A stretch of 42,931 nt of DNA, taken from the NCBI RefSeq assembly GCF_001499735.1, contig NZ_LN848257.1, positions 3,233,599-3,276,529 on the forward strand, in the 5' to 3' direction. Shown in pieces: positions 1 through 42,931 of the stretch (position 1 is the stretch's first letter; every line of letters begins with the position of its first letter). Both the position numbers and the translations under genes were made by a program. The notes under the pieces are model-generated. The model was not told the DNA's origin and did no database searches. It worked only from the letters and a program-made list of their open reading frames with translations. Source of the DNA: Thiocapsa sp. KS1 (GTDB lineage: Bacteria; Pseudomonadota; Gammaproteobacteria; Chromatiales; Chromatiaceae).

Positions 1-34
1 CTGGCGGCTGGCGGCTGGCGGCTGGCGGCTGGCG
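1..34. repeat. Tandem CTGGCGG heptamer tract (left edge)
   Basis: Four full CTGGCGG units and one partial unit lie head to tail at the very start of the window, so the tract may continue to the left. The heptamer matches the core of three longer inverted-pair elements near 18401, 25384 and 39473. It lies just beyond the 3' end of the frameshifted DUF393 gene. It is too short and has no spacers, so it is not a CRISPR array. Confidence 0.85.
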
Positions 35-52
35 AATAAACCAACGCCACCC

Positions 53-426
53 TCAAGGCGTCAAGGTACAAGCACCATCCTTGCATCGGCGCCTCAACCG
101 CCAGTCCGCGAAGTGCGCGTAGCCCCAATCGAGAGGTCCGACCAAGCGCAGCCCCTGGACCAAGACCGCGAGACGGCGGTAGCCCGGAAGTCGACGCCAG
201 ATCGCGACGAATGCCGGAACGCCCGTCAGGATGCTGCCGTCGGTCTCTTTGGCGTGGATGCGGCGCATGGCGTCCGTGCGGTCGATCCCGGCCTCGGCCA
301 ATGCGCCGCCGTCATCCGTAAGTCGACCCAGTGAATCGCTCCCGCCTTGTCGATCCGCCGGTAATGGGCAATCTCTTTGCTGCACAGCGGGCAGCCGCCG
401 TCGAAATAGGCCGTGAATGCAGTCAT
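53..426 (-). pseudogene. DCC-family (DUF393) thiol-disulfide oxidoreductase-like gene, frameshifted
   Basis: The N-terminal part, starting at the ATG at 424-426, reads MTAFTAYFDGGCPLCSKE. This is the hallmark CxxC segment of DUF393 proteins, which are small thioredoxin-like proteins of about 120 residues whose substrates are poorly known. The conserved C-terminal half (GVPAFVAIWRRLPGYRRL and the following LDWGYAHFADWR) lies in a different minus-strand frame. The switch falls near 318-321, between the VDL and TDDGGALAEAG segments, and one inserted base would restore a full-length protein. The site is not a homopolymer run, which makes a simple sequencing slip less obvious. Read as written, the product is truncated, so it is called a pseudogene, but an assembly error is possible. 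Confidence 0.7.
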
Positions 427-496
427 GGTTTTGTGTCGTCGATGTCCGGGATGATCCTCGGGATGGCGCGAAGTATGGATCCGCACGCGCGATCGC

Positions 497-895
497 TCAA
501 CCCCACTGCTCGACGCGTAACCCCTCGACCCTCAGAAACTCGCTGACGTTGTTGGTCACCAGAGTCGCATCGAGACTCATGGCATGGGCGGCGATCAAGA
601 GATCGTTCGGGCCGATCGGGCAACCTGCGCGTTTGAGCGCGACGCGAAGCCGTCCGTAGCGGCGCCCCGCTTCTGCGTCGAACGCAACGATCTCCAGCGG
701 CAACAGGAAGCGCTCCAGCCGATTCAAATTGTCGTCGACCCGGCTGCTGTTCTCCACGCCGAAACGCAGCTCGGCGTAGGTGATCGACGAGATACCGACC
801 TCACCAATTCGATAGTTCCGGATTTGCTTCAGGATTTCCGGCCGTTTTTGATTGATCGCGTAGATGCAGATGTCCGTATCCAGAAGGACGATCAC
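497..895 (-). CDS. vapC: VapC-type PIN-domain ribonuclease toxin
   Basis: This 132-residue protein has the PIN-domain layout. It opens with MIVLLDTDICIYAI, giving the first acidic residue D6. A central glutamate follows in SITYAELRFG, and the distal acidic cluster is in PNDLLIAAHA and TLVTNNVSEF. These residues are expected to bind Mg2+ for RNA cleavage; VapC family members usually cut tRNA or rRNA. The start overlaps the stop of vapB by four bases (ATGA), indicating translational coupling in the usual antitoxin-toxin order. Length and motifs look intact, so an active toxin is expected. The exact RNA target cannot be told from sequence. Confidence 0.93.
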   Translation of the reverse strand: MIVLLDTDICIYAINQKRPEILKQIRNYRIGEVGISSITYAELRFGVENSSRVDDNLNRLERFLLPLEIVAFDAEAGRRYGRLRVALKRAGCPIGPNDLLIAAHAMSLDATLVTNNVSEFLRVEGLRVEQWG

Positions 896-1122
896 GCGAT
901 CGGCTCCCGTTCCTGCGTGTCCGGTTGCTCGCGGGTCAGCGTCAAGTCATTCGGAAACTCAGCCAGGGCATCGAACATGACCTGCCAGGGATCGTCCTTG
1001 GGCAAGAGCACCACGGCATTGCCCAGACGTTTGATCACCACCTCATCACCCCGGAAGCGGTATTCTTTGGGTAAGCGAACGGCTTGACTGCTGCCGTTCA
1101 AGAAGAGCTTTGCTGTTTCCAT
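892..1122 (-). CDS. vapB: VapB-type AbrB/SpoVT-fold antitoxin
   Basis: This 76-residue protein begins METAKLFLNGSSQAVRLPKE, the swapped-hairpin AbrB-type DNA-binding domain of VapB antitoxins. The C-terminal tail, rich in acidic residues and proline, is the likely VapC-binding part. I chose the ATG at 1122 because GAAGG stands about 6 nt upstream of it. A GTG at 1137 in frame would add five residues (VPKVL) and is less well supported. It is the first gene of the vapBC pair. An inverted repeat about 25 bp upstream is a plausible operator for autoregulation by the VapBC complex. Confidence 0.9.
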   Translation of the reverse strand: METAKLFLNGSSQAVRLPKEYRFRGDEVVIKRLGNAVVLLPKDDPWQVMFDALAEFPNDLTLTREQPDTQEREPIA

Positions 1123-1146
1123 CAGAACCTTCGGCACTAGAAAATA

Positions 1147-1161
1147 TATACGTTATGTATA
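1147..1161. promoter_or_regulatory. Candidate vapBC operator
   Basis: A perfect 5-bp inverted repeat, TATAC and GTATA separated by GTTAT, sits in an AT-rich patch that stands out from its GC-rich surroundings. It lies directly upstream of vapB. VapB-type antitoxins bind short palindromes over their own promoter, so this is the obvious candidate. The promoter itself probably overlaps the same AT-rich stretch. Binding is inferred only from position and symmetry. Confidence 0.5.
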
Positions 1162-1269
1162 GACTTCCGGAGGAAGATCGTCAAGGCGCAGCAATGTCTG
1201 GCAGCAGCCACGCAGGTCGCCGTCGGCGGCTATACTCGAGCTCCGGCAGAAACGACAGGATCGACTCCC

Positions 1270-2121
1270 TTGAACGAGCCCGCCGCCCGGCTGCGCGCAC
1301 TCCTCGATCGTGGCGACATGCTCGTCATGCCCTGCTGTTTCGATGCCCTGTCGGCGCGATTGATCGACCAGGCCGGGTTCCCGTTGACCTTCATGAGCGG
1401 TTTCGCGGTCTCGGCGAGCCGCCTCGCGCTGCCCGACACCGGGCTGATCGCGGTGACCGAAATGCTCGACCAGGGACGCGCCATCTGCGATGCGGTACGG
1501 ATCCCGGTCATCGGCGACGGCGACACGGGCTACGGCAATCCGGCCAACGTCAGGCGTACCGTCGATCAGTATGCCCGTGCCGGGTTCGCCGGCATCATGA
1601 TCGAGGATCAGGTGATGCCGAAACGGTGCGGCCACACCGGGGTGAAGGAGGTCGTGGAGCGCGACGAGGCGATCCGCCGGGTGCGCGCCGCCATGGATGC
1701 ACGCGACGCCGGGGCAGGCACCCTGATTGTCGCCCGCACCGACGCACGCAGCGCCCTCGGCTTGGACGAAGCGCTCTGGCGGATGCAGGCATTCGCGGAC
1801 CTGGGCGCCGACATCCTCTTTCTCGAAGCACCGCGCGACGAATTCGAGATGCACCGCTTCTGCACCGAGGTCCCCGGCATCAAGATGGCGAATATGCTCG
1901 AAGAGGGCATCACGCCGATCCTGCCGCCCGCAATGCTCGCGCAGATCGGCTACGGCATCGCCGCCTACCCGCTGACCCTGTTGAGCGCCGCCGTCTTCGC
2001 GATGCGCGAGGCCCTCGCCGACCTGGCCGCCGGACGCTCACCGCAGCGCAGAGTCGACTTCCGCACGCTCCGCGAGCTGGTCGGATTCGATGCCTACGAT
2101 GACCTGCTCCAACGCTACTGA
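1270..2121 (+). CDS. Isocitrate lyase/PEP mutase superfamily protein
   Basis: This 283-residue protein belongs to the PEP mutase/isocitrate lyase (TIM-barrel) superfamily, which makes or breaks C-C or P-C bonds next to a carboxylate using Mg2+. Visible family elements are the N-terminal CFDALSARLIDQAGF, the metal/substrate-binding stretch GDGDTGYGN, IEDQ, the catalytic-loop motif KRCGH (the Cys of isocitrate-lyase and methylisocitrate-lyase-like members), and ARTDAR. The length suits methylisocitrate lyase, oxaloacetate decarboxylase or carboxyphosphonoenolpyruvate mutase. Sequence alone does not separate these. The start is a TTG, with ACAGGA about 9 nt upstream, because the conserved N-terminus begins before the first ATG at 1318. 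No adjoining pathway genes identify the substrate. Confidence 0.88.
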   Translation: MNEPAARLRALLDRGDMLVMPCCFDALSARLIDQAGFPLTFMSGFAVSASRLALPDTGLIAVTEMLDQGRAICDAVRIPVIGDGDTGYGNPANVRRTVDQYARAGFAGIMIEDQVMPKRCGHTGVKEVVERDEAIRRVRAAMDARDAGAGTLIVARTDARSALGLDEALWRMQAFADLGADILFLEAPRDEFEMHRFCTEVPGIKMANMLEEGITPILPPAMLAQIGYGIAAYPLTLLSAAVFAMREALADLAAGRSPQRRVDFRTLRELVGFDAYDDLLQRY

Positions 2122-2461
2122 GGCCCCCCGAGAGGGGCTAGGAGCGCGATCCGAAAATGCAGCACCGCCTCGAAATCGGCCATCCGGCTCGGCGACCAAT
2201 GCGACGGCGTATCCGCGGCTCCTGCGACCCGCGCCCGTCGGTTCGGCGGCCCGGAGCGTCTCGGCCGCGCGATCGCGACGTGCCGAGCGAGCCTCAAGAA
2301 CGTCTTGCACGAACGTCTTACAGCTTGCGACCATGTGAAGGCGCGACTATCCTTTTCCCGCGCTAAACCGGGGGTTTTCGACAGACCCGACGCCGATCGA
2401 TCTCGTTCGAGGGCCGCTCGAAACACGCATCACGATGCTTGAAGCGATTTGAAGACAACCG

Positions 2462-2478
2462 CCCGCTCGCGGGTTTTT
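2462..2478 (+). terminator. Weak GC hairpin followed by five T
   Basis: CCCG and CGGG arms around a CTCG loop are followed by TTTTT. The stem is only 4-5 bp, so termination is uncertain. It could instead act as an attenuating structure ahead of the membrane-protein gene starting at 2512. Nothing else recognisable was seen in the gap 2122-2511. Confidence 0.3.
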
Positions 2479-2511
2479 CGAAAACCAACCCCGGTTAAGG
2501 ATGGAATCGAC

Positions 2512-3147
2512 ATGTTGAAAGTGTTCAAGAATTGGATCGAGAGCTCGCTCTCGAAGACGCGTACGTTGCCGCGCGAAAGCCTGGCTGGATCCTTCAAGCG
2601 TCTGGGCTGGACCGGACTCTGGATCCAGGTCGTGGTCGGGGTGATCCCCCTCATCCTCATGAGCTACACCTTCGTGTTCGCGCAATCCCCGACGGGGCCG
2701 CGCGCCGGATTGCCGATCGTCGAGTATCTGACGATGGGGAGTCTCCTGATCCTTGTCTTCACCACCTTTTGGTTTTATCGCTACACGCGGATCGCCGACA
2801 GGATCGCAGGCCCCGGAGACTCCCCGACGGAGACCGAGCTTGCCGGAACCATCTGGATCGGACTCGCCGCGAGCAGCGCGGCGATCCTCTTCACCATCGT
2901 GGTGATGTTCATCGAGGTGGCGCATCTGCTCTTCTACTTTCTGTCCGCACCGCAAGGCGGTGTCCCGGTCATTCAGACGACGGGGATGGGTCCGACAAGC
3001 TGGGTGTCGGCCGTCGACATGCTCAGTCTGATGTCTATGGTGCTGACGGTTCTGGCCGAGCTGGTGGTCTTGGTATTCAGTCTTTGGCTGCTGTTCCGGG
3101 TGACCGAAGGCTCGCCCGAATACGGCGGGGGCAAGGTCGTCGTCTAG
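2512..3147 (+). CDS. Multi-pass membrane protein, DUF3611-like
   Basis: This 211-residue integral membrane protein has about four hydrophobic segments: near residues 33-57 (WTGLWIQVVVGVIPLILMSY), 70-90, 110-140 and 170-197. The opening RLGWTGLWIQVVVGVIP resembles the conserved start of DUF3611 proteins of cyanobacteria, plastids and some proteobacteria, whose function is unknown. The family call is from memory of that motif and is moderate at best. I chose the ATG at 2512 because AAGGA lies about 11 nt upstream. An upstream TTG at 2449 would place a charged, non-conserved extension before the first helix. It stands alone, with a non-coding stretch on each side. Confidence 0.75.
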   Translation: MLKVFKNWIESSLSKTRTLPRESLAGSFKRLGWTGLWIQVVVGVIPLILMSYTFVFAQSPTGPRAGLPIVEYLTMGSLLILVFTTFWFYRYTRIADRIAGPGDSPTETELAGTIWIGLAASSAAILFTIVVMFIEVAHLLFYFLSAPQGGVPVIQTTGMGPTSWVSAVDMLSLMSMVLTVLAELVVLVFSLWLLFRVTEGSPEYGGGKVVV

Positions 3148-3506
3148 ACCCGCCCTCCCCGGTCGGTCATCCCGCCGCGTCTTGTGCGCTGCACCGACGC
3201 GGCGGTCGTCCCCGTAGCGCTTTTCGGACGCCGATGACCAACCTGACCGACGCCGAGAACTCGCGTGCGGCGAATCCCTGCGCCGCACGACGCCCACCCT
3301 CGCCGTTCAACCGACTCGGCGGCATCGCCCCTTTCGCATTGCGAATCCGCATGCTTTTTCGGGCGCTCTCCTGGTCGCGCTTCCGGTCCTGCTCTGGTAG
3401 GGAATAACCCAGTCCGGTCTGCGCGTCGCGGCGGACAGCGATCGGGCCGGAGCGGCAACCGCCCGATGCTCGGCGTGCCGCTGCGCAGTGACGGGAGACA
3501 CCGAGG
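3148..3506. other. Non-coding gap between convergent genes
   Basis: The gap separates the 3' ends of the DUF3611-like gene and the DUF1269 gene. I see no convincing reading frame, RNA gene, strong hairpin or member of the window's repeat families here. Confidence 0.5.
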
Positions 3507-4001
3507 CTAGCCGGTCCCTTCGAGGAAGGCCTTCAGACTCTCTTCCCGATCCTTTTCGAGCGAAGTCTGCAACACCTTGCCCTTGCCCTTGAACTCCCCG
3601 AGCCCTTCGAGGACCTTGTCGCCCGTGACCTTGCGCACCAGGATGAAGACGGCCGAGCACCCGGGTTGGAAGCTCTGAGCCAAGCCCTTCATGAAGTCGT
3701 CGTCGATGCCGATGTCGGAGAACTTGCCCGACAAGGCACCGGCCCCGGCACCGACGGCCGCGCCGAGGAGCGGATTGAGAAAGACCAGACCGATCAACAT
3801 GCCCCAGAAGCCGCCGCCGACCGCGCCGACCGCGGACAGGTTGACGGCCTGATGGAGCTTCACCTTGCCTTTATCGTCTTTGGTGACGACGACGACGTCT
3901 TCCATGTCGATGAGATAGGCCTTCTGCATCTTGGCCAGCTCGGCCCGCAGCTCGAACGCAAGCTGCTCGTCCGGGAAGGAAACGACGATCAGATCACTCA
4001 T
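3507..4001 (-). CDS. DUF1269 family protein with glycine-zipper core
   Basis: This 164-residue protein begins MSDLIVVSFPDEQLAFEL, a compact alpha/beta domain typical of DUF1269. A hydrophobic, glycine-rich stretch follows at about residues 57-92 (GAVGGGFWGMLIGLVFLNP, then GAAVGAGAGALSG). The C-terminal half (FSDIGIDDDFMKGLAQSF, and SAVFILVRKV) is also family-like. The function of DUF1269 proteins is not established; many are stress-associated membrane-interacting proteins. The downstream minus-strand neighbour encodes a glycine-zipper lipoprotein, so the two may serve the same envelope stress response. The spacing between them (about 85 bp) allows cotranscription. Confidence 0.85.
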   Translation of the reverse strand: MSDLIVVSFPDEQLAFELRAELAKMQKAYLIDMEDVVVVTKDDKGKVKLHQAVNLSAVGAVGGGFWGMLIGLVFLNPLLGAAVGAGAGALSGKFSDIGIDDDFMKGLAQSFQPGCSAVFILVRKVTGDKVLEGLGEFKGKGKVLQTSLEKDREESLKAFLEGTG

Positions 4002-4086
4002 GTGGGTCTCCGCGAATCATGGGAAAGGGATTGGCTCTACGGGTCTCGGATCGGTGCCCGCTCGTTGCGAGCCTGCCTCCGAGGGC

Positions 4087-4311
4087 TTAAAGGTTGCCTT
4101 TCTTATGCTCGTCGACGAGGTAGCCGCCCAAGGCACCCACGCCGGCACCGATCAGGGCACCGGCACCCGCTTCGGCACTGAGCGACCCGATGACCGCACC
4201 GGTGGCGAGGCCCATCGCCGCGCCGGTTCCGACACGGGCACCGGTGGTATTGCCGCAGCCGGCGACCGACACGACGGCGACGAGGATCAGGGGTATGGTG
4301 ATCGTCTTCAA
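4087..4311 (-). CDS. Small glycine-zipper lipoprotein
   Basis: This 74-residue protein carries a lipoprotein signal (MKTITIPLILVAVVSVAGC) with a VAGC lipobox cysteine at residue 19. A glycine-zipper repeat follows (GTGAAMGLATGAVIGSLSAE, then GAGALIGAGVGALGGYLVDE), as in OsmB/SlyB/YMGG-type proteins. Mature protein is expected to be lipid-anchored, probably in the outer membrane. The start is a TTG at 4309-4311, chosen because AGGAGA stands 6 nt before it and the signal peptide begins there. The same frame stays open far upstream, but that extension is arginine-rich and not signal-like. Confidence 0.82.
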   Translation of the reverse strand: MKTITIPLILVAVVSVAGCGNTTGARVGTGAAMGLATGAVIGSLSAEAGAGALIGAGVGALGGYLVDEHKKGNL

Positions 4312-4792
4312 GATGCGTCTCCTAATCTGACAATGAGGCGGCCCGGAACGGGGTTTCAGTCGCCGAACGTCGCCCGGTCTCCCCGAGCCGACGCGTGCGG
4401 GACCCGCACAGGGGGTCCGTTTCGACGCCGTCGCGGCCGGACGTCTCTGCGGCGCGGCGCTCGGCCAGGGCACGCTTGTCCGCCACAGGGCATCGGCGTA
4501 TCTTCTCGCGATCGGATGTTCGGTCTGCCGTATTCGTTTCCGACCCTTTCGAGCCGACATCCGGCCCCGCGATGATAGCTCAGAATCTCCGCCGAACCGC
4601 GCGCGGATGAGAGCCGACGTTGTTCCGGAGCCGTTTCTCCGGGAGGCTAGAGGCGACACCGGTCTCGACCGGGTCGACTCGATATATCAAAAATCCAAAC
4701 CGCGTCGGCGACGGCGCTTCGGGATCGCTTGCGACGCCACGCCAACGCAAGGGCTGCGCAGGACATGCCGGACGCGGTACGGGAGGGCAACG
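4312..4792. other. Non-coding gap between divergent genes
   Basis: This 481-base region lies between the glycine-zipper lipoprotein gene (leftward) and the saccharopine-dehydrogenase-like gene (rightward), so it should hold both promoters. I see no clear sigma-70 box, operator, hairpin or small gene in it. Reading frames that cross it are arginine-rich and look like chance frames of GC-rich DNA. Confidence 0.5.
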
Positions 4793-6151
4793 ATGCCGGC
4801 CGACACGATGACGGGATCCGCGATTGCGGGGACCCGGGAACCCACCAAGATCGCCTTCTTCGGACTCGGCGCCGTCGGATCGGCCTTGCTGATTTGTCTC
4901 TCCGAGCTCGCCGAGCGCGACGATGTCCCGGTGCGCTTCGTGGTCTATGTCATCAGCCCGGACGCGGCGCGGGATGCGCTGTTTCACGCCGAGCGTCTCT
5001 TCGATCGGATCGACTTCATCGGGGTCCCCGATTTCGCCCCGGTGTTTGCCCTCGAATCGGGACACGCCTCCGAGCTGACGGGCGCCGCGATGCTCGTCAA
5101 CGCCGCGCTGCCCGAGTTCAACGGGCCGATGATCGAGCTGGCGTTGCGCATCGGCGCGCACACCGTCGACCTCGCCTCCGATATGTACGACGCGACCACC
5201 GACCGAACCCTGACCTTCTCGCAATACGGGTTCGACCACGCCTTGCGCGAGCGCGGGGTCGCCGCGCTCATCAACATGGGCATCTCGCCCGGCGTCACCA
5301 ACTTCCTGATCGGCCGTCGGATTCACGATCTGCTCGCCGGCGACCGCAAGGAGCTGGAGATCGAGAGTATCGATCTGTACCTGCTCGAAGACATCGACTC
5401 GGACTCGGTCATCTTCTCCTGGTCGCCGATCGTCGCGCTCGAGGAGCTGGCGCAGCACCCGCGCATTCTCGCCAAGGGCCGCATGCAAGTGCTGGAACCC
5501 TTCAGCGCCGGGCGGGACTATGCCTTTCCGCACGAGCCGCGGCCGATTCGCCAATACCCGCTGTATCAAGAGGAGCTGCTCTCGCTGCATCGATCCTTCC
5601 CGGAGGTGGAGTCGATCGGGATCTACACCGGCGGGTCCGAGGTCGAGCTGGTCAAGGCGCTGTTCCAGCTCAACCTGCTCTCCAAACGCACCCTGCCGCA
5701 TCAGCCCGAGCTGACCGTGGAGGCGATGGTGCGCGCCATCCTGCCGGGCATGAACAAGCCGCGACGGATCGAGGAGTATCTGCGCAACGGGACGATCCGC
5801 CGCGCGCATTTCTCGGCCGCCGCCGAGATCCGCGTCTCCGAGGTCGTGCGCAACGACCGTCAGACCGCCATCGAGACGGTCGGCCTGAGCTACCTGCGCT
5901 ACCACGATCTGCTCAATACACCCTACGCCGGGGCGACCTATATCTCCTATCCGACCGCGGTCGGTGCCGCCATCCTGGCCTGGCATGCGCTCGAGTACGC
6001 ACGCGAGGCACCGGGCGCACTCGTCGGCGTCGTCGGGGGCGAGGATCTCGCCCGACTGCTGCCGCGAATGCGTGCCGACGCAGTTCGACGCGACCTGGTC
6101 GCCTGGGATATCGATCTCTTCGAGAGCGTCCGCGACGCCTCGGTCGCCTGA
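4793..6151 (+). CDS. Saccharopine dehydrogenase-like NAD(P)-dependent protein
   Basis: This 452-residue protein opens with an N-terminal Rossmann fold, KIAFFGLGAVGSALL (GxGxxG). A catalytic-domain region follows with NMGISPGVTNFLIGR, resembling the MGxxPGxxN segment of saccharopine dehydrogenase and carboxynorspermidine dehydrogenase proteins. The family performs NAD(P)-linked oxidation or reductive condensation of amino acids; the substrate here is unknown. I chose the ATG at 4793 because GGGAGGG lies 6 nt upstream. The upstream extension in the same frame is arginine-rich and lacks any family feature. No lysine or polyamine genes are nearby. The following hydrolase gene starts 46 bp downstream on the same strand and may be cotranscribed. 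Confidence 0.82.
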   Translation: MPADTMTGSAIAGTREPTKIAFFGLGAVGSALLICLSELAERDDVPVRFVVYVISPDAARDALFHAERLFDRIDFIGVPDFAPVFALESGHASELTGAAMLVNAALPEFNGPMIELALRIGAHTVDLASDMYDATTDRTLTFSQYGFDHALRERGVAALINMGISPGVTNFLIGRRIHDLLAGDRKELEIESIDLYLLEDIDSDSVIFSWSPIVALEELAQHPRILAKGRMQVLEPFSAGRDYAFPHEPRPIRQYPLYQEELLSLHRSFPEVESIGIYTGGSEVELVKALFQLNLLSKRTLPHQPELTVEAMVRAILPGMNKPRRIEEYLRNGTIRRAHFSAAAEIRVSEVVRNDRQTAIETVGLSYLRYHDLLNTPYAGATYISYPTAVGAAILAWHALEYAREAPGALVGVVGGEDLARLLPRMRADAVRRDLVAWDIDLFESVRDASVA

Positions 6152-6197
6152 TTTTTCACAGCAACACCCACAATCGAGCCTGTTTAGGAGCTTTCTC

Positions 6198-7709
6198 ATG
6201 CTTGCGAGGACCGCCCGAATCCTGAAGTTGGTCGCACAGCTTGTCGCCGTGAGCGCATTGACCTTCCTCGCCGTACGGGCCTTCGACGCGCATCAGAGTG
6301 CACCGCTTGCCTTGTGGCACACCTTCGTCCCGAGCGAGATGGAGGCCGAGGAGCTCGACAGCGCCGACTGGGCGACGTATCTGGCGCGGGAGCAGATGCT
6401 CTTCGACGAGGTGCGCTCCGAGGTCACCGACCAGCTCGAGCCGGATGAGCGCATCCTCTCCAACCGCTACTTCGAGGGCAGTCCGCTCTATCCGGGGCGC
6501 TTCGCCCGGGACTGGAACCGCTCCTATGTCCTCGAGCCCGACGGCGAGCCCCGGGGTGCGGTCGTCCTGCTGCACGGCCTTACAGACTCCCCCTACAGCC
6601 TGCGTCACATCGGCCGACATTACCGCGAGTCGGGTTATGTCGTGATCGGGATCCGCCTGCCCGGACACGGGACCGTCCCGGCCGGCCTGACGACGGTGCA
6701 CTGGGAGGATTGGTCGGCCGCAACGCGCCTAGCCGTGCGCGAGGCGGTGCGCCGGATCGGGCCCGCGGCGCCGCTACAGCTGGTGGGCTTCTCCAACGGC
6801 GGGGCACTCGCCATGAAATACGTGCTCGACGCCGTCGAGGATCCCTCCATGAGGCAGGCCGATCGGGTGATCCTGATCACGCCCATGATCGGGATCACCG
6901 AGATGGCTCGGTTCGCGGGGTTCGCGGGTTTACCCGCGATCTTTCCGGCGTTCGCGAGCGCGGCCTGGCTCGGTGTCATCCCCGAGTTCAATCCATTTAA
7001 ATACAACTCGTTTCCGGTCAACGGGGCACGCCAGTCGTCGCTCCTCACACGCGCATTGCAACCGCGCATCGCCCGCTACGCACGCCAGGGGCGTCTCGAC
7101 GCGCTGCCCCCGATCATCACCTTCCAGTCCGTGGTCGATTTCACCGTCAGCACGCGCGCCATCGTCACGAGCCTCTACGCTCAGCTCCCGGACAACGGCA
7201 GCGAGCTGGTGCTCTTCGATATCAACCGCAACACCAAGTTCGGCCCCCTGATGCGACCCGGCACCGAGACCGCGCTCGACCGCCTGCTGCCGCCGACGCC
7301 GCGCAGCTTCAAGACGACCGTCATCACCAACGCCGGCCCGGAGAGCAGCGAGGTCGTCGAGCGGGTCACCGACGCAGGCGAGACATCCGAGCGGGTCAGA
7401 GCGCTGGGGCTGACCTATCCGCGCGACGTCTTCTCGCTCTCGCATGTCGCCCTGCCGTTTCCGATCGACGACTCGCTCTACGGTCTGGAGCCGAACGCGA
7501 ACGAGGACTTCGGTGCACACCTCGGGGCATTGGCCATCCGCGGCGAGCGCGGGGTCTTGGTCATGAGTCTGGACTCGCTGGTGCGCCTGTCCTGGAATCC
7601 CTTCTTCCCCTATCTGATCGAGCGCATCGAAGACGGGATCGCCGATGCGCCGCTCGGCGAAACCGGCGCGGCGGACGCAGCACAGGGCGTCGATAAGCCA
7701 TCACCCTGA
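6198..7709 (+). CDS. Membrane-anchored alpha/beta hydrolase
   Basis: This 503-residue protein has an N-terminal membrane anchor or signal at about residues 10-28 (LKLVAQLVAVSALTFLAVRA), then a large alpha/beta-hydrolase domain. The oxyanion segment is VVLLHGLTDSPYSLR, followed by IRLPGHGTVPAG. The nucleophile elbow is GFSNGG, with a serine. The likely acid is the Asp of VVDFTVS and the likely histidine that of SLSHVALPF. The substrate is unknown; esterase or lipase-like activity at the periplasmic face is a reasonable guess. TAGGAG stands 7 nt before the ATG. The length exceeds a minimal hydrolase, with an insert of about 150 residues before the histidine. Confidence 0.85.
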   Translation: MLARTARILKLVAQLVAVSALTFLAVRAFDAHQSAPLALWHTFVPSEMEAEELDSADWATYLAREQMLFDEVRSEVTDQLEPDERILSNRYFEGSPLYPGRFARDWNRSYVLEPDGEPRGAVVLLHGLTDSPYSLRHIGRHYRESGYVVIGIRLPGHGTVPAGLTTVHWEDWSAATRLAVREAVRRIGPAAPLQLVGFSNGGALAMKYVLDAVEDPSMRQADRVILITPMIGITEMARFAGFAGLPAIFPAFASAAWLGVIPEFNPFKYNSFPVNGARQSSLLTRALQPRIARYARQGRLDALPPIITFQSVVDFTVSTRAIVTSLYAQLPDNGSELVLFDINRNTKFGPLMRPGTETALDRLLPPTPRSFKTTVITNAGPESSEVVERVTDAGETSERVRALGLTYPRDVFSLSHVALPFPIDDSLYGLEPNANEDFGAHLGALAIRGERGVLVMSLDSLVRLSWNPFFPYLIERIEDGIADAPLGETGAADAAQGVDKPSP

Positions 7710-7836
7710 AAGGAGCAGCTGCCTCCCCGGGCGCCGAGCCGCCTGTTCTTCCGCCACAGCGGGCCATTGCGTTCAGGGATTGACCGCCCTATTTCGGATC
7801 TTGTCCAAATCACGAACAACCGGATGAGGTTTCGAG

Positions 7837-8379
7837 ATGCGAATGTTCGTCCTGCTCCCGATGCTCGGGGCACTCCTGCTGCCCGCCGCGGCTTCCGCCG
7901 CCTGCGCCCCGGCCCTGGACTTCGAGATGCGTCGGCTCGCCGGCGACGAGACAGTGCGGCTTTGCGACGCCTATCAGGGCAAGGTGATCCTTGCGGTGAA
8001 CACCGCGAGCAAATGCGGATTTACGGGCCAGTACGAGGGCCTCGAAGCCTTGTATCGTGAATACGGCGAGCGCGGACTGGTGGTGCTCGGTTTCCCGTCC
8101 AACGACTTCGCCAACCAGGAGCCCGGCTCCGAGAAGGAGATCCGGGACTTCTGCCGTCTGACCTATTCGGTGGAGTTTCCGATGTTCGAGAAGGTTCAGG
8201 TCAAGAAAGGCGCTGCTGCACCTTTCTTCGAGTACCTGGCCGCAGAGACCGGCGTCTACCCCGAATGGAACTTCTACAAGTACCTGATCGACCGAGACGG
8301 CAAGGTCGTCGAGGTCTTCCCCAGCCGCACCGGCCCGGAGAGCGAGAAGATGATCCAGGTGATCGAACGTCTGCTCTGA
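7837..8379 (+). CDS. Exported glutathione peroxidase family protein
   Basis: This 180-residue protein has a cleavable signal peptide (MRMFVLLPMLGALLLPAAAS, AxA-type end) and a glutathione-peroxidase fold. The peroxidatic cysteine is in NTASKCGFTGQY. The second family motif FPSNDFANQEPGS supplies the Gln-side residue, and PEWNFYKYLIDRDGKV holds the Trp-Asn pair. The tetrad Cys-Gln-Trp-Asn is therefore present. The family reduces hydrogen and lipid peroxides with glutathione or, more often in bacteria, thioredoxin-like donors. The signal peptide places it in the periplasm, where a non-glutathione donor is likely. It converges on the lipoprotein gene at 8405, with a shared hairpin between them. 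Confidence 0.92.
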   Translation: MRMFVLLPMLGALLLPAAASAACAPALDFEMRRLAGDETVRLCDAYQGKVILAVNTASKCGFTGQYEGLEALYREYGERGLVVLGFPSNDFANQEPGSEKEIRDFCRLTYSVEFPMFEKVQVKKGAAAPFFEYLAAETGVYPEWNFYKYLIDRDGKVVEVFPSRTGPESEKMIQVIERLL

Positions 8380-8387
8380 CCGCCATC

Positions 8388-8406
8388 GAAGGCCGGGGCG
8401 GCCTTC
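8388..8406. terminator. Hairpin between convergent genes
   Basis: A perfect 7-bp inverted repeat, GAAGGCC and GGCCTTC around GGGGC, lies between the peroxidase gene and the opposing lipoprotein gene. It overlaps the lipoprotein gene's stop codon. It could terminate both transcripts. The following T run is short, so efficiency is unclear. Confidence 0.55.
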
Positions 8407-8902
8407 ATTTGCCGTCGCCGGACCCGAGCCGGTCGCGCGCCATGGCTGCGGCGTCCTCGATCCCCTGCTGTGCACGATCGATGATCGCCTTGCCTTGGCT
8501 GATCATCGCCTGCTTGACCGCTCGGGCGAGGGCGGGTCTGGAGAGCGTCTCGCCGTCGATCGTCATGGTTTCCGGGGAGGTCGAATAGGCCGACAAAGGG
8601 TCGCTCAGCGTCAGCGCGGTGTCGTCGACCGCGTTGTAGCGATAGTGACAGCTCGCCTGCCGAGGTCGGCTCTCACCGTCGGACTCGAACCCGAGCACGA
8701 CCGTGAGTCCCGAATGACCGCGGGCTCGGGTCTCCACGCCGGTCCAGCGCAGCGAGCTCGGCGAGGCAACCTGCGTTGCCGCCAAACTCTTGCAGAAGCT
8801 CACGCGCACATCCTCGCGCGAACCCGAGCAGCTCGCGACCAAAAAAGATGTCGTCGCGAGAGCGATGCCGGCTCGCAGCAAAACCGTCGTGCGTTTGGTC
8901 AT
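8405..8902 (-). CDS. Hypothetical lipoprotein
   Basis: This 165-residue protein carries a lipoprotein signal, MTKRTTVLLRAGIALATTSF, ending in a VASC lipobox. No known family is recognised. The mature part has two further cysteines (SFCKSL and ASCHYRY) that could form a disulfide. The C-terminal helix is rich in Ala, Gln and charged residues. The SFCKSL...VASPSSLRW layout looks like a small periplasmic domain. Export to the periplasm and lipid anchoring are inferred from the signal. It is convergent with the glutathione peroxidase gene. Confidence 0.7.
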   Translation of the reverse strand: MTKRTTVLLRAGIALATTSFLVASCSGSREDVRVSFCKSLAATQVASPSSLRWTGVETRARGHSGLTVVLGFESDGESRPRQASCHYRYNAVDDTALTLSDPLSAYSTSPETMTIDGETLSRPALARAVKQAMISQGKAIIDRAQQGIEDAAAMARDRLGSGDGK

Positions 8903-9055
8903 GGTTGAACCTCCTCGGGAGTGATCCGGGGCTGCCGCATGGTCCTGAAGAAGCCTTGCGAGCCCCTCGGAGGGCCATTATGCTGCACCGCACACCGCCG
9001 GGAAATTCGAGACGCATACCCCGGCTTCGCAACCCGCTTGAATGGAGCAACGCCG

Positions 9056-9943
9056 ATGGACTTCTCGACCCGGCATCGCCTGACGCTCGCCGACGGCCCG
9101 GTCGTCTATCGGAAGGTCACCGACGGCAAACCGCCCCTCCTGCTTGTCCACGGCTGGGGTGGCTCTTCGCGACATTGGCAGGAGACCCCGGAGCACCTCT
9201 CGGACATCCGCGATCTCTATGCCCTGGATCTTCCGGGCCACGGGGAAACCCCCGCTCGACCCGGCGCGACCGGACCCGAGGCAATGGCCAACTTGGTCAT
9301 CGACTTCGCCGACCGCCTGGGCCTGGATCGTTTCGACCTGAACGGCCATTCTTGGGGTGCCGCGGTTGCGATCCTGGTCGCGGCAAACTGGCCCGAGCGG
9401 GTCGATCGACTCGTCCTGACCAGCTTGGGCATGGCCCGAAACGCCCTCGAGCGTTTCGCCTTGACGCAGGCATACCATCAGATGAATCTCGCCCTCTCGC
9501 TCTGGCGACCCTGGCTGGCGATGTCGCGACCCTGGCTCGCCCTCTCGCGCCCGGCGGTCGACTGGCTCGGCGCTCAACCGCTCGTGTATCGTGCAATCGC
9601 TGCGCACGTGCTGCGTCAGCTGCCTGCGAACGAGGAGATGGTGCGTGTCGGCGTAAGGGAGTTCTTGAGCACGGATCCGCTCAGCGCGCTGGAGTGTGCA
9701 ATCGGTGCCGGCAGTCCGGCCTTCCTGAGCGCACTGGAGACGATGGCAACGCCGACGCTGCTGGTCAACGCGGACGCGGATGCCGTCATGCCGCCATCCG
9801 GTGCCCGCGCCCTTGCGGCACGGATCCGAAATGTCCGAGAGGCTCGGCTCGAGGACTGCGGTCATCTCCCGATGATCGAGCAGCCCGAGGATTACCACCG
9901 ACTGGTGCGTGAGTTCCTTACCGCAGCGACGCCTCGCCCGTGA
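9056..9943 (+). CDS. Alpha/beta hydrolase
   Basis: This 295-residue protein is a canonical alpha/beta-fold hydrolase without a signal peptide, so it is probably cytoplasmic. Visible elements are the oxyanion loop LLLVHGWGGSSRHW, LDLPGHGETPA, the nucleophile elbow GHSWGA, the acid region LLVNADADAVMPP, and the histidine in DCGHLPMIEQPEDY. The family includes esterases, C-C hydrolases and haloperoxidase-like enzymes, and the substrate cannot be assigned. I chose the ATG at 9056 (TGGAGC about 9 nt upstream). The frame is open farther upstream, but the extra residues do not match the fold start. Confidence 0.87.
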   Translation: MDFSTRHRLTLADGPVVYRKVTDGKPPLLLVHGWGGSSRHWQETPEHLSDIRDLYALDLPGHGETPARPGATGPEAMANLVIDFADRLGLDRFDLNGHSWGAAVAILVAANWPERVDRLVLTSLGMARNALERFALTQAYHQMNLALSLWRPWLAMSRPWLALSRPAVDWLGAQPLVYRAIAAHVLRQLPANEEMVRVGVREFLSTDPLSALECAIGAGSPAFLSALETMATPTLLVNADADAVMPPSGARALAARIRNVREARLEDCGHLPMIEQPEDYHRLVREFLTAATPRP

Positions 9944-10013
9944 TCGAGCAAGAACCCCGGTGCCCGATGATTCGCCCGGCTCCGACGGCATACAGACCAG
10001 GCGCGACCGCAGA

Positions 10014-10643
10014 CTAGAGATGATGGTACAGGTGGGCCAGCTGACGGTCGACCTTCTGCTGTTTGACGAGCCGTAAACGTCCGATGGTATCCAGAAGCCC
10101 GGCGCAGGTCGCACCTTGTTTATCGAGATAGTCGATGGAGAGGACCAGATTCTGGCTCACGATGATCTCATTGCCGACGGGGTCGACGAGCTTCTCGGTC
10201 GCAAAATCGATCGACTCGCCGTCGTGATACTTGTCCGCGAGCACCTTGAGCAGCTCCTGTTTCTGAGCTTGCGACAGATGCGAAAACGTCCGGTTGAAAT
10301 AGAAAAGGCCATGACGAGCGAAGTGAAACTCGTTTTTGACTTTGTAGCTGTTCCATTGCTGCCGATACACGAGGAGTAGATCGGTCAGGTCGTTCGGACG
10401 CTTGATATGGTGCTGTGGCTTGCCGAAGCAACGCAAGAAAGCCCCCGGCGAACAGCCGAATGTCAGATCCTCGCAGCAGCTGATCCGCCGGCTGGAGCTC
10501 ACCGCCGAGCGTGAGGCCGACAACGAGCAGAGGTTGAAATAAGCCGAAAAATCCTCGTACTTATCTATGAGCCGTTCGCTGAAATAGCTTTCTCGGCCAT
10601 ATCTGTGGCGGCCGACCAACCGGCTGAACACCTCTGAAATCAT
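10014..10643 (-). CDS. Unidentified protein, compositionally unlike its neighbours
   Basis: This is a 209-residue reading frame if started at the ATG at 10643; a GTG at 10679 would add 12 residues. I do not recognise the family. The C-terminal half looks like a real folded protein, with alternating charged and aromatic residues (KVKNEFHFARHGLFYFNRTF, then LSQAQKQELLKVLADKYHDG). There is no signal peptide or membrane segment. A Ser/Cys-rich patch lies near residues 35-60. The DNA is visibly richer in A and T than the genes around it, and codon use differs, suggesting recent acquisition. The ribosome-binding site is weak. Another minus-strand frame at 10561-10755 overlaps the 5' end, so a frameshift there cannot be excluded. 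Confidence 0.5.
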   Translation of the reverse strand: MISEVFSRLVGRHRYGRESYFSERLIDKYEDFSAYFNLCSLSASRSAVSSSRRISCCEDLTFGCSPGAFLRCFGKPQHHIKRPNDLTDLLLVYRQQWNSYKVKNEFHFARHGLFYFNRTFSHLSQAQKQELLKVLADKYHDGESIDFATEKLVDPVGNEIIVSQNLVLSIDYLDKQGATCAGLLDTIGRLRLVKQQKVDRQLAHLYHHL

Positions 10644-10794
10644 AGCCCTGAGTCCGAAACACGCCGACCTGCAGCACACCCAAGTCCATTAGCCTATCGG
10701 AACCGAGCAGGAAAAGCACTTCCCCCGCAACCCTCACACGCTGCGAGCTCGGCACCGACGATTTGGCGCCGCGCCACCTTGTGGACCGACGTGT

Positions 10795-12420
10795 TCAGGG
10801 CCCGGAGACGTCGGCATTCCTGCCGTAAACCCTGACGCAGTTACGCCCTGCGGATTTAGCAGCATACAGTGCCTGGTCGGCGCGATCGATCAAGGCATCG
10901 AGGTTTTCGACACCGCGCTCGAGCGTCGCCACGCCGATGCTCGCCGTGATCGGGATCGGCCCCTCCGTGGTTTCGATATCGCGCTCGCGCAGTGCAAGAC
11001 AGAGTCGCTCGGCGAGTCGTTCGGCCTCTTCGGCGCTGGTCTCGGGACACAGCGCCACCAGCTCCTCGCCCCCGTACCGGGCCAGGATGTCCGACACGCG
11101 AACCGCGCGCAGCCGCTCGGCAATGGCCTTGAGGACCTGATCGCCGACACCGTGTCCGTAGGTGTCGTTGACCTGCTTGAAGTGATCGATGTCGAGCATG
11201 ATCACCGCGATCGGGTTCGAATAGCGTTTGGCGCGGGCAAACTCGACCTCTGCAAGCTCGGAAAAGCGACGGCGGTTCAGTAGCTCGGTGAAGGGATCGG
11301 TATCGGCCAGGGCACGGACCTGTTGGAACAAGCGGGCATTGATATCGCGTTCGCGGCGCAGGCTCTGCTCCGTCTCCTGGAGCTTCACGAATGTGCGTGC
11401 GTTGGAGATCGCCAAGCCGCAGAGGTTGGAGATCGCCAAGCCGAGATTCAGGTATTGATCGCGATAGGCCGGGAACGGGATCTCGCGCACCAGCATCAGC
11501 CCCAGGACGGTGTCCTGGTAGTCGATCCGGAGGAAAAAACCGTTCCCGGACGGCATGATCAGATAGCCCTCGTGCAGGGCATCGAGCGCCTGTTGGAGAT
11601 CCAGACGATCCCGCGGTCGCTCCTCCGCGGCGAAGATCTCCTTGACCCGTCCCTCCTCCACTTGAGCGTAGACCAAGTTGATGCACCCGAAGAGCATCGC
11701 GAAGAGCTCTTGAATCGCCGCGATCGTGGCATCCTCGTCGGTGATGTGCGACAAGCGAACGAGCAGGTCGAAGGCCATGGCGTAATCGGCGACCTTGCGG
11801 TTGGCCTGTGTCAGGATCTCTCTGGTTTTTGCCTCCGCGGCGAGGTTGCGCCATTTGGCGATGGCACCGGAGAGAAAGAGCCTCAGATAGTCCAATCCGA
11901 CATAGCGGCTGCGGCACGGCAGACCCAGATACTGCGCCATCGCCTCGAGCTCCTCGAAGGCGTGCGCGTCGCTGCCTGTATCCAGGAGCAGGAGCTCGCG
12001 CGAGCATTCACGGAAGAACTCACCCGCCGTCTCCCGATCGAAGCCCATCCCGTGCAGGTGCTCGCGCCACCGCTTGAGCCAGCCGGCGGTCACGAGATAG
12101 GCACCGGCCTGTATCTCGGGCTCCAGGACATCGCTTCCCGCCAAGAGGTGAATGCAGTGGTCGAGCTTCACCAGGTGCACGCGGGGATCGGGCGGCGGCG
12201 CACGCGTCGCGGCATCGCACCCGAGGAGCACCAAAGCGCCGTCGGAACCCTCGGGCGGCGGGGTCTCGCGTGCATCCCCAAGGCTGCATCGTCCGGGACT
12301 CAAGGTGCAGACGGCAGGGTACGCCTGGACACGCACGCTCTCCTCGCCGAGGGTCGCCAGCGCGGTCTCGACATCCTGTCGAAAATGGCTACAGACCCTC
12401 AGACAAAGCGTTTCCTCCAC
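10795..12420 (-). CDS. Diguanylate cyclase with N-terminal DUF1638-like domain
   Basis: This 541-residue protein has an N-terminal half (residues 1-190) that resembles DUF1638, a Cys-containing domain found beside corrinoid and UroD-type methyltransferase genes; see VHLVKLDHCIHLLAGSDVLE, the following YLVTAGWLKRWRE, and LLLLDTGSDAHAFEELE. A central GAF-like/helical linker follows (about 200-370). The C-terminal GGDEF domain has its catalytic loop GGEEL near residue 449 and an upstream RVSD inhibitory-site motif at standard spacing. It should therefore make c-di-GMP and be product-inhibited. The GTG start at 12420 lies two bases after the UroD-like gene's stop, with GGAG upstream. The frame stays open farther upstream only as a shadow of that gene. 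The DUF1638 assignment is from memory. Confidence 0.85.
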   Translation of the reverse strand: MEETLCLRVCSHFRQDVETALATLGEESVRVQAYPAVCTLSPGRCSLGDARETPPPEGSDGALVLLGCDAATRAPPPDPRVHLVKLDHCIHLLAGSDVLEPEIQAGAYLVTAGWLKRWREHLHGMGFDRETAGEFFRECSRELLLLDTGSDAHAFEELEAMAQYLGLPCRSRYVGLDYLRLFLSGAIAKWRNLAAEAKTREILTQANRKVADYAMAFDLLVRLSHITDEDATIAAIQELFAMLFGCINLVYAQVEEGRVKEIFAAEERPRDRLDLQQALDALHEGYLIMPSGNGFFLRIDYQDTVLGLMLVREIPFPAYRDQYLNLGLAISNLCGLAISNARTFVKLQETEQSLRRERDINARLFQQVRALADTDPFTELLNRRRFSELAEVEFARAKRYSNPIAVIMLDIDHFKQVNDTYGHGVGDQVLKAIAERLRAVRVSDILARYGGEELVALCPETSAEEAERLAERLCLALRERDIETTEGPIPITASIGVATLERGVENLDALIDRADQALYAAKSAGRNCVRVYGRNADVSGP

Positions 12421-12422
12421 GG

Positions 12423-13511
12423 TCAGCTCCGGGAGCCCTTCGGTGGCGGGGCGCTTGCGCGCTCGAGAGAAGGATCGAGCGGATAGGTTCCCCAGCGATG
12501 GACCGCCTCGGAGATGGCCAGCAACGTCGTTTCCGAAACCTGGTAGGGGATCTCGCCGTGGTTGTCGGACAGGATGAACCCGCCGCCGTGACCGGCCGCG
12601 GCGATCGCCGCCTTGACCTGCGTCTCGGCCTGCTGCGGTGTCCAACGACGCATCTCGACGCCGTTGAGGTTGCCGAGCAACGCCATCTTGCCGGCGGTAC
12701 GTTGCTTGAGAGCAGCGAGCTCGTCGAGCATGCTGACCCCGATGACCGCCGCACCGGTGCGGGGAAGATCGTCCAGGATCGGCGTGCAGCGACCGGATGC
12801 GAAATGCATCGCCACCGGCCCCTTGATCCCGGCCAGGGTGCGCATCGCGACCTGAAGTCCGGTCCGGCGAAAATGCTCGGGCGAGACGATGGTCGAGGAG
12901 GAGACCGGGTCGAAATAACAGATGGCGGTGGCGCCCGCGGCCAACTGGGCGTTCGCCCATTCGATACAGAAGGCCTCGTTCAGACGCATCAGGTGCTCGA
13001 AGAGGTCGGGCTGCTCGAACATGAGATTGAGATAGGCCTCGAACCCCATCTGCATGATCGGGACAGAGAAGGGCGACATGACCACGCCGATGATGGGGAC
13101 CTCGTCGCCGCCGGCCGCCTTGAGCCCACGGGTGGCCTCCAGCACCTTGACCAGACAAGCACAATCGCCGACCCGCGGCGGCTCGAGCGTGCGAATCCGC
13201 TCCGGTGTCCGAATGACCGGCTGGCCGGCATTGGGCGGGCCGTCGTCGGTGTAGAGGACATCGCCGCCCCACGCCTCGGTCTCGACCGAGGCGTAGAAGA
13301 AGCTGTAGAGGCAATCGTTACGATACTTGCGGCGCAGACGCAGCTGACCTTCGATGACGTACTCCGGCCGCGAGAAATAGGTCTCGATGGAGAGTCCGAG
13401 CTCTTGCGCGCCGTGCATGGTGAGCAAGAGAAACAGCGGGACCCGATCCGGCTCCCGATGGCCGAGCGTGGTCAGCACGCGTTCGAGCGAGGTCATGGGT
13501 CGAGCGCTCAT
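12423..13511 (-). CDS. UroD/MtaA-family methyltransferase homologue
   Basis: This 362-residue protein belongs to the uroporphyrinogen decarboxylase-like superfamily, which also contains the MtaA/MtbA/CmuA corrinoid:CoM or methyl-donor methyltransferases. Visible features are SLERVLTTLGHREPDRVPLF at the N-terminus, the (beta/alpha)8 repeats, and FILSDNHGEIP near the end. The corrinoid-protein gene upstream overlaps it by four bases (ATGA). That points to methyl transfer from or to a corrinoid rather than haem synthesis. The zinc motif of MtaA-type enzymes (HxC plus a later Cys) is not intact: the matching places read H236-F-A and D316-N-H. The metal site or the chemistry may therefore differ. 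Confidence 0.85.
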   Translation of the reverse strand: MSARPMTSLERVLTTLGHREPDRVPLFLLLTMHGAQELGLSIETYFSRPEYVIEGQLRLRRKYRNDCLYSFFYASVETEAWGGDVLYTDDGPPNAGQPVIRTPERIRTLEPPRVGDCACLVKVLEATRGLKAAGGDEVPIIGVVMSPFSVPIMQMGFEAYLNLMFEQPDLFEHLMRLNEAFCIEWANAQLAAGATAICYFDPVSSSTIVSPEHFRRTGLQVAMRTLAGIKGPVAMHFASGRCTPILDDLPRTGAAVIGVSMLDELAALKQRTAGKMALLGNLNGVEMRRWTPQQAETQVKAAIAAAGHGGGFILSDNHGEIPYQVSETTLLAISEAVHRWGTYPLDPSLERASAPPPKGSRS

Positions 13512-14161
13512 GCGCGATGCCCCTTCGGCAGATTCTCGAGGAGCTTGCGCACCACGGCGACGCCCTCGGCCGCGGTGTCGGCCATCGCGTCGGCGCCGAC
13601 CTCCCGCCACAGCTCGGTGTCGAAACGAAAAGGCGCGCCGCCCACCAGGATAAACGGACGACAACCGGCCCGATCCAGCGACTCTCGAACCCGTTTGATA
13701 TGCAGCGCGGAGGGGAGCATCAAGACCGAGATCAACAACACGACGATGCCGTCTCGAACCACCCGACTGACCAGGGCATCGCCGTCGAGCGTTCCGTAGT
13801 CCTTCAGCTCGTAGCCGCTGGCGCGCAGGACGGAATACACCATGCGTTTTCCGAGCAGGTGATAGTCGTCGAGCACCGCGATCGCCATCGGAGGCTGATC
13901 CACTCGGCGCGGATCCGACGGAGGCAGGATGGCGTCCACCAACTCCTCGCACAGCCGACCGCTCATATAAACCTGCGACAGCGACACCTCGCCGCGCTCC
14001 CACAGGGCCCCGATACGCTCAAGGGACGGCACAACCAAGCGCTCGACGACATCGAGCCGGGCATCGGCAGGGGTCGGGCCGCCGAGTGCACGCTTCGCCG
14101 CGACGCGGTCCATCGCCAGCAGGGCGTCGAGGAAGATCTCGACCTGATCCGAGTGTGTCAT
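13508..14161 (-). CDS. Cobalamin-binding corrinoid protein
   Basis: This 217-residue protein has the two-domain layout of methyltransferase corrinoid proteins. A helical cap domain spans about residues 1-90 (VERLVVPSLERIGALWERGE, the usual cap motif). A B12-binding Rossmann domain follows with D99-Y-H101-L-L-G104 (DxHxxG, His as lower cobalt ligand), S145-V-L147 (SxL) and G174-G175 (the GG motif). All three family signatures are therefore present. It is the first gene of the operon and overlaps the UroD-like gene by ATGA. A role as methyl carrier for that protein, or as a B12-based sensor domain, would fit. B12-binding photoreceptors of the CarH type share this fold. Confidence 0.92.
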   Translation of the reverse strand: MTHSDQVEIFLDALLAMDRVAAKRALGGPTPADARLDVVERLVVPSLERIGALWERGEVSLSQVYMSGRLCEELVDAILPPSDPRRVDQPPMAIAVLDDYHLLGKRMVYSVLRASGYELKDYGTLDGDALVSRVVRDGIVVLLISVLMLPSALHIKRVRESLDRAGCRPFILVGGAPFRFDTELWREVGADAMADTAAEGVAVVRKLLENLPKGHRA

Positions 14162-14259
14162 CGTTGCTTTCGCGACCTTCAGGTGGAGCACCACGGACAG
14201 GGATTGCCGAGCCCTCCGAGCATGAACAACCATCTCGCCTGACGGGACGCTCGGGGAAT

Positions 14260-14280
14260 TTTTCGCCATTTTACCGAAAA
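14260..14280. promoter_or_regulatory. Small inverted repeat upstream of the corrinoid operon
   Basis: TTTTCG and CGAAAA arms around 9 bases form an inverted repeat about 100 bp upstream of the corrinoid-protein gene. On the minus strand it includes TAAAAT, a possible -10 element, though no good -35 is visible. The rest of the gap 14162-14626 between the divergent operons shows nothing I can name. A partial B12-box resemblance near 14312 was judged accidental. Confidence 0.25.
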
Positions 14281-14626
14281 TCGGGCTCTGCCCCCTCCCC
14301 GGGTATGGCCTGCCGGGAGACATCGCAAGCCGGGCACGACGGGTCTCGGACGGAACGAAGGTCGTTGTCGCGGAATCGACGGCGAGGTTTGTGCGGACGC
14401 GAATGGATTTTTTCGCCGCATCGCACGAATCGGGCGCCCCGCAGCCCGGAGATCCCGGGCATACGGGGCATACCATGAAAGTCATTGCGCCTCGTCAGGG
14501 AAAAGACGACTCATCTGAACTAGTCTGCTAGACCGTAAACGGGCGGGCGGCAGCGGTAGCGCATGTCCGGACCATGACCGGGCACGGGCACGGACCCGGC
14601 CCCAGCTCACCTTCCGGAGCACTATC

Positions 14627-16282
14627 ATGCGAGCCTCGATCGGCGCCGTCGCCGGCTTTCTTTTGATCGCACTCTTCAGCGTAAGCTCCGGTGCTCGGGA
14701 TACCTGGCCGACACCGCCGGCAGCCGCCGTTCCGCCTCCCCAGATCTCCGGTCCGCTGCAGGGCGGAACCGCCGATCACACCAAGTTCGAGCAGCTCAAG
14801 GGGCCGTTCAGCTCCGGGCCGGAGGTCACCGTCGCCTGTCTCGGCTGCCATACCGAGGCCGGCGATCACTTCATGCGCAACATCCACTGGACCTGGTCCT
14901 ACGCCAACGAGGAGACCGGCCAGCAGCTCGGCAAGCGCTATCTGATCAACAATTTCTGCACCAACGCGCGCGGCAACGAGGGGATGTGCGCCCAGTGCCA
15001 TGCCGGCTACGGCTGGAAGGACGAGGGCTTCGACTTCACCGACGAGACCAAGATCGACTGTCTGGTCTGCCACGAGACCACCGGCACCTATTACAAGACC
15101 CCCAACAGCGCCGGGAATGCGGCTTGCTCGGTCATGTTCGAGGGCAAGCCCCCGATCGATCTGGCCGCGGTCGCGCAGAGCGTGACGCTTCCGCAACGCG
15201 CCAACTGCGGGGCCTGTCACTTCAACGGCGGCGGCGGCGACAACGTCAAGCACGGCGATCTCTCCTCGGCCTTAAAGAGCCCGCCGAGGACGCTCGACGT
15301 CCACATGGGTGCCGACGGTCTGAACTTCGCCTGCACGGCCTGCCACATCACCAACCGCCATGTCTGGGCCGGCAGCCGCTACCAGGTCATCTCCAAGGAC
15401 ACCGAGGGCACGGGCAAGCCGGGCCAGCGCACCGACGTGGCGACCTGCGAGTCGTGTCACGGGCTCTCGCCGCATCCGGTGGATTCGCTCGCCGGCTTCA
15501 AGCTCAACGATCACGTGCACAGCATCGCCTGCCAGACCTGCCACATCCCCGAGATCGCACGCGGCGGTGTTGCAACGGTCGTCGACTGGGATTGGCGCAC
15601 CGCCGGCAAGACCAAAGACGGCGCGGGCTATCACGAGGAAGGTTACATCCAGGGCAACGGCAAGCACCGTTACACCTACAAGTCGATCAAGGGCAACTTC
15701 ACCTACGACGAAGATTTCCCGCCGGCCTACGGATGGTTCGATGGCCAGATGCTCTACACCACCATCGACACCAAGTTCGACCCGCAGGCCGAGTCCATCG
15801 AGATCAACGGCTTCGCCGGCTCGCGCGAGGATCCGAAATCCCGGATCTGGCCGTTCAAGCGCATGCACACCTGGCAGCCCTACGACAAAGGCAACGGCAC
15901 CCTGGTCTATACCCACCTGTGGGGCGAGGACGATGCCGCCTACTGGGGCAACTACGACATGGGCGAATCGATCGCCAAGGGCATGGCCGACTTCGGACTG
16001 CCCTATTCAGGCGAGTTCGGTTTCATCCAGACGATCTCCTGGTGGCCCATCACCCATATGGTCGCACCCAAGGAGAACGCACTGGGTTGCGGTGACTGCC
16101 ATGCCCCGACCGGCAGCCGCTTGGCCTCGGTCGAGGGCGTCTACATGCCGGGCCGCGACCATAACCGCTGGCTCGACATCATCGGGACGCTTCTGGTCGC
16201 CGGCACCCTGGGCGGCATCCTCATCCACGGCCTCGTCCGTTTCTTCTCGCCGTCCCATGGCTCCAAGGGGGAGCAGCACTGA
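14627..16282 (+). CDS. otr: Octaheme tetrathionate reductase-family cytochrome c, membrane-anchored
   Basis: This 551-residue protein has a signal peptide and exactly eight CxxCH haem motifs. Seven lie at residues 71, 121, 145, 194, 236, 274 and 302, and the eighth near 495. This count, spacing and length match the octaheme tetrathionate reductase (OTR) family known from Shewanella. That family can reduce tetrathionate and, in vitro, nitrite and hydroxylamine. A C-terminal transmembrane helix (WLDIIGTLLVAGTLGGILIH) anchors it in the inner membrane, whereas the soluble Shewanella enzyme lacks one as far as I recall. The next gene, a cytochrome b, starts at the last base of this stop codon, so the two make a coupled membrane complex. 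The physiological direction, oxidation or reduction, cannot be told. Confidence 0.9.
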   Translation: MRASIGAVAGFLLIALFSVSSGARDTWPTPPAAAVPPPQISGPLQGGTADHTKFEQLKGPFSSGPEVTVACLGCHTEAGDHFMRNIHWTWSYANEETGQQLGKRYLINNFCTNARGNEGMCAQCHAGYGWKDEGFDFTDETKIDCLVCHETTGTYYKTPNSAGNAACSVMFEGKPPIDLAAVAQSVTLPQRANCGACHFNGGGGDNVKHGDLSSALKSPPRTLDVHMGADGLNFACTACHITNRHVWAGSRYQVISKDTEGTGKPGQRTDVATCESCHGLSPHPVDSLAGFKLNDHVHSIACQTCHIPEIARGGVATVVDWDWRTAGKTKDGAGYHEEGYIQGNGKHRYTYKSIKGNFTYDEDFPPAYGWFDGQMLYTTIDTKFDPQAESIEINGFAGSREDPKSRIWPFKRMHTWQPYDKGNGTLVYTHLWGEDDAAYWGNYDMGESIAKGMADFGLPYSGEFGFIQTISWWPITHMVAPKENALGCGDCHAPTGSRLASVEGVYMPGRDHNRWLDIIGTLLVAGTLGGILIHGLVRFFSPSHGSKGEQH

Positions 16283-16935
16283 TGGCCACACGCCGCGTCA
16301 AGATCTTCAGCCTGTTCGAGCGCTTCTGGCACTGGTCCCAGATGCTGCTCATCGTCGCACTCTTGATCACGGGCTTCGGGCTGCACGGTTTCCATGACCT
16401 CTTCACCTTCGAAGAGGCCGTCACCCTGCACACCTCGGCCGCCCTCGCGCTGCTCGTGCTCTGGATCTTCAGTGTCTTCTGGCTCTTTACGACGCGCACC
16501 TGGCGCCACTTCATCCCGTCCGCATCGGGGATGTGGGGGGTTCTGCGCTTCTACAGCTACGGCATCTTCAAGGGCGAGCGCCACCCCTATCGCAAGGCCT
16601 ATTGGCGCAAGCACAACCCCTTGCAGGCACTGGCCTATCTCATGCTCAAGATCGTGCTGTTTCCGGCGATCTGGATCACCGGGCTCGCCTATCTGTTCTA
16701 TTTCGCGTGGCGCAACCTGCCCCATGCCACGCAATGGCTCAACGGCGTCGCGGTGGTGCACACGGCCGCCGCCTTTATGATCCTGGCGTTCGTGCTCATC
16801 CATGTCTACATGCTCACCATCGGGCACTCCTTCCGCGAGCATCTGATGCCCATGATCAACGGCTTCGACGAGGTGGATCTCACGCCGGAAGAAGAGGCCT
16901 ATCTGAGCAAGGATCAGCCGGGAGACATCCGCTGA
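16282..16935 (+). CDS. Cytochrome b (b561/thiosulfate-reductase type) subunit
   Basis: This 217-residue integral membrane protein has four to five helices and histidines placed for b-haem ligation: FERFWHWSQ in helix 1, VTLHTSAALA in helix 2, and VVHTAAAFMILAFVLIHVYM in later helices. This matches prokaryotic cytochrome b561 and thiosulfate/formate dehydrogenase gamma-type subunits. Its start shares one base with the upstream stop (TGATG), so it is translationally coupled to the octaheme cytochrome. It likely passes electrons between the quinone pool and that cytochrome. The C-terminus (PEEEAYLSKDQPGDIR) is soluble. Confidence 0.9.
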   Translation: MATRRVKIFSLFERFWHWSQMLLIVALLITGFGLHGFHDLFTFEEAVTLHTSAALALLVLWIFSVFWLFTTRTWRHFIPSASGMWGVLRFYSYGIFKGERHPYRKAYWRKHNPLQALAYLMLKIVLFPAIWITGLAYLFYFAWRNLPHATQWLNGVAVVHTAAAFMILAFVLIHVYMLTIGHSFREHLMPMINGFDEVDLTPEEEAYLSKDQPGDIR

Positions 16936-16965
16936 TCCGAGACCCGGCGCTCGCCGGCGCATAGA

Positions 16966-17029
16966 TGCGAATTGATTCGCACCTATGCGCCGGATCGTGC
17001 GAATCAATTCGCACCTACGCGCTGGATCC
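16966..17029. repeat. Two 32-bp palindromic repeat units between convergent genes
   Basis: Two near-identical 32-bp units stand head to tail. Each begins with a palindrome: TGCGAATTGATTCGCA at 16966-16981 and TGCGAATCAATTCGCA at 16998-17013. Each is followed by CCTA(T/C)GCGC. The array lies between the cytochrome b gene and the opposing kinase gene and supplies the kinase's stop codon. It looks like a REP/BIME-type intergenic repeat and could act as a bidirectional terminator or transcript stabiliser. Confidence 0.8.
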
Positions 17030-18391
17030 GGACTGATCCATCGGCAGCCAAACCCGGACCGAGAGCCCTCCTTTGCTTGCGCGCTCGAATTCGAGCGCCC
17101 CGCCGTAGGCATCCACGACATCCCGGGCAATCGCAAGCCCCAAGCCACTGCCTTCCCTGCGCTCGTCCAGACGCAGGCCGCGCTCGCCCAGCCTCGCCGT
17201 CTGGTCTGCCGGCACGCCGGGACCGTCGTCCTGGATACCGATCTCGATTCGATCGCCGGCGGTCACTCGGATGTCCACCTCGGTCCGCGCCCATTTGCCC
17301 GCATTCTCGAGCAGGTTTCCCAGCAGCTCCAGCAGATCGTCGGCGATGACCGCGGCACGGGCCTGCGCGGGCGCAATCAGCTGCCAATCGAGCCGGGCGC
17401 CCTCCGGGGTGCGTTGCAGCGTGCGCAGCAGCCGGTGAATTGTCTCGACCACGTCGGCATGGGCCGGCGGCTGAACACCGGCACCGGAGCGCAACCGGGC
17501 GCGAACCAGCTCGCGCTCGACCCGCCGCCGCATGCCCATCGCCAAGTGCTCCAGGTCATCGGCGAGGGGTGCGTTGCCCTGCTCGCGCAGGCGCTGCGCA
17601 TCGGCGACCAGCGCGCCGAGCGGGGTCTTCAGACCATGCGCGAGGTCCGCCGTCCAGGCCCTCGCCCGCTCGATCGCCTGCTCACGGGCCTCCAACAGGG
17701 CGTTGACCTCGCCGACCAGCGGCATGACCTCGTCCGGGTAGGCTTCACCGAGGCGCCGCGTCCCGCCGGTGCGAATCTCCCCTAGACCGCGTCGAACCGC
17801 GTCGAGCGGCGCGAGACCGGTCTGGATCTGCACGAAGGTCGCCAGCGCCAGGACCAGCCCGATGAGTGCGAGATAGGGCAGCATATCGGCCGCGAAGGCA
17901 TCCCGCGCCGCGATCAGCTCCGCCCGGTCGACCCCCACCATGAGACGCAAGGCCGTGAGTCCGTCAACCGCCTGCAGACGAATACGACGCTCGCGGACCA
18001 ACAAGGATTGACCGTCCGGGCCCATGATCTCGTGGGCATGGACGGCGCCCGGATCCAGGTCGTCGTCGCGCAGCTCCACCAGATGATCCCAGAGCGAGCG
18101 CGAGCGCAGCAGACCCGGCCCCGAGGCGCCGTCGATCTGCCAATAGAGCCCGCTCAAGGGCTGTCCGAAACGCGGGTCGGCGGGCTCGCGCGCGAGCTGC
18201 ACCTCCCCCGTCGGCGTGACCGTCACCGCGGCGGCGAGCTGGTTGAGCTGCGCCCGCAGTTCCTCGCCGATGCGCCGCTCGACATGACGCTCGAAGAGGG
18301 TCAGGAGGCCGAGCCCCGACACCGCCAGGGCCAACGTGATGGAGAGTGCGGCTCCGATCCAGAGGCGAGCACGCAGGGAGCGGCGGGTCAT
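17015..18391 (-). CDS. Sensor histidine kinase (PhoQ/QseC-like)
   Basis: This 458-residue kinase has a first membrane helix at about residues 8-30, a periplasmic domain of about 150 residues, and a second helix near 170-190. A HAMP-like linker and the H-box (TADLAHGLKTPLGAL) follow. The ATP-binding boxes are N (ELLGNLLENAGKWA), G1 (QDDGPGVP) and G2 (EGSGLGLAIA). The short H-box with K after L resembles PhoQ-type kinases. I chose the ATG at 18391; GGAGG, the nearest Shine-Dalgarno-like sequence, stands 10 nt upstream inside the repeat element. The partner regulator gene ends 211 bp upstream, an unusually wide gap for such a pair, and the element fills it. The divergent cytochrome cluster at 19773 is the likely target. 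Confidence 0.9.
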   Translation of the reverse strand: MTRRSLRARLWIGAALSITLALAVSGLGLLTLFERHVERRIGEELRAQLNQLAAAVTVTPTGEVQLAREPADPRFGQPLSGLYWQIDGASGPGLLRSRSLWDHLVELRDDDLDPGAVHAHEIMGPDGQSLLVRERRIRLQAVDGLTALRLMVGVDRAELIAARDAFAADMLPYLALIGLVLALATFVQIQTGLAPLDAVRRGLGEIRTGGTRRLGEAYPDEVMPLVGEVNALLEAREQAIERARAWTADLAHGLKTPLGALVADAQRLREQGNAPLADDLEHLAMGMRRRVERELVRARLRSGAGVQPPAHADVVETIHRLLRTLQRTPEGARLDWQLIAPAQARAAVIADDLLELLGNLLENAGKWARTEVDIRVTAGDRIEIGIQDDGPGVPADQTARLGERGLRLDERREGSGLGLAIARDVVDAYGGALEFERASKGGLSVRVWLPMDQSGSSA

Positions 18392-18400
18392 CTTAGAAGG

Positions 18401-18594
18401 GCCTCCAGCTTCCAGCCGCCAGCCTCCTGCTTCCCGCCTCCAGCGGCGGAAGCATTGCGGCCGAGCCGGTATGCTCTGGACCGCAGGTGAAGCGGTGAGA
18501 CTCCGCAACGCCGAAGGGCGGAAGCCCACGACCGACGGCTCGAAGCAGAAGGCAGGCGGCTGGAAGCAGGAGGATGGAGGCTGGAGGCTGAAAG
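18401..18594. repeat. CTGGAGG/CTGGCGG inverted-pair element, copy 1
   Basis: The left arm (18401-18446) is pyrimidine-rich, with CTCCAG and CCAGCC words. The right arm (about 18541-18594) is its imperfect inverted partner, sharing blocks such as GAAGCAGGAGG and GGCGGCTGGAAG. About 95 bp of unique DNA lies between the arms. The element sits between the response-regulator and kinase genes. On the minus strand its GGAGG at 18402-18406 is the only Shine-Dalgarno candidate for the kinase. Similar elements occur near 25384 and 39473. Confidence 0.75.
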
Positions 18595-18602
18595 CCGGCG
18601 GT

Positions 18603-19268
18603 TCAACGCGCCGCCTCCTCGACCAAATACCCGAATCCACGCCGCGTCTGAATCAGGTCCACCCCGAGCTTGCGGCGCACCCGCCCGACCAGGACCTCGA
18701 CCGCGTTGGACTCGCGCTCGAAGTCCTGCGCATAGAGCTGCTCGGTGAGCTCGAGCTGGGAGACGACGCGCCCGGCGTGCTGCATCAGATAACAGACGAG
18801 GCGGTATTCCTGCGGGGAGAGATGGATCGGGACACCATCGACCGTCACGGCCATCCGCCGGGTGTCCAAGACGATCGGGCCGTTGACGAGCACCGCGCTG
18901 GCCTGCCCTGCGGACCGGCGCACCAGGGCGCGCAGACGCGCCAGCAGCTCCTCCATTCGGAAAGGCTTGGGCAGATAGTCGTCGGCCCCGGCGTCGATGC
19001 CCTCGACCCGCTCGTTCCAATCACCCCGCGCGGTCAGGATGAGCACCGGAAACCGCTGCCCGTTCGCCCGCCATTTGCGCAGGATCGAGAGCCCGTCCAT
19101 GCTCGGCAGCCCGAGATCCAGGATCGCCGCCGCATAGCTCTCGGTATCGCCCTTGAACCAGGCGACTTCCCCGTCGGTCTCGTGATCGACAACGAAACCC
19201 GCACCCGTCAGCGCGGCGACCAAGCCCTCGGCAAGCCGCACGTCGTCCTCGACCAAAAGCAGGCGCAT
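18603..19268 (-). CDS. OmpR/PhoB-family response regulator
   Basis: This 221-residue protein has a receiver domain (MRLLLVEDDVRLAEGL, phosphoacceptor Asp in AAILDLGLPSMDG, Lys in DDYLPKPFRMEEL) and a C-terminal winged-helix domain (PQEYRLVCYLMQHAGRVVSQ, and VEVLVGRVRRKLG). It should be phosphorylated by the kinase encoded next to it and bind direct repeats with about 11-bp spacing. Its start shares one base with the PepSY gene's stop (TGATG), so the order PepSY, regulator, kinase forms one operon. A GCTGAC direct repeat upstream of this operon and of the divergent cytochrome genes is the natural candidate site. Confidence 0.94.
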   Translation of the reverse strand: MRLLLVEDDVRLAEGLVAALTGAGFVVDHETDGEVAWFKGDTESYAAAILDLGLPSMDGLSILRKWRANGQRFPVLILTARGDWNERVEGIDAGADDYLPKPFRMEELLARLRALVRRSAGQASAVLVNGPIVLDTRRMAVTVDGVPIHLSPQEYRLVCYLMQHAGRVVSQLELTEQLYAQDFERESNAVEVLVGRVRRKLGVDLIQTRRGFGYLVEEAAR

Positions 19269-19627
19269 CAGTCCTTCCCGACCGCGAGGATTTCGGCCGT
19301 CGCGGCGTCGACCAGCACCTCCACCAACCGCCCGTCCTGCGCGATCAGCTTGATCTCGTAGACCCAGAGTCGCTTGCCGAGCCACATCTCGCGCTCGAGC
19401 TCCACCTCGATGACCTCCCCCGGCACCTCGTCCGCGACCCGTCGCAGGATCTCGGCGATCGGTCGGACCTCGCCCTGCTGCAAGGCGTGTCGGGCACGGT
19501 CGTGATCATGGCGCGCCGCGCCCATGCCCTCGTGTCCCGACGGATCCGCAAGCGACATGGCCGGGGCCATGGCCGACATCAAGACGGCGGCCAAGAATCG
19601 ACGACGCAAGAACGGCTGGCTGTGCAT
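19268..19627 (-). CDS. Exported PepSY-domain protein
   Basis: This protein of about 119 residues has a signal peptide (MHSQPFLRRRFLAAVLMSAM, ending near ADPSG) and one C-terminal PepSY domain (EVIEVELEREMWLGKRLWVY, then a VLVDAATAEIL ending). The genus-wide role of PepSY is inhibition or sensing in the periplasm. Next to a two-component pair it is often an accessory or target gene. The start is uncertain: ATG at 19627 is used here, with alternatives at 19636 and 19678. A His/Asp-rich stretch (RHDHDRARHA) after the signal peptide could bind metal. A second PepSY gene at 30156 heads a parallel regulator-kinase set. Confidence 0.82.
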   Translation of the reverse strand: MHSQPFLRRRFLAAVLMSAMAPAMSLADPSGHEGMGAARHDHDRARHALQQGEVRPIAEILRRVADEVPGEVIEVELEREMWLGKRLWVYEIKLIAQDGRLVEVLVDAATAEILAVGKD

Positions 19628-19651
19628 GGGACCCATTATGGACCGAACCAA

Positions 19652-19668
19652 GCTGACCGTTTGCTGAC
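19652..19668. promoter_or_regulatory. GCTGAC direct repeat, candidate response-regulator site
   Basis: Two identical GCTGAC hexamers are separated by 5 bases, giving an 11-bp period. OmpR-family regulators bind direct repeats with just this period. The site lies between the divergent PepSY-regulator-kinase operon and the cytochrome b-SHP-diheme cytochrome genes, so it could control both. Binding is inferred, not shown. Confidence 0.5.
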
Positions 19669-19772
19669 AAGGGCGCACAGGGTTTCGTCAGGCTCTCCCC
19701 CGTAATCTGCACCCAGGCCGCGATCGATCGCGGCCGAGCCATCCTCAACGCAGAGATCAGGAGAGCAAGCAA

Positions 19773-20387
19773 GTGACCACCGAGACCATGATCGCGCCGG
19801 CGATCACCCGACACGAAAGCCCGGAACGCATCCGCGTCTGGGATCCTCTCGTCCGAATCTTCCACTGGACACTGGTCGGCGGTTTCGCCACCGCCTTCAT
19901 CGTCGAGGACGACCTCCTCGGCATGCATGTCTGGGCCGGCTATCTGGTGCTGAGCCTGATTGCCGTGCGCCTGGTCTGGGGCCTGATCGGCACCCGTCAC
20001 GCCCGTTTCAGCGATTTCGTGCGCAAGCCGAGCGACGTCCTGGCCTATGTCCGGGACGCCCTGCGGCTGCGCGCTCCGCGCTACCTCGGACACAACCCGG
20101 CCGGCGGCGCCATGGTGATCGCCCTGATGATTGCGATCGTCTTGACCGGACTGAGCGGGCTGGCGGTCTACGGCGCGGAAGAGCTCTCAGGCCCGCTGGC
20201 GCCGATGATGAGCAGCCTTCCGGGGTCCTGGGGCCACTTCTTCGAGGAGGTCCACGAGGTTATGGCCAATCTCACCCTCGCACTGATCGTCGCCCATGTG
20301 GCCGGCGTCATCTTCTCCAGCCTGTCCCATCGGGAAAACCTGATCGGCGGCATGATCACCGGATTGAAGCGGAAGGACATCCAATGA
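19773..20387 (+). CDS. Cytochrome b561-type membrane subunit of the SHP/DHC cluster
   Basis: This 204-residue membrane protein has four helices and the histidine pattern of Ni/Fe-hydrogenase-type cytochrome b: VRIFHWTLVGGF, GMHVWAGY, FFEEVHEVMANLTLALIVAH. It should carry two b haems and link the quinone pool to periplasmic cytochromes. The start is a GTG with AGGAGAG about 9 nt upstream. It overlaps the SHP gene by four bases (ATGA). The order cytochrome b, SHP, diheme cytochrome beside a divergent two-component system is the known arrangement in Rhodobacter and Shewanella relatives. Confidence 0.92.
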   Translation: MTTETMIAPAITRHESPERIRVWDPLVRIFHWTLVGGFATAFIVEDDLLGMHVWAGYLVLSLIAVRLVWGLIGTRHARFSDFVRKPSDVLAYVRDALRLRAPRYLGHNPAGGAMVIALMIAIVLTGLSGLAVYGAEELSGPLAPMMSSLPGSWGHFFEEVHEVMANLTLALIVAHVAGVIFSSLSHRENLIGGMITGLKRKDIQ

Positions 20388-20752
20388 AACCCGACATGAA
20401 AGCGACTCTGGCCGTTCTGATCCTCGTGTGCGGCGCCTCGGCAGGTCCGACCGCGTCCTTCGCCGGCGACGCCGCGGCAGGTGCTGCGGCCTGGACCAAG
20501 GAATACCCGCAAGCCGACGGCTCGCCGGCGCGCAGTTGCGTCACCTGTCACGGCCGCGACCTGACCAAACCCGGCCAACACGCGGTGACCAACAAGGTCA
20601 TCGAGCCCATGGCACCATCGGTGAATCCGCAGCGGCTCACGGATCAGGCCAAGGTCGAGAAATGGCTGCTGCGCAATTGTCGTTGGACCCTCGGGCGCGA
20701 ATGCACCCCCGCGGAGAAGACCGATTTCATCAGTTACATCCAAACCCAGTAA
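20384..20752 (+). CDS. shp: Sphaeroides haem protein (SHP), DUF1924 cytochrome c
   Basis: This 122-residue monohaem cytochrome has a signal peptide and one haem motif (C52-V-T-C-H56). A diagnostic C-terminal stretch RNCRWTLGREC-TPAEK follows. In SHP from Rhodobacter an Asn is the sixth haem ligand and is released on reduction, letting the haem bind O2 or NO. The Asn-Cys pair at residues 98-99 with a second Cys at 107 matches that site. In Shewanella the protein has been linked to NO dioxygenation. Diheme cytochrome, encoded next, is its electron donor. Translation is coupled to the cytochrome b gene. Confidence 0.9.
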   Translation: MKPDMKATLAVLILVCGASAGPTASFAGDAAAGAAAWTKEYPQADGSPARSCVTCHGRDLTKPGQHAVTNKVIEPMAPSVNPQRLTDQAKVEKWLLRNCRWTLGRECTPAEKTDFISYIQTQ

Positions 20753-20768
20753 TCAGGAGCTGCCTCCC

Positions 20769-21371
20769 ATGCGCACATCGACAAAGACGGTCGCCATGCT
20801 GGCCGTCGCAATCCTCTCATTGGGCGCCGTCGGCTTGGCGGTCGGCGATTCAGACGACGACGATCACGAGAAACACGAGAAAGGCGGCGGCTGGGTGAGC
20901 TCGCGCCCCGATGTCGCCCCGGTCGCGAATGCGACCTACAGCCAGGAATGCGGCTCCTGCCACATGGCCTATCAGCCGGGTCTGCTGCCCGGCGATGCCT
21001 GGACGCAGATCATGAGTCCCGCCGGGCTGAGCGACCACTACGGCGACGACGCCTCGCTGGCCGACGACGTCCGCGCCGATATCACCGCCTTTCTGCTGAA
21101 CAACTCGGCCGACCAAGCCGAGCGTTCGCGCTCGCGGGCCTTTGCGGTGAGCGCGAACCCAACGGCGTCGGGCCCAGGGACGACGCTCCCGCGCATCACC
21201 GAGACCCGCTACTTCATGCACGAGCATGACGAGATCCCGGCACGTCTGGTCACGGGCAACCCGGAGGTCGGCAGCTTCAGCCAATGCAACAGTTGCCACC
21301 GCGGGGCCGCCGAGGGTGTCTTCAACGAAAAGCAGGTCTCCATCCCCGGTTACGGACGCTGGGAGGACTAA
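20769..21371 (+). CDS. Diheme cytochrome c (DHC)
   Basis: This 200-residue exported cytochrome has two haem motifs, CGSCH at 61-65 and CNSCH at 173-177, near opposite ends of the mature protein. The EYC/QECGSCHMAYQPGLLP context and the C-terminal HRGAAEGVFNEKQVSIPGYG match diheme cytochrome DHC of the SHP cluster. It is expected to pass electrons to SHP. An Asp/Glu/Lys-rich segment (SDDDDHEKHEKGGG) follows the signal peptide. AGGAGCT stands 8 nt before the ATG, and the gap from the SHP gene is 16 bp, so one operon is likely. Confidence 0.92.
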   Translation: MRTSTKTVAMLAVAILSLGAVGLAVGDSDDDDHEKHEKGGGWVSSRPDVAPVANATYSQECGSCHMAYQPGLLPGDAWTQIMSPAGLSDHYGDDASLADDVRADITAFLLNNSADQAERSRSRAFAVSANPTASGPGTTLPRITETRYFMHEHDEIPARLVTGNPEVGSFSQCNSCHRGAAEGVFNEKQVSIPGYGRWED

Positions 21372-21479
21372 GCGCCTGCTCGGGCTACGTCGAGATCGGA
21401 CATCGACCGCATCCCCGGTGGCCGGGTAAGGCATTTACGTTGGCCGGCCGCCGGGGACAATTTTGATTGGACAGGCATC

Positions 21480-22787
21480 ATGAGTACCGCAACCCTTTCA
21501 AGCCTGATCGGCGTTTTGATTCTGGGGCAGGTGGCCGGTTTCGCGCTGGTCGCCCGTCATCGCTACCGTGGCAAGTTCCGCGCGCTGCAAACCCAAGCGT
21601 TCGGCGACGGACCGCGCGCGCCGTCGTATCGGACGCCCTCGGATGCGGAGGAGGAGAACCAGGACAACGTCGATCCTGGCGAGCTCGACGCCTTTCCTTC
21701 GGCCTGGACCGGGTACAAGGAGTTTGTCGTTCAACGGCGAACCCCGGAAGACCGCAACGGCGACGTCTGCTCGTTCCATCTGGCTCCCGCCGACGGCGCA
21801 CGACTCCCGGCCTTTCGCCCCGGCCAATATCTCACCTTCAAGCTGGAGATCCCGAACGGCGATGCCGGATCGACCAAAAGCGTCGTGCGGTGTTATTCGC
21901 TCTCGGATCGCCCACGATCCGACCTCTATCGAGTCTCCATCAAACGCGTGCCTGCTCCGCCCGGACGGGCCGAACTTCCCGGCGGCGCGGCATCAAGCCA
22001 TTTCCACGACTTGGTTCGGGAAGGCACGCGCCTCGCCGTCAGGGCACCGTCGGGGCACTTTCACCTGATCGAGGACGGGGATCTGCCGATCGTGCTGATC
22101 GCCGGCGGCATCGGCATCACCCCGATGCTGAGTATCCTCAACGCCCTGGCCCATTGGGCCGATCCACGAGAGGTCTGGCTGTTCTACGGCGTGCGCAACG
22201 GCACCGAGCACATCATGAAGGAGCACCTGGAGACGCTGCGCGACACCCATCCGGGCTTTCATCTGCGTGTCGTCTATGCCGATCCATCCGACGCGGATAT
22301 CCCCGGGATCGACTATCACCATCGGGGATACATCGACATCCGACTCCTGCAAGAGGCACTGAACCTCGCTCGCTACGAATACTACGTCTGCGGCCCACCT
22401 CCGATGATGGAGGCCTTGGTGCCCGCGCTGGAAACCGCGGGCGTACCGGCCTGGAATATTCACTACGAATCCTTCGGCCCCGCCTCGCTGAATCGAGGCC
22501 ACACGTCGACGCAAGCGCAGGGCAAGAGCCCGATCACCGTACGCTTCGGCAAGTCGGGCACCTCCGTGTCGTGGGACCCCTCCGCGAGTGAATCGCTTCT
22601 GGAACTGATCGAAGATCAAGGGATTCGTGTCGATTCCGGCTGCCGTGCAGGCAGCTGCGGCTGTTGCGAGACCCGCATCGAGGCGGGCGAGGTGCTGTAT
22701 CGGCAGCAGCCCGACGCGGATGTGAAACCCGGCCACTGTCTGCTGTGTATCGCAACACCGTCGACCGACCTCACCCTGGATATCTAA
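21480..22787 (+). CDS. Membrane-anchored FAD/NAD(P)- and 2Fe-2S-binding oxidoreductase
   Basis: This 435-residue protein has an N-terminal transmembrane anchor (residues 5-25), a linker, then a ferredoxin-NADP-reductase-like module. The FAD site RCYSLSDRP is at about 144-152. The NAD(P) site is VLIAGGIGITPML, with a later EYYVCGPPPMMEAL. The C-terminal plant-type 2Fe-2S domain has cysteines C388, C393, C396 and a fourth at 423 (CRAGSCGCC and HCLLC). It resembles the hybrid-cluster-protein reductase and CDP-6-deoxy-delta-3,4-glucoseen reductase/NQR-F group. It should take electrons from NAD(P)H in the cytoplasm. The next gene, three bases on, encodes a four-helix protein with NOX-like histidine pairs and is its likely acceptor. 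Confidence 0.88.
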   Translation: MSTATLSSLIGVLILGQVAGFALVARHRYRGKFRALQTQAFGDGPRAPSYRTPSDAEEENQDNVDPGELDAFPSAWTGYKEFVVQRRTPEDRNGDVCSFHLAPADGARLPAFRPGQYLTFKLEIPNGDAGSTKSVVRCYSLSDRPRSDLYRVSIKRVPAPPGRAELPGGAASSHFHDLVREGTRLAVRAPSGHFHLIEDGDLPIVLIAGGIGITPMLSILNALAHWADPREVWLFYGVRNGTEHIMKEHLETLRDTHPGFHLRVVYADPSDADIPGIDYHHRGYIDIRLLQEALNLARYEYYVCGPPPMMEALVPALETAGVPAWNIHYESFGPASLNRGHTSTQAQGKSPITVRFGKSGTSVSWDPSASESLLELIEDQGIRVDSGCRAGSCGCCETRIEAGEVLYRQQPDADVKPGHCLLCIATPSTDLTLDI

Positions 22788-22789
22788 TC

Positions 22790-23368
22790 ATGAACCGTTC
22801 GATCGTTCGTCGAGAGGTGCTGCCCTTCCTGGTAATGTTCGGCTCGCTGATCGTCGCCACCGCCATGACGGATGCCCTGCTCCATACACTCGATCTCTAT
22901 TGGATCGGGCGTTATCTCGGCATCCCGGGGACCATCCTGATCCTGCTGTCGTTTGGATACTCGATGCGCAAGCGCAAGCTGATTCGGTTCGGTCAGCCCA
23001 AGCGGCTGTTGCAGTTACACGAGATTCTGGCGTGGCTCGGGGTTCTGATGATCCTGGTCCACGCCGGTGTCCACGTCTACGCCATCCTGCCCTGGCTTGC
23101 CCTCGTCGCGATGCTGATCAATGTGGCAAGCGGGATGACCGGTCAATACCTGCTGGACCGCTCCCGACGAAGTCTGGGCACGAAGCGCGAGACCTATTCG
23201 CAGCGCGGTGTCGCGGCAGGAGAGATCGAAAAAGAGGTCTTCTGGGACGCCGTCACCGTCGATGTCATGAAGCAATGGCGGGCGATCCATATCCCGATCA
23301 CGATGGCGTTCGGCGTCCTCGGGCTCGCCCATATCCTCAGCATCCTCTTCTTCTGGCAGTGGCAATGA
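22790..23368 (+). CDS. Four-helix membrane protein with two H-x13-H pairs, probable b-type haem protein
   Basis: This 192-residue protein has about four to five hydrophobic segments. Two helices each carry histidines 14 residues apart: LHEILAWLGVLMILVHAGVH and IHIPITMAFGVLGLAH. H-x13-H pairs on facing helices are the way NADPH-oxidase/ferric-reductase (FRD) proteins hold two stacked b haems across a membrane. I do not know a named family for it. The gene lies between a FAD/2Fe-2S reductase (3 bp upstream) and an octaheme cytochrome (overlap ATGA). It is therefore the plausible transmembrane step between them. The loop RRSLGTKRETYSQRGVAAGE is charged and probably cytoplasmic. Confidence 0.75.
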   Translation: MNRSIVRREVLPFLVMFGSLIVATAMTDALLHTLDLYWIGRYLGIPGTILILLSFGYSMRKRKLIRFGQPKRLLQLHEILAWLGVLMILVHAGVHVYAILPWLALVAMLINVASGMTGQYLLDRSRRSLGTKRETYSQRGVAAGEIEKEVFWDAVTVDVMKQWRAIHIPITMAFGVLGLAHILSILFFWQWQ

Positions 23369-24078
23369 ACGGAAAAACGATCGCCTATCTCGTCGCTGCC
23401 AACCTGGCCGTCTTACTGGTGCTCGCGCTTGTCTATCCGCACCTGATGATTGCACCGGGCAATCTGATCGAGGCTCATCGCGCGCTGGAAACCGACTGTT
23501 TCGCCTGTCATCAGCCTTTCATCGGCAGTACACCGGGCCGATGCACCCAGTGCCACAAGCCGGCGGATATCGGCCTGGTCACCACCAAAGGCGTGCCGAT
23601 CGCCGACGAACAGAAGCTCGTCGCCTTTCATCAGGATCTGATCGAGCAGGACTGCGTCGCCTGCCATAGCGACCATCGGGGCGTGCAGGCGTTTCGGCCG
23701 ATCGGACAGTTCTCGCACGACCTGTTGCGGGCGGGTCTGCGGGACCAGTGCACCGGGTGTCATCTGCGTCCCGGCGACGGCCTTCATCGAGAGATCCTCG
23801 GCGAGTGCGGCCAGTGTCACTCTCAAGAGCGCTGGACACCGGCGACGCTCGACCACGATCGGTTCTTCCGATTCGACCAGGACCACACCACCGCCTGCGC
23901 AACCTGCCACATGAGCGACGACTACAGTCGCTACACCTGTTACGGATGCCATGAGCATTCACGCTCCGGCATCCGCGAGGAGCATCTGGAAGAAGGCATC
24001 CGCGATTTCGAGGACTGCGTGGAATGTCATCGCAGCGGCGATGCCGAGGACGGCGAGCAGGGTGGCGACGACGACTGA
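23365..24078 (+). CDS. Membrane-anchored octaheme cytochrome c
   Basis: This 237-residue protein has an N-terminal uncleaved helix (residues 7-27) and eight CxxCH motifs: CFACH, CTQCH, CVACH, CTGCH, CGQCH, CATCH, CYGCH and CVECH. Haem density is about one per 26 residues, as in class III/c7-type multihaem cytochromes. It is unrelated in layout to the OTR-family octaheme cytochrome at 14627. Additional histidines (for example LIEAHRALETD, VAFHQDLIEQD, FSHDLL) can serve as distal ligands. It is translationally coupled to the four-helix haem protein. A periplasmic electron conduit is the likely role. The Asp/Glu-rich C-terminus is unstructured. Confidence 0.9.
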   Translation: MNGKTIAYLVAANLAVLLVLALVYPHLMIAPGNLIEAHRALETDCFACHQPFIGSTPGRCTQCHKPADIGLVTTKGVPIADEQKLVAFHQDLIEQDCVACHSDHRGVQAFRPIGQFSHDLLRAGLRDQCTGCHLRPGDGLHREILGECGQCHSQERWTPATLDHDRFFRFDQDHTTACATCHMSDDYSRYTCYGCHEHSRSGIREEHLEEGIRDFEDCVECHRSGDAEDGEQGGDDD

Positions 24079-24297
24079 GCCGGATGCTTCGGGACCCGCC
24101 GGCGGGATTGTGTTGCGGCCTGGTCGGGGGTACAAGAAGTGTCGCGACAGCCGACTGGACAGGTCGGCCGTCGCTCGATCGTCAACCACGAAAGGCCTGG
24201 CCGGAGAGACAGCGCGAACGCGCAATGTGCGAGGGCTCTCCGCCACCGCAGCTCCGAACGGAGCCACAACAAGAACGACCACCCGGAGGAACCGCAG

Positions 24298-25353
24298 ATG
24301 ATAACCAACCGTAACAACCGAATGTCCGCCCTGTCCGCAATGCTCGCGGCCACCTGCACGATTGCCGCTCCCGGATACGCCGCCCGGCCGTTGGAGACGG
24401 TGACGGCGGTCGCCTTCGACACTGCGCCGACCCTGGACGGCGTCGCCGACGATGCGGTTTGGGCCGCAGCAGCCCCGGCGAAGCTCCATTTCAAGAAGGG
24501 CGCGAACTTCGGCGAAAAGGGCAGCACCGACGGCACCATTCGCGCTGCACGCATCGGCGACGAGTTCTTTTTACTGCTGCAATACGAGGATCCGACACAG
24601 TCCGAGCAGCGCTCCCCCTACGTCAAACAGGCCGACGGCTCCTGGAAGAAGCTCAAGGATCCGGAGGATAAGGGCGGCGACAACAACCGTTACTACGAAG
24701 ATAAGGCCGCGCTCCTCTGGCCGATCGGCAACTCCATTGCCGATTTCGAGGAGGATGGCTGCTTCGCGGCCTGTCACGACGACGAGCCGCCCAAACCCTA
24801 CGGCAACAAATACACGGAAAACGAGGGCGAGCGCGGCGATCTGTGGCACCTTAAAACCGTGCGCACCGGCCCCGTCGGACAGGTCGACGACAGCTGGCTG
24901 GATCACACGCGCTTCGATCCGGAGACCGCGAAGAACGCCGGGCGAAAAACCGATGCCAAGACGGGCGGTGGCTATGAGGACATCGAGCTCGTGGAGGGCA
25001 AACCCGCCGTCATGAACAGTGACGGCAAAGCCGCGAACAAGGGTGGTACCTACTGGGTCATGGCGGCCGACAAGGTCCCCTTCGACGACAGCCGATTCGA
25101 GCCCGGCGACGAGGTCGCCTCCATCATGATCGCTCCCTTCGAAGGCGACCGCGGCGACATCGCCTTGGGCTTGACCTGGAACGACGGGGTCTGGACCATG
25201 GAGATGCGGCGGAAACTGGTCACGGGCAGCGAGGCCGACGTGCAGTTCGAGGACCTGACGGCGGCCTACCCCTTCGCCGTCTCGGTGTTCGACAATGCCC
25301 AGGTCAGGCATGCCTTCATGCAGAAGCCGATCGCGTTGGTGTTCGAGGACTAG
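24298..25353 (+). CDS. Ethylbenzene dehydrogenase-type (EB_dh) haem-binding protein, exported
   Basis: This 351-residue protein has a signal peptide and an EB_dh domain: TAPTLDGVADDAVWAAAAPA at the start, FFLLLQYEDPT, and the late EVASIMIAPFEGDRGDIALG. In ethylbenzene dehydrogenase and DMSO-reductase gamma subunits this domain binds haem b. Residues 155-160 read C-F-A-A-C-H, a CX3CH motif, so a covalent haem is possible. A region rich in Asp, Lys and Gly follows. GGAGGA stands just before the ATG. It is the last gene of the plus-strand cytochrome run, 219 bp after the octaheme gene, and probably works with it as a periplasmic electron-transfer partner. Confidence 0.85.
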   Translation: MITNRNNRMSALSAMLAATCTIAAPGYAARPLETVTAVAFDTAPTLDGVADDAVWAAAAPAKLHFKKGANFGEKGSTDGTIRAARIGDEFFLLLQYEDPTQSEQRSPYVKQADGSWKKLKDPEDKGGDNNRYYEDKAALLWPIGNSIADFEEDGCFAACHDDEPPKPYGNKYTENEGERGDLWHLKTVRTGPVGQVDDSWLDHTRFDPETAKNAGRKTDAKTGGGYEDIELVEGKPAVMNSDGKAANKGGTYWVMAADKVPFDDSRFEPGDEVASIMIAPFEGDRGDIALGLTWNDGVWTMEMRRKLVTGSEADVQFEDLTAAYPFAVSVFDNAQVRHAFMQKPIALVFED

Positions 25354-25383
25354 GGCGCGCAGGGCGTTCGCTTTCTTGAGAGA

Positions 25384-25483
25384 GGCTCCAGCCACCAGCC
25401 GCCTGCCTTCTGCTTCGAGTCGCAGCAGGGCTCGGTGGACTTCGCTCTCGCTCGTCCACCCTACCCGGCTGGCGGCTGGAGGC
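25384..25483. repeat. CTGGAGG/CTGGCGG inverted-pair element, copy 2
   Basis: The left arm (25384-25418) is CT-rich (CTCCAGCCACCAGCC, then GCCTTCTGCTTCGAG). The right arm (25466-25483) is GGCTGGCGGCTGGAGGC. Inside lies a smaller stem, GGTGGAC at 25434-25440 and GTCCACC at 25454-25460, which resembles another common intergenic repeat of gammaproteobacteria. The element fills the space between the EB_dh gene and the CDF transporter. It leaves the CDF gene's own ribosome-binding site (AAGGAG) outside. Confidence 0.72.
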
Positions 25484-25510
25484 ATTGGTCACTCTACAAG
25501 GAGCACCGAA

Positions 25511-26431
25511 ATGGGTTCACTCACACCCGGATCAGTCGGATCCGGAGTCTCGAACGACCGGCTGCTGCGTCTGGCCACCTACGCCTCGGTCGCGACGGCC
25601 TGCCTGCTGATCCTCGCCAAGCTCGGGGCCTGGTTGATCACGGGCTCGGTCAGCGTGCTGGCCTCGTTGGTCGATTCACTGATGGACGCGGGCGCCTCGC
25701 TGGTGAATCTGCTGGCGGTGCATTGGTCGCTGATGCCGCCGGATGCCGAGCACCGTTTCGGTCACGGGAAGGCCGAAGCCCTGGCCGCGCTCGGACAGGC
25801 GACCTTGATTGCCGCCTCGGCACTCTTCCTGGGTAGCCAGGCCGTCGACCGACTGCTGCATCCGCAACCCGTCGCGGAGGCCGGCGTCGGCCTGCTCGTG
25901 ATCGGTTTCGCCATCCTGGTCACCTTGGCACTGCTGGCGTTCCAACGTCACGTCATCCGCCGCACCGGGTCGGCGGCAATTCGCGCGGATGCCCTTCATT
26001 ACGCGACAGACTTGGCCACCAATGCCGCGACCGTCGTGGCGTTGCTCCTCGCCTCCGCCGGCTGGTCCGGATTCGACCCGCTGTTCGGGCTTGCCATCGG
26101 AGCCTACATCCTCTACAGCGCCTTGCGGATCGGCGTCGATGCCGTCCAGCTCCTCATGGACCGCGAGCTCCCCGAAGAGGCACGCGGCCCCCTCTTGGAG
26201 CTCGCGGCGTCGGTTCCCGGGGTACGGGGCGTGCATGGATTGCGGACGCGCCGGTCCGGACAATCCCTGATCATTCAGCTGCACCTCGCGCTCGACGACA
26301 CCTTGCCGCTGCTCGCAGCCCATCAGATCGCCCTCGATGTCGAGGCGCGCATTCGTGATCTGCATCCGGACTCGGACATCACCATCCATCAGGATCCGGT
26401 CAGCCTCGGCGAAGAAAGCTTGCCTGGTTAA
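25511..26431 (+). CDS. Cation diffusion facilitator (FieF-like) metal exporter
   Basis: This 306-residue protein has six hydrophobic segments in its first 205 residues and a C-terminal cytoplasmic domain. Metal-site residues match the FieF (YiiP) type: DSLMD in helix 2 (D..xD) and HYATD in helix 5, with HRFGHGKAE in the loop between helices 2 and 3. The family exports Zn2+, Fe2+, Cd2+ or Co2+ by proton antiport. The exact metal cannot be told. I chose the ATG at 25511, with AAGGAG about 8 nt upstream. Its stop codon lies in an AT-rich repeat. Copper genes follow downstream, so it belongs to a metal-handling region. Confidence 0.92.
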   Translation: MGSLTPGSVGSGVSNDRLLRLATYASVATACLLILAKLGAWLITGSVSVLASLVDSLMDAGASLVNLLAVHWSLMPPDAEHRFGHGKAEALAALGQATLIAASALFLGSQAVDRLLHPQPVAEAGVGLLVIGFAILVTLALLAFQRHVIRRTGSAAIRADALHYATDLATNAATVVALLLASAGWSGFDPLFGLAIGAYILYSALRIGVDAVQLLMDRELPEEARGPLLELAASVPGVRGVHGLRTRRSGQSLIIQLHLALDDTLPLLAAHQIALDVEARIRDLHPDSDITIHQDPVSLGEESLPG

Positions 26432-26545
26432 GCCGCGCTTAGAGTGGTTTGCGATGTTCGTGGATGGGATCGGCCCCGGCAGGCTTGACGAGCGCTGGAG
26501 TCGGCGCGGCTTAAGATTTTAAGAAATTTAAAAATTAAACCGCGC
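26428..26545. repeat. Repeat region with TTAAGCCGCGC inverted repeat and AT-rich core
   Basis: TTAAGCCGCGC at 26428-26438 and its exact complement at 26504-26514 form an 11-bp inverted repeat. On the minus strand, 26497-26545 closely resembles the plus-strand sequence at 30530-30577. Both run from a CGCGGTT start through an AT-rich middle to ATCTTAA, CGCG and CGACTCC. The rest of the gap 26546-26869 holds no gene that I can see. A small CCCGG/CCGGG hairpin near 26792-26804 precedes the receptor gene. Confidence 0.7.
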
Positions 26546-26869
26546 CCCCGCTAACGGACGTGATGCACCAAGCGTCGAGCTCACTCGAAAACGAGCATCT
26601 CGCTCTGGACGCGGTTCAACGACGGGCGGTCTGCTCGGACTCTGCCCCTCATCGAGATCGCCAGGACGGCTCAGCCTTGATCTCTCCCGGATGACGCCCC
26701 GGAACAGTCGATCGAGACTTTGCGGGATATCGGGCCCGGGCTCGGCGATATCACCTGCTCTCTCCTGTCTCCGATCAGTAAAACCTCGAATCCCGGCAAC
26801 CGGGGAAAGAACTTGGATAGGCTCCTCCGCCACTCGACCACCCAGACGAGACGCGCGGAGGTACATCCA

Positions 26870-29128
26870 ATGAGCACAATACGATTAAAGTCTTGGAGTC
26901 ATCGACTCCCGAACCGAGGCACGAACCCGGCGAGACTCCGGGTCGCGAACAAGACAGAGATACGGGCGCCGAAAAGGGCGCTGCTCGGCAACCGGATCAC
27001 CGCCGGGACCGGCATCCTGATCATTGCGCTGGCGGGGCTTTCGATCGCGCTCCGGGCCGAAACAGCGACCGCGCAAACCGCAGACGACGGCGGCGTGGTC
27101 CTGCCCGAGCTGGAGGTGACCGCGGGTCGCCCGGACGATCTCCCGCCCGCGACCTTCGTGGCACCCATCGTGGAGGTCGCACCCGGCCTTCCGGCGGACG
27201 GCGGCGATCTCCTGCGCTCCGTCCCCGGCGTGAGCGGATCGCGGATGGGCGGTCTCGGTATCGACCCCATCATCCGCGGCCAGACCGCCGGGCAGCTCAA
27301 TATCCTGATCGACGGCGCCTATGCCTTTGGCGGTTGTCCCAACCGGATGGACCCACCGACGGTCTATGTGGATCTGGACAACTACGACTCGGTCACCGTC
27401 ATCAAGGGCTCTCAGACGGTCCGTTACGGCGGCGGCGGAACCGGCGGCACCGTTCTATTCGAGCGCGACACCCCGCGTTTCGATCCCGACGAGGTTTACC
27501 GCGCACGCTTCACCGGCGGGATCACCGACAACTCGCACACCGGCAACCTGGGTGCGGACGTCACCGTCGGCGTCCCCGAGGGCTTTGCCCGCGCCACCGG
27601 CCAGTATCAGACCGCGGACAATTACGACGACGGCAACGGCAATCCGGTGCGCAGCGCCTACAACACCGAAGGCGCCGGTCTGTCGCTCGGCCTCACCCCG
27701 AACGACGACACTCGTGCCGTGCTGAGTTACGACCATACCCACGACTGGGACGTCCTCTACGCCGGCGCCGGCATGGACGGCATCTACAGCGACAGCAATC
27801 AATGGCGTCTGCGGCTGGGTCAGGACACCCCGATCGGTCCGTTCGCCGCGATGAAGGCGGAGTTCTACAGCGTCTCGGTCGACCACCTGATGGACAACTA
27901 CAGCCTCCGGCCACTGACCGGGATGTTCAAGATGCGCGCCCCCAGCACCGCGGATACCGCGGGCGGGCGTCTGACCGCGGATCTGGAGGCCGTGGGGATG
28001 AGCTGGACCCTCGGGACCGATTATCTCCAGGTCGATCGCGATGCCACACGCTTCTGGAACTACCGCTCCGCGGCGGTCGATGTCCCCAACTCCTATCTCT
28101 GGCCCGACGTGGTGAACGCCGACCTCGGACTCTTCGTCGAGATCGAGCGGCCCTTGACCGCGCAATCCCGACTCACCGCCGGGCTGCGCTACGACCGGAC
28201 CGAGGCCAGCGTCTCGCAGTCGCGTGCCGCGCTCGTACCGGTCGGACCGGCTTGGGTGCGTTCCGCCGATCAGTTGTATCGGGCCTATTATGGTATCGGC
28301 GCCGAAGACGCGGATGACGACAATCTGGGCGGATTTCTGACCTATGCGCACAACCTGAACGACGGCCTCGCCTTTTCCGTCGGGGTCAGCCGCACCCTGC
28401 GCTCCGCCGATGCCACAGAACGCTACATCGCATCCAATGCCATGCCGTCGACGGTCGCAAACAATCAACGCTGGGTCGGCAACCCCGGCCTGGATCCCGA
28501 GGCCCATCATCAGGTCGGCCTGACACTGGCCAAGGTCGCCAACCATTGGAATACTCAGGTCGACCTCTTTTACGATCGCGTCGACGATTACATCCTGCAG
28601 GATCGCGCCCATGGCCAGCCGGGGATCTTGCTGGCCGACGGCACCTTCATCTATCGGAATATCGATGCCGAGCTCACCGGCGGAGAATGGACCGGCTCGG
28701 TCGAATTTGCCCGCCACTGGCGAGCCGGCGCCTCGCTCGCCTATGTCTATGCACAGAATCGCACCGACTCCAAACCCATCGCCCAAACCCCGCCGCTCGG
28801 CGGCACCGTCAGCCTCGACTATCTCGCCGAGCGCTGGTCCGTCGGCACCAGGCTGAACTGGAACGACACCCAGGACCGCGTGGACGACGACCCGCTTACC
28901 GGGAGCGGTCTTGACGTCGGCCCGACACCCGGCTGGTGGATCCTCGACCTCTATGGTCAGGCACAGATCACCAAGTTCGCGACGCTCAGTCTCGGGGTGG
29001 ACAACCTCTTCGATCGCGCCTACGCCTATGCCGTGAACCGCGCCAACGTCGATCCCTTCAACCCGGGTCCGGTGCAGGTCAACGAGCCGGGACGGCAGCT
29101 GTGGGCCCGGGCGTCGCTTGAGTTTTGA
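26870..29128 (+). CDS. oprC: TonB-dependent copper receptor (OprC/NosA family)
   Basis: This 752-residue outer-membrane receptor has a long signal region, then a plug domain with a TonB-box-like start (VLPELEVTAGR). The diagnostic copper-receptor stretch GGCPNRMDPPT places C156 and M160 in the CxxxM copper-binding motif described for Pseudomonas OprC. A 22-strand barrel follows, ending in the aromatic C-terminus ASLEF needed for insertion. The family takes up copper and supports copper enzymes such as nitrous oxide reductase. GGAGG stands upstream of the ATG. The first 65 residues are unusually long and basic for a signal peptide, so a later start is possible. It is flanked by a CDF exporter, and an RND efflux operon lies downstream. 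Confidence 0.92.
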   Translation: MSTIRLKSWSHRLPNRGTNPARLRVANKTEIRAPKRALLGNRITAGTGILIIALAGLSIALRAETATAQTADDGGVVLPELEVTAGRPDDLPPATFVAPIVEVAPGLPADGGDLLRSVPGVSGSRMGGLGIDPIIRGQTAGQLNILIDGAYAFGGCPNRMDPPTVYVDLDNYDSVTVIKGSQTVRYGGGGTGGTVLFERDTPRFDPDEVYRARFTGGITDNSHTGNLGADVTVGVPEGFARATGQYQTADNYDDGNGNPVRSAYNTEGAGLSLGLTPNDDTRAVLSYDHTHDWDVLYAGAGMDGIYSDSNQWRLRLGQDTPIGPFAAMKAEFYSVSVDHLMDNYSLRPLTGMFKMRAPSTADTAGGRLTADLEAVGMSWTLGTDYLQVDRDATRFWNYRSAAVDVPNSYLWPDVVNADLGLFVEIERPLTAQSRLTAGLRYDRTEASVSQSRAALVPVGPAWVRSADQLYRAYYGIGAEDADDDNLGGFLTYAHNLNDGLAFSVGVSRTLRSADATERYIASNAMPSTVANNQRWVGNPGLDPEAHHQVGLTLAKVANHWNTQVDLFYDRVDDYILQDRAHGQPGILLADGTFIYRNIDAELTGGEWTGSVEFARHWRAGASLAYVYAQNRTDSKPIAQTPPLGGTVSLDYLAERWSVGTRLNWNDTQDRVDDDPLTGSGLDVGPTPGWWILDLYGQAQITKFATLSLGVDNLFDRAYAYAVNRANVDPFNPGPVQVNEPGRQLWARASLEF

Positions 29129-29178
29129 CAGGCCGCGCCGTTCTGTTCGGGTGATGGCGCACCGCATCTCGTCTTCGA

Positions 29179-29207
29179 TTGCATTAGTCCCATTTCGGGA
29201 CTATTCT
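29179..29207 (+). promoter_or_regulatory. higBA promoter with embedded operator
   Basis: TTGCAT (-35, 29179-29184) and TATTCT (-10, 29202-29207) are exactly 17 bp apart. The perfect inverted repeat TAGTCCC/GGGACTA (29185-29203, 5-bp spacer) occupies the spacer and touches the -10. This is a textbook autorepressor operator for an Xre-type antitoxin. Transcription should start near 29214, essentially at the ATG of higB, so the message may be leaderless. Confidence 0.75.
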
Positions 29208-29214
29208 GCGCTGC

Positions 29215-29517
29215 ATGCGAGTCATTGCCGTCTCCACGCTCCGCGCCTTCTGGCAGCGACATCCAGATGCCGAGCAGCCGCTGAGGGCTTGGTTCGAGGA
29301 AGCCGCCAATGCCTCTTGGACGCAGCCATCCGACATCAAGGCGCTGTATCGTAGCGCAAGTATCCTCAAGAACCGTCGCGTCGTCTTCAACATCAAGGGC
29401 AATGACTACCGGCTGATCGTGGCCATTGCCTATAAGCTACAGATCGTCTACGTGAAGTTCATCGGCACTCACAAGGAATACGATGCCGTGGACGCGGAAA
29501 CGGTTGACAGCGCCTAA
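29215..29517 (+). CDS. higB: HigB-type mRNA interferase toxin
   Basis: This 100-residue protein begins MRVIAVSTLRAFWQRHPDAE, the typical start of HigB (RelE superfamily) toxins. The characteristic VFNIKGNDYRLIVAIAY and YVKFIGTHKEYD segments follow. These toxins cut mRNA on the ribosome. The operon order is toxin first, as in other higBA pairs. The downstream antitoxin frame is broken, so the toxin is either inactive in practice, neutralised by another antitoxin, or the antitoxin break is a sequence error. No Shine-Dalgarno is seen, in keeping with a leaderless transcript. Confidence 0.93.
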   Translation: MRVIAVSTLRAFWQRHPDAEQPLRAWFEEAANASWTQPSDIKALYRSASILKNRRVVFNIKGNDYRLIVAIAYKLQIVYVKFIGTHKEYDAVDAETVDSA

Positions 29518-29534
29518 TCGACCTAGAGCACACC

Positions 29535-29905
29535 ATGGACATCCGCCCGATTCACACCGAAGCCGATTACAAAGCCACCCTCGACGAAATCTCGGCTCTC
29601 ATGGAGGCTGATCCGGATTGGGGCACTCCCGAGGGCGATCGACTGGACATCTTGGCAACGCTCGTTCAGACATACGAAGCCAAGCACGCCCCCATCGATC
29701 CCCCGACCCGGTCGAAGCCATCAAGTTTCGGATGGAGCAGAGTGGCCTGTCCGTCAAAGACCTGGAACCCTTCATCGGCAAGAGCAACCGGGTCTACGAA
29801 ATCCTCAATCGCAAACGGCCGTTGACGCTGCCCATGATTCGCAGGCTGCACCGGCACCTCGGCATTCCCGCGGAGGTACTGATCGCGGAGACGGTGAACA
29901 GGTGA
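29535..29905 (+). pseudogene. higA: HigA-type antitoxin, frameshifted
   Basis: The first part (MDIRPIHTEADYKATLDEIS, continuing to KHAPIDPP) is the HigA N-terminal dimerisation region. The second part (VEAIKFRMEQSGLSVKDLEP and NRKRPLTLPMIRRLHRHLGI), with the Xre-type helix-turn-helix, is in another frame. The break falls at a run of five C at 29700-29704; a sixth C would restore one reading frame of about 123 residues. A homopolymer run is a common place for sequencing error or slippage, so either a true pseudogene, slippery translation or an error is possible. Confidence 0.8.
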
Positions 29906-30012
29906 TCGTCAACGCAGCGGCAAAACGCATGACCCCGGGGTAACCTCGGAACGCCGAGGCGTGGACACACAACCCACCCGCGTTCTCCTCCGCGCTCGAT
30001 TCGAGATCCAGT

Positions 30013-30028
30013 TCAGCGCCAATTCAGG
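30013..30028. promoter_or_regulatory. TTCAG direct repeat upstream of the second PepSY set
   Basis: TTCAG occurs twice with an 11-bp period (TTCAG-N6-TTCAG). The same arrangement stands upstream of the RND efflux operon at 38144-38159. OmpR-type regulators bind direct repeats of this period, so the regulator encoded at 30646 may bind both. This is inferred from sequence only. Confidence 0.45.
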
Positions 30029-30053
30029 TTCGGGAACGAGACTGCATTCGGAT

Positions 30054-30081
30054 CGAAGGCGACACATGGGTCGCCTTCGAC
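30054..30081. other. Perfect 11-bp stem-loop in the PepSY leader
   Basis: TCGAAGGCGAC and GTCGCCTTCGA are exact complements around the loop ACATGG. The structure lies about 75 bp before the PepSY start, so it could form in the leader RNA or act as an operator. No T run follows, which argues against a simple terminator. The remaining gap sequence between higA and this gene shows nothing else clear. Confidence 0.6.
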
Positions 30082-30155
30082 CGAGTCGGCTTGCTCTGCC
30101 TCAAAGGGAAGACGAGCCACAAAGGCTACTCATCCAAACCAAGGGGACCAGGCGC

Positions 30156-30458
30156 ATGCAGAGACCACGGCTGACGGCAATCGCCGTCGCGGCTGGACTC
30201 GTGTCGGTCACGGGCGGTGCCTTCGCCGGTGATCGGCTCGACCACGACGAGATCAAGCAACTGCGCGAGACCGGGCAGATCCTGCCGATGGGCGAGGTGA
30301 TGGCCAGCGCCCAGACGGTGCAACCCGGCCAGCTCGTCGAGGCCGAGCTCGAGCGCGAGGACGGCGCCTATCTCTACGAGATCAAGATCCTGGCCGCCGA
30401 CGGGACCGTCCACAATCTCGAGCTCGACGCCGCCACGGGCGAAGTACTCAAGCGCTGA
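30156..30458 (+). CDS. Exported PepSY-domain protein
   Basis: This 100-residue protein has a signal peptide (MQRPRLTAIAVAAGLVSVTG, ending near AFAGD) and a single PepSY domain (QLVEAELEREDGAYLYEIKI, then a LELDAATGEVLKR ending). It is close in layout to the PepSY protein at 19268. AAGGGGA precedes the ATG. It stands upstream of a regulator-kinase pair, separated by 187 bp that contain an AT-rich repeat. A periplasmic sensor accessory role for that pair is possible. Confidence 0.87.
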   Translation: MQRPRLTAIAVAAGLVSVTGGAFAGDRLDHDEIKQLRETGQILPMGEVMASAQTVQPGQLVEAELEREDGAYLYEIKILAADGTVHNLELDAATGEVLKR

Positions 30459-30529
30459 ACCGCGCCCGGCACGACATGCACTCCTGTATCCTTGGGCAAG
30501 GTTTCGGTCACCAACAGACGCCGCAGCAG

Positions 30530-30577
30530 ACGCGGTTCAGGATGTTGAATTTTATTATCTTAAATCGCGTCGACTCC
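30530..30577. repeat. AT-rich repeat unit, plus-strand copy
   Basis: This sequence opens with CGCGGTTCAG and ends with ATCTTAAATCGCGTCGACTCC-type bases around an AT-rich centre. It matches 26497-26545 read on the opposite strand. It sits between the PepSY gene and the response-regulator gene. Members of such families often act as transcript stabilisers or terminators. Any function here is open. Confidence 0.68.
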
Positions 30578-30645
30578 AAGGCTCTCCTGCTGCTCCGGAG
30601 TTGGAGAGCCTGGCAGACGCCGCTTGTCGCTCGGGACACGATTTA

Positions 30646-31308
30646 ATGCGGCTGCTGCTGGTCGAGGATGACGTCGCCCTCGCGGCCGAGCTGCAAAAGG
30701 CGCTCAAATCCTCCGGCTTTGTCCTGGATCACGCCGCAGACGGGATCACGGGTGAAGCGCTCGGCGCCGGCGAGCCCTACGATGCCATCGTCCTCGATCT
30801 CGGGCTCCCCGGGCGGCCCGGATTGACGGTGCTGCGCAATTGGCGCGTGCGCGGTGTGACGACTCCGGTCCTGGTGCTCACCGCACGGGATGCCTGGCAC
30901 GAGCGCGTCGACGGACTCAAGGCCGGGGCCGACGACTATCTCGGCAAGCCCTTCCACATTGAAGAGCTGATCGCGCGCATCAATGCACTGACGCGACGCG
31001 CGGCGGGCAATCTGCGCAGCGGCCTGGAGGTCGGCGGGCTCTGTCTGGACGATGATCTGCAACGTGTGGTCCTCGCCGACGGCAGCACCCATGATCTGAC
31101 CGGCACCGAATTTCGGCTGCTCCGCTACCTGATGCTCAATCCCGACCGGATCCTCTCCAAACCCCAGATCATGGATCACGTCTACGATCTGGATGCGGAT
31201 CGCGGCAGCAATCTGATCGAGGTCTATGTGCGGCGTCTGCGCGAGAAGATCGGCAAGGACCGAATCCAGACCCTGCGCGGCCAAGGCTATCTGTTTCCGC
31301 GCCGATGA
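30646..31308 (+). CDS. OmpR/PhoB-family response regulator
   Basis: This 220-residue protein has a receiver domain (MRLLLVEDDVALAAEL, phosphoacceptor Asp in AIVLDLGLPGRPG, Lys in DDYLGKPFHIEEL) and a winged helix (LTGTEFRLLRYLMLNPDRIL, and LIEVYVRRLREKIG). I chose the ATG at 30646, since the receiver begins there; the frame is open upstream. It overlaps the kinase gene by ATGA. It is a paralogue of the regulator at 18603 with different recognition-helix residues. The TTCAG repeats upstream of the PepSY gene and of the efflux operon are its best candidate sites, implying control of metal efflux. Confidence 0.94.
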   Translation: MRLLLVEDDVALAAELQKALKSSGFVLDHAADGITGEALGAGEPYDAIVLDLGLPGRPGLTVLRNWRVRGVTTPVLVLTARDAWHERVDGLKAGADDYLGKPFHIEELIARINALTRRAAGNLRSGLEVGGLCLDDDLQRVVLADGSTHDLTGTEFRLLRYLMLNPDRILSKPQIMDHVYDLDADRGSNLIEVYVRRLREKIGKDRIQTLRGQGYLFPRR

Positions 31309-32639
31309 GATCGCTGGAAACGCGTCTTCAACTTGGTTTAGCCGCCAGCCTGGTCGTGCTCATCGGGGCGTTCTGGGGGTTCGGCCACGCGGCCCTGCAT
31401 CGCACCGCCGACGCCTTCGTACTCTCGCGACTGGCGCACGATGCCGAGGGCCTGGTCGGCGCCTTATCCAGGAATGCCGACGGGCAACTGCAGCTCGGTC
31501 AGCAGCGGTTGACACCGGTCTACCACCAGCCTTACTCCGGTCACTATTTCGTGATCGAGACGCACGACGGACACCGTATCCGATCGCGCTCGCTCTGGGA
31601 TCAGGATCTTGCCGGACGACCGCTTGCGCCGGGCCTGACGGAACATTGGCGCGCCGTCGGCCCTCAGCAGCAGCGGCTGCTGATATTGGGCGGCGGCTAT
31701 CGGTTGGGCGGCGGCGACTTTTCGCTGGCGGTCGCCGAGGATGTCACGCCGCTGGATCATGCCCTGGTGCACTACGAACGGCTGTTCGCTGCGCTGGCGC
31801 TCGGCGGTCTGATCCTGATGCTGCTGGTCCAGCGTCTCGTCGTGCGACGAGCCTTTGCGACCCTGATCCCCGTCTACCGCGACATCGGGCGTCTGGAATC
31901 CGGTCAAACCGTTGCCCTGACCGAGCAGGTGCCGAGCGAGATCCTCCCCTTGGTGCGCAAACTCAACCGGCTGCTGCTGCTGTTCGCTCAGCGCCTGGAG
32001 CGCTCGCGCACAGCGGCGGGCAACCTGTCGCACGCGATCAAGGGTCCGCTCGGTCTGTTGCGACAACAGCTTCATGACCCGGCGCTGTCGGTCGATGCGC
32101 AGACGCGCGAGGCGCTGATCGAGCAAGTCGAGCGCCTGCGCCGTCTCGCCGAGCGCCAGCTCAAGCGCGCACGCCTCGCCGGTGCCGGCGGGGCGGGACT
32201 GCGCTTCGACCCCGACGAGGAGCTGCCGACCCTCACCCGGCTCCTCGGCCGCATCCACGCCCCGAAGGTCCTCGACATCCAGCTCGACATCCGCACCTCC
32301 GGCCCGCTCGATGCCGATCGGGAGGACATGCTGGAGCTGCTCGGCAACCTGCTCGACAATGCCTGCAAGTGGGCCGACACGCGGGTAAGGTGCAGCCTGT
32401 GGCAGGACGCGCAAGAATTGGTCTTCAAGGTCGAGGACGACGGGCCCGGCTGCTCGCAGAGCGAAATCGCCGCCATCACCGACCGCGGCGTGCGACTCGA
32501 CGAGGAGGTCAGCGGCCACGGACTCGGCCTGGCAATCGCCAAGGAGATCGTCGAGAGCTATCGCGGGCGCATCGCCTTCGGTCGCTCGTCCGCACTCGGC
32601 GGCTTGTGTGCAGAGGTCAGGCTTCCGGTGAGTGAATGA
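31305..32639 (+). CDS. Sensor histidine kinase
   Basis: This 444-residue kinase has a first membrane helix at residues 8-28, a periplasmic domain of about 125 residues, and a second helix near 162-182. The H-box reads GNLSHAIKGPLGLL. The ATP-binding boxes are ELLGNLLDNACKWA (N), EDDGPGCSQSEI (G1) and GHGLGLAIAKEIVE (G2). It is coupled to the upstream regulator by a four-base overlap. It is similar in H-box and layout to the kinase at 17015, so the two are probably duplicates with different sensor parts. The periplasmic loop contains several His residues (VYHQPYSGHYFVIETHDGHR), which would suit metal sensing. Confidence 0.93.
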   Translation: MRSLETRLQLGLAASLVVLIGAFWGFGHAALHRTADAFVLSRLAHDAEGLVGALSRNADGQLQLGQQRLTPVYHQPYSGHYFVIETHDGHRIRSRSLWDQDLAGRPLAPGLTEHWRAVGPQQQRLLILGGGYRLGGGDFSLAVAEDVTPLDHALVHYERLFAALALGGLILMLLVQRLVVRRAFATLIPVYRDIGRLESGQTVALTEQVPSEILPLVRKLNRLLLLFAQRLERSRTAAGNLSHAIKGPLGLLRQQLHDPALSVDAQTREALIEQVERLRRLAERQLKRARLAGAGGAGLRFDPDEELPTLTRLLGRIHAPKVLDIQLDIRTSGPLDADREDMLELLGNLLDNACKWADTRVRCSLWQDAQELVFKVEDDGPGCSQSEIAAITDRGVRLDEEVSGHGLGLAIAKEIVESYRGRIAFGRSSALGGLCAEVRLPVSE

Positions 32640-32652
32640 GGCCTCGACGGCC

Positions 32653-32666
32653 CGACAATTTCGTCG
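32653..32666. promoter_or_regulatory. Candidate NtrC-type upstream activator site
   Basis: CGACAATTTCGTCG (CGAC/GTCG arms) matches 12 of 14 bases of the core of the 30-bp palindrome at 38094-38123, when both are read along transcription. Its centre lies about 83 bp before the -24 GG of the promoter at 32742. That distance suits enhancer binding by the regulator encoded at 35863. Confidence 0.55.
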
Positions 32667-32741
32667 TCGCCGCCGACCGACGTCGAATGCCGAGCAGCCA
32701 TCGCGGCCCCGACCGCCGGAGCAACCGGAACACATCATCGT

Positions 32742-32757
32742 TGGATGAAAACTTGCT
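32742..32757 (+). promoter_or_regulatory. Candidate sigma-54 promoter
   Basis: TGGATGAAAACTTGCT has GG and GC separated by exactly 10 bases, plus TTGC and a following T, as in the sigma-54 consensus TGGCAC-N5-TTGCW. It precedes the barrel, exported protein, kinase and NtrC-type regulator genes, and the regulator would make it autoregulated. Transcription would start near 32768. Confidence 0.65.
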
Positions 32758-32841
32758 TACTCACCTGTAATCGAGCCCCCGAGGGGCGCCCGAAGACCAT
32801 CGAGCGGCACGCTTAGGGTGCGCTCGGGAATCCGCCACGGG

Positions 32842-33843
32842 ATGTCGCGATGCCGACGGTCGGGCACCGCCCCCGCATGGGGCTTGGCAGCCTGGATGTG
32901 TACAGCAGGTGCGACGGACGCACAGCCGCCAACACCCGTGCTGATCGAAGGCGCCATCGGCACCGGGTACGACAGCAACCCGGCACAGAGCAGCGACGGC
33001 CCGGGTCTGTTCTTCGCCGACGTCGCCCTGAGCCTTGCAGGCCAAATGGACCGGAGGGTGAGCGGACTGGATTGGCGCCTCGATGCCTGGTACCAGGACT
33101 ACGAAGGCCCCGACGACATCGGGCGGGTTGCGGCGACGGGGATCTGGCAGACGACGCTCGATCGCATCCCGGGCGCACTCGCCGTCTCGACCGAGGCGGT
33201 TCTGTATCGGGACGAGATCATCCCCACGGACTCTCGCCACGAGCTCGCCGTGCATGGCCGTTTCGACCGCATCCTGACACCGCGCCTGGATCTGATGTCG
33301 TTCGGCGAGCTGCGTTGGCTCGATTACCTGGACCCGGCCTATCCCTGGGAGGGACGACCCGGCCCCGGTCGGACCGGACCTTCTCGTGCCGGCACCTCGG
33401 GCGGTGCGCATTCGGCCAAGCCGTCCGATTGGAGCGGCGGGGTCAAGCATCGCGAAGACTGGCTTGCCAGCCTCGGGGTGGAGGGTCGCTGGCATCTGTC
33501 GGCCGACGCATCCGGCGCGCTGGCCTTGAGCTGCGCCCGCAACAGCTCGTCCATCGTCCCGGATGGATACGACGCCTGCGCGGCCGACCTGTCCTTCACG
33601 CTCATGCCGGCGCCGCGGTGGCAGGCTCGGATCGACGCGGGTTGGTATCGGACCGATTATGAACGCACCAGGAGCGGGTTTAGACGGCAAGACACGGGAT
33701 ATGCGCTCGGCGCATCGCTGCAATGGAGTGCGGGGCCCGGCGAGGTTCTTTGCGAGCTACGCTGGCTCGAAAACCAGTCCGATCTCGCGATCAAGTCCTT
33801 CCAACAGACGGTAACCCGTTGTGGCCTGGTATGGCGCTTTTGA
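32842..33843 (+). CDS. Outer-membrane beta-barrel protein of unknown function
   Basis: This 333-residue protein has a signal peptide (about residues 1-28, ending TDAQPP) and a mature part of alternating hydrophobic and polar strands. Examples are LIEGAIGTGYDSNPAQ, FGELRWLDYL and ARIDAGWYRTDYERTR. The chain ends in VWRF, the C-terminal aromatic signature of outer-membrane barrels. The repeated GYDSNPA-like start is common to surface-assembled or porin-like barrels. I do not recognise a named family. The ATG at 32842 was chosen, with a GTG at 32818 as alternative. It is the first gene behind a sigma-54-type promoter. The next gene begins 13 bases before its stop. Confidence 0.72.
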   Translation: MSRCRRSGTAPAWGLAAWMCTAGATDAQPPTPVLIEGAIGTGYDSNPAQSSDGPGLFFADVALSLAGQMDRRVSGLDWRLDAWYQDYEGPDDIGRVAATGIWQTTLDRIPGALAVSTEAVLYRDEIIPTDSRHELAVHGRFDRILTPRLDLMSFGELRWLDYLDPAYPWEGRPGPGRTGPSRAGTSGGAHSAKPSDWSGGVKHREDWLASLGVEGRWHLSADASGALALSCARNSSSIVPDGYDACAADLSFTLMPAPRWQARIDAGWYRTDYERTRSGFRRQDTGYALGASLQWSAGPGEVLCELRWLENQSDLAIKSFQQTVTRCGLVWRF

Positions 33844-34262
33844 TCGACAACGTTGGTGATCGACATCGTTGGCACGCGATGCTGTTGGCTGCCGGCGTGT
33901 TCCTCGCTGTTGCACCGGCGCTGGCGGAGACGCCTCTGATCGGTCGAGTCGTCTCGGTGGACAAGAGCTCGGTTCTGATTCAGCCCGAAGGCGTCGGCGC
34001 GCAACCCGTGCGTCTGCCGGTCGAGCCGGGCAAGGTTGCGGGCGACCTCTCCGCGGGCGCCCGGGTGCGGCTCTGGTCCGATCCGGACGTCGCTGCCGGA
34101 GGCCCGGGTTGGCGCCTCGCTCCACAGGCCGGAGGCCGTGTCGGCACCGTCGACGCTGACCGCACCGGCGTGCGATCGCGCATCGGCCGCGGTGCCGGAC
34201 AGGGTCCTTTTGGCGGAGGACAGGGAGCAGGCAGCGGCGGGGGCGGCCGGCATGGTCGGTGA
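33831..34262 (+). CDS. Small exported protein of unknown function
   Basis: This 143-residue protein has an N-terminal signal-like stretch (MLLAAGVFLAVAPALAET preceded by 16 residues). A short beta-rich domain follows (LIGRVVSVDKSSVLIQPEGV, RVRLWSDPDV), reminiscent of OB-fold or DUF5666-type modules. The Gly/Arg-rich tail (GGGQGAGSGGGGRHGR) is low-complexity. An alternative start at 33879 would place the signal directly at the N-terminus. It overlaps the barrel gene before it and the kinase gene after it (11 bp), so the operon is tightly coupled. A periplasmic link between the barrel and the kinase sensor is a guess from context only. Confidence 0.65.
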   Translation: MALLIDNVGDRHRWHAMLLAAGVFLAVAPALAETPLIGRVVSVDKSSVLIQPEGVGAQPVRLPVEPGKVAGDLSAGARVRLWSDPDVAAGGPGWRLAPQAGGRVGTVDADRTGVRSRIGRGAGQGPFGGGQGAGSGGGGRHGR

Positions 34263-35808
34263 GGTCGCAGCCCGCCGACTTCCGCCATCCTGGATCGGCC
34301 ACCTCTTGGTGTTCGGGCTTTTGGTCGTCATGGCCGCCGGCTGGTTCTTCATCCAGGCACGACAGGGCCAGCAGGGTTTCGTCGCCGACATGGAGGAGCA
34401 TGCGCGGCTGCTTTCGGATGCGGTCGCGGTTCAGGCCCGCGGCGCCCTGTTGGCGCAGGACGCCATCGATTCCATCTTGACCGATCTGCTCGGCAGCTCC
34501 GCACGTTTCGTCGATTATCTCGACGGCATCGAGCCCTTCACCGAGGAGGAGCTCAGCGCCTTCGCCACGCAGGCGGGCCTGTCCATGATCCGCGTGATCG
34601 GGCCGGATCGCCGTATTCAGGGATCGCTCGGCGGGCGCGACGAGGTCGGGCCGGGATGCGCGGTCCTACAACGGCTGATCCCCGTCTCCGACACCCAAAC
34701 CCTGATGTTCGGCGTCCCGCGGGCCGGCATCGACGGCTGCGTGCTCGTGGGCTTGGACAGCCGCGGCCTCGACCGACTGAAGGCCGCGGTCGGTCTGACA
34801 CGCGCACTGGAAAACCTGGCAACCCTACCCGGTGTGTTGGCGGTCGAGATGGAAGGCAAGCCGAATGCGACGCTCGCCCGAGCCGGCGGTGTGGGTACCC
34901 CGGCGGTACGCATTCGCCGCCAAGCCGATGGACGGCTGGTCGCCGAGGCGCTGACACCCGTCGACGGAGGCAAGCTGGTGCTCCTCATGGATGCCGACCG
35001 CCTGGTCGAGCAACACCGTCGGATATGGTTGGAGTTTGCCGGCTTCCTGCTGGTGTTGGTGGTGACCGGCGGGCTCGGCACCTGGTTGCTCTACCGCCAC
35101 CAGCAGGCGCACGATCGCCAGCTGCGGGCCTACGAGCGGCAGCTCTCCCAACAACGCGAGGAGGCCGGCCTGGGTCGTGCCGCTGCGGGCATCGCCCATG
35201 AGATCCGCAACCCGCTCAACGCCATGGCGATGGGGCTGCAACGTCTGCAGATGGAGGCCGACGGGCTTGATCAGGGCCAAAAGCGGCTGCTGAGTGTCGT
35301 CATGGAGGCGTTGCGACGCACCAACGACACCGTCGGGGGCCTGCTCGACTATGCGCGAGCCTATCGACCGCGCCGAGAGCCCGTGCGGCTCGACCAACTG
35401 GTCAGCGAGCAGCTGAGTCTCTACCGACAGCGCATCCGGGATCTCGCCGTGCATCTGACGGAAGATTTGGCACGCCCCACCAAGGTCCGCGGCGACCCGG
35501 ACCTGCTTCGGCAGGTGCTCGACAACCTGCTGCGCAACGCCTTGGATGCCCTGCCCGCAGGCGGCCGATTCGAGATCGGTCTGTCCTCATGCAACGAGGG
35601 CGCGCGGTTGACCATGACCAACGACGGTCTGCAGCTCGCACCCGAGGCGCTGGCGCGTATCCTCGAGCCCTGGTTCACCACCAAGACCGACGGCACGGGC
35701 CTGGGTCTCGCCATCTCCTTGCGCATCATCCAGGCCCACGGCGGTCAATTGCTGGTGGACTCCCCGAGCCCCGGCCGACTACGCGTGGAAGTCCTGCTGC
35801 CGGACTAA
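34252..35808 (+). CDS. Sensor histidine kinase paired with the NtrC-type regulator
   Basis: This 518-residue kinase has a first membrane helix at residues 16-35, a large periplasmic domain of about 225 residues, and a second helix near 261-281 (GFLLVLVVTGGLGTWLLY). The H-box reads AAGIAHEIRNPLNAM, near residue 317, typical of NtrB/ZraS-like kinases. The ATP boxes are QVLDNLLRNALDAL (N) and a late TDGTGLGLAISLRII (G2). The periplasmic domain carries two cysteines (GPGCAVLQ and IDGCVLVG) that could respond to redox or metal. The regulator gene starts 54 bp after its stop. No known ligand can be assigned. Confidence 0.92.
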   Translation: MVGEVAARRLPPSWIGHLLVFGLLVVMAAGWFFIQARQGQQGFVADMEEHARLLSDAVAVQARGALLAQDAIDSILTDLLGSSARFVDYLDGIEPFTEEELSAFATQAGLSMIRVIGPDRRIQGSLGGRDEVGPGCAVLQRLIPVSDTQTLMFGVPRAGIDGCVLVGLDSRGLDRLKAAVGLTRALENLATLPGVLAVEMEGKPNATLARAGGVGTPAVRIRRQADGRLVAEALTPVDGGKLVLLMDADRLVEQHRRIWLEFAGFLLVLVVTGGLGTWLLYRHQQAHDRQLRAYERQLSQQREEAGLGRAAAGIAHEIRNPLNAMAMGLQRLQMEADGLDQGQKRLLSVVMEALRRTNDTVGGLLDYARAYRPRREPVRLDQLVSEQLSLYRQRIRDLAVHLTEDLARPTKVRGDPDLLRQVLDNLLRNALDALPAGGRFEIGLSSCNEGARLTMTNDGLQLAPEALARILEPWFTTKTDGTGLGLAISLRIIQAHGGQLLVDSPSPGRLRVEVLLPD

Positions 35809-35862
35809 GGCCCACATGGCCCCTCTATCCACCTTCCGATTAACGACGATCGAGTGCCGCCG

Positions 35863-37200
35863 ATGAATATCCTGATCGCCGACGACGACCCTATGCAGCG
35901 CGAGCTGCTGCAAGGCTTCCTCGAACGGCAGGGCCACCGTGTCTTCTGTGCCGCCGACGGTGCGCAAGCCGTCGCGATCGTGCGTGCTGAGCCGGTGCAC
36001 CTGGTACTGCTGGACCAACGCATGCCGAAGCTGAGCGGCGATCTGGCGCTGGCTGAAATGAAGGCGCTGAATCCGCTGATTCGCGCCTTCATGATCACCG
36101 GCTACGGCGCGGTCGATACCGCCGTGAGCGTGATGAAGCTCGGGGCCGACGAGTTCCTCGAAAAACCGCTGGACCTGCCGAGCCTGCTCGACAAGATTCA
36201 ACGCGTCGAGGTGGTGCTGGCGGTCGATGAAGAGGTCGCCGCGGTGGAGGATGCGCTCGAGGAGAATCCCGGTCTGCCGCTTCGCTTGATCGGCAAGAGC
36301 CCCGCGATGCTGGAGCTTTTGTCCGTCGTTCACCGGGTGTCGAGCAGCCCGTGGAACGTCCTGATCGGCGGCGAGACCGGGACCGGGAAGGAGTTGATCG
36401 CGCGGTTGATCCATCTCCTGGGCACACGACGCGACGCACCCTTCATCGAGGTCAACTGCGCGGCTATCCCCGAGAACCTCTTCGAGAGCGAGCTGTTCGG
36501 CCACGAAAAAGGCGCCTTCACCGGAGCGGCGAAACAGCGCCGCGGGCGTTTCGAGCTGGCGCAGGGCGGCACACTCTTCCTCGACGAGGTCGGCGAGCTG
36601 CCCCTGATCCTGCAATCGAAACTGCTGCGGGCGCTGCAGGAGGGACGCTTCACCCGGGTCGGCGGCGAGAGCGATCTGACCGCCGATGTACGTATCATCA
36701 CCGCTTCGAACCGCGATCTGCGCATCATGGTCGAGGACGGGCGGTTTCGCGAGGATCTCTTCTTTCGTCTCAACGTGCTGGAGATCGACCTGCCGCCCTT
36801 GCGCCAGCGGCGCGAAGACATCCCCGCGCTGATCGAGCATTTCGTCGCACGCTACGCGGATCGTCCCGTACGCCTGGCGCACGAGGCACTGGATGTCCTC
36901 GTCAAGTACGCCTATCCGGGCAACGTGCGCGAGCTCGAGCATATCGTTCAGCGCACACTGACCTTGACGCGCGGAGGCCTGATTAAACCGGCCGACTTGC
37001 CGCCCGAGGTACGGCGTGCCGAGATGATCGACCACGGCCTGCTGCAGGAGCGCATCGAGGCCGTGGAGCGCGAGATGCTGGTGTCCGCCTTGGAGCGAAC
37101 CGCTTGGATACAGACCCGAGCCGCCGAGATGCTCGGGATCAGTGAACGGGTGCTGCGTTACAAGATGGGCAAGTACGCGATCCGACGACGCGAGGCTTGA
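35863..37200 (+). CDS. NtrC-family sigma-54-dependent response regulator
   Basis: This 445-residue protein has a receiver domain (MNILIADDDPMQRELL, Asp in LVLLDQRMPKL, Lys in FLEKPLD). An AAA+ domain follows with Walker A GETGTGKE near 170, GAFTGA near 217, and Walker B GGTLFLDEVGELPL. The C-terminal Fis-type helix-turn-helix is TRAAEMLGISERVLRYKMGK. GAFTGA is the loop that contacts sigma-54, so the protein is a genuine sigma-54 activator. It should act on the two sigma-54-type promoters at 32742 and 38012 through the shared 14-bp upstream element. I chose the ATG at 35863; a GTG at 35854 is the alternative. It ends 109 bp from the convergent DUF2202 gene. Confidence 0.94.
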   Translation: MNILIADDDPMQRELLQGFLERQGHRVFCAADGAQAVAIVRAEPVHLVLLDQRMPKLSGDLALAEMKALNPLIRAFMITGYGAVDTAVSVMKLGADEFLEKPLDLPSLLDKIQRVEVVLAVDEEVAAVEDALEENPGLPLRLIGKSPAMLELLSVVHRVSSSPWNVLIGGETGTGKELIARLIHLLGTRRDAPFIEVNCAAIPENLFESELFGHEKGAFTGAAKQRRGRFELAQGGTLFLDEVGELPLILQSKLLRALQEGRFTRVGGESDLTADVRIITASNRDLRIMVEDGRFREDLFFRLNVLEIDLPPLRQRREDIPALIEHFVARYADRPVRLAHEALDVLVKYAYPGNVRELEHIVQRTLTLTRGGLIKPADLPPEVRRAEMIDHGLLQERIEAVEREMLVSALERTAWIQTRAAEMLGISERVLRYKMGKYAIRRREA

Positions 37201-37309
37201 GCGCGGATTGCACCGACGGTCTGTCTCGGGGATCAGCCGCGGCACGTCCGGCCGAGCCGCTTCGCGTCGGGAAACGGCCCGCTTTCCGGATATTGAGCGG
37301 TTGTCGCCC

Positions 37310-37960
37310 TCAGTTGCGTTTCTTGCTCGATCCGCCACGCTCCACCGGGCCGTCGAGGATGGCATCGACAATCGTCTGGTCAAGATGCTGCGCCTCGTAG
37401 ACGACCCCGGTACGCTCGATCTCGGCAACGAAGGCACGCAGATGGTTGCGCGAGCCACGCATCAGATTGTCGTAGGCGTTTTGCAGATCGGCGTTGTCGG
37501 TCTCCTCGATCGCCAACTGTAGATCCTCGATGTCCACCTCTTCGATCAAGGCGCCGACCTGCAGAGCCTCAGCATAGGATGCTTGGCCGCGATTCACCAG
37601 GTCGTCATACAGCGTTTGCAGGTTTTGGTCTGAGAACCAGCCGGGGATATCCGATGCGGCCGGATCGGGCAAACCGTATTTGTCGAGCAACTGCAACAGG
37701 GTGTCCATATGCTGCTGCTCGGACGCGGCAATGTTCACGAAGACGACGGCGTCCCATAGATCGTTCATGTCGAGATAGACGTCGCGCGCAAGCTTCTCCT
37801 CTTCGCGCATGAAGCTCAGGGTCGCCGCCTCGTTCGGATCGATCTGCGGCAGAGCGCCGACCCCAGGCCCCTTCCCGGGTCCGCCGTTGCCGGCGAGGAC
37901 AGGCAGGGTCATGGATGCGCCGAGCAATGTCGCCAGCATGAGGGTTCTGTAAGATTTCAT
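37310..37960 (-). CDS. Exported DUF2202 (ferritin-like) protein
   Basis: This 216-residue protein has a signal peptide (MKSYRTLMLATLLGASMTLP, ending PVLAGN) and a DUF2202 domain, a four-helix ferritin-like fold. Visible metal-ligand-type motifs are MREEEKLARDVYLDM, ASEQQHMDTLLQLL, GALIEEVDIEDLQLAIE and SRNHLRAFV. The family's function is not established; a carboxylate-bridged di-metal centre in the periplasm is expected. A sigma-54-type promoter and a 30-bp palindrome lie upstream. This makes it a likely target of the adjacent NtrC-type regulator. Metal or oxidative stress protection would fit the context but is a guess. Confidence 0.88.
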   Translation of the reverse strand: MKSYRTLMLATLLGASMTLPVLAGNGGPGKGPGVGALPQIDPNEAATLSFMREEEKLARDVYLDMNDLWDAVVFVNIAASEQQHMDTLLQLLDKYGLPDPAASDIPGWFSDQNLQTLYDDLVNRGQASYAEALQVGALIEEVDIEDLQLAIEETDNADLQNAYDNLMRGSRNHLRAFVAEIERTGVVYEAQHLDQTIVDAILDGPVERGGSSKKRN

Positions 37961-38011
37961 TCGAATGCTCCGTTTGAGTGCGGGTCTGCATTGGATCCCG
38001 CACTTGACGAG

Positions 38012-38027
38012 AGCAAAAGCTGCACCA
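38012..38027 (-). promoter_or_regulatory. Candidate sigma-54 promoter of the DUF2202 gene
   Basis: Read on the minus strand, TGGTGCAGCTTTTGCT has GG and GC separated by exactly 10 bases, and matches the -24 GG, TTGC and final T of the consensus. It precedes the DUF2202 gene, with a predicted leader of about 40 bases. The three deviations from the consensus lie between the GG and TTGC elements. Confidence 0.62.
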
Positions 38028-38093
38028 CTCGCAATAATGGCTCGACATCATCGCTTTGGGTTATTTCGCCGCCGACAGCCGGCGACAATGACC

Positions 38094-38123
38094 GTTCGGC
38101 TCGACACAATTGTCGAGCCGAAC
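38094..38123. promoter_or_regulatory. Perfect 30-bp palindrome, candidate enhancer site
   Basis: GTTCGGCTCGACA and TGTCGAGCCGAAC are exact 13-bp complements around CAAT. Its core matches the sequence at 32653-32666 in 12 of 14 bases. The centre lies about 83 bp before the -24 GG of the DUF2202 promoter, the same distance as at 32653. It could also act as a bidirectional element for the divergent efflux operon. Confidence 0.65.
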
Positions 38124-38143
38124 CTCCGCGCGCCGCGTTCGGA

Positions 38144-38159
38144 TTCAGCATCGATTCAG
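38144..38159. promoter_or_regulatory. TTCAG direct repeat upstream of the efflux operon
   Basis: GATTCAG occurs twice with 4 bases between, an 11-bp period, giving TTCAG-N6-TTCAG. The same pattern is seen at 30013-30028, ahead of the PepSY/regulator/kinase genes. It lies about 55 bp before the first efflux gene. A binding site for the regulator encoded at 30646 is plausible. Confidence 0.45.
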
Positions 38160-38214
38160 TTTGACCCCCTAGTCTCTGCGTCGTGCCCACCTCACGCAGG
38201 TCGCGATCGGAGCC

Positions 38215-39435
38215 ATGTCTCGTCCACTTCTCATCATCCCGTTGATCGGTCTGCTGCTGACCGGTGCCGGCAGTGCCGCGGCGACGACCCTCGCCGAGGC
38301 GGTCGGCGCCGCGTTGACGCTTGCCGAGCAGACGCCGCGGGTGACGGCCACCCGCCGGGAGGCGGATGCGATCCGCACGCAAGCGGGGAGCCTGGTCGCG
38401 CAAGATCCAGCGCTGCGGGTGAAGTATCTGTCCGATGAATTGACCGAGGGCGGCGGAGCGAACGAATGGGAGGCGATGGTCGATCTGCCGCTCTGGCTGC
38501 CGGGTCAGCGCGGCGCCCGTCGGGAGGTGGCCGGTGCGATCGACACCCAAGCGGGTGCACTGGAGCGTCTGCTGCGCTGGGAGATGGCGGGGCGGGTTCG
38601 ACAAGCCGCCTGGGAGGCCGCCTTCGCCGAGGGCCGGTTGCGCCAGGCCGAGATCGCGCTGGAGGCTTCGCGTGCCCTGGAGGCAACGGTCGCCAAACGC
38701 ACGACAGCCGGGGAGCTTGCACGGGTCGACCTCTTGATGGCTCGTCAGGAGACACTCGGCCGCGAGGTGGAACTGCAGTCCGCGCAGGTCGAGGCCCGAC
38801 GTGCGCATGACGCCTATCGGCACCTCACCGGCACCGACCGCCTGCCCGAGCCTCTCACCGAATCCCCGCCGCCGACATCCGACACAGCGCCGGTGCTGCC
38901 GCCGAACCATCCGCTGTTGGCCGACAGCGACGGCGCCCTGGCCCGGGCGCGCGCCGACCGCAAGCAGGTCGGGTTGGACCGCCGCGGCCATCCGACCCTG
39001 AGCCTTGGCGGCAAACGCGCACAGGAGCTGCGCGGCGAGGATGCCCTGGATTCGTTGCAGATCGAGGTCAGCATGCCTTTCGGTCTGGCCAGCCAATCCG
39101 CGCCTGCACTGGCGTCGGCCGAACGCGCCTATACCGAGCGTCTCACCGAGTTGCATCGCAACCGGCTGGAGGCCGAGCAGGCCCTGGCCAGCGCCGATAT
39201 CGAGCGCCTCGGCGCGGCCGAGGCACTCTCCGTGGCCGAGCGCCGTCATGCGCTCGCGCAGGACGCGTTGCGTCTGATGCGCCGCGCCTTCGATCTCGGC
39301 GAGACCGATCTTGCCGAGCTGCTGCGTGCCGAGGAGCGCGCTCGCGAGGCGAGCATGGATCTGGAGCTGCGTCGCCTGGAGCAGGGCCGTGCCCTCGCCC
39401 GGCTCAATCAAGCCTTAGGAGTGATCCCGGAATGA
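38215..39435 (+). CDS. TolC-family outer-membrane efflux channel (CusC/CzcC type)
   Basis: This 406-residue protein has a signal peptide (MSRPLLIIPLIGLLLTGAGS, ending near AAAT) and the TolC-type duplicated layout of long amphipathic helices. Alanine/arginine-rich coiled segments run from about residues 90-200 and 280-400. It has no lipobox Cys after the signal, so it may not be a lipoprotein like Escherichia coli CusC. The last four bases overlap the adaptor gene (ATGA). It should form the outer-membrane duct of the RND pump encoded downstream. Confidence 0.9.
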   Translation: MSRPLLIIPLIGLLLTGAGSAAATTLAEAVGAALTLAEQTPRVTATRREADAIRTQAGSLVAQDPALRVKYLSDELTEGGGANEWEAMVDLPLWLPGQRGARREVAGAIDTQAGALERLLRWEMAGRVRQAAWEAAFAEGRLRQAEIALEASRALEATVAKRTTAGELARVDLLMARQETLGREVELQSAQVEARRAHDAYRHLTGTDRLPEPLTESPPPTSDTAPVLPPNHPLLADSDGALARARADRKQVGLDRRGHPTLSLGGKRAQELRGEDALDSLQIEVSMPFGLASQSAPALASAERAYTERLTELHRNRLEAEQALASADIERLGAAEALSVAERRHALAQDALRLMRRAFDLGETDLAELLRAEERAREASMDLELRRLEQGRALARLNQALGVIPE

Positions 39436-40730
39436 GCCTTCTCAGTCGTGTTGCCGACGCAGGAATGGGGGAGAAGCAGCCGCCAGCCCCCTGCCGCCAG
39501 CCTCCAGCCACGGGGTTGCCCTGCCTTGTCGTGTCCGAGGTCAAGTCCCGTCAGGCTCGCCGCGACATCCGGCTTGCCGAAAGCAGCAGGAGGCTGGGGG
39601 CAGGAGGCTGGGGGCTGAAGGCAGAAGGCTGGAGGCTCCCCCCAACGCCGACCCTCTTTTTGCTCCTCGCCATGCTGGCGCCGGGCAGCACCGTCTACGC
39701 CGCGAGCCTGATCGCCGTGGACGCCGACCAGCAGAGTGCGTTCGGCATCACCCTGGCTTCCCCGCTCCCGGCCGCCGAGACCCTCACCCGGCGGTACCCG
39801 GCCGAAGTGGCAGTGCCGAATCGGCAGATGCGCGTGGTGGCGGCGCCCCAGAGCGGTGTGCTGGAGAGTCTTTTGGTTGCGGAGGGCGAGCGGGTCGAGA
39901 TCGGCCAAGTCCTGGCCGAGCTGCGCAGTCCCGAGCTGGTGGACGCCCAGAGTCAGTATCTGGAGTCATTGACGCGGCTCGAGCTGATCGAAACCGAGCT
40001 GGCCCGCGACCGGACCCTGTTTCGCGAAGGCGTGATCGCCGAGCGGCGTCTGCTGGAGAGCCAGTCCAAGCAGCGCGAGCTGACGACGATGGTCGAGCAG
40101 CGTCTTCAGTTGCTGGAGCTCGCCGGTTTCGGCAGCGAGGACATCATGACGCTCGCGCGCACCCGGCGGCTGACCAGTCGACTCCCGGTGCGCGCACCGA
40201 TCGGCGGCGTGGTGCTGGAGCAGATGGTCAGCACGGGTCAGTCGGTCGCGACCGCCGCCCCGCTCTACCGGGTGGCCGAGCTCAATCCCTTGTGGCTCGA
40301 GATCCATGTTCCCGTGGAACGCATCGTCGGGGTGCAGGAAGGCGGGCGCGTCCTCCTGCCCCGCGAAGACACCGCCGGGACCATCGTGACCATCGGGCGG
40401 ATGGTCCATGGTCAGGACCAGGGCGTGCTGGTGCGCGCCGAGATCACCGAGGGGACCGAGCGTCTGCGTCCGGGTCAGTTCGTCGAGGTCCAATTGAGCG
40501 CGGAGGCCCAAGGCGAGAGTTGGCGCGTCCCGCTGGAGTCCGTGGTACGCCATGCGGGTAACGCCTATGTGTTCGTGAATCGGGACGGCGGCTTTGAAGC
40601 GCTCCCGGTGCGGGTGCTCGCCGAGGAGGAAGGCAGTGCCGTAGTCGCGGGCGGCCTGAGCACGGCCGACCGCCTCGCGGTCACCGGTGTCGTCGCCGTC
40701 AAGGCGGCCTGGCTCGGGGGCGCCGAATAA
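39432..40730 (+). CDS. Periplasmic adaptor (HlyD/CusB-CzcB type), N-terminus contains a repeat element
   Basis: This 432-residue adaptor has a barrel-sandwich/lipoyl region (VVAAPQSGVLESLLVAEGER, RAPIGGVVLEQMV), a helical hairpin and the beta-barrel region (LWLEIHVPVERIVG, and LRPGQFVEVQLSA). The ATG overlaps the TolC gene stop. About 71 residues precede the signal-like segment TPTLFLLLAMLAPGSTVYAA. They are largely translated from the inverted-pair repeat at 39473-39638 (for example RRLGAGGWGLKAEGW). Such an N-terminal extension is not typical. Either the element inserted in frame and is tolerated, or translation starts at a TTG or ATG near 39660-39672 without coupling. The adaptor links pump and channel. 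Confidence 0.88.
   Translation: MSLLSRVADAGMGEKQPPAPCRQPPATGLPCLVVSEVKSRQARRDIRLAESSRRLGAGGWGLKAEGWRLPPTPTLFLLLAMLAPGSTVYAASLIAVDADQQSAFGITLASPLPAAETLTRRYPAEVAVPNRQMRVVAAPQSGVLESLLVAEGERVEIGQVLAELRSPELVDAQSQYLESLTRLELIETELARDRTLFREGVIAERRLLESQSKQRELTTMVEQRLQLLELAGFGSEDIMTLARTRRLTSRLPVRAPIGGVVLEQMVSTGQSVATAAPLYRVAELNPLWLEIHVPVERIVGVQEGGRVLLPREDTAGTIVTIGRMVHGQDQGVLVRAEITEGTERLRPGQFVEVQLSAEAQGESWRVPLESVVRHAGNAYVFVNRDGGFEALPVRVLAEEEGSAVVAGGLSTADRLAVTGVVAVKAAWLGGAE
39473..39638. repeat. CTGGAGG/CTGGGGG inverted-pair element, copy 3, inside a coding frame
   Basis: The left arm (39473-39511) has CCAGCC/CCTCCAGCC words and the right arm (39581-39638) has repeated AGGAGGCTGGGGGC and AAGGCTGGAGG words, in opposite orientation. 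About 69 bp separate them. It is wholly inside the open frame of the efflux adaptor. The heptamers contain no stop codons in any frame, so insertion can leave a gene readable. Confidence 0.75.
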
Positions 40731-42931
40731 TGCTCGCCCGTCTGATCCAGTTCGCGCTGACCCAGCGGCTTCTGATGCTGCTGGCCATGCTGGCGCTCAT
40801 CGGCGGCGGCTGGCTGGCCTTCAAGGCGACCCCGATCGACGCCTTCCCGGATGTCTCCACCACCCAGGTGAAAATCATCGTAAAGGCGCCGGGGATGACG
40901 CCCGAGGAGGTGGAGACGCGCATCACCAATCGGATCGAGCTGGAAATGCTCGGCATCCCGAACCAGACGATGCTGCGCTCCATCGCCAAATATGCCTTGA
41001 CCGACATCACCCTGGATTTCGCCGAGGGCACGGACATCTATTGGGCGCGCCAGCAGGTGGCCGAGCGGCTCGGCGGCATCTGGGGCGATCTGCCCGACGG
41101 CGTGGAAGGCGGGCTCGCCCCCATGACCACGCCGCTCGGGGAGATGTTCATGTTCAGCATCGAGGGCGGTGATCTCACCCTGGAAGCGCGTCGCGATCTG
41201 CTCGACTGGACCATCCGCCCGGCCCTGCGCGCCGTTCCCGGCGTAGCCGACGTGAATGCGCTCGGCGGCCTGGTCACCAGCTTCGAGGTGGTGCCTGACA
41301 ATGCCCGCATGGCCGCGCGCGGCATCCGCCTGGCGGATCTGACCGCCGCGATCACGGCGAACAACCGCAACGACGGTGCCGGACGCCTGAGCGCGGGCGA
41401 GGAGGTGCTGCTGGTCCGCAGCCAAGGGGCGATCAAAACACTGGAGGATCTCGGCGCCATCGTGGTCGGGGGCGATCCCCGCCAACCGGTGCGGGTCGCC
41501 GATATCGCCGAGGTGCGTTTCGGTGCCCTCACCCGCTACGGCGCGGTGACGCGCAACGGCAGCGGGGAGGCGGTCGAGGGCCTGGTACTGGCGCTGCGCG
41601 GCGCCAACGCGCGTGATGTCGTGCGCGGCATCCATGCCAAGCTCGACGAGCTGGCGCCGGCGCTGCCGGAGGGTGTGAGCGTCGATGTCTTCTACGACCG
41701 CGGTGTCCTGGTCGACAAGGCGGTGCACACGGTCACCAAGGCGCTGATCGAGGCGACGGTTCTGGTCTTGATCCTGCTGGTGCTCTTTCTGGGCGATCTG
41801 CGTGCGGCCCTGACGGTCGCTTTGATCCTGCCGCTCTCGGCCCTGGCGACATTCATCCTGATGCGTCAGTTCGGGCTGTCGGCCAATCTCATGTCGCTGG
41901 GCGGGCTGGCCATCGCCATCGGCATGCTGGTGGACGCGGCCGTCGTGGTGGTCGAGAACCTGGTCACGCAGCTCAATCGGGGCAGCGCGGGCGGACGCCT
42001 GCCGCGTCTGCACATCCTCTATCGTGCTACCCGCGAGGTGGCGCTGCCGGTCTCCTCCGGCATCCTGGTCATCATCATCGTCTTCCTCCCCTTGCTGACG
42101 CTGCAGGGACTGGAGGGCAAGCTCTTCATGCCGGTGGCGCTGACCATCGTTTTTGCGCTCGCCAGCTCCCTGCTGCTCTCGCTGACAATCATCCCGGTGC
42201 TGGCGTCCTATCTGTTGGGAAAAGGGGCCGGTGCGAGTCATGGCGGGGGCGAGCATGCCGAACCCTGGCTGGTGCGCATCCTCACCCGGATTTATGTCCC
42301 GGTGCTCGACTGGAGCCTGCGCCATCAGTGGGTTCTGCTGGGCGGGGCGCTGGCCCTGCTCATCGCCGCGGGCGCACTCTACACCCAGGTCGGCAAGTCC
42401 TTCATGCCGACGATGGACGAGGGCGATCTGATCGTTCAGCTCGAGAAGCTGCCCTCGATCAACCTGGCCGAGTCGATCGCCATCGACCAACGCGTCCAGG
42501 CGGCGATCCTCGCCGAGGTGCCCGAGGTCGAGTCGATCATCGCCCGCACCGGCTCGGACGAGCTCGGTCTCGACCCCATGGGGCTGAATCAGACGGACAG
42601 CTTCCTGGTGCTCAAGCCGCACGAGACCTGGCGATTCACGACCAAGGAAGAGCTGATGGACGCCATCCGCGCGGTGCTGGATCGCTTCCCCGGCATGGAC
42701 TACGCCTTTACGCAGCCGATCGAGATGCGCGTCTCCGAGATGCTGACCGGGGTGCGAGGGGATCTCGCGGTGAAGATCTTCGGCCCGGACTCCAAGCAAC
42801 TCAACGGGCTCGCAGAGCAGATCGTCGGGGTTCTGGAAGGCATCGCAGGCTCGCAGGATGTCTACACCCCGCGCAACGACGGCGCCCAATACCTGAATCT
42901 GGTGGTGGACCGCCTGGAGGCCGGGCGACTC
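40730..42931 (+). CDS. RND heavy-metal efflux pump (CusA/CzcA family), cut at the window edge
   Basis: At least 734 residues are present and the C-terminus runs off the window. It is an HME-RND transporter: TM1 near residues 12-30, a large periplasmic loop with the DAFPDVSTTQVKI start, and TM2-TM6 around 335-500. The TM4 motif LAIAIGMLVDAAVVVVEN has the AIGxxVDAAxVxxEN form seen in copper/silver pumps of the CusA type. CzcA-type zinc/cobalt/cadmium pumps usually have DFG-IVDGAVV-EN instead. Monovalent copper or silver export is therefore more likely. The ATG overlaps the adaptor's stop by one base (TAATG). OprC and a CDF exporter upstream also point to metal homeostasis. Confidence 0.92.
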   Translation, partial: MLARLIQFALTQRLLMLLAMLALIGGGWLAFKATPIDAFPDVSTTQVKIIVKAPGMTPEEVETRITNRIELEMLGIPNQTMLRSIAKYALTDITLDFAEGTDIYWARQQVAERLGGIWGDLPDGVEGGLAPMTTPLGEMFMFSIEGGDLTLEARRDLLDWTIRPALRAVPGVADVNALGGLVTSFEVVPDNARMAARGIRLADLTAAITANNRNDGAGRLSAGEEVLLVRSQGAIKTLEDLGAIVVGGDPRQPVRVADIAEVRFGALTRYGAVTRNGSGEAVEGLVLALRGANARDVVRGIHAKLDELAPALPEGVSVDVFYDRGVLVDKAVHTVTKALIEATVLVLILLVLFLGDLRAALTVALILPLSALATFILMRQFGLSANLMSLGGLAIAIGMLVDAAVVVVENLVTQLNRGSAGGRLPRLHILYRATREVALPVSSGILVIIIVFLPLLTLQGLEGKLFMPVALTIVFALASSLLLSLTIIPVLASYLLGKGAGASHGGGEHAEPWLVRILTRIYVPVLDWSLRHQWVLLGGALALLIAAGALYTQVGKSFMPTMDEGDLIVQLEKLPSINLAESIAIDQRVQAAILAEVPEVESIIARTGSDELGLDPMGLNQTDSFLVLKPHETWRFTTKEELMDAIRAVLDRFPGMDYAFTQPIEMRVSEMLTGVRGDLAVKIFGPDSKQLNGLAEQIVGVLEGIAGSQDVYTPRNDGAQYLNLVVDRLEAGRL

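Follow-up and report, generated by a model that had tools for sequence, protein, structure and literature searches.

What a corrinoid protein and a URO-D/MtaA-like protein do in one coupled gene group with a GGDEF protein is the question raised by a locus of Thiocapsa sp. KS1. It was studied in a window of 42,931 nt (NZ_LN848257.1, 3,233,599-3,276,529), which is the whole stretch of DNA analysed; positions are given in window numbering. Three coupled genes follow one another on the minus strand:

13508..14161, stop included, minus strand: corrinoid (B12-binding) protein gene, 217 aa, with B12-binding_2 cap domain and B12-binding domain (Pfam).
12423..13511, minus strand: URO-D/MtaA-like protein gene, 362 aa (Pfam URO-D, AF2 model).
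10795..12420, minus strand: sensor gene with GTG start, 541 aa, in the order DUF1638, long helix, GAF, long helix, GGDEF.

The corrinoid gene ends in a TGA that shares bases with the URO-D start codon (ATGA), and a gap of two bases (CC) separates the URO-D stop from the sensor GTG, in agreement with the original prediction of three overlapping or nearly touching genes. We propose that the three genes probably constitute one dedicated signal-transduction module with URO-D/corrinoid input, DUF1638 as reader and a swappable output.

The corrinoid protein scored 37.6 bits for B12-binding_2 and 49.4 bits for B12-binding (Pfam), and phmmer matched it to the corrinoid proteins 3ezx, 1y80 and 7xcn. 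The full set of B12 motifs expected for the first gene could be located, with SxL at S145 and L147, GG at 174-175 and the third motif as follows:

13850..13867, minus strand: DxHxxG motif, D99-H101-G104, from the translation, invariant in 80/80 alignment rows having the column.

SxL and GG were retained in 80/80 and 81/81 rows having these columns. H101 is presumably the lower cobalt ligand. Cap, B12 domain and motifs correspond to a corrinoid carrier of the MtaC/MtbC type; the score for this subfamily was missed (best TIGR02370, 54.1 vs. 215.3 bits required).

Thiocapsa is a phototroph, and the corrinoid protein matched residues 14-204 of 8j2y, a 'GGDEF domain-containing protein'. Both would suit a B12-based light sensor like CarH or the photocobilin-cyclases, as would the cap tryptophan of the light signature, W54, found in 79/79 rows of the corrinoid alignment. 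Furthermore, a B12-domain photoreceptor controlling a diguanylate cyclase is described for AbDPcob in the available part of PMC10979010. However, the published light signature comprises GxxW and EH in the cap (available part of PMC11796333), and the EH site is replaced by V, I or L (T once), followed by Tyr in 78/79 rows. In contrast, two other B12 proteins of the same genome (L125, L126) do have Wx9EH in the cap. Most hosts, judged by their names, are not phototrophs, and no URO-D partner is named in the available part of the photoreceptor paper (PMC10979010; 'uroporphyrinogen' has 0 occurrences there). With the EH signature failing, light sensing is improbable and was set aside. A third Wx9EH match of this genome lies outside a cap, in the MetH-like frame L124.

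The second gene, predicted to encode a UroD/MtaA-type protein, was identified as URO-D/MtaA-like both by superfamily score (Pfam URO-D, 194.5 bits) and by fold. Its AF2 model (pLDDT 91) had the M. mazei methyltransferase 4ay7 as best PDB match (TMq 0.78). The MtaA/CmuA cut-off was missed (TIGR01463, 99.3 vs. 235.4 bits). MtaA binds zinc with His-x-Cys and a second Cys. In the URO-D alignment the His is present in 80/81 rows and the Cys position is Ala in 81/81, turning HxC into HxA(SG); the second Cys position aligns with His318 in the pairwise alignment. Since the zinc ligands are lost, it is doubtful whether methyl transfer follows the MtaA route, a point against the signalling module; a zinc-thiol methyltransferase of the MtaA kind was rejected. 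Of the three proteins, URO-D shows the highest conservation: 33 relatives share 60-91% identity with the window copy, vs. 24-93% for the sensor in 50 relatives. The near-invariance of its DNHGEI stretch is partly a selection effect, as 75/81 rows match that search-peptide pattern.

For the third gene a DUF1638-GGDEF fusion had been suggested. Both domains were found together with GGEEL and RxxD, but a GAF fold between them had been overlooked:

11881..12249, minus strand: DUF1638 domain (Pfam stretch), 52.4 bits at a curated cut-off of 27, 54.2 bits in the genome search.
12408-11902, minus strand: modelled DUF1638 domain, approximately residues 5-173 (AF2), with cysteines C10, C38, C68 and C89.
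11485..11736, minus strand: GAF-fold domain, residues 229-312 numbered from the GTG (AF2 model, Foldseek).
10840..11307, minus strand: GGDEF domain with GGEEL and RxxD inhibitory site (Pfam, 158 bits; motif listing).

Thus, the N-terminal half scores above the Pfam cut-off for DUF1638 and is not a generic sensor. The sequence at the inhibitory site is RVSD. In the AF2 model the GAF fold is flanked by long helices (177-223 and 317-364), the second leading to GGDEF. Foldseek matched it to the GAF domains 3p01, 4g3k and PDE5/PDE6, and GAF matches dominated the best 50 listed for the sensor model; Pfam gave no GAF match in this protein. All 57 matches of a PDB sequence search with the sensor lay in the GGDEF end. 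Among 10 other fused Chromatiaceae sensors, DUF1638 exceeded the Pfam cut-off in 7/10 and was weaker in 3/10; it was followed by GGDEF, PAS-GGDEF, HK, HK-REC-Hpt or PAS-HK-REC(-Hpt).

The four DUF1638 cysteines were all present in 50/61 rows and the other 11 rows were without exactly one, i.e. they are near-invariant with any one dispensable. This pattern would fit a redox or oxygen sensor, in which Co(II)/Co(I) of the corrinoid acts together with a four-cysteine iron-sulphur or zinc site of DUF1638, while the URO-D protein shields or tunes the corrinoid. Many hosts bear, in the record titles, the names of sulphur- or sulphate-metabolising organisms. In the available part of PMC5764234, mutant fitness links stand-alone DUF1638, together with a RamA-like protein, to the reactivation of B12. 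However, a passive shield would not need the conservation of the URO-D protein, and a sensor of this kind is rather unlikely.

For the conservation of the trio, the best 80 of 363 URO-D relatives were examined; these loci were picked by two conserved URO-D peptides and are no random sample. A corrinoid gene was located directly upstream of URO-D in 80/80 of them and a matching sensor gene directly downstream in 76/80, the matched part starting -28 to 458 nt from the URO-D stop (median 6). Of the four loci without sensor match, three are truncated where the contig stops. The fourth (L041) has corrinoid and URO-D genes, but no sensor within 4.5 kb downstream, which counts against the signalling module. 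The commonest other neighbour cluster, histidine kinases by sequence reading, occurred at only 36/80 loci and the next at 8/80. Hence, the trio is not a chance neighbourhood, and this explanation was rejected. The loci span many phyla, among them Proteobacteria, Desulfobacterota, Chloroflexota, Nitrospirota and Bacteroidota, plus two archaeal MAGs.

In 142 Chromatiaceae genomes, URO-D was detected in 19, the fused sensor in 21 and both in 19. The gene order was kept in 18 of the 19 URO-D-bearing genomes, so it is conserved within the family and far beyond. In one genome (G036) the sensor lies about 590 kb from the corrinoid/URO-D pair, yet both are retained. In two genomes with a sensor (G026, G101) the search gave no URO-D that reached the threshold, nor did the retrieved stretch contain one; this again counts against the module. 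Pairwise distances of the three proteins correlated with r 0.63-0.80 in the 54 rows with long sensor to which this test was restricted, and 0/999 permutations were as high. After omission of Thiocapsa, r was 0.52-0.71 (49 rows), again with 0/999 permutations as high. Such correlations are expected of a unit inherited together. Alignment A1 excluded L024, whose URO-D is broken, and L028, which contains a run of N.

Across these loci a constant input half is combined with an exchanged output. Among the 76 sensor loci, 12 had GGDEF, 41 a histidine-kinase type and 12 the GAF part alone; 8 were cut by a contig end and in 3 no output was found. Each output HMM was built from only 4-7 segments of Chromatiaceae and may therefore overlook weak or different outputs, and 20 of the 41 kinase calls are the ATPase domain alone with no HisKA match. 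On the URO-D tree GGDEF requires 6 changes, and strongly supported branches force at least 5 gains or losses; the tree is a quick one with SH-aLRT support only, and 15/81 rows have no output label. GGEE(F/L) was found in 13/13 GGDEF members including that of the window, RxxD in 12/13. The DUF1638 part is missing from 13/76 sensor genes and thus cannot be the only reader. The suggested link of corrinoid/one-carbon chemistry to c-di-GMP holds in one respect, as the conserved gene context supports the tie between corrinoid and signalling well. Nevertheless, c-di-GMP is one of several outputs, with histidine-kinase types ahead of GGDEF.

Every part of the locus has metabolic relatives, and corrinoid, URO-D and DUF1638 occur with a RamA-like gene in L018 and, by frame reading, in L102. 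Such findings would be expected of an ordinary one-carbon methyltransferase operon, in which DUF1638 would serve to reactivate the corrinoid, with the fused GGDEF domain as a bystander. However, the corrinoid activase RACo/RamA (PF14574) gave 0 matches in the genome of Thiocapsa sp. KS1, where the sensor gene is also the only DUF1638 gene; both facts argue against an ordinary methyltransferase pathway. RamA was present in 3/3 Chromatiaceae with stand-alone DUF1638 vs. 2/14 with fused sensor, being absent from 12/14 of the latter. Outside the family it was found in 2/7 fused-sensor genomes (7 of 8 other genomes with full-length matches, G189 omitted). Its occurrence in fused-sensor genomes, within the family and outside it, counts against the signalling module. 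In the stand-alone DUF1638 alignment, row L003 is a wrong 28-residue frame and uninformative. Furthermore, outputs were repeatedly exchanged with unchanged input, and no additional methyltransferase could be recognised among the 14 largest neighbour clusters. With RamA lacking in this genome and outputs swapped, a methylotrophy operon is highly improbable and was set aside.

The strict retention of the B12-binding residues would also agree with a sensor of corrinoid supply, whose output protein distinguishes apo from holo corrinoid protein. Under this reading the URO-D partner would have no role despite its strict conservation. Moreover, a search of the entire window with 4227 Rfam families at gathering score yielded no cobalamin riboswitch and no other match, so that an upstream riboswitch was dismissed as well. 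Supply sensing appears the least probable of the readings.

We therefore return to the signalling module. In it the URO-D-like protein would bind a small molecule, with a methyl donor or acceptor as the likeliest candidate, and would alter the methylation or Co oxidation state of the corrinoid that the partner protein carries. DUF1638 of the sensor would dock on the corrinoid protein and read this state via a metal or redox site of C10, C38, C68 and C89. The signal may then pass through helix 177-223, GAF and helix 317-364 to the output, a predicted diguanylate cyclase in Thiocapsa and a histidine kinase elsewhere. We infer mutual contact of the three proteins and methyl transfer; ligand, metal site and signal direction are likewise putative. 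As the original prediction had supposed, the methylation or redox state of the corrinoid may control the cyclase. A more specific idea is tentative: the trio may belong to a class of enzyme-coupled sensors spread horizontally in bacteria and some archaea, in which a corrinoid methyltransferase pair has ceased to serve metabolism and could now report a methylated (e.g. methyl-sulphur) compound via B12 methylation, an iron-sulphur reader in DUF1638 and a swappable cyclase or kinase.

The recurring trio with interchangeable signalling ends suggests an undescribed sensing route through vitamin B12 chemistry. If so, cobalamin chemistry independent of light would in many phyla feed into signalling by c-di-GMP and two-component systems, DUF1638 would gain a role as reader of the corrinoid state, and caution would be needed in labelling such corrinoid/URO-D pairs as methylotrophy genes. 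The swapped outputs make the reading testable, with one input module for a cyclase assay in Thiocapsa and for kinases elsewhere.

In the one open-licence library searched no description of this composition was found, other matches being unrelated or adjacent work; this is weaker than proof of absence. MtaA, CmuA and MtsA are methyltransferases working with MtaC-type corrinoid proteins. The trio resembles their systems in the URO-D fold, nearest to the methylcobalamin:CoM methyltransferase 4ay7, and in its MtaC/MtbC-type corrinoid protein. It differs by scores below the NCBIfam cut-offs, the lost zinc HxC, a genome without RamA and the coupled signalling protein. Stand-alone DUF1638 (PF07796) is known beside a RamA-like activase in split methionine synthase, where the available part of PMC5764234 proposes no specific function, and in glycine betaine use, where it is predicted to help recharge cobalamin (PMC12478193). 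There the same domain family adjoins a corrinoid protein, but as a separate protein without output domain. The mec cassette for dichloromethane (PMC9768040) also combines a histidine kinase, a corrinoid protein and URO-D-family proteins in one cluster. In contrast to the trio, its kinase MecA has a PocR domain, and the cluster is catabolic with several methyltransferases including a putative MTII. According to the available parts of PMC10979010 and PMC11796333, AbDPcob and the CarH-type proteins share with the trio the cap tryptophan and a B12 domain that controls, or in the trio would control, an output; one of them controls a diguanylate cyclase. AbDPcob, however, carries B12 domain, bilin domain and cyclase on one chain (PMC10979010, available part), whereas the trio has separate B12 and output chains, a URO-D partner, DUF1638 and GAF, and no EH signature.

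The corrinoid, URO-D-like and sensor genes (the trio) lie on the minus strand and are coupled, as the original prediction had stated, with an ATGA overlap followed by a two-base gap:

14161-13508, minus strand: corrinoid protein gene, ATGA overlap with the URO-D gene
13511-12423, minus strand: URO-D-like protein gene, two bases before the third gene
12420-10795, minus strand: sensor protein gene with GTG start, third gene of the coupled set

Every domain named for the three proteins was confirmed by Pfam, including DUF1638 as the N-terminal half of the third (52.4 bits, cut-off 27). In the AlphaFold model of sensor residues 1-365 (mean pLDDT 90, 51 aligned sequences), residues 177-223 and 317-364 form helices on either side of a GAF fold (229-312); an alpha/beta DUF1638 domain precedes the first helix, and the second points towards the GGDEF domain. 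Similarity of the middle part to GAF domains was identified by a Foldseek match of the model; the Pfam search of the sensor gave no GAF match.

Within the Chromatiaceae, PF07796 (DUF1638) was searched in 146 genomes, the own genome among them. Matches were detected in 17, three as stand-alone DUF1638 and 14 as part of long fusion proteins, of which one scored under the curated cut-off; neighbourhoods were retrieved for the 16 matching genomes other than our own. In 142 Chromatiaceae genomes, the URO-D profile (E up to 1e-80) matched in 19 and the sensor profile (E up to 1e-10) in 22. One of these 22 (G074) carries a stand-alone DUF1638, leaving the fused sensor in 21 genomes and both genes in 19. 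The predicted three-gene order recurred in this family: the genes are adjacent in 18 of the 19 genomes with both, window included. In G036 the sensor and the corrinoid/URO-D pair are separated by about 590 kb, and G026 and G101 have a sensor without URO-D. In the Thiocapsa roseopersicina DSM 217 region (L034 / L024) the URO-D frame contains an in-frame TAA, either a sequencing error or a recent loss, with the corrinoid and sensor frames open.

A scan of a species-genome collection with the URO-D alignment yielded 363 relatives, the best 80 of which were kept as loci. A corrinoid gene lies upstream of URO-D in all of these best 80 and a sensor gene downstream in 76, the matched part beginning between -28 and 458 nt (median 6) relative to the URO-D stop. 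The DUF1638 part is present in 63 of the 76, the GAF part only in 13. Three of the four loci without sensor reach a contig end; L041 truly lacks one within 4.5 kb. Nine bacterial phyla and two Methanomicrobiales MAGs are represented among the labels of the URO-D tree rows; since many records are MAGs, single placements may be binning errors. The two archaeal contigs (L044, L100) hold the trio with kinase-type output and group together on the tree (99*), by transfer to archaea or a binning error. Divergent genes at 14627-16935 of the window encode a membrane cytochrome-like protein and a protein with many CxxCH motifs, read from its sequence as a putative multihaem cytochrome; the latter gene adjoins the trio in the five Thiocapsa loci among the best 80.

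In the corrinoid protein, D99, H101, G104, S145 and L147 are conserved in 80/80 rows and G174 and G175 in 81/81; of the cap residues, W54 and Q63 occur in 79/79 rows and Y65 in 78/79. URO-D retains H236 (80/81) and A238 (81/81), the latter falling at the Cys of the MtaA HxC in a profile alignment with a fragment of 4ay7. The counts for D316 (80/81), H318 and E320 (both 81/81) are inflated, because these residues lie within a peptide used to pick loci (matched by 75/81 rows). The URO-D model matched 4ay7 best (E 3.9e-19, TMq 0.78), and HemE decarboxylases nearly as well. Sensor cysteines C10, C38, C68 and C89 are all kept in 50 of the 61 rows with all four columns, and three of them in 11.

Pfam searches of ten Chromatiaceae sensors, together with local profiles run against the 80 loci, place the same N-terminal half before GGDEF, PAS-GGDEF, histidine kinase, kinase-receiver or kinase-receiver-Hpt outputs. 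DUF1638 exceeded the cut-off in seven of these ten and fell below it in L031 (26.7 bits), L032 (22.9) and L033 (19.9). Among the 76 sensor loci, 41 have kinase-type output, called by a HisKA match in 21 and by the ATPase domain alone in 20, while 12 carry GGDEF and another 12 a GAF part without output; a contig end cuts the sensor in eight, and three (L078, L102, L104) reach neither output nor contig end. GGEE(F/L) is present in all 13 GGDEF members, window included, and RxxD in 12, the exception being L038. A quick tree of 81 URO-D rows requires six changes of the GGDEF label (shuffled mean 12.1), which is therefore also clustered; branches with support of at least 95 force five changes. A gene of about 235-280 aa with the GAF part only, lacking DUF1638 and output, follows URO-D mostly in Desulfobacterota (L042, L059, L062, L064, L065, L069, L072, L076, L077, L082, L088, L097); among these 12 loci, Pfam was applied to L042, L064 and L072, and each has a multi-domain histidine kinase gene upstream.

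A constant input with a repeatedly exchanged output should be expected of a sensory module, not of a metabolic operon that contains a stray fusion. The module very probably serves signalling. Somewhat less firmly, though still as the favoured reading, we propose an enzyme-coupled sensor: the URO-D/corrinoid pair would translate a small molecule's presence into a state of the corrinoid, which DUF1638 would read, and GAF and coiled helices would relay the signal to the output. Beside the observed gene context, conservation and predicted folds, the protein contacts, chemistry, ligand and signal direction of this scheme are what we infer. Its strongest rival, a redox-sensing form of the trio, appears improbable.

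The own genome contains one other URO-D (477.7 bits), presumably HemE; neither RACo/RamA nor a second DUF1638 was found there. In Chromatiaceae, RamA occurs in 3/3 genomes with stand-alone DUF1638 versus 2/14 with the fused form. Seven of the eight genomes of other families with full-length matches were tested; RamA occurs in two of these seven fused-sensor genomes, in each case within a few kb of an additional DUF1638 that stands alone. L018 (genome G074; RamA-like, corrinoid, URO-D, DUF1638, contig end) and L102 (corrinoid, URO-D, DUF1638, PAS hybrid kinase, and upstream a RamA-like frame) have DUF1638 as a separate gene, which makes a second arrangement, RamA being assigned by Pfam and by reading of the sequence, respectively. 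L102 (1165-8636), from a Hyphomicrobiales MAG, holds two tandem sets, the first with separate DUF1638 beside the PAS hybrid kinase, the second with a DUF1638 part that has no output and lies after the corrinoid and URO-D genes. The own assembly comprises 10.4 Mb in 43 contigs (contamination 1.13); five same-genus genomes have 4.7-5.7 Mb.

Phaeobacter inhibens needs a DUF1638 protein alongside a RamA-like protein and a three-piece methionine synthase, its role being left by the authors without specific proposal (PMC5764234), and DUF1638 goes up together with RamA on N-osmolytes (PMC12478193). Photocobilins include one fused to a diguanylate cyclase (PMC10979010), the B12 light signature consists of GxxW, EH, GxxH and GxxxP (PMC11796333), and the mec cassette has a kinase with PocR domain (PMC9768040). 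A second B12-binding protein with light-type GxxW...EH cap motif directly follows the kinase-type sensor at L029 (3106-4323); elsewhere in the own genome, L126 resembles it and L125 is a shorter one. Searches of an open-licence library turned up no description of this composition, a separate corrinoid carrier and a URO-D partner lacking the light signature. Sensing through B12 with a cyclase or kinase as output is a known kind, because B12-controlled cyclases exist; in contrast to these, the trio has a separate corrinoid carrier, a URO-D partner and no light signature.
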